Shown: one piece after another, positions 1 to 20,037 of the stretch
How the letters are laid out: the number at the start of each line of letters is the position of its first letter
Position numbering within the stretch: the stretch's first letter is position 1
IMG/VR virus record: IMGVR_UViG_3300033233_001194
Span: 1 to 20,037 of that record
Reading direction: 5' to 3' (one strand)
From: a virus
Length of the DNA stretch: 20,037 bases
The notes under the pieces: model-generated
Told to the model about the DNA's origin: nothing
Database searches by the model: none
Seen by the model: only the letters and a program-made list of their open reading frames with translations
Program-made: the position numbers and the translations under genes

Positions 1-182
1 CAAGTGGTATTGTTATTTACGAATTTGATTACAAAGATAAATCACTTGGTCAATATAGATATTCTGGTGTTATGGCTCAAGATTTATTAGAATCGCACCC
101 GTCCGCTGTAATTAAAAACAACGATGGAACTTTAAAAGTAGATTATTCACAAATTGATGTTGACTTCAGGAGGGTTGATTAA
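1..182 (+). CDS. C-terminal end of a probable Peptidase S74-type tail fibre/spike protein (partial)
   Basis: The window opens inside a frame that ends with TAA at 180-182; 59 residues are visible. They contain YSGVMAQDLLE (residues 20-30), then HPSAV and NNDGTLKVDY. This is the usual order in the C-terminal part of S74 intramolecular chaperone domains (GVxAQ, a Pro/Val pair, then DG...VxY). Such domains help trimerise phage tail spikes and fibres and then cleave themselves off. The catalytic Ser/Lys residues would lie before the window, so cleavage cannot be judged. The stop overlaps the next ATG (TAATG), and a strong AGGAGG site for that next gene lies inside this coding end, so the two are translationally linked. 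The family call rests on a short stretch only. Confidence 0.6.
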   Translation, partial: SGIVIYEFDYKDKSLGQYRYSGVMAQDLLESHPSAVIKNNDGTLKVDYSQIDVDFRRVD

Positions 183-1255
183 TGGCAGTAAAAAGAAACA
201 CAAAAACAACAGTAAAAAGAAACGCAATGGCTCAAGCTTTAACGGTGCCACCAGTTGCAACAAATGAACAAGGCGTGACAGTTCAAAGAGTTAATCCCGT
301 AGCGGGTACTTCTTATTCTGACGCTACCAATAGATTGCGCTCAGGACAAGAAATTACTGAAAGCGCAATACAAGGTAGAGGCTTTGACCCCCGCGGCGGT
401 ATTGGTGTTGCTGTTGCTCAAATTGCAACGGCTGGCATCGGCGCTTGGGCGCAAAATACAGCAAGAAAAGAATTGGCTGAAATAGAAGTTAATCGCCAAA
501 ATAAATTAAGTTCATTATTGACTTCAAAAGGTTACACGCCAGAATCCGCAAGCGCTATAGCTTCAATGACTACCCCCGAAAGTGGCTCTAGTATTATTGG
601 AAGCTTTATTAGTCAAGATATGGCTAAAAACGACCCCGCAACACAATTAAGTTTACAAAAAAGTCAAGCGGAAATATCTAAATTAAACGCTGAAACAAAT
701 AAAGTTAATAGAGAAGCGGCTGGTGTTGGGTCTCCTGATATTGCAAAAGTATTTGACAACACATCAAAATTGCGCGAAAGTTTAATCAATAATAGTAAGG
801 AATTCCAAGGCATAAAAGCTGGCTTTGAAAAAGTTAAAATATCTGCAAGCGATCCAAGTCCTGCTGGTGATATATCTATGATTTTTGCCTTTATGAAAAC
901 GCTTGATCCTAATTCAACAGTCAGAGAAGGCGAAGCGGCAACCGTTGCAAATGCGGGCAGTATCGATTCAAGAACCGCCTCCCTTTATAATAGAACTTTA
1001 AGTGGCGAAAAACTTCCGCCAGAAGTTCGTGCGGATTTTGTTGATCGAGCGACAAAGCTTTACAATCAAGCTGCTAAATCGCAAGAAAAAACTAATAATC
1101 AATATCGAAAAATTGCCATACGCAACAAATTAAACCCTGAAGATGTGATTGTAGATTTCACTACTACCCTTGAACAACCGCCAGCGCAACTAAGCGGTCA
1201 ATCAATTGCGCCACAACAAAATGTTTTTAAAGTATTAAATGTGAGGGACAGATAA
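182..1255 (+). CDS. Probable internal virion / DNA-ejection protein (357 aa)
   Basis: A soluble-looking 357-aa protein with a basic N-terminus (Lys/Arg-rich residues 1-14), a small Gly/Ala hydrophobic patch (about 72-90) and helical Lys/Glu-rich middle parts. Residues 221-294 hold the most recognisable block: SASDPSPAGD, IFAFMKTLDPNSTVREGE, then an RTLSGEKLPPEVRADF stretch. I know this type of block from podovirus internal virion or DNA-injection proteins (an AGD...MKxLDPxSxVREGE signature). Family assignment is by memory of the motif, not by a search. The start is an ATG behind AGGAGGG at the correct distance. The stop overlaps the ATG of the next gene (TAATG), as expected for proteins made together for one virion structure. 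Confidence 0.6.
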   Translation: MAVKRNTKTTVKRNAMAQALTVPPVATNEQGVTVQRVNPVAGTSYSDATNRLRSGQEITESAIQGRGFDPRGGIGVAVAQIATAGIGAWAQNTARKELAEIEVNRQNKLSSLLTSKGYTPESASAIASMTTPESGSSIIGSFISQDMAKNDPATQLSLQKSQAEISKLNAETNKVNREAAGVGSPDIAKVFDNTSKLRESLINNSKEFQGIKAGFEKVKISASDPSPAGDISMIFAFMKTLDPNSTVREGEAATVANAGSIDSRTASLYNRTLSGEKLPPEVRADFVDRATKLYNQAAKSQEKTNNQYRKIAIRNKLNPEDVIVDFTTTLEQPPAQLSGQSIAPQQNVFKVLNVRDR

Positions 1256-3555
1256 TGCCAATAGCAACAGTGCAATTGCCTAACGGGAAAATAGCTGAAT
1301 TAGAAGTCCCTCAAGGCGCTACTCCTGAACAAATTGAAAGCTTTGTGATGAGTAGCCCCGAACTCGGTGGACAACAAGCACAAGCCCCTGAGCAACCTAT
1401 GCAATCGCCCGCAGAATTAGAACAAATTGCTAAAAAACAAGCTTATTTGCAAGAAAATTTACCAATATCTCAGGGTATAGTCGGACTTGAAACTGTTGAA
1501 AATGTAAGAAGGGGCATAAATACTGGCTTAGGAAACGCCGCTATTGGTGCTTTTCAAGCCGCTACTGATGTTGGCGAAAAGGCTGCAAGCTTAATAGAAA
1601 GGCTATATTTTGGCGATAATCTTAACATGAATACTATTGGCGATAGGTTAGCCAATCAAGTCAAACAAAGAAACGAATTACAAGCGCTACTTCCAACTTC
1701 ACAAAGAGTAGGCGTTGCGATTGGTGAAGCTTTGCCGTTTTTAACAACTGGCGTTGGGACTGGTGCAAAAGTTGCACAAGTTGCTGGTAAAGTTGCTGGT
1801 ATAACCGCAGGTGGCGCAGTTGGTGGCTTAGTGCCAAGTGCATTATCTCCGCAAGAACAAGCAGGATTAGAAAATAGAGCTATGCAAACTGTAAAAGGTG
1901 GTGCGGTTGGTAGTGCGGTTGGTGCAGGGTTTGGAGTTGCTGGCAAGGCGGTTGGCGCCGTTGGTAAACCCATTTCAAAATTTACTTCTTCATTAATTGA
2001 CAGGGTAAAATCTGAATTAGGAAACACAGAAGTATCTAAAAAAATTGCTACCGAGCAATTAAAAAGTGGTTTAGCTAAAGAAGGTGTAGATATTTCTCAA
2101 GCTTTAAAACAGACAAGTCAAGAAGGTAAAGATTTAGTTGACATTTTAGATCCTAGATTTGCAACTTTAAATCAAGGCTTAAAAAATTTGAATCGACCAG
2201 AAACAATAAAAATTGCCGACCAATCTTTAGCTAGAATAAGCGATACAACAAACAAGCTTCAAAATAAAATTGTGAATTTAATTTCTGAAAAGAAAATAAG
2301 CCCCGACCAAGCTGGCGAAATTTTAGGTAGAAATTCTCAAAAAATTTTTAATGAAGCTTTGCAAGCTAGAAGAGCAAAAGCAGCGCCATTGTATCGCAAA
2401 GGTCTAGAAAGTGGAACAAAGGTTGATTTAAACACAGTATTAAGTCAAAATACTGCGGAAATTAGCGATTTATTAGGAGTTGAGGGTAAAGAATTAACAC
2501 TTAAAAGTTTATTAAATTCTCCAATAATTAAAAACTCTATTTCTCAAGCAAGAGCCAAATCACTAGAATTTGCAAAATCTCCTGCAGAAGATATTTATGG
2601 CAGGATTTATCAAAAAACAAAACCTGTTTATCAATCAAAACAAGTTTTTACTGGAAGAGATAATTTTACAGCGGCGCCAATTTATAAAACTGAAACAACT
2701 TTAAAAACTCCATCAATCTATAAAATACCAGACAACGATATAAGAGTTTTACACGCTGTTGACAATATTCTTTATGATAGAATTAATGAAATTGCACAAA
2801 CTGGAGCAACAAAAGAACAAACAGCTTTAGGAATTATTAGAAAATCAATCGGCAACCTTTTAGACAATTCAAACAATGATTTAGCAAAGGCACGCAGATT
2901 GTGGCAAAAAGATACTGAAAATTTAACTTTTGCTAAAAACAGTTTAATTGGTAAATACGCCAAATATTACAAAGAAGGGCGCACTGATGAATTAACAAAA
3001 GCCGCAATGAATGTTTTAGACTTGCCAACTAATAAAATTACAAAAGCTAGACAAGCTAATCCGCAAGAATTTAATGAATTATTAAGATCATCAATTGAAA
3101 ATAGAATTGCATCAATTCAACCATTTGATGAAGGTGTTATAAATCCTAGGGCATTTACAAAAGCATTTTTTTCGGACGGTGGCAAAAATTTAGAAGCTGC
3201 GGTAGGCGGAGATAAAGGAATAGTTAAAGGATTTAAAAATTTAGCTGAAAATTTAGATATTAAATTTCAAAGAAATAGAATTACAAAATCTGCAATGGAA
3301 AGTCAGGCAAAATCAGTTAGGATTCCCACAGGAAAAACATCAGCTGTTAATAGAGTATTTGAATTTGTTGAAAATAGACTTGTTTCTAGCCCAGAAGTCC
3401 AGAGGGAATTTGTAAACGGATTATTTACTTCAGAAGGTCAGCAAATGCTAAAAACTATAGCTAGTAGTGAAAAAAAAGTTCAAGAACAAATAGTCGACAA
3501 TTTTATTAAAAAAATTATTACAACAAACGCAATAACACAAACAATAAATCAATAA
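1255..3555 (+). CDS. Probable large internal virion / DNA-ejection protein (766 aa)
   Basis: The N-terminus (residues 4-33) has a compact beta-type module ending GATPEQIESFV, common at the start of phage ejection or internal proteins. Residues 153-240 are very rich in Gly, Ala and Val, with alternating hydrophobic runs, a segment that could insert into or cross the host envelope. The remaining 500 residues are mostly helical, charged and without Cys. I see no lytic transglycosylase Glu motif that I could defend. The gene is coupled to the preceding one by a TAATG overlap and is followed four bases later by the tail fibre gene. The likely role is to leave the capsid with the DNA and help form the entry channel. 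This is inferred from context and composition; the family is uncertain. Confidence 0.55.
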   Translation: MPIATVQLPNGKIAELEVPQGATPEQIESFVMSSPELGGQQAQAPEQPMQSPAELEQIAKKQAYLQENLPISQGIVGLETVENVRRGINTGLGNAAIGAFQAATDVGEKAASLIERLYFGDNLNMNTIGDRLANQVKQRNELQALLPTSQRVGVAIGEALPFLTTGVGTGAKVAQVAGKVAGITAGGAVGGLVPSALSPQEQAGLENRAMQTVKGGAVGSAVGAGFGVAGKAVGAVGKPISKFTSSLIDRVKSELGNTEVSKKIATEQLKSGLAKEGVDISQALKQTSQEGKDLVDILDPRFATLNQGLKNLNRPETIKIADQSLARISDTTNKLQNKIVNLISEKKISPDQAGEILGRNSQKIFNEALQARRAKAAPLYRKGLESGTKVDLNTVLSQNTAEISDLLGVEGKELTLKSLLNSPIIKNSISQARAKSLEFAKSPAEDIYGRIYQKTKPVYQSKQVFTGRDNFTAAPIYKTETTLKTPSIYKIPDNDIRVLHAVDNILYDRINEIAQTGATKEQTALGIIRKSIGNLLDNSNNDLAKARRLWQKDTENLTFAKNSLIGKYAKYYKEGRTDELTKAAMNVLDLPTNKITKARQANPQEFNELLRSSIENRIASIQPFDEGVINPRAFTKAFFSDGGKNLEAAVGGDKGIVKGFKNLAENLDIKFQRNRITKSAMESQAKSVRIPTGKTSAVNRVFEFVENRLVSSPEVQREFVNGLFTSEGQQMLKTIASSEKKVQEQIVDNFIKKIITTNAITQTINQ

Positions 3556-3559
3556 ATAT

Positions 3560-4909
3560 ATGGCATTTAACGGAACAGGAACATTTTCAAGACTTTACAA
3601 TTGGGTAGCTGACAAGGTAAACGCAATTCCAGTTACAGCATCAAGAGTTGATGCAGAGCTTGATGGCATGGCAACTGGATTGTCTCAATGTATTACAAAA
3701 GATGGACAAACTACCATCACAGCAAATATTCCTTTTAACAGTAATAAAATCACGGGCGTAGGCAACGGAACGGCAAGAACCGATGTTATTAATGTTGGTC
3801 AAGTGCAAGATAACCAATTCCAATATTTAGGAACTACTGGGGGAACTGCCGATGCTTACACATTATCACCTTCACCAACAATAACAGCTTACGCAACTAC
3901 TCAACAAATTACTGCAAAGATAAGCGCTACTAATTTGACAACAACCCCTTATCTACAAGTAAGCGCAATTGCTAGCCCAACAACTACGGCAGTTATTAAA
4001 AAATTAAGCGCTACTAAAACTGAAATTGCGGTCGAAGCTAGTGATTTATTAATTAACGGCATTTACCATTTTCAAAGAAATTCTGCCAATGATGCTTGGA
4101 TAATATTAAATCCTGAGAAAGCTTATTTTAATTTAATAAACGCAACTAAAGCCACCACCACAACTCAAGGCGTTGCTTACCTCAACAATCTAATCAGTGT
4201 TGCAAATAATGTTGCATCTCCAAACGATGTCGTAGATTTTGGAGCGGGAACTTTTATAACATCAGCGGGCAATCAGATTTATTTACCCGCAATTACTAAA
4301 AAAATTCAATCAAGCGGTGCGTGGACAGCTGGAACGGGACAAAATGGATTAGATTCTGGAGCAAGAACCGCAAGCACATTTTATAGAACTTATGTTATTC
4401 AAAATAACTCAAGTTTAGCTTATGATATTTTGTTTAGCACTTCCGCAACTTCACCTACAGTTCCTAGCGGTTATACAAATTTAGGCATCATTAATTATGC
4501 CATTATAAGAGTAAATGCTTCTACAAATATTGCAACCGCTATATGGGATGTAAATGAGAAACAACTTGTTTTAGGAGCGGGTCAAGCAATTCAAATATTT
4601 AGTGGAGTAGCAACTGGTCCCGGAAACACAGTGGTAATGAATACCACAGAGAAATTAGAATTTAAAATTAGGTTGTCTTTAGCAACCTCAGGTGCTGGGG
4701 GTTCTGATATTTCAGTATATGGAAGCGAGCATGATGGCAACGATAGTTATGATGTCGCACAAGCTACTACAAATAATGGATTTACCACATCAATTGGTCC
4801 AGTTTCAATTTGGACTTCTGACGGCAAAATTTATTGGAAAAACTTTTCAACGGCAGGTGGGGTTTCAAACCAGACCTGCAAAATAAAATCAATCAAAATT
4901 AGGAGTTAA
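3560..4909 (+). CDS. Tail fibre / receptor-binding protein (449 aa)
   Basis: Residues 1-65 (starting MAFNGTGTFSRLYNWVADK, then RVDAELDGMATGLSQCI, DGQTTITANIPF, KITGVGNGT) match the N-terminal virion-anchoring module seen in many tail fibres of phages of Gram-negative hosts. The remaining 380 residues are rich in Thr, Ser, Asn, Ala and Ile with few charges, typical of beta-structured fibre shafts and tips. The C-terminal part (about 330-449) has short beta-like strands and may be the receptor-binding tip. The ATG has no clear Shine-Dalgarno site; the upstream bases are almost all A/T, and the previous stop is only a few bases away, so re-initiation is possible. No chaperone domain is seen at the C-terminus. 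Confidence 0.8.
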   Translation: MAFNGTGTFSRLYNWVADKVNAIPVTASRVDAELDGMATGLSQCITKDGQTTITANIPFNSNKITGVGNGTARTDVINVGQVQDNQFQYLGTTGGTADAYTLSPSPTITAYATTQQITAKISATNLTTTPYLQVSAIASPTTTAVIKKLSATKTEIAVEASDLLINGIYHFQRNSANDAWIILNPEKAYFNLINATKATTTTQGVAYLNNLISVANNVASPNDVVDFGAGTFITSAGNQIYLPAITKKIQSSGAWTAGTGQNGLDSGARTASTFYRTYVIQNNSSLAYDILFSTSATSPTVPSGYTNLGIINYAIIRVNASTNIATAIWDVNEKQLVLGAGQAIQIFSGVATGPGNTVVMNTTEKLEFKIRLSLATSGAGGSDISVYGSEHDGNDSYDVAQATTNNGFTTSIGPVSIWTSDGKIYWKNFSTAGGVSNQTCKIKSIKIRS

Positions 4910-4914
4910 TTATT

Positions 4915-5523
4915 ATGTATTTCAAGCAAAAATTAGATGGTAGTTTTACAATTTTTGAATCGGATTTAAATTTTGATATAGATATTGCCACAAAACTTAC
5001 TGACGAAGAAATAAAAGTTTATTTGCTCCAAAAAGCAAAAGACGAAAAACTTACTAAACTTGAAGCTTTTATTTTAGCAAAAAAAACAGAGCCGTTTACT
5101 ACGCACAAAGCACCAGAAATTACAGGAATTAATCCTTATACTTTTGGGGCTGATGTTCAATTTACTTGGTTTGTTGATGCAATACCAAATAGCAATTTGA
5201 CACCCGAAAGCATTTTAAGTAAATGCACATTAGATACGGTTGATTGTATAAACGCAGCTATTAATAATAGCGTTGATTTTGCATCATTAAAAACAAACTA
5301 CGCTAATTTATTAAAACAAAAAGTTGTTCCCTACAGCACTACTATTACTAAAAATGGTAAAGAACTTGCTGGAGCAATTAATGTTTTTTCGGTTGCCTTG
5401 ACTCTTGCAAATCATATTCAGCAACGGGAAATTTATAATAACATAATTAAAAAAACAAAGACATTCCAAATCAATGCTTGTAAAAGCGTCGATGAAGTTG
5501 AAGCAATTAAATTTGAGGGTTAA
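4915..5523 (+). CDS. Tail-associated protein of unknown function (202 aa)
   Basis: I do not recognise a named family. The protein starts MYFKQKLDGSF after a good AGGAG site and lies directly behind the tail fibre gene. It has an acidic N-terminal part (1-50) with a helical QKAKDEKLTKLEAFI segment, a middle with a short aromatic stretch (FTWFVDAIP), and a helical Lys-rich C-terminus with two Cys in the middle and one near the end. Genes in this position often code for tail fibre assembly proteins or small tail components, so that role is possible from position only. The stop overlaps the ATG of the next gene (TAATG), showing membership of the same operon. Confidence 0.6.
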   Translation: MYFKQKLDGSFTIFESDLNFDIDIATKLTDEEIKVYLLQKAKDEKLTKLEAFILAKKTEPFTTHKAPEITGINPYTFGADVQFTWFVDAIPNSNLTPESILSKCTLDTVDCINAAINNSVDFASLKTNYANLLKQKVVPYSTTITKNGKELAGAINVFSVALTLANHIQQREIYNNIIKKTKTFQINACKSVDEVEAIKFEG

Positions 5524-5921
5524 TGAAATCAGGTTTTGAATTTTTGGACGAACCAATTTACGCACCAAAAAAAGATAAAAAAGATAAAATTGTTCTCAAA
5601 AAAGATTTAAGATTTTATATCTATTTTGCTGGTCAAAGACTTCCTGAGCCTTATGTAATTCCTGCAGGTTTTGAATCTAACGGCTTTTCAATTCCGTTTA
5701 TTTTTAAACCTTTTGTTAGCAACTTTGATGTTGGTGTTGAAAATGCAATTGCGCACGACTTTTTATATTCAGAGCTAAAAACCTTTGACATGTTTCGTAG
5801 AGATGCGGACATGGCGTTTTACAGCGGGCTACGCAATAGTAATTTAGAAGTTTGGAAATCTAAACTTTTTTATTGCGCTGTTATTACCGCTGGTGGTAAA
5901 CATTGGAAAAAGAAGATATGA
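5523..5921 (+). CDS. DUF1353-family phage protein (132 aa)
   Basis: The order of motifs fits DUF1353: a VIPAGFESNGFSIPFIF stretch (about 45-61, the family's vpxGFxtDxaSiP element), an AHDFLY element (77-82) with His78-Asp79, then RRDADMAF (92-99) and a C-terminal GGKHW. The His/Asp residues look like a conserved metal-type or catalytic site, but I know of no firmly established reaction for the family; it is found in many tailed phages near tail and lysis genes. Asn replaces the usual Asp in the GFxxD position here (GFESN). A GAGGG site lies just before the start. The end overlaps the next start by ATGA. Confidence 0.8.
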   Translation: MKSGFEFLDEPIYAPKKDKKDKIVLKKDLRFYIYFAGQRLPEPYVIPAGFESNGFSIPFIFKPFVSNFDVGVENAIAHDFLYSELKTFDMFRRDADMAFYSGLRNSNLEVWKSKLFYCAVITAGGKHWKKKI

Positions 5922-6148
5922 ATGAGATAATGCAAATTATGAAATTGATGGAGCAAGCTCCTAATTTTTCTACAGCAGGAATTGCCTTATTTGGTTATTG
6001 TTTATTTCACACAATTAAAAGCAAAGCAAATAATGAAATAAATAAAAAAATGGATGAAAGGTTTAAGCCTCTTGAAGATAAAGTTGGAAATATAGAGAAA
6101 AATGTTAATTTTATAATTTCAAATATTTGCCCCAAAAATGGACTTTAA
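5918..6148 (+). CDS. Small membrane protein with coiled coil (76 aa), lysis-region
   Basis: I chose the ATG at 5918, which forms an ATGA overlap with the stop of the DUF1353 gene; a TTG at 5903 would add five residues but has no advantage. Residues about 15-33 (FSTAGIALFGYCLFHTI) form one hydrophobic segment, followed by Lys/Glu/Asn-rich sequence with heptad-like spacing. It is the first of a run of four small membrane proteins ahead of the endolysin, so a holin, antiholin or lysis accessory role is possible. One membrane segment is few for a classical holin. The 3' end overlaps the next gene by 11 bases in another frame. Confidence 0.65.
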   Translation: MNEIMQIMKLMEQAPNFSTAGIALFGYCLFHTIKSKANNEINKKMDERFKPLEDKVGNIEKNVNFIISNICPKNGL

Positions 6149-6587
6149 AGATTTTATAAATCAAATCAAAGAATTAGCAGACCCCGCAGTATTTGCTATT
6201 ATTGCAAAACTTGCTATTGCTTTTTATTTTTTAAAGCTTTTATACAAAGGGTTTAAAGAACTTTTAAAATTAGCTTTTGCAGTTAAGGAAAAAAAAGACA
6301 ACTTTGAAGAATCACAAGTACAAATTAAAGAAGTTAAAAAAACTTTGAATAAAGTGCAAGAAGCTCTTGATAAAACAGATTTAGCCAATAAAAAAAGAGA
6401 CGAAGAAACACATAAATTAATTAAACAATCAATGTTAGACTCTGAAAAAAGAATATCAAAAATAGAAGAAAATTTAAGCTTTTTAAACGCTTACAGAGAT
6501 GTAAAACACGATAAAGATGAGGAAACTGTTGAGGCAAGGCAAACTATGAAACTAGTATTAGAAAAATTAACTTTAATTAATAAATAA
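6138..6587 (+). CDS. Membrane-anchored coiled-coil protein (149 aa), lysis-region
   Basis: The N-terminus has one hydrophobic segment (about residues 17-36, VFAIIAKLAIAFYFLKLLY). It is followed by a basic stretch and about 100 residues rich in Lys, Glu, Gln and Leu without Pro or Gly, typical of a long coiled coil. The only visible membrane segment is N-terminal, so the coiled coil could face either side. It overlaps the preceding small membrane gene and ends one base before the next one. The family is not recognised; its place between DUF1353 and the spanin genes suggests a part in lysis or in holding a lysis complex at the inner membrane, but this is inference. Confidence 0.65.
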   Translation: MDFKDFINQIKELADPAVFAIIAKLAIAFYFLKLLYKGFKELLKLAFAVKEKKDNFEESQVQIKEVKKTLNKVQEALDKTDLANKKRDEETHKLIKQSMLDSEKRISKIEENLSFLNAYRDVKHDKDEETVEARQTMKLVLEKLTLINK

Positions 6588-6588
6588 C

Positions 6589-6792
6589 ATGTTTACAAAA
6601 AAAACAGGCGCTGTACTTTACGGTATTTTATATATATTTGCTTTTTATTGCTATTTTATTTTAATAGGAGTTGACATTTTTAGACCCGTAAAACAAGAAA
6701 CATTTGACTTGTTAGGCAAGTTCTTGTTTTATGCTGGGAGTGGTTTCTTTGCGATTTTAGGCTTAGGAACTGTATCTTTATTTAAAAAATAA
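6589..6792 (+). CDS. Two-helix membrane protein, holin candidate (67 aa)
   Basis: This 67-residue protein has two clear hydrophobic segments, about 7-27 (GAVLYGILYIFAFYCYFILI) and 44-63 (GKFLFYAGSGFFAILGLGTV), joined by a short loop with charged residues (DIFRPVKQETFD). The C-terminus is SLFKK, a short basic tail. Size, two helices and a Lys-rich end agree with class II holins, which form holes in the inner membrane at a set time. The position directly before spanins and endolysin supports this. No known holin family is matched by memory, so the call stays tentative. Its stop TAA overlaps the ATG of the i-spanin gene (TAATG at 6790-6794). Confidence 0.65.
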   Translation: MFTKKTGAVLYGILYIFAFYCYFILIGVDIFRPVKQETFDLLGKFLFYAGSGFFAILGLGTVSLFKK

Positions 6793-7058
6793 TGTTTAAT
6801 TCAATTTTGCCATTAATTCTCAAATCCAAAAACTTTGTAATCGGAGTTATTGGAGTAATTTTGCTTTTGTTTATTATTAGCTTTGTTAATAATTATTTTG
6901 AAGTTCAGGATAAAGTTAAAGAGTATGAAAGAATCGAGGCTATTGTTAAAACTCAAAACCAAAACACAAAAGAAAATGTTGAAATTATTAAAAAAAGAAA
7001 TATTAATAATTCTATTGCTGACCGTGAGCAGTTGCTCGAAAAAATGTTTAGTGAGTAA
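6792..7058 (+). CDS. Inner-membrane spanin subunit (Rz-like, 88 aa)
   Basis: An N-terminal membrane segment (about 14-35, KNFVIGVIGVILLLFIISFV) is followed by a charged, helical periplasmic-type domain (NNYFEVQDKVKEYERIEAIV..., to residue 88) rich in Lys, Glu, Gln and Asn. This is the classical layout of an i-spanin: a short cytoplasmic tip, one membrane helix and a coiled coil reaching toward the outer membrane. The strongest support is the second gene embedded in its 3' part in another frame, which codes a small lipoprotein with a lipobox (6976-7218). That Rz/Rz1-type arrangement is a hallmark of spanins of Gram-negative phages. Sequence similarity to a named Rz family was not testable. Confidence 0.75.
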   Translation: MFNSILPLILKSKNFVIGVIGVILLLFIISFVNNYFEVQDKVKEYERIEAIVKTQNQNTKENVEIIKKRNINNSIADREQLLEKMFSE

Positions 7059-7218
7059 TAATTATTGTGAAAATATACCAGTAATTAATAAAAACCATTT
7101 TAAATCAGTAATAAACAATAAAGACATTTTTAATAGTCTTGCTGTAATAAAATCAATAAAAGATTGCGGTTGCTTAGACCCGTCTTTACAAAATCAATGT
7201 TTTGAGAGGTTTAAATAA
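6976..7218 (+). CDS. Outer-membrane lipoprotein spanin (Rz1-like o-spanin, 80 aa), overlapping the i-spanin gene
   Basis: The frame is open from 6883, but the ATG at 6976 gives a textbook lipoprotein signal: MLKLLKKE (basic n-region), ILIILLLT (hydrophobic), then VSS-Cys at 17-20, a lipobox. The mature part would be 61 residues and contains several Cys (KKC, NYC, DCGC, QC), which could form disulphides in the periplasm. It starts 83 bases before the end of the i-spanin gene and is read in a different frame, like Rz1 in Rz. The o-spanin sits in the outer membrane and pairs with the i-spanin to fuse the membranes in the last lysis step. The leader has no strong Shine-Dalgarno site, only A-rich bases. 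Confidence 0.75.
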   Translation: MLKLLKKEILIILLLTVSSCSKKCLVSNNYCENIPVINKNHFKSVINNKDIFNSLAVIKSIKDCGCLDPSLQNQCFERFK

Positions 7219-7221
7219 TTT

Positions 7222-7719
7222 ATGGGAATTTTAAAAAAAATTAAAGACTTTGTCATAAGTACACAAATTATCACAATTGACGATTTAGAAACTAAAAACT
7301 TTAAAAAAGAAGAATGGTTTAAAACCAACACGGGTTTAGATAATACTCCTAAGCTTGGTATTTTAACTTGCTTGATTTATACTTCAAAAAAAATGCAAGC
7401 TATAAGAGATGCGATTAACTTGCCAATTGATATTACTAGCGGTTATCGAACACCAGAAGTAAATAAAGCGGTTAATGGAAGTCCATCATCAAAACACATG
7501 CAAGGTTTGGCTTGTGATTTTCGTATTATTGGCAAAGACATTGAGGAGGGCGGTAAAATTGTGGCTAACGCTTGCAAAAAAAACAAAATTAGTTTTGACA
7601 AAATATTAATTGAAAGAGGTTGTATTCACATACAATTTAATTTAGAAGAAAAAAAAGACGACAACTTTGTCGGATTTGCCAAATTAATAAATGGCGAATG
7701 GGTTGTTACAAATGCTTAA
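7222..7719 (+). CDS. Endolysin, peptidase M15-type (D-Ala-D-Ala / L-Ala-D-Glu peptidase, 165 aa)
   Basis: The Zn-peptidase signature of the M15 family is clear: SGYRTPEVN (73-81), SSKHMQGLACDF (89-100) with His92 and Asp99 as predicted Zn ligands, and GCIHIQFN (133-140) with His136 as the third. The family cuts peptide bonds in the stem peptides of peptidoglycan. There is no signal peptide, so release through a holin is expected. It lies right after the spanin pair, four bases behind the o-spanin stop, and its C-terminal coding end overlaps the start of the thermonuclease gene. About 165 residues is a normal size for phage endolysins of this type. The family call is secure; the exact bond cut is not. 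Confidence 0.88.
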   Translation: MGILKKIKDFVISTQIITIDDLETKNFKKEEWFKTNTGLDNTPKLGILTCLIYTSKKMQAIRDAINLPIDITSGYRTPEVNKAVNGSPSSKHMQGLACDFRIIGKDIEEGGKIVANACKKNKISFDKILIERGCIHIQFNLEEKKDDNFVGFAKLINGEWVVTNA

Positions 7720-8149
7720 TTATAAATCTATGATAATATTCTTAATCCTATTCTTTTTTACAACAACCGCAAAAGCGGAAGTTTACGAGTGGAAAGTCAT
7801 TAGAATTGTTGATGGCGATAGTTTAGAGATTGCCAATCAATTCTTGCCAGAAGAGTTAAAGCTTTTTGTAAGAGCCAAAGGCGTTGACACTCCTGAAAAA
7901 GCCCCGCGCGCTAAATGTGAAAAAGAAAATGCTCTAGGACAAAAAGCTACAATATTTACAAAAAAAGCAATTCAGAATGCTCAAAAGAATAATCAAAAAA
8001 TTACTTTTACCGAAATTAAGTGGGACAAATACGGCGGTCGAATTGTTGCCAAAGTCTTTATCAACAATAACGATTTAGCTCAAGACCTGATTAAAAACGG
8101 GCTTGGTAGGGTTTATTTTGGTGAGAAGAAAAAAAGCTGGTGCGATTAA
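7712..8149 (+). CDS. Secreted thermonuclease-like protein (SNase domain, 145 aa)
   Basis: A TNase/SNase fold protein with an N-terminal signal peptide (IIFLILFFFTTTAKA, cleavage likely after residue 22). Conserved positions are VDGDSLEI (33-40, Asp34 and Asp36 for Ca), VRAKGVDTPE (53-62) with Arg54 and Glu62 corresponding to Arg35 and Glu43 of staphylococcal nuclease, and KWDKYGGR (103-110) with Arg110 matching Arg87. All key residues are present, so an active Ca-dependent DNA/RNA nuclease is expected in the periplasm or outside the cell. I chose the ATG at 7712 because it gives a normal signal peptide; ATG 7691 (seven extra residues) or 7730 are other options. It overlaps the endolysin end and is the last rightward gene. 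Confidence 0.85.
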   Translation: MLNYKSMIIFLILFFFTTTAKAEVYEWKVIRIVDGDSLEIANQFLPEELKLFVRAKGVDTPEKAPRAKCEKENALGQKATIFTKKAIQNAQKNNQKITFTEIKWDKYGGRIVAKVFINNNDLAQDLIKNGLGRVYFGEKKKSWCD

Positions 8150-8292
8150 TTATTACACTCAGTTTTTTCCACAGAATAATAATTTACAATTTTTGACATC
8201 ATAAAAATACTACCGAACAAAATCCACAAACAAATAGTTGCGGTTATTATGTATATTATACCAGCTCCACATTTTTTTAATATTTTTGTCAT
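8146..8292 (-). CDS. Small membrane protein (48 aa), convergent with the thermonuclease
   Basis: A minus-strand frame of 48 residues starting MTKILKKCGAG, with one hydrophobic segment (about 9-32, IIYIITATICLWILFGSIFM) and a short polar tail with one Cys (VEKTECNN). It starts with a TAATG overlap on the stop of the DUF1064 gene, which argues for a real, translationally coupled gene. Its stop codon overlaps the thermonuclease stop: the four bases 8146-8149 (TTAA) serve both strands. No family recognised. It is the last leftward gene, and nothing resembling a terminator separates the two convergent transcripts. Confidence 0.6.
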   Translation of the reverse strand: MTKILKKCGAGIIYIITATICLWILFGSIFMMSKIVNYYSVEKTECNN

Positions 8293-8648
8293 TAAACCTC
8301 TAAAAATAAATATTCTGGATAAGTAAATTTTACCAACTTTCTTTTAATAATGTAAGCTGGCAATTTTTTGGTAAAAGACGATTTAACATCTTCAATTACA
8401 AATGAACCTTTTTCAATATCAAAATAAACAAAATCAGCTACATATTTAATCCCCCTCTCAGTTATACCTTGCTTATCTTTAAAACTGGGCAATAAATTAA
8501 ACGAGCTTTGTTTTGTCAAATTTCTAATAACTCCGGCTCTTTGCATTAATTCTAATTCTTTAAAGCGTTTAGCTTCTTTCTTAGAATCAAAACCATCTGC
8601 GGTTTTAATATTTTTATATTTGCTACCTTTTTTTCTTTTAAAAATCAT
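8292..8648 (-). CDS. DUF1064-family protein, PD-(D/E)XK nuclease-like (118 aa)
   Basis: The motif order is that of DUF1064 phage proteins: KYKNIKTADGFDSKKEAKRF (10-29) with Glu25, then RNLTKQSSFNLLPSF, YVADFVYF (69-76) with Asp72, VIEDVKS (84-90) with Glu86-Asp87-Val-Lys89, and the C-terminal YIIKRKLVKFTYPEYLFLEV. The E, D and DxK positions fit a PD-(D/E)XK nuclease core, so a structure-specific endonuclease (for example cutting recombination junctions) is the usual suggestion, without firm proof for the family. It sits at the distal end of the leftward operon that carries RecT and the YqaJ exonuclease, which supports a recombination role. The start follows an AT-rich leader without Shine-Dalgarno, closely like that of 8704-9081. 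Confidence 0.85.
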   Translation of the reverse strand: MIFKRKKGSKYKNIKTADGFDSKKEAKRFKELELMQRAGVIRNLTKQSSFNLLPSFKDKQGITERGIKYVADFVYFDIEKGSFVIEDVKSSFTKKLPAYIIKRKLVKFTYPEYLFLEV

Positions 8649-8695
8649 ATTTTATTTTTGTTGATATTCTAGTTAATAATCAAATTATTATTTTG
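8649..8695 (-). promoter_or_regulatory. AT-rich leader, copy 1 of a pair
   Basis: Read on the minus strand: AATAATTTGATTATTAAC, TAGAATATCAACAAAAATA, then AAATATG. The leader of 8704-9081 has the same order with few changes (GATTATCAACTAGAA, CAACAAAAATAAAT, AAAATATG). An 18-base stretch on the plus strand (ATAATCAAATTATTATTT, 8676-8693) also recurs exactly at 9153-9170. No GGAG site is present, so this is either an SD-independent start region or a repeated regulatory element. Confidence 0.55.
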
Positions 8696-8703
8696 CTTTG
8701 GGA

Positions 8704-9081
8704 TTATTCTTTAATTAAATAGTTTTTTATTTCATTATTAATTTTTTCTTCTCTTCTGGCTAACGCTACAAAAGCTTTTGCAATTATTTCTTCTTGCTCT
8801 AAAACATGTTTTTTAAAATCTGTTTCTTTTTTGCTTATATCTTTAAGTTTTTTTTCAGGATATTCGGTTTTAATAAAAGACCCGATTAATTTAATCTTGT
8901 CTTCTAAATCTAAATTAATTGCATTTTGCCATTCGATGCTAGGTTCTCCTTTTTCATATAAGCAAATTTTATTAAGTTTAAAAATTGTATTAACTAGTAA
9001 ATTTATATTGTCCCTTAGTCTTTCCATCTCTTGAACTTTTACCTCAAGTTGTCTTACTGTTAAATCGCGAAAATCTGTCAT
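8704..9081 (-). CDS. Hypothetical coiled-coil protein (125 aa)
   Basis: No family recognised. The protein is charged and almost entirely helical: residues 1-40 contain heptad-like LTVRQLEVKVQEMERLRDNI, and residues 75-125 are Lys/Glu-rich (EKKLKDISKKET, EEIIAKAFVALARREEKI). One Cys, one Trp and no membrane segment. It probably forms dimers or binds a partner through coiled coils. It sits between the small protein 9165-9353 and the DUF1064 gene in the recombination operon. The start has a copy of the AT-rich leader shared with the DUF1064 gene instead of a Shine-Dalgarno site. Confidence 0.7.
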   Translation of the reverse strand: MTDFRDLTVRQLEVKVQEMERLRDNINLLVNTIFKLNKICLYEKGEPSIEWQNAINLDLEDKIKLIGSFIKTEYPEKKLKDISKKETDFKKHVLEQEEIIAKAFVALARREEKINNEIKNYLIKE

Positions 9082-9170
9082 ATTTTATTTATTTTTGTTG
9101 TTGTTCTAGTTGATAATCAAAATAGTTTGTTTCTTAAAAACAATTAAATCTGATAATCAAATTATTATTT
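9082..9170 (-). promoter_or_regulatory. AT-rich leader copy 2, plus an exact 18-base repeat
   Basis: The part next to the gene (9082-9125) repeats the leader of the DUF1064 gene: GATTATCAACTAGAA, then CAACAAAAATAAAT, then AAAATATG. The distal part contains ATAATCAAATTATTATTT (9153-9170), identical to 8676-8693, which overlaps the last bases of the gene 9165-9353. The plus-strand octamer ATAATCAA thus appears three times here (8676, 9113, 9153). Confidence 0.5.
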
Positions 9171-9353
9171 AGTTCTTACGCAAACAAATTTACCACCTTT
9201 GAATCCAAAATTTTTAAATTCACTTACAGTTTGCTTGCCAGCTTCTTCGCATAATTGTTTTGTTTGAAAACCCGAAACATTATTCATTGCGACAGAATCA
9301 CTTTGACTTAACATTCCGGCATACATAAAAATTACCAATACATATTCTACCAT
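9165..9353 (-). CDS. Small hypothetical protein, possibly exported (62 aa)
   Basis: The first 20 residues (MVEYVLVIFMYAGMLSQSDS) are hydrophobic and could be a signal or membrane segment. The rest (GFQTKQLCEEAGKQTVSEFKNFGFKGGKFVCVRTK) has two Cys that could pair and a GFKGGKFVCV ending that I recall from small uncharacterised phage proteins. The ATG follows a strong AAAGGAG at good spacing, unlike its neighbours, so the start is secure. It lies 15 bases behind the exonuclease gene. Function unknown; a periplasmic or membrane-linked small protein is the most that can be said. Confidence 0.7.
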   Translation of the reverse strand: MVEYVLVIFMYAGMLSQSDSVAMNNVSGFQTKQLCEEAGKQTVSEFKNFGFKGGKFVCVRTK

Positions 9354-9368
9354 AATTTACTCCTTTTG

Positions 9369-10388
9369 TTAATATTTAATTGTTAATTTTTTTACCGATT
9401 TTACATCGCCGACAGTCATTAATTTAGCTTTCTCAATTGCTTCATTAATGCTTGTTTCGTCGTGATAACTTTCATTGCTATATTTTGCCTCAATTTCAAA
9501 TTGATTAGATTTGAACCTTGCAAATTTATAATCTTTCATAGATTGTTTAACTTGTTCTTTAATTTCTTTATCAAGTTTTTCATACTCTTTATTTATTTCC
9601 TCAAGCTCTTTTAATCGTGCTAATTTAGCCGACAAATTGCTTTCAATAGGTAATTCAAGAGTTCCTTTCTCAAGTGCCAAAAACTCGTCAATTTGCTTAT
9701 CTTTTTTAGTTTTATCAGCCTCGTCTTTATTAAATAAAGTGCCTTTTTCAAATTCAGCACTAAACCAAATTAAGCTTGCAGTTAATGCTCGAACCATTTT
9801 TGTGTCTAAGCCAACCTTAAAAGTTTTTGAGTTTAATATTTGATGCTCTTTATTAACTGTTTTAACTCCTGCGATATGAACTTCGCAAATTTCTTTTTCA
9901 TGAAGCCACAATTGAGCTTGAGTTTGAATATAATAATTAAAAGGCAAACCATCATTTTCAATTTTAAACCACTGGCTTATGTCAGTTGTTTTGCATTCAA
10001 GAATCTCGTTGTCGTTTAAAATATAATCTATGGTCGCTCTAAACGGGAATTTACAATTTTTAATTATTTTATCTTTTACTGTTTGAGATTCGGTAATTTC
10101 ACAATACCATTCTCTTAAACTAAAATAGTTGTCTTTTACTGCCTCTTCCATCTCTTTGCCTCGCGACATAGCTTTATTATTTGTAAACTCATTAAATCGT
10201 TTAAATTGCTCTCTATCGAGCATTAATTTTTTACCAAGCGAATATCTCGTTTCAAGATAATTAGGCATTGCTTCTAGTTTTTGGCTTATTGTTTCACTAA
10301 TTAAATTTTCAGCAAATAAGTTAGCCGAATATTCTTTTACGATGCCAGCAATTTCACTTGCACCAATAATTTGAAATCTATCTTTCAT
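9369..10388 (-). CDS. YqaJ-type viral recombinase / 5'-3' exonuclease (339 aa)
   Basis: The core of a lambda-exonuclease-like PD-(D/E)XK nuclease is seen: IIGASEIAGIV (7-17), RGKEMEEAV (76-84), FRATIDYIL (116-124) with Asp121, ILECKTT (129-135) with the Glu131-x-Lys133 pair, and YYIQTQAQLWL (152-162) with Gln157. These are the YqaJ motifs in order. The C-terminal 100 residues are helical and Lys/Glu-rich. The enzyme would trim 5' strands of double-stranded ends so that the RecT annealase can bind the 3' strands. Its ATG overlaps the stop of recT and has the site AAGGAGG, so the pair is made together, as usual for such two-gene recombination systems. Confidence 0.9.
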   Translation of the reverse strand: MKDRFQIIGASEIAGIVKEYSANLFAENLISETISQKLEAMPNYLETRYSLGKKLMLDREQFKRFNEFTNNKAMSRGKEMEEAVKDNYFSLREWYCEITESQTVKDKIIKNCKFPFRATIDYILNDNEILECKTTDISQWFKIENDGLPFNYYIQTQAQLWLHEKEICEVHIAGVKTVNKEHQILNSKTFKVGLDTKMVRALTASLIWFSAEFEKGTLFNKDEADKTKKDKQIDEFLALEKGTLELPIESNLSAKLARLKELEEINKEYEKLDKEIKEQVKQSMKDYKFARFKSNQFEIEAKYSNESYHDETSINEAIEKAKLMTVGDVKSVKKLTIKY

Positions 10389-11227
10389 TATTCACCCTCC
10401 TTAGCAACTCTAAACTCTTCTGCTTTTATAGCGTCAATTTCTTCTTGAGTTAATGTAGCTTCTTGTTCTTCAACAACTTCATTTTCAGTTTCAAAATCAA
10501 CTTTTGGTAAATCATTAATAACTTTTGGCTCTGATTTAGTTTCTTGATTTAAATCAAAATTTTCATTATCTTTATTAACAAGATTATCTATTTGCTCATT
10601 GTTTAAGCCAGCAAATATTACTTTACAGCCTCTTCGGATAATAGCCACCTTTGCTTTTTCTTCAAACCAATCTTTCCAAATAAAATCTTGCTTGGCACTT
10701 TTTCTAATGTTGATAATTTCTGCTTTAGAAACTGTTTCAATTTTAGCAATTTTTCTATTACCAAGAGTAAAAGAAATATAGCAATAACCGCCAATAATTT
10801 TATCTTGTCCAGCAAAAGGGTCTTTAATCGTGTGCGTGTATTCTTCAATATCACCATCCTTTCTAATTGAAAAAATATCACCTTCTTTTACAAGATTTAC
10901 AACAATATTTGCATCGGGAAAAGCTCTTTTAATTGCGAAAATAAATCCACGATAACCAACTTGCAAATTAACATTAGTTCCGTATTTAACTAAATGACAA
11001 TGTTGCCTTGAATCAATTTCAAGTCCTAAATCTATCGCTTGCTTTACTGCGGTTAAAATTGAAAGAGGCGTGCAAACTGATAAATCTTTTTTTGGATCTG
11101 ATTTGCTTTTAGTAATTTCAAGTAATACGGATTTAATATATTTATTAGCATCGCCGTTATAAAACTGAGGTAATTTCTCCGATAATGTTGTTTCAATTTT
11201 TGAAATTGTTGTTATTGCATTTTTCAT
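10388..11227 (-). CDS. recT: RecT-family single-strand annealing protein (279 aa)
   Basis: RecT family hallmarks are clear: CTPLSILTAVKQAIDLGLEI (52-71), the VNLQVGYRGFIFA block (86-98), GGYCYISFTLGNRK (146-159) and FIWKDWFEEKAKVAIIRR (182-199), where the family has a W..W...M..K..IRR pattern. The C-terminal 70 residues are acidic (ENEVVEEQEATLTQEEI) and probably disordered. The protein anneals complementary strands during recombination and end repair, and acts with the YqaJ exonuclease encoded next to it. The start carries the shared AATATTAACTTAA leader and no Shine-Dalgarno site. Its length is normal for RecT proteins. Confidence 0.92.
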   Translation of the reverse strand: MKNAITTISKIETTLSEKLPQFYNGDANKYIKSVLLEITKSKSDPKKDLSVCTPLSILTAVKQAIDLGLEIDSRQHCHLVKYGTNVNLQVGYRGFIFAIKRAFPDANIVVNLVKEGDIFSIRKDGDIEEYTHTIKDPFAGQDKIIGGYCYISFTLGNRKIAKIETVSKAEIINIRKSAKQDFIWKDWFEEKAKVAIIRRGCKVIFAGLNNEQIDNLVNKDNENFDLNQETKSEPKVINDLPKVDFETENEVVEEQEATLTQEEIDAIKAEEFRVAKEGE

Positions 11228-11237
11228 ATTTTTAAAG

Positions 11238-11250
11238 TTAAGTTAATATT
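11238..11250 (-). promoter_or_regulatory. Shared leader motif before recT
   Basis: Minus strand AATATTAACTTAA, followed by CTTTAAAA and then ATATG of recT. One of five exact 13-base copies before leftward genes. Confidence 0.6.
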
Positions 11251-11273
11251 ATTTTTTAAAGTTTTATTTTCAA

Positions 11274-11465
11274 TTATTTGTCAATCGGAAATTGCCATAA
11301 TTCGTCAGCATTAATTTCTAGAGAATGCTTGATTCTTTGTAACATCAATTTTAGTTCTTTATGTTCTCCATTGTCATCTAATCTGTCTATTAAAACATCT
11401 AATCTCCCACAATTAAACATTAAATTACTTATAGAATTTTGAATAAATTTTTCTTGCTTTTCCAT
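11274..11465 (-). CDS. Small hypothetical protein (63 aa)
   Basis: No family recognised. The start at 11465 (MEKQEKFIQ) is chosen because the shared AATATTAACTTAA leader lies directly before it. A start at 11519 would place that leader inside the gene, coding NINLTNK. The protein is helical, with a Leu/Arg/Asp-rich middle (GRLDVLIDRLDDNGEHKEL), and ends ELWQFPIDK. No membrane segment. It precedes recT in the same direction with a gap of 46 bases that holds the next copy of the leader. It may be a small recombination or regulatory partner, by position only. Confidence 0.65.
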   Translation of the reverse strand: MEKQEKFIQNSISNLMFNCGRLDVLIDRLDDNGEHKELKLMLQRIKHSLEINADELWQFPIDK

Positions 11466-11476
11466 ATTTTTATTTG

Positions 11477-11489
11477 TTAAGTTAATATT
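11477..11489 (-). promoter_or_regulatory. Shared leader motif before 11274-11465
   Basis: Minus strand AATATTAACTTAA, then CAAATAAAA and ATATG. It supports the shorter start of this gene, since the spacing equals that before recT. Confidence 0.6.
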
Positions 11490-11559
11490 TTTAAAAAGGT
11501 TTTTATGTGGTGCTTGCAATCATGATATTACTAGCTAAACTAATAGTCAAGTATTATTT

Positions 11560-11811
11560 TTAAAAATCTCTATTTATTAGTTTTAAAATCTCCGCTATAG
11601 TTTCTTTTCTTTGTTCGCCTAAGAAATCTTTAGTTAAATCCCATCTGATACTTTTTACTTTATCCCAGTTCCCTTTGCCATAAAGTGAATAAACAATAAT
11701 ACCATCGCTTCCCATTGAGAACTTTAGCAAATTACTTTCAATCCTATTTTGATGAATAGCCAGTAAAACTTTATTTAGTGTAAAATTTTCTCCAATATAT
11801 TTTTTAGCCAT
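11560..11811 (-). CDS. Hypothetical phage protein (83 aa)
   Basis: A soluble 83-residue protein: MAKKYIGENFTLNKVLLAI at the start, then a beta-like middle (DGIIVYSLYGKG) and DLTKDFLGEQRKETIAEIL toward the end. The pattern LNKVL.AI ... W.L..D.L..Q..ET...L resembles an uncharacterised small phage family I have seen in early regions, without a known role. The start lies two bases behind the previous stop (TAATATG), with GGGGG in the end of the previous gene as a possible weak ribosome site. No DNA-binding motif or membrane segment is visible. Confidence 0.7.
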   Translation of the reverse strand: MAKKYIGENFTLNKVLLAIHQNRIESNLLKFSMGSDGIIVYSLYGKGNWDKVKSIRWDLTKDFLGEQRKETIAEILKLINRDF

Positions 11812-11812
11812 A

Positions 11813-12115
11813 TTATTTTACCCCCAAAATTTCGTTCATTTTATCGCTTAAAACACTTTTAGTCTCATCAACAAATTTGTAGCACAAGATTACTGTCCCC
11901 TTTTTCTTTTTGCCTTTACCTCTAAAATAATAATCTTGGTGATTATGCTTTGTTTCTTCATTAACCGCATTAGCAACTTCGATAGCGTCAATTATATGTC
12001 TTAAATTCTCGGGCTTAATATCAAGCTTTAAAGCTAGTTGATTAATGTTTTTCGCTTCAATAAAACCTTTTGTCCTGATTGAAGCTAAAATATAAGCTGT
12101 TTTGGTTTCTTTCAT
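11813..12115 (-). CDS. Hypothetical protein, possible winged-helix-like N-terminus (100 aa)
   Basis: The first 50 residues (TAYILASIRTKGFIEAKNINQLALKLDIKPENLRHIIDAIEVAN) could fold as a helix-turn-helix or winged-helix unit, since a short helix, an NINQLALKLDI helix and a PENLRHIIDAI helix follow each other. Residues 60-75 are very basic (YYFRGKGKKKKGT), which could contact nucleic acid. I would not call it a regulator on this alone. It starts three bases after the stop of the upstream gene (TTTTAAAATATG) without a Shine-Dalgarno site and lies in the small-gene part of the early operon. Confidence 0.65.
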   Translation of the reverse strand: MKETKTAYILASIRTKGFIEAKNINQLALKLDIKPENLRHIIDAIEVANAVNEETKHNHQDYYFRGKGKKKKGTVILCYKFVDETKSVLSDKMNEILGVK

Positions 12116-12118
12116 ATT

Positions 12119-12493
12119 TTAAAATTTAATTAAGTTTTTCTCATGAAGTAAAATAATCATTCTGCCTGCGGTGTCGGCTAGTGATTCGTTTTCTTGAATA
12201 CGACAATAAAATTGAAATTCAATTTTAGGTTCTTTTGCATATCCAAAGCTTATTTTATCAAAGTAAAATTTTGATTGTGGAGTTCTATCAATACCAACTT
12301 TTATTTTTTCAGGCAAAGCATTTATTAAAATCTCTAAATCGTAAGATTTTAACAAAAAATATTTGTTGTTATTTGAATAATATTCCGCTTTAAATTTGTC
12401 TGGAGCGATTTCAGTAAAATAAAAATTAGTTTCTTTATCAAACCCAATCTCCGCAAGCTTTTTTGAAATTTCGTAATTTGTTGTTTTAGTCAT
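12119..12493 (-). CDS. Conserved phage protein of unknown function (124 aa)
   Basis: Residues 8-28 (EISKKLAEIGFDKETNFYF), the middle YDLEILINALPEK (about 51-63) and the end ENESLADTAGRMIILLHEKNLI form a pattern I recognise from a widespread uncharacterised phage protein (ISKKLxExGF ... DLExLLxALPEK ... ESLADTAARLxIxLxE). No enzymatic motif is known to me for this family. The protein is soluble with mixed alpha/beta character. It follows a 48-residue membrane peptide gene, and its ATG lies in an A/T-rich region with no clear ribosome site. Confidence 0.75.
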   Translation of the reverse strand: MTKTTNYEISKKLAEIGFDKETNFYFTEIAPDKFKAEYYSNNNKYFLLKSYDLEILINALPEKIKVGIDRTPQSKFYFDKISFGYAKEPKIEFQFYCRIQENESLADTAGRMIILLHEKNLIKF

Positions 12494-12499
12494 AAGTTT

Positions 12500-12646
12500 T
12501 TAATTGTTTCTAATTCCTATACAATACTTATTCGGGTCTTTTATGTTGGTGTTTTTGCAAGCTTTAATAAATAATAAAGATGGTAAACTTGCTATAAATG
12601 GTAGCAATAATGCAAATAGCAATACTAATACCATAGTTTTACTCAT
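12500..12646 (-). CDS. Small exported or membrane protein (48 aa)
   Basis: The frame starts MSKTMVLVLLFALLLPFIAS, a strongly hydrophobic segment that could be a signal peptide or membrane anchor. It continues as SLPSLLFIKACKNTNIKDPNKYCIGIRNN with two Cys 13 residues apart. The ATG overlaps the stop of the DUF551 gene (ATGA) and has a strong AAGGAG at correct distance, so it is almost surely translated. No family is known to me. With cleavage near residue 20-21 a small disulphide-bonded periplasmic peptide would result; without cleavage, a single-span protein with its C-terminus in the periplasm. Confidence 0.7.
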   Translation of the reverse strand: MSKTMVLVLLFALLLPFIASLPSLLFIKACKNTNIKDPNKYCIGIRNN

Positions 12647-12894
12647 ACTATCTCCTTTTCTTGTTCTGGTGGATTCGGTAAAGGCATCCAGTGAGTTGGT
12701 TGTGAATAAAATTCATGATCTAATTCCCCACTATACTCAGCCAACTCCCATCGTTTGTAATAACTCCATCTTATTATTACAATTTGACTAGAATAATCGC
12801 TTTCCTCTTCAAGTGGAAAAAAAGCTAAAATTCTAGTTCCGTAAATTTTAGTTTCGTCTTTTGGCGCTGTTTCAATTGGTTGCCATTCGTTCAT
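12643..12894 (-). CDS. DUF551-family protein (83 aa)
   Basis: The DUF551 pattern is clear: MNEWQPIETAPKDETKIYGTRIL at the start (W.PIETAPKDG family motif, with Glu in place of Gly) and THWMPLPNPP at the end (HWMPLPEPP type). The middle includes VIIRWSYY and a Trp-rich stretch. The family is common in phages and prophages; no function is established. I chose the ATG at 12894 because GGGGAG stands at the right distance; an upstream ATG (12909) would add MRGDS inside the end of the previous gene. The end overlaps the next gene by ATGA. Confidence 0.88.
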   Translation of the reverse strand: MNEWQPIETAPKDETKIYGTRILAFFPLEEESDYSSQIVIIRWSYYKRWELAEYSGELDHEFYSQPTHWMPLPNPPEQEKEIV

Positions 12895-12895
12895 A

Positions 12896-13474
12896 CTATC
12901 TCCCCTCATTCATTTCCCAAAGCCCTTCCGCTCTGGTCGCTTCTTTTTCGTCTTCTGTTTGGTTTTCCGCCCAATATTCATCGAGCTTATCTTGAATTGC
13001 TTGATTGATTTTTATTGTTTGTCTTTTCGATAAATAAACTTCGTGATTGCCGATAAAAAGCCAAATATTGTTGTTTGGGTCGATATGCTTAGCATTGGCT
13101 AAATACATTACATTCGCACTATAATTAATTAATATATCAATTGCGGTTTGCAAATTGTTATCTGAGTAAGTCCTCTTTTTAACGACAACCTGAAATAAAT
13201 CATTTTCAAAAACAAATTCTTCAGCATCTTTAGTTAAAAGCTTAATCAATTCCTCTTGTAATCTATCAGTAATTTTTTGATTCTGACTTGGTTTAAATCC
13301 TTTAACTTCGCTTGCATCTTCGCCGTGGATTGTCTTTTCGATGTAACGACCATAAGGTCTATAAAGAATATTAGGATTAGTGTTTAGGTGGTGCAAATCA
13401 TATAAGCTATCCTCAAGAACCCCGTTAGCATATTGCAAAAATTGTTTTCTGTTTTTAAAAATTTCAAATCTCAT
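12896..13474 (-). CDS. Hypothetical phage protein (192 aa)
   Basis: No family recognised. It starts MRFEIFKNRKQFLQYANG and has a soluble mixed alpha/beta sequence. Residues 56-90 (EVKGFKPSQNQKITDRLQEELIKLLTKDAEEF) are helical, the middle has FQVVVKKRTYSDNNLQTAIDILINYS, and then IWLFIGNHEVYLSKRQTIKINQAIQDKLDEYW, where a short beta-hairpin precedes a helix. The end is acidic. No Zn-, NTP- or DNA-binding motif stands out. It is the first protein gene after the RNA cluster, with the shared leader motif right before the ATG, so it is probably read from the promoter near 14180. Confidence 0.7.
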   Translation of the reverse strand: MRFEIFKNRKQFLQYANGVLEDSLYDLHHLNTNPNILYRPYGRYIEKTIHGEDASEVKGFKPSQNQKITDRLQEELIKLLTKDAEEFVFENDLFQVVVKKRTYSDNNLQTAIDILINYSANVMYLANAKHIDPNNNIWLFIGNHEVYLSKRQTIKINQAIQDKLDEYWAENQTEDEKEATRAEGLWEMNEGR

Positions 13475-13486
13475 ATTTTTTTTGTT

Positions 13487-13499
13487 TTAAGTTAATATT
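13487..13499 (-). promoter_or_regulatory. Shared leader motif before 12896-13474
   Basis: Minus strand AATATTAACTTAA followed by AACAAAAAAA and ATATG. Unlike most other copies, no upstream protein gene ends here; it follows the RNA cluster, so the motif is not just a by-product of gene ends. Confidence 0.6.
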
Positions 13500-13511
13500 T
13501 GCCTTTTTACA

Positions 13512-13596
13512 GAAGGCTAACTGTTGAGGTCTTTGCCCCTGTCAATCTCCGTTCTCTGAGTCCACTTAGGATTTAGTTTCGGAAATTTCTGCCTTC
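13512..13596 (-). ncRNA. Structured segment closed by a 6-bp stem, unclear RNA
   Basis: GAAGGC (13512-13517) and GCCTTC (13591-13596) can pair and enclose an 85-base segment with clearly more G+C than the nearby genes. A second hairpin, GCCTT/AAGGC (13501-13505 / 13513-13517), competes for one arm. I see no T-arm (GTTCRA) or anticodon arm, so it is not a recognisable tRNA. The size and the place next to tRNA-like units suggest a strongly decayed tRNA or an RNA spacer. Confidence 0.3.
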
Positions 13597-13612
13597 ATCT
13601 TTACCTAGGCTA

Positions 13613-13690
13613 GGTGGCAATTGCTAGAATCGAACTAGCCAAGGGGAATGACCCTAACGCTCTATAAAAACGCCTCTACCCAAAATTGCC
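13613..13690 (-). tRNA. tRNA-like element with intact acceptor and T arms, abnormal D and anticodon arms
   Basis: A perfect 7-bp acceptor (GGCAATT/AATTGCC) is joined directly to a perfect T arm (GCTAG-TTCGATT-CTAGC), and the total of 75 bases between acceptor ends is normal for a class I tRNA. The 3' end is ACC followed by T, so CCA is not fully encoded. The middle does not fold properly: no D stem is found, and the only possible anticodon stem (TAGGG/CCTTG, with two G-U pairs) gives loop TCATTCC without U33 and no variable loop. It is probably a decayed tRNA gene or a tRNA mimic. The amino acid cannot be stated. Confidence 0.5.
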
Positions 13691-13708
13691 TTATAAATAT
13701 TCAAAAAG

Positions 13709-13834
13709 CTAGTGTTGGCAGGATTCGAACCTGCGAACGAGTTAATCTTAGTAATAACGATGATCCCTGTTACCGACAACTTACAAGGCTATTACTCCTT
13801 TTAGGTGCTTTAAACCCCTCAGCCACAACACTAG
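13709..13834 (-). tRNA. Class II (Ser/Leu-type) tRNA-like element with an enlarged, abnormal centre
   Basis: CTAGTGTTG (13709-13717) pairs with CAACACTAG (13826-13834). Inside on the minus strand are T8-G9, a Ser/Leu-type D arm (GCT-GAGGGGTTTAA-AGC) and a perfect T arm (GCAGG-TTCGAAT-CCTGC). Between D and T arms are about 70 bases where a class II tRNA would have about 40. No normal anticodon arm is found; instead a 9-bp stem (AGTAATAGC/GTTATTACT, one G-U) encloses 29 bases. The 3' end has no CCA. It may be a tRNA disrupted by an insertion, or a tRNA-like RNA with a new function. Confidence 0.5.
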
Positions 13835-13859
13835 CCATTTAAATATTCACGATTTTATT

Positions 13860-13905
13860 GCCCGTAGCTTTCCGAGCATTTTCAGTTCGTCGCAATCTGC
13901 GACGA
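13860..13905 (-). other. Two hairpins between tRNA-like units
   Basis: TCGTCGC (13887-13893) and GCGACGA (13899-13905) form a perfect 7-bp stem with a 5-base loop. GCCCG (13860-13864) and CGAGC (13873-13877) form a 5-bp stem with one wobble on the minus strand. Neither is followed by a U-run on the minus strand, so they are not standard terminators. They could be processing signals between the RNAs. Confidence 0.45.
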
Positions 13906-13919
13906 TGTCACTATTTTCT

Positions 13920-14005
13920 TGGCGGAAGATTAAGGATTCGAACCTTAGCAACATTTCTGTTGTATAGATTAGCAATCTATTGCATTACCGCTCTGCCAAT
14001 CTTCC
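13920..14005 (-). tRNA. tRNA-Ser (anticodon GCU)
   Basis: All arms are present on the minus strand: acceptor GGAAGAT/ATCTTCC, D arm GCA-GAGCGGTAA-TGC, anticodon stem ATAGA/TCTAT with loop TTGCTAA (anticodon GCU), a long variable arm (CAACA-GAAA-TGTTG) as in class II tRNAs, and T arm TAAGG-TTCGAAT-CCTTA. Discriminator G and CCA are encoded (86 bases in total). It reads AGU and AGC serine codons. It is the only fully normal tRNA in the cluster and is probably transcribed from the promoter near 14180. Confidence 0.96.
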
Positions 14006-14020
14006 CCTAATATTTACGAT

Positions 14021-14107
14021 TGTGGTCTCTGGCGAGAAACTTTTCATTCTTCTTCGTTTTTAATTTTTTAAACTCTATTCGTCAATAAAGAACAGTCTAT
14101 GACCACA
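14021..14107 (-). ncRNA. 87-base segment closed by a 7-bp stem, first RNA after the promoter
   Basis: TGTGGTC (14021-14027) pairs with GACCACA (14101-14107), giving a tRNA-sized unit. A small inner hairpin TCTC-GCCA-GAGA lies near its 3' side on the minus strand. There is no T-arm or anticodon arm, and the centre is A/T-rich. It could be a decayed tRNA or a 5' leader structure of the cluster transcript. The region 14108-14168 after it shows no gene. Confidence 0.3.
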
Positions 14108-14168
14108 CCAAAGATATTTTATTCACGATTTATATTTTTAAAAGTCTTTTTATCAACCTTCGCAACAT

Positions 14169-14197
14169 ATGCTATACTAAGCTTTTTAATGTGTCAA
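14169..14197 (-). promoter_or_regulatory. Sigma70-like promoter driving the RNA cluster and downstream leftward genes
   Basis: On the minus strand a perfect TTGACA (14192-14197) is followed after 17 bases by TAGCAT (14169-14174); an overlapping TATAGC with a 15-base spacer is the other -10 choice. Transcription would start near 14162 and run leftward into the RNA cluster and on to the 192-aa gene and recT operon. It lies in a 120-base gap without genes, directly behind the end of 14227-14430. Confidence 0.65.
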
Positions 14198-14198
14198 G

Positions 14199-14218
14199 AA
14201 TTATTTTTAAAAATAATT
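14199..14218. repeat. Perfect 20-bp palindrome next to the -35 box
   Basis: AATTATTTTTAAAAATAATT is fully self-complementary over 20 bases and ends one base before the TTGACA box. It may be an operator for a dimeric regulator, an A/T-rich UP-like element, or, as RNA, a weak hairpin at the end of the upstream transcript. Without a G/C core it is a poor intrinsic terminator. Confidence 0.6.
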
Positions 14219-14226
14219 AAAATATT

Positions 14227-14430
14227 TTATTTGCGCAAGTTATCCCAAGTCGCGCAAGAGAATAAAAAAGTTAAAGAGACAATTAAAGATAAAATTAAAG
14301 ATAAAATGTAATTTATTCTATAATCTTGTTGCCAATTAATAAAATTAATATCTCCAATGACAAAAGAAAATATTAAATAAAGAATAACCGCAATATGTGC
14401 TATGATTCCTGCAATAGTAAAGTATTTCAT
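14227..14430 (-). CDS. Small two-helix membrane protein (67 aa)
   Basis: Two hydrophobic segments are seen: about 4-25 (FTIAGIIAHIAVILYLIFSFVI) and 41-60 (YILSLILSLIVSLTFLFSC), separated by a polar loop with Trp-Gln-Gln-Asp. The C-terminus is ATWDNLRK. The gene follows a 22-residue membrane peptide gene and is the last one before the promoter region at 14169-14218. No family recognised, and the ATG lacks a clear ribosome site. An opposite-strand frame here (14099-14311) is less likely, given that all surrounding genes run leftward. Confidence 0.6.
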   Translation of the reverse strand: MKYFTIAGIIAHIAVILYLIFSFVIGDINFINWQQDYRINYILSLILSLIVSLTFLFSCATWDNLRK

Positions 14431-14447
14431 GATTTTAAATATTTATT

Positions 14448-14516
14448 TTATTGAAAAGTAGTAATTAAAACTCCTACTATCGCAAATCCTATTAATAATA
14501 TTCCCGCTACTTCCAT
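14448..14516 (-). CDS. Very small membrane peptide (22 aa)
   Basis: A 22-residue frame, MEVAGILLIGFAIVGVLITTFQ, that is almost wholly hydrophobic and would form one membrane helix. The reason to call it is the strong AAGGAGT site at correct distance (14521-14527), which overlaps the stop of the receiver-domain gene. That site has no other gene to serve. Such small peptides often modulate a membrane protein partner; the nearest is the two-helix protein encoded 17 bases further on. Confidence 0.55.
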   Translation of the reverse strand: MEVAGILLIGFAIVGVLITTFQ

Positions 14517-14525
14517 AATTACTCC

Positions 14526-14855
14526 TTATTTTAAATTAATAACATTCACTAATTGTAATTGTGATTTCGGAATTACTTCGTCGATCCACTTATTTTGAAT
14601 AATACAACTATCCGCACTTGAAAGAATAATCTTTGCTTGCGAATAGTTTTTTAATGTCTCGGCTTTATCAACCCCTTTTATATCTTCTTTCTCAAGAAAA
14701 TTATCCAAGATTATAAAACTAAAAATATTATTTTTAAGCTCAATAATTGCATCAACAAAATTATCAACACAAGTTAAATTAACATCTAATATTTTAGCTT
14801 GATGTTTTAACAACATTGTTAATATTTCCGAGTCTTCGATTAATAGAATTTTCAC
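14526..14855 (-). CDS. Stand-alone CheY-like receiver (REC) domain protein (109 aa)
   Basis: The protein has the size and motif order of a single response-regulator receiver domain: MKILLIEDSEILTMLL at the start with Glu7-Asp8 (metal-binding acidic pair), FSFIILDNFL with Asp51 at the phospho-acceptor site, KIILSSAD with Ser79/Ser80 at the switch Thr/Ser site, and VIPKS with Lys97 at the invariant Lys. No output domain follows. It may take phosphate from a host histidine kinase or act as a decoy or adaptor. The start overlaps the stop of the 73-aa gene (ATGA), which itself overlaps dnaB, so the three are translated as a unit. The residues are seen; activity is inferred. Confidence 0.75.
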   Translation of the reverse strand: MKILLIEDSEILTMLLKHQAKILDVNLTCVDNFVDAIIELKNNIFSFIILDNFLEKEDIKGVDKAETLKNYSQAKIILSSADSCIIQNKWIDEVIPKSQLQLVNVINLK

Positions 14856-15073
14856 AATTGTTTGTTATGATTGTTAATAAACTCATCTAAGTTAAAAGAT
14901 GAATTTTGTTTTATAATTTCGTCGATTTTTTTAAAATTACCCGCTGATATTAAGGCTTCGTATTGCTCAACACTGTCGAAGTATTTTAAAAAAATATCTC
15001 TGTTCTGATGATAAAGTTTTGCTTTACTTGCATTTGCGATAGTTTTTGCAAGTATTGTTTTAATGTGAATCAT
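14852..15073 (-). CDS. Hypothetical protein between DnaB and the REC protein (73 aa)
   Basis: I chose the ATG at 15073 because GGGAGG stands right before it, inside the end of dnaB; the frame is open further upstream but only over the dnaB gene. The protein is mainly helical: a basic N-terminal half (IHIKTILAKTIANASKAKLYHQNRDIF) and an acidic or neutral second half (SVEQYEALISAGNFKKIDEIIKQ, then NLDEFINNH). No family recognised. It overlaps dnaB by 14 bases at its start and the receiver gene by four at its end. It could be a partner of either, for example a phosphotransfer or helicase-loading helper, but no phosphotransfer His motif can be assigned. Confidence 0.7.
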   Translation of the reverse strand: MIHIKTILAKTIANASKAKLYHQNRDIFLKYFDSVEQYEALISAGNFKKIDEIIKQNSSFNLDEFINNHNKQL

Positions 15074-16367
15074 TTGCCTCCCAGAATTTGCTTTGTTTGC
15101 CGTTGAAGTTAAATAAAATGTCCCCGCATTCGCCTTCGCGATTCTTAGAAACAATTATATCTGCTTTGCCCTTTAAATTATTGTAGCACTTAAGCCATTC
15201 GTCATAATGCTTTGAGTGTTCGGGAACTTTTTCACGCTCTAAGAAATATTCCTCTCTATGTGTAAACATTACAATATCCGCATTTTGCTCTATAGCTCCC
15301 GAGTCTCTTAAGTCGCTTAAAATTGGTCTTTTATTTTCTCTCGAATCTCCAGCTCTTGATAATTGCGACAAGGCAACAACAACAATATTAAAGTCTTTTG
15401 CTATTTTCTTTAAACCCTCAGCAATTCTTGATATTTGTTGTTCTCTTGAGAATTCTTTACCCGAGCTTGCGATTAATTGTAAATAATCGATACAAATCAT
15501 TTTAATATCATTTTTAAGCATTGCCCGTTTAATCTTGCTTCTAATTGTTAAAAGATTTATGCCATTTTCTTGATCGAGTATTAAATTATAATCTTTCCAA
15601 GTGTGTCTATTGTTTTCTATTGATAGCTTGTCGGCTTCGGTTGTTGCTCCGATTTTTAATCTATAAGCACTTGCCCCCGTTGTTTCATTTAGAAATTTTC
15701 TTGCTAGGCTTTTGTCCGATACTTCCATTGAAAAGAATAAAACTCCTTGAGTTAGAGAAACATTTTTAGCAAAGTTTAAACAAAATGTAGTCTTTCCGCT
15801 CGATGGTCTGCCACCGATAATAACTAGATTACCAAGCTCGAAGCCTCCAGTTAGAATATCTAATTTATCAAAGCCCGTAAAGATTAATTCTTTTTGATGA
15901 TTAGATAAAACATCATCAATAACTTTGTCAATCTTTTTAGGCTGGTTAGACATGTTTATTGATATGTCTGCTATGTCTCCCTCTAATTTGTTTTTAATAG
16001 CATCAAAATCGCTTGTTTTATCGCTTATAATTAAATTTAATATCTTTTTTAGCTCTCTTATTTGCCATAACCTAATTATTTCATTTGAATAAGATTCCAT
16101 ATCAACTAATCCACTAGTAGCATTGGATAGGTTTTTAATAATCTTAACATCAATTTCATTATTTTTAACAAATGTTGAAATAATCCTAAAGTCAACAACC
16201 TCACCGTTTCCGATTCTTTTAATAACTTCTTCAAAAATCTTTTGATAATCAGCAAAGTAAAAATGCTTTGCTTCGAGGTTTGGTGATTTTAACAAATACA
16301 TGTTATTTGAAAGAATAGTTCCCAGTAGGGCTTCTTCTATCTCTTGATTGAAATTTTCTTGTTCCAT
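15060..16367 (-). CDS. dnaB: Replicative DNA helicase, DnaB family (435 aa)
   Basis: Full two-domain layout. The N-terminal domain (about 1-130) begins EIEEALLGTILSNNMYL; the C-terminal RecA-like domain has Walker A GGRPSSGKTT (185-194), FFSMEVS (211-217), Walker B ICIDYLQLI (291-299), VVALSQLSR (330-338), and RPILSDLRDSGAIEQNADIVMF (347-368). These are the DnaB motifs H1-H4 in order. The enzyme unwinds the phage replication fork as a ring hexamer. The length fits phage DnaB proteins. Upstream lies the DUF6291-type protein, a probable origin or loader protein; downstream the 73-aa and REC genes overlap it. The start lacks a clear Shine-Dalgarno site. Confidence 0.95.
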   Translation of the reverse strand: MEQENFNQEIEEALLGTILSNNMYLLKSPNLEAKHFYFADYQKIFEEVIKRIGNGEVVDFRIISTFVKNNEIDVKIIKNLSNATSGLVDMESYSNEIIRLWQIRELKKILNLIISDKTSDFDAIKNKLEGDIADISINMSNQPKKIDKVIDDVLSNHQKELIFTGFDKLDILTGGFELGNLVIIGGRPSSGKTTFCLNFAKNVSLTQGVLFFSMEVSDKSLARKFLNETTGASAYRLKIGATTEADKLSIENNRHTWKDYNLILDQENGINLLTIRSKIKRAMLKNDIKMICIDYLQLIASSGKEFSREQQISRIAEGLKKIAKDFNIVVVALSQLSRAGDSRENKRPILSDLRDSGAIEQNADIVMFTHREEYFLEREKVPEHSKHYDEWLKCYNNLKGKADIIVSKNREGECGDILFNFNGKQSKFWEANDSH

Positions 16368-16368
16368 G

Positions 16369-17013
16369 TTATTTGTTTAAAAGATGTTGATATTCACTTA
16401 AAAATTTAGGTTTATCATTGTTTTTGTAGTTATTATTGTAATTATTTATTTTTGGTTCAAATACTCCTTGATAGGAATTTTGGATTGAATTTTCTAAAGC
16501 TTCATTGGCAAAGCCTTTTTGTTTTGTTTCAAATTTTATTAGGTTTTTTATTAACAACTCTCTTGCTTTTTCTGTTAATTGTTTTTTAATTTTTATACGC
16601 ATTTCAACAAAAGCATTAAATAAATCTTTATTTATAAAGATTGGTAAATCACTATCATTCTTACTATCACTATCACTATCATTCTTACTATCACTATCGG
16701 TATTTTTGGTATCTTTTGGTATACCAGTTTTACGAGTGGTATTTTTGGTATTAGGTTTATTCCACCTCTTTGCAATATTGATTTTATTCCTTTCAACAAC
16801 ATTTTGATACTTTTCTTCATCTCTTTTAAATTGATTTAAAAACGGCTCAAAAATGCAATCAATCATTTTTTCAGTAGGCAAAATGTTTTGAGTTTGGAAG
16901 TTATAAATTGCTTTAAAAAGTTTTCCAGCTTCTTCATCTGATAGTTTATTTAAGATTGATAAACTATCTTTGTGTAGTATAAAAGATTTATTTTGTAATA
17001 TTTGAGTTGTCAT
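16369..17013 (-). CDS. DUF6291-type phage replication protein (214 aa)
   Basis: The N-terminal part (SFILHKDSLSILNKLSDEEAGKLFKAIYNFQ, 10-40, then FEPFLNQFKRDEEKY) matches DUF6291 proteins of phages. A low-complexity linker with two exact DSDSKNDS units (about 102-122) follows. The C-terminal part (FNAFVEMRIKIKKQLTEKARELLIKNLIKF ... ALENSIQNSYQGVFEPK) is like the end of phage replisome organiser proteins, where an SI.NGW.GLF.P motif is usual. It probably binds the origin and loads DnaB, whose gene follows one base behind its stop. The start overlaps the preceding gene by 26 bases and has an AAGGTAGGTTCAA leader. Confidence 0.75.
   Translation of the reverse strand: MTTQILQNKSFILHKDSLSILNKLSDEEAGKLFKAIYNFQTQNILPTEKMIDCIFEPFLNQFKRDEEKYQNVVERNKINIAKRWNKPNTKNTTRKTGIPKDTKNTDSDSKNDSDSDSKNDSDLPIFINKDLFNAFVEMRIKIKKQLTEKARELLIKNLIKFETKQKGFANEALENSIQNSYQGVFEPKINNYNNNYKNNDKPKFLSEYQHLLNK
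16651..16698. repeat. Perfect 24-bp tandem duplication in the DUF6291-type gene
   Basis: The 24 bases at 16651-16674 are repeated exactly at 16675-16698 and code DSDSKNDS twice. The unit itself is built from shorter ACTATC/ACTATCATT blocks, so its length may vary among relatives by slippage. It falls in the linker between the two protein domains, where length changes in steps of eight residues are tolerable. Confidence 0.9.
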
Positions 17014-17173
17014 TTGAACCTACCTTGTTTATTAAAATTGAGAAATCAAAAAGACTCCACATAGCTTTGCGAATAACATCAATGTGTTTTTTATCATAAC
17101 CAGCCATCTCTAATAATTCGAGAGTGTCAGCTATTTTTTTGCTTGCTTTATCTTGTATTTCTTGATTAATCAT
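16988..17173 (-). CDS. Small hypothetical protein ahead of the replication genes (61 aa)
   Basis: Start at 17173 (MINQEIQDKASKKIADTLELLEMAGYD) is preferred because an AAGGTAGG ribosome site is right before it; an ATG at 17212 would add 13 residues. The protein is helical with an amphipathic front and a hydrophobic IRKAMWSLFDFSILI segment (about 34-48) that could be an interaction helix. It ends in NKVGSNDNSNITK, where the coding sequence for NKVGSN doubles as the leader of the next gene. No family recognised. Position suggests a small partner of the replication initiator. Confidence 0.65.
   Translation of the reverse strand: MINQEIQDKASKKIADTLELLEMAGYDKKHIDVIRKAMWSLFDFSILINKVGSNDNSNITK
17014..17026 (-). 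promoter_or_regulatory. Extended ribosome site AAGGTAGGTTCAA, copy 1
   Basis: Minus strand AAGGTAGGTTCAA ends directly at the ATG of the DUF6291-type gene. The same 13 bases precede the gene 16988-17173. The conservation extends beyond the AGG core, so more than ribosome binding may be selected. Confidence 0.65.
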
Positions 17174-17175
17174 TG

Positions 17176-17188
17176 TTGAACCTACCTT
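17176..17188 (-). promoter_or_regulatory. Extended ribosome site AAGGTAGGTTCAA, copy 2
   Basis: The same 13 bases as at 17014-17026, here followed by CA and then the ATG at 17173. It decides for this start over the upstream ATG at 17212. Confidence 0.6.
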
Positions 17189-17220
17189 TTTTTGCATAAA
17201 ATGCCCTTTCATAATATTTA

Positions 17221-17568
17221 TTAATTTTTGTTAGTCAAATTGTTTATTTCTTCTTTTAATTCTTCATTTTCTTTTTCGAGAGTAGATATTTTATCAGCGA
17301 TTTCTTTTATTCCCGACTTAAACCATTTTTCATAATGACCCTCAAAATTAACTCCCAAGTAATCTTCAACTATTTTAAGCTTATCTTTGTAATCTCCCTC
17401 TAACGATTCCTTCCTAAGCTCGCTATTAATTGCCCTAACATTTTCTAGCTCAACTTTAATAACATTAGCATTTTCAATTTGAGTATCTAAAAATTGGATT
17501 ATCTTGTCGATAAAATGGCATGAATTATAAATATTTCCTTTTGAGTCTCTTATTTTAATGTCTGTCAT
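17221..17568 (-). CDS. Coiled-coil protein behind a structured RNA leader (115 aa)
   Basis: I take the ATG at 17568 (MTDIKIRDSKGNIYNS). The frame is open up to 17640, but that extension runs through the pseudoknot RNA and has a different composition. The N-terminal 35 residues look beta-like and end in a helical IIQFLDTQIENANVIKVELENV. The C-terminal third (KEIADKISTLEKENEELKEEINNLTNKN) is a clear coiled coil with Leu/Ile heptads, probably a dimer. No family recognised. GTGCGG stands where a ribosome site would be and is also part of the predicted pseudoknot, so start-site access could depend on RNA folding. Confidence 0.65.
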   Translation of the reverse strand: MTDIKIRDSKGNIYNSCHFIDKIIQFLDTQIENANVIKVELENVRAINSELRKESLEGDYKDKLKIVEDYLGVNFEGHYEKWFKSGIKEIADKISTLEKENEELKEEINNLTNKN

Positions 17569-17810
17569 AACCGCACGCTTTGATTTTGGCGAGGCTAATC
17601 GTGCGGGATTAGCCCCATAAAAATATAAATCCGCTCGCACCAGATTTAAAAGGATAGCATACTTCGTTTTTCACAGTTGTATCTTATCGAACCGCTTGGC
17701 TTTTCGCTATCCAGTGATGAAGCTATAAACAGCAACCGCATTCTTGAGGAAATACGAATTTATAGCCTCATCACAAGTAAGCGAAGAGGGGATATGAAAC
17801 CCCTCTTGCC
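17569..17810 (-). ncRNA. Structured RNA with pseudoknot-like 3' part, upstream of the coiled-coil gene
   Basis: A segment of about 240 bases without a convincing gene and with more G+C than its surroundings. Stems, 5' to 3' on the minus strand: AAGAGGGG/CCCCTCTT (17784-17791 / 17800-17807); a 15-bp stem 17715-17729 / 17759-17773 with one mismatch that is a U-G pair only on the minus strand; GGATAGC/GCTATCC (17652-17658 / 17706-17712); GGCTAAT/ATTAGCC (17593-17599 / 17608-17614). The loop of the last stem contains CCGCACG (17600-17606), which can pair with CGTGCGG (17571-17577) just before the ATG, making a pseudoknot. It may be a regulatory leader or an independent RNA. Confidence 0.65.
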
Positions 17811-17890
17811 GAAATATTAACCCTTTTTACTAAAAAACAATATGAAAAATTATTTTTTACCAATTTACAAACCCAAATTAATAAATCAAG

Positions 17891-18055
17891 CTATTTTTGT
17901 CTTTTAATTTTATCGCAAATTGAGTCAACATTTTCGTGTATTATTTTTGCCAGCAAGCAAAAATTGACAAATAAATAGATTGCGAACAAATGTGAGTCAG
18001 TTAATAAAAGCGCTAGCCCTAGAGCTAAATTTAATAAAAATGAAATATATTTCAT
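17891..18055 (-). CDS. Small two-helix membrane protein (54 aa)
   Basis: Start at 18055 (MKYISFLLNLALGLALLLT), two bases after the stop of the previous gene; a longer frame upstream overlaps that gene and has a different character. Two hydrophobic segments, about 3-19 and 23-40 (SHLFAIYLFVNFCLLAKII), are joined by a tight turn (TDSH), followed by a charged tail (HENVDSICDKIKRQK). A hairpin membrane protein of this size could be a small regulator or a phage exclusion factor; no family recognised. The 80 bases after its end up to the structured RNA show A/T-rich sequence without a clear promoter. Confidence 0.65.
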   Translation of the reverse strand: MKYISFLLNLALGLALLLTDSHLFAIYLFVNFCLLAKIIHENVDSICDKIKRQK

Positions 18056-18056
18056 A

Positions 18057-18356
18057 TTAATTTTCAAAGTTGGTTGATAAATGATAAGTGCAATTCTTAC
18101 ACTTAACTCTAAATTCATTAATTTGATTTTGCGCATGCTTTATTGCTACGGCATCAAAATCAATTTGACGGGCTAATTGCTCATTTTTATCGCTTAACTC
18201 TTTTAATCGTGTTTCTAATTCGATTTTATCGATATTATCCAGCGCTTTACAATTAGTTTTGTATTTATGCAAATCCAAAATGTAAATTATTAAAATTGCG
18301 GTGGCTATAACGGCGCAAAGCATTATAAATTTTTTGTTGTTGTTGTTGATTCTCAT
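18057..18356 (-). CDS. Membrane-anchored coiled-coil protein (99 aa)
   Basis: A basic start (MRINNNNKKF) is followed by one membrane segment (about 11-28, IMLCAVIATAILIIYILDL). The rest is a charged helical domain with coiled-coil character (IELETRLKELSDKNEQLARQI) and three Cys near positions 36, 86 and 89 (KCKNC). The shape is like an i-spanin, but it lies in the early block and no lipoprotein gene overlaps it. The CxxC (Cys86-Cys89) could bind metal or form a disulphide. The leader is the shared AATATTAACTTAA motif. Confidence 0.7.
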   Translation of the reverse strand: MRINNNNKKFIMLCAVIATAILIIYILDLHKYKTNCKALDNIDKIELETRLKELSDKNEQLARQIDFDAVAIKHAQNQINEFRVKCKNCTYHLSTNFEN

Positions 18357-18372
18357 ATTTTATTTAATTATT

Positions 18373-18385
18373 TTAAGTTAATATT
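18373..18385 (-). promoter_or_regulatory. Shared leader motif before 18057-18356, overlapping the upstream stop
   Basis: AATATTAACTTAA on the minus strand codes ...ILT-stop of the 125-aa gene and then leads, after AATAATTAAATAAA, into ATATG. Confidence 0.6.
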
Positions 18386-18750
18386 TGACATTCACTAATA
18401 TCAAATTCTTTTCTAAATTGTTTCATAAAACCGCCACCAATAATATCAGTTAATAAAAGTGATAAATCTGGAATATAATGCCCATTAGGATTATAACCGT
18501 AACCTTTTATTTTAACCGATTGCCCTTTAATCGGTATCAACTCTATACCGTATCCTTTTATTTTTTTAAAAAACTTATCTCCCGATAAGTCAAATTCTAA
18601 ATCAATAAAATCATCTAGAGACAAGGCACTAAAAGATAAAAAATGACTTACAAGACCAGATCTAGATTCTGAACATTCTGAACTTAATTGAAGACCGTTA
18701 TCAAACTCAATATGACGAGAATCTACCTTTATTACTTTTACTTTATTCAT
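18373..18750 (-). CDS. Conserved phage protein of unknown function (125 aa)
   Basis: The sequence has a pattern I recall from an uncharacterised protein common in phages and prophages: HIEFDNGLQL, then LSFSALSLDDFIDLEFDL, FFKKIKGYGIELIPIKG, VKIKGYGYNPNGHYIPDLSLLL, and a final FDISECQ. In most relatives I recall, the middle reads GYGFNNGYYS and the N-terminal part has a Cys-Cys-Glu-His region; here there is SSECSESRSG instead. No membrane segment or catalytic motif is known to me. It begins after a variant leader (ATTTAACTTAA) and ends within the next copy of the leader. Confidence 0.78.
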   Translation of the reverse strand: MNKVKVIKVDSRHIEFDNGLQLSSECSESRSGLVSHFLSFSALSLDDFIDLEFDLSGDKFFKKIKGYGIELIPIKGQSVKIKGYGYNPNGHYIPDLSLLLTDIIGGGFMKQFRKEFDISECQILT

Positions 18751-18756
18751 ATTTTT

Positions 18757-18864
18757 TTATTTTAAGTTAAATAATTCTCGAATAAAGGCGGGCAAATAAC
18801 CAGCCAAAAACCAGATGATAAAAATAATTATAAACATTAAAAATATATCAATTATTAATTTCAT
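18757..18864 (-). CDS. Very small membrane protein (35 aa)
   Basis: A 35-residue frame: MKLIIDIFLMFIIIFIIWFL (one strong membrane segment), then AGYLPAFIRELFNLK. It fills the gap between two genes exactly, starting two bases after one stop and ending seven bases before the next start. The shared leader motif is before it, and a variant of the motif forms its last codons (NLK-stop). No Shine-Dalgarno site. Family unknown. Confidence 0.55.
   Translation of the reverse strand: MKLIIDIFLMFIIIFIIWFLAGYLPAFIRELFNLK
18762..18774 (-). promoter_or_regulatory. Variant leader motif before 18373-18750
   Basis: TTATTTAACTTAA on the minus strand, then AATAAAAAA and ATATG. The first half differs from the usual AATATTAAC, the TTAACTTAA core is kept. 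Confidence 0.5.
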
Positions 18865-18866
18865 AA

Positions 18867-19022
18867 TTATTTTAAGTTAATATTATCGCAAGAAACATCG
18901 TAATATTTCGGGCAAGCGTAGTTATAATAAGTCTCAACCGTTAGTTTATTACTTTTGTTCGTGTAGAAGTGCGAAAATAAACTAAGCGTGATAATTGAGA
19001 GCAAAAAAAAGATTTTAACCAT
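18867..19022 (-). CDS. Small exported or membrane protein (51 aa)
   Basis: The ATG at 19022 has a strong GGAGG site and overlaps the end of the YopX-type gene; the frame extends upstream only over that gene. The N-terminus MVKIFFLLSIITLSLFSHFY is a signal peptide or membrane anchor. The rest, TNKSNKLTVETYYNYACPKYYDVSCDNINLK, has two Cys nine residues apart that could pair in the periplasm. The last codons (NINLK-stop) are formed by the shared leader motif of the next gene. Family unknown. Confidence 0.65.
   Translation of the reverse strand: MVKIFFLLSIITLSLFSHFYTNKSNKLTVETYYNYACPKYYDVSCDNINLK
18872..18884 (-). promoter_or_regulatory. Shared leader motif before 18757-18864
   Basis: AATATTAACTTAA on the minus strand, forming the NINLK-stop end of the upstream gene. 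Only nine bases separate it from the ATG here, the shortest spacing of all copies. Confidence 0.6.
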
Positions 19023-19401
19023 TTTTACCTCCGAGTAATTCGGGATTTTCAAAAATATTTCCGATAACTTCGCAAGAAGTATAAGCGCAATTATCCAAAG
19101 CATCCCATCTGCCCTTGTTAATAGCATCGTTTAACCACTTTACTTCCTTTAAATAGTATCTTTGGTTGCCTTCATAATAAATTTTTAAAATATCTGATTC
19201 AAAAATCTCTTTCCCGTTTTTGTCGTGTAAGCCTGTGAATTGAACCCTAGCAATTAATCTATAATCTTTCAATAATGGCTCATTTTCCAAAACCATAAAT
19301 TGATTACCTGCTTCAATTTCATCAAGCGTAAATATTGCGGTGACAAAATTTGTTTTTGCTGGATTTGACCAAATGTATTTGAATTTAATTTCTTTAGACA
19401 T
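19015..19401 (-). CDS. YopX-family phage protein (128 aa)
   Basis: Two YopX signatures are clear: VQFTGLHDKNGKEIFESDIL (53-72) and CEVIGNIFENPELL (110-123). Between them, YYLKEVKWLNDAI fits the family's strand followed by W. The family is widespread in phages and prophages; its fold is known as a small beta-rich domain, the function is not established. The start has AAAAAGGGG and overlaps the preceding stop by eight bases. The 3' end contains the GGAGG site of the next small gene. Confidence 0.9.
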   Translation of the reverse strand: MSKEIKFKYIWSNPAKTNFVTAIFTLDEIEAGNQFMVLENEPLLKDYRLIARVQFTGLHDKNGKEIFESDILKIYYEGNQRYYLKEVKWLNDAINKGRWDALDNCAYTSCEVIGNIFENPELLGGKNG

Positions 19402-19606
19402 TTTGCCCCTTTTTTAAAGTTGCTATACCGTTAGCATCAGCGATTCGTTTAATTTCCCGCTTAGTAATTGTAAAATGATAATTATTGCTTTCGTCAATTA
19501 AAGATTTTGTGCCACCTATGCTACCTTTTCTAAGCTTAAGGGCTTCTTTTACTTGTGTTTCAACTGTTATTTGTAAAGTTGATTTGTGTTTAAGTTTAAT
19601 AATCAT
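19394..19606 (-). CDS. Small hypothetical protein (70 aa)
   Basis: A basic, soluble protein with no family I recognise. It starts MIIKLKHKSTLQITVETQVKEAL, then KLRKGSIGGTKSLIDESNNYHFTITKREIKRIADANGIATLKKGQ. The last third (TKREIKRIADANGIATL) could be a DNA-contacting helix pair, but this is weak. The ATG follows an A/T-rich TTTTAAAATAATATG leader. The gene overlaps the YopX-type gene at its end. Confidence 0.6.
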   Translation of the reverse strand: MIIKLKHKSTLQITVETQVKEALKLRKGSIGGTKSLIDESNNYHFTITKREIKRIADANGIATLKKGQNV

Positions 19607-19612
19607 ATTATT

Positions 19613-19804
19613 TTAAAATTGTATTAGTATTAAGTGGGCGAAAATTATCGCTAAGAGAGTAAAAAAGCCGTATTTATAAAGTCTTTGTTCTGTGTCTCTG
19701 CGTTCCCGTAGTTGCTTGCTTTTTTGATTAATTTTGAGTTTATTTTTATCATAATAATCTCTTGCATCTTCATTTTTTTGTTGTCTTGTTTTTATTTTTT
19801 TCAT
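19613..19804 (-). CDS. Small tail-anchored membrane protein (63 aa)
   Basis: The first 43 residues are very charged and helical (KKIKTRQQKNEDARDYYDKN, then KQLRERRDTEQRLYKYG). The last 20 (FFTLLAIIFAHLILIQF) form one membrane segment, so the protein is likely anchored by its C-terminus with the basic part in the cytoplasm. No family recognised. The shared leader with a double TTAAC precedes the ATG. Confidence 0.6.
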   Translation of the reverse strand: MKKIKTRQQKNEDARDYYDKNKLKINQKSKQLRERRDTEQRLYKYGFFTLLAIIFAHLILIQF

Positions 19805-19809
19805 ATTTT

Positions 19810-19829
19810 TTAAGTTAATTGTTAATATT
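19810..19829 (-). promoter_or_regulatory. Shared leader motif, long form, before 19613-19804
   Basis: Minus strand AATATTAACAATTAACTTAA, then AAA and ATATG. Here the TTAAC element is doubled. The upstream gene ends inside it (NINN-stop). Confidence 0.6.
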
Positions 19830-19982
19830 TCCGATCTGAAGTAATTTATTTACCCCTTTCGAATAAATTTTCTTCTTAAATTCAATTGCTGAGTAATTTT
19901 TTGGCAATTGATTTATTTTTCTTTGATATTTTGTGATTAAATTATAAAGTTTTGCCAATTTTTCCAATTCTTTAAAAGACAT
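19815..19982 (-). CDS. Small hypothetical helical protein (55 aa)
   Basis: Start at 19982 (MSFKELEKLAKLYNLI) is chosen because the long-form leader is directly upstream; the frame continues above but would use the leader as coding sequence. The protein is basic and helical (ELEKLAKLYNLITKYQRKINQLPKNY), then KKKIYSKGVNKLLQIGNINN. No family recognised. It ends inside the leader of the next gene. Confidence 0.55.
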   Translation of the reverse strand: MSFKELEKLAKLYNLITKYQRKINQLPKNYSAIEFKKKIYSKGVNKLLQIGNINN

Positions 19983-19987
19983 AAAAT

Positions 19988-20007
19988 TTAAGTTAATTGT
20001 TGATATT
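19988..20007 (-). promoter_or_regulatory. Shared leader motif, long form, before 19815-19982
   Basis: Minus strand AATATCAACAATTAACTTAA, differing by one base from the copy at 19810-19829, then ATTTT and ATG. Confidence 0.55.
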
Positions 20008-20037
20008 CCAGACTTCCGCAATTACTGCGTGAAGCTT
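19993..20037 (-). CDS. 3' end of an upstream leftward gene (partial, frame uncertain)
   Basis: From the window edge the frame KLHAVIAEVWNINN-stop is open and ends inside the leader at TAA 19993-19995, the same NINN ending as the next gene. A second frame ending at 19988 (...SLEYQQLT-stop) is open too. One of them is probably the end of a real gene, but too little is visible to decide or name it. Confidence 0.3.
   Translation of the reverse strand, partial: KLHAVIAEVWNINN

Follow-up and report, generated by a model that had tools for sequence, protein, structure and literature searches.

The window, the whole 20,037-nt stretch of DNA analysed here (a 20-kb virus record), encodes a stand-alone receiver domain that keeps its active site intact but, according to the predicted models, has its entire output half reduced. 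We propose, with a probability of roughly 0.4, that this catalytically complete, helix-stripped receiver acts as a passive phosphoryl acceptor, which would drain or divert the phosphate of a host kinase or phosphotransferase.

Receiver identity and catalytic residues

The receiver gene occupies positions 14526–14855 on the minus strand and encodes 109 residues from a GTG start. The first-pass annotation had read this ORF as a phage-encoded receiver domain with E7-D8, D51, S79-S80 and K97 as its key residues and with no output domain in the 109-residue protein, and all of these points were confirmed. Only the assignment of both serines needs to be narrowed: based on a PmrA-type alignment and on invariance in the family, S79 is the catalytic residue of the pentad (E7, D8, D51, S79 and K97) and S80 is not. 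The codon of D51, the putative phospho-acceptor, lies at 14703–14705 (minus strand), as given by the reading frame and by the invariance of the residue. E7, D8, D51 and S79 are present in all 19 family sequences, at identities down to 31%, and K97 is kept in 18 of them, the lysine of L028 sitting one position earlier. A pseudo-receiver is marked by the loss of one or more of these five residues (PMC12632262); with all five found in 18 of the 19 sequences, this assignment is ruled out. The dN/dS values of the receiver, 0.09–0.20, indicate that it is under purifying selection.

A search with the Pfam Response_reg profile (PF00072, gathering cut-off 30.2 bits) gave a divided result. The window protein scores 24.6 bits, below the cut-off, whereas its relatives L016, L023, L024, L027 and L031 score 38.3, 46.7, 46.1, 46.0 and 44.6 bits, respectively; L012 (21.7 bits) also lies below the cut-off, and L028 has no match. 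When the family profile was compared by sequence with solved structures, the best match was the response regulator 3a0r_B (E 2e-7). Comparison of the AlphaFold model of the window receiver (pLDDT 93.6, pTM 0.88) with the PDB gave 273 matches at E≤0.001, and the best 50 of these are receivers or receiver-containing proteins. Among the best matches listed are PmrA (E 1e-6) and the phosphorylated regulator 3rqi, with TM about 0.8. The predicted models are still matched best by receivers despite their missing helices, described below. Loss of the receiver fold or of the catalytic residues in homologues, which had been named as evidence against the call, was not found. The fold model, the Response_reg scores of the relatives and the conserved pentad together support a phage-encoded, stand-alone receiver.

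The reduced output half

In the window model, β1–β5 and α1–α3 are present, a loop replaces α4, and α5 is a single turn of five residues. A second subfamily comprises L031 and its relatives, which are 42–46% identical to the window receiver; the AlphaFold model of L031 (pLDDT 92.7) has neither α4 nor α5, and most members of this subfamily end 8 residues after the lysine. A complete (βα)5 fold is found in neither subfamily's predicted model. A programmed frameshift that would restore α5 in the short subfamily is unsupported, because nucleotide conservation ends at the stop codon. Canonical receivers such as CheY and PhoB have 22 residues between the conserved Ser/Thr and the Lys; in the window family this spacing is 18 residues. 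Position K-3 is Val in all 19 sequences and never aromatic, so Y-T coupling cannot work. At K+1 there is Ser or Lys in 18 sequences and Asn in L028; none of the 19 has Pro, so that the Lys-cis-Pro hallmark is lost. With the α4-β5-α5 output half missing or reduced, K-3 always Val and the Lys-Pro pair gone, the earlier description of the protein as CheY-like does not hold. The linker in place of α4 keeps the conserved residues A81, D82, N88, I91 and D92. Between the subfamilies, β3 and β4 are the most conserved elements, and α1 is the best-kept helix (0.44, versus 0.24 for α2, 0.31 for α3 and 0.03 for the lost α5).

We have compared this anatomy to that of known receivers. The terminal receivers of CheY/OmpR type (PmrA, 3a0r_B, VicR) provide the best sequence and fold matches, the sequence match covering residues 1–83, but the window family differs from them in its missing or reduced α4-β5-α5 half and in having no Y-T coupling. 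CckA-Rec, Sma0114 and SdrG have been reported to have no α4, and Sma0114 no aromatic residue at β5; intermediary receivers tolerate the loss of α4, do not conserve the K-3 aromatic residue and pass phosphate passively, with no allosteric change (PMC9981736). Loss of α4 and an unconserved K-3 aromatic, two of the features by which that work recognizes intermediary (FATGUY) receivers, are both found in the window family, which, like CckA-Rec, Sma0114, SdrG, MrrA and Spo0F, has a complete active site and does not employ an allosteric output face. In contrast to the intermediary receivers, the window family has no FATGUY motif at β4 (0 of 19 sequences) and no Lys-Pro pair, its α5 is also reduced or lost, and it is phage-encoded, with no kinase found in the related records.

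Stand-alone phage receivers are already known (Alteromonas phage V22 ORF30 and further BFVD entries), and receivers without α4 are known in bacteria. V22 ORF30 is likewise phage-encoded, with a receiver active site and no fused output domain, but it is full-length, matching almost all of the Pfam model with 79 bits, with a T-K spacing of 22, Tyr at K-3 and Pro at K+1; it was not retrieved by sequence searches with the window family. Our searches of the open-licence PMC literature turned up no phage receiver family described as having neither α4 nor α5 and yet being catalytically complete.

Gene neighbourhood and distribution

Across the loci, the genes follow one another as initiator, dnaB, orf73, variable cargo, receiver, further variable cargo with tRNA genes, p192 and recombination genes, and the receiver is always on the same strand within the replication/recombination region. 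In the window, these genes lie on the minus strand and include a replication initiator/O-like protein (DUF6291; phrog_678; 16369–17013), a DnaB-like replicative helicase (15060–16367) and, kept directly after dnaB, orf73 (14852–15073), which encodes 73 residues with no assigned function. Downstream of the receiver are a small membrane-like protein belonging to the variable cargo (14227–14430), tRNA-Ser(GCT) (13920–14005) and p192 (12896–13474), a conserved 192-residue protein that closes the receiver's variable cassette. As annotated before, orf73, which runs from an ATG at 15073 to a stop at 14852, overlaps dnaB; the two genes share 14 nt at the end of dnaB. The overlap of orf73 with the receiver is GTGA and not the ATGA given earlier, since the receiver starts at 14855 with GTG. 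GTG or TTG, and not ATG, is also the start codon in most close relatives examined and may result in low translation of the receiver. A scan for promoters and terminators gave nothing above chance level.

The first-pass annotation had described the receiver as coupled to the helicase operon and had proposed to look for a conserved position next to dnaB. This coupling proved weak. Of 21 loci, only four have the receiver abutting orf73 through the GTGA overlap (the window and three others, one of which, L002, is nearly identical to the window), and in the other loci dnaB and the receiver are 0.4–2.4 kb apart, with variable cargo filling the gap. The receiver also persists through exchanges of dnaB. 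That of L013 is 93% identical, but its DnaB is only 37% identical, and divergent DnaB proteins (37–42% identical) accompany a retained receiver in L013, L042, L043 and L045. In L044, an IstB/DnaA-type (loader-like) ATPase is at the dnaB site with no orf73 in the slot, and the receiver is kept. Replacement of dnaB while the receiver stays implies that the receiver belongs to the cassette and not to the helicase; on the gene order and the helicase swaps, we reject the idea that its function turns on coupling to the helicase.

It is noted that the swapped helicase genes (L013:5784–7166, L042:7663–9042, L043:358–1224 and L045:785–2167) and the ATPase gene (L044:7401–8213) lie among otherwise conserved neighbours. 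The orf73 gene is found in the receiver-less L030 and after the divergent dnaB of L013 as well, and its product is possibly helicase-associated. Between dnaB-orf73 and p192/recT extends a hypervariable cassette of small genes (12500–14855 in the window, and in relatives); methyltransferases, dUTPase, HicB-like, GNAT and pentapeptide-repeat proteins occur in or near it in relatives. Among the near neighbours of the receiver, only orf73 and p192 are steadily conserved. A second tRNA-like gene of the window (13710–13832, minus strand; Rfam 40.5 bits) was missed by ARAGORN; it is about 50 nt longer than the model, possibly with an insert or an extended variable arm. The downstream slot holds differing tRNA genes (Met, Arg, Ser, Asn, Leu) in L012, L014, L017, L024, L028, L042 and L043.

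A search for HATPase_c, the ATPase domain of histidine kinases, found none in 14 related phage records, several of which are fragments, and a phage-encoded cognate kinase was set aside at that scope. The presence of the receiver was counted starting from a DnaB search, so that the set was not selected on the receiver. Among 25 loci with a helicase at least 78% identical, 21 carry the receiver, which in one of them is truncated where the contig ends; of the remaining four, three end before the receiver slot and L026 has only 2.2 kb after the helicase. The receiver is present, then, in all 21 decidable close relatives. It is absent in L030 and L032, whose helicases are 60% and 49% identical, respectively. 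Scans with different queries confine the family to about two dozen IMG/VR contigs of one phage group. No relative was found among 50,697 cultured phages, which gave only five weak cyanophage matches (E 0.3–0.6). A pattern scan of bacterial genome contigs found no relative of the receiver; a second scan with a different pattern, also finding none, is treated as unreliable (592 matching stretches both times). Similarity of terminase, RecT, tail and DnaB proteins was rejected as a guide to the host, the signal being mosaic and all identities <60%.

Possible roles of the receiver

Three uses had been suggested for the protein: tapping a host phosphorelay to sense cell state, sequestering phosphate from a host kinase, and binding a host regulator. 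Of these, the anatomy agrees best with diversion of phosphate and least with conventional output to a host regulator. The intact pentad, the absence of output helices and the absence of Y-T coupling liken the protein to intermediary phosphorelay receivers, and since no phage kinase was found, its simplest use would be as a phosphate acceptor for a host kinase or phosphotransferase. In such a course, a host histidine kinase or histidine phosphotransferase would dock on the α1/active-site face and hand its phosphate to Asp51, from which it would be lost or passed on, resulting in drain or diversion of the host phosphorelay. The position among replication genes suggests that the receiver is probably made early in infection. 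The kept pentad, the modelled fold without output helices, α1 as the best-kept helix, the purifying selection and the absence of a kinase in the related records all suggest an acceptor. Several features count against it. A Lys-Pro cis bond positions the Lys in the receiver active site (PMC9981736), and its absence could make phosphorylation of Asp51 poor; the loss of α5 may remove some of the surface on which kinases usually dock. There is no FATGUY motif, α1 is only moderately conserved between the subfamilies, and the low expression suggested by the GTG/TTG starts would be odd for a stoichiometric sink. A more specific form of the proposal, which we regard as rather doubtful, holds that a receiver reduced to its phosphotransfer core, (βα)3-β4-β5, is a dedicated interceptor of the host phosphorelay and represents a class of viral phosphate decoys, the missing output half suggesting that it is uncoupled from downstream signalling.

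The loss of two helices in two subfamilies can also be viewed as baring a face that a partner could cover. The receiver would then be a binding module that attaches to a specific host or phage protein through the bare β5 edge and sheet face, in its phosphorylated or unphosphorylated form, and alters the activity of that partner, with phosphate or Mg2+ only tuning the contact, as for CpdR on ClpX. Single-domain regulators such as CpdR do act by direct binding (PMC9981736), and the residues retained in the α4-replacing linker would suit such a role. However, α5, which seems to be used in the CpdR-ClpX contact, is reduced or missing here, and the partner is hypothetical, orf73 and p192 being the only steady near neighbours; we consider this reading possible but on the unlikely side. 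In a separate reading, the receiver would be a dedicated regulator of the phage replisome, switching DnaB or the 73-residue protein in response to cell energy or acetyl phosphate. The constant strand and region and the chained overlaps of receiver, orf73 and dnaB in the window and three other loci are in line with this, but the rarity of that overlap, the exchange of DnaB beside a nearly unchanged receiver in L013, the retention of the receiver in L044 without dnaB and orf73, and the presence of orf73 and dnaB without a receiver in L030 make it improbable. Simple decay of a receiver acquired from a host, now functionless, would account for the lost α4, α5 and Lys-Pro motif; it is contradicted by the dN/dS values, by catalytic residues invariant in two divergent subfamilies and by the presence of the gene in every decidable close relative, and we give it hardly any weight.

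Phages also encode a known branch of the receiver fold, cREC (PF20274), a mostly phage family that is not found with a kinase and has cyclic phosphates as its predicted substrates (PMC7824862, PMC9503650). The window family resembles the cREC proteins of phages V5 and 65 in being a small, phage-encoded, receiver-related domain with conserved acidic residues and no kinase partner. An enzyme of cREC type, opening the cyclic phosphates of RNA ends or ADP-ribose derivatives against host RNA-cleaving or cyclic-nucleotide defences, would be consistent with the tRNA genes in the same cassette and with the weak matches to cREC_REC given by 8 of 10 members. The cREC score is 14.4 bits for the window protein and 26.9 for L016, the best relative, just under the cut-off of 27.0. 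In matched searches, however, the control genes of V5 and 65 reach 52 and 71 bits against the cREC model and have no match to Response_reg, whereas the window family favours Response_reg (21–46 bits, L028 none) over cREC (0–27 bits). The cREC motifs DDxRxP and H[ST]xNP, as read from the two reference sequences of V5 and 65, occur in none of the 19 family sequences, and structural matches to cREC are poorer, with TM 0.67 or less. The NAD/RNA-repair neighbourhood of cREC is missing as well: the domains reported for 90 neighbouring proteins include no RNA ligase, Nudix, 2H, sirtuin or macro domain, while the V5 cREC gene adjoins a Sir2-like ORF, as read from its ORFs and in agreement with PMC9503650. 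Membership in cREC is ruled out by motifs, scores and gene context, and a cREC-like activity is very unlikely.

There is a precedent for a phage protein targeting host histidine kinases, since PIT4 binds them (PMC10714779). If the phosphate-acceptor reading is true, phages would disturb two-component signalling with a minimal phosphate acceptor and not with an inhibitor. The family would further reveal how small a part of a receiver suffices for phosphotransfer, the sufficiency of the small core being indicated by an evolution that dropped the two output helices and kept the active site. Both the interference and the minimal-receiver ideas are directly testable with one small protein.
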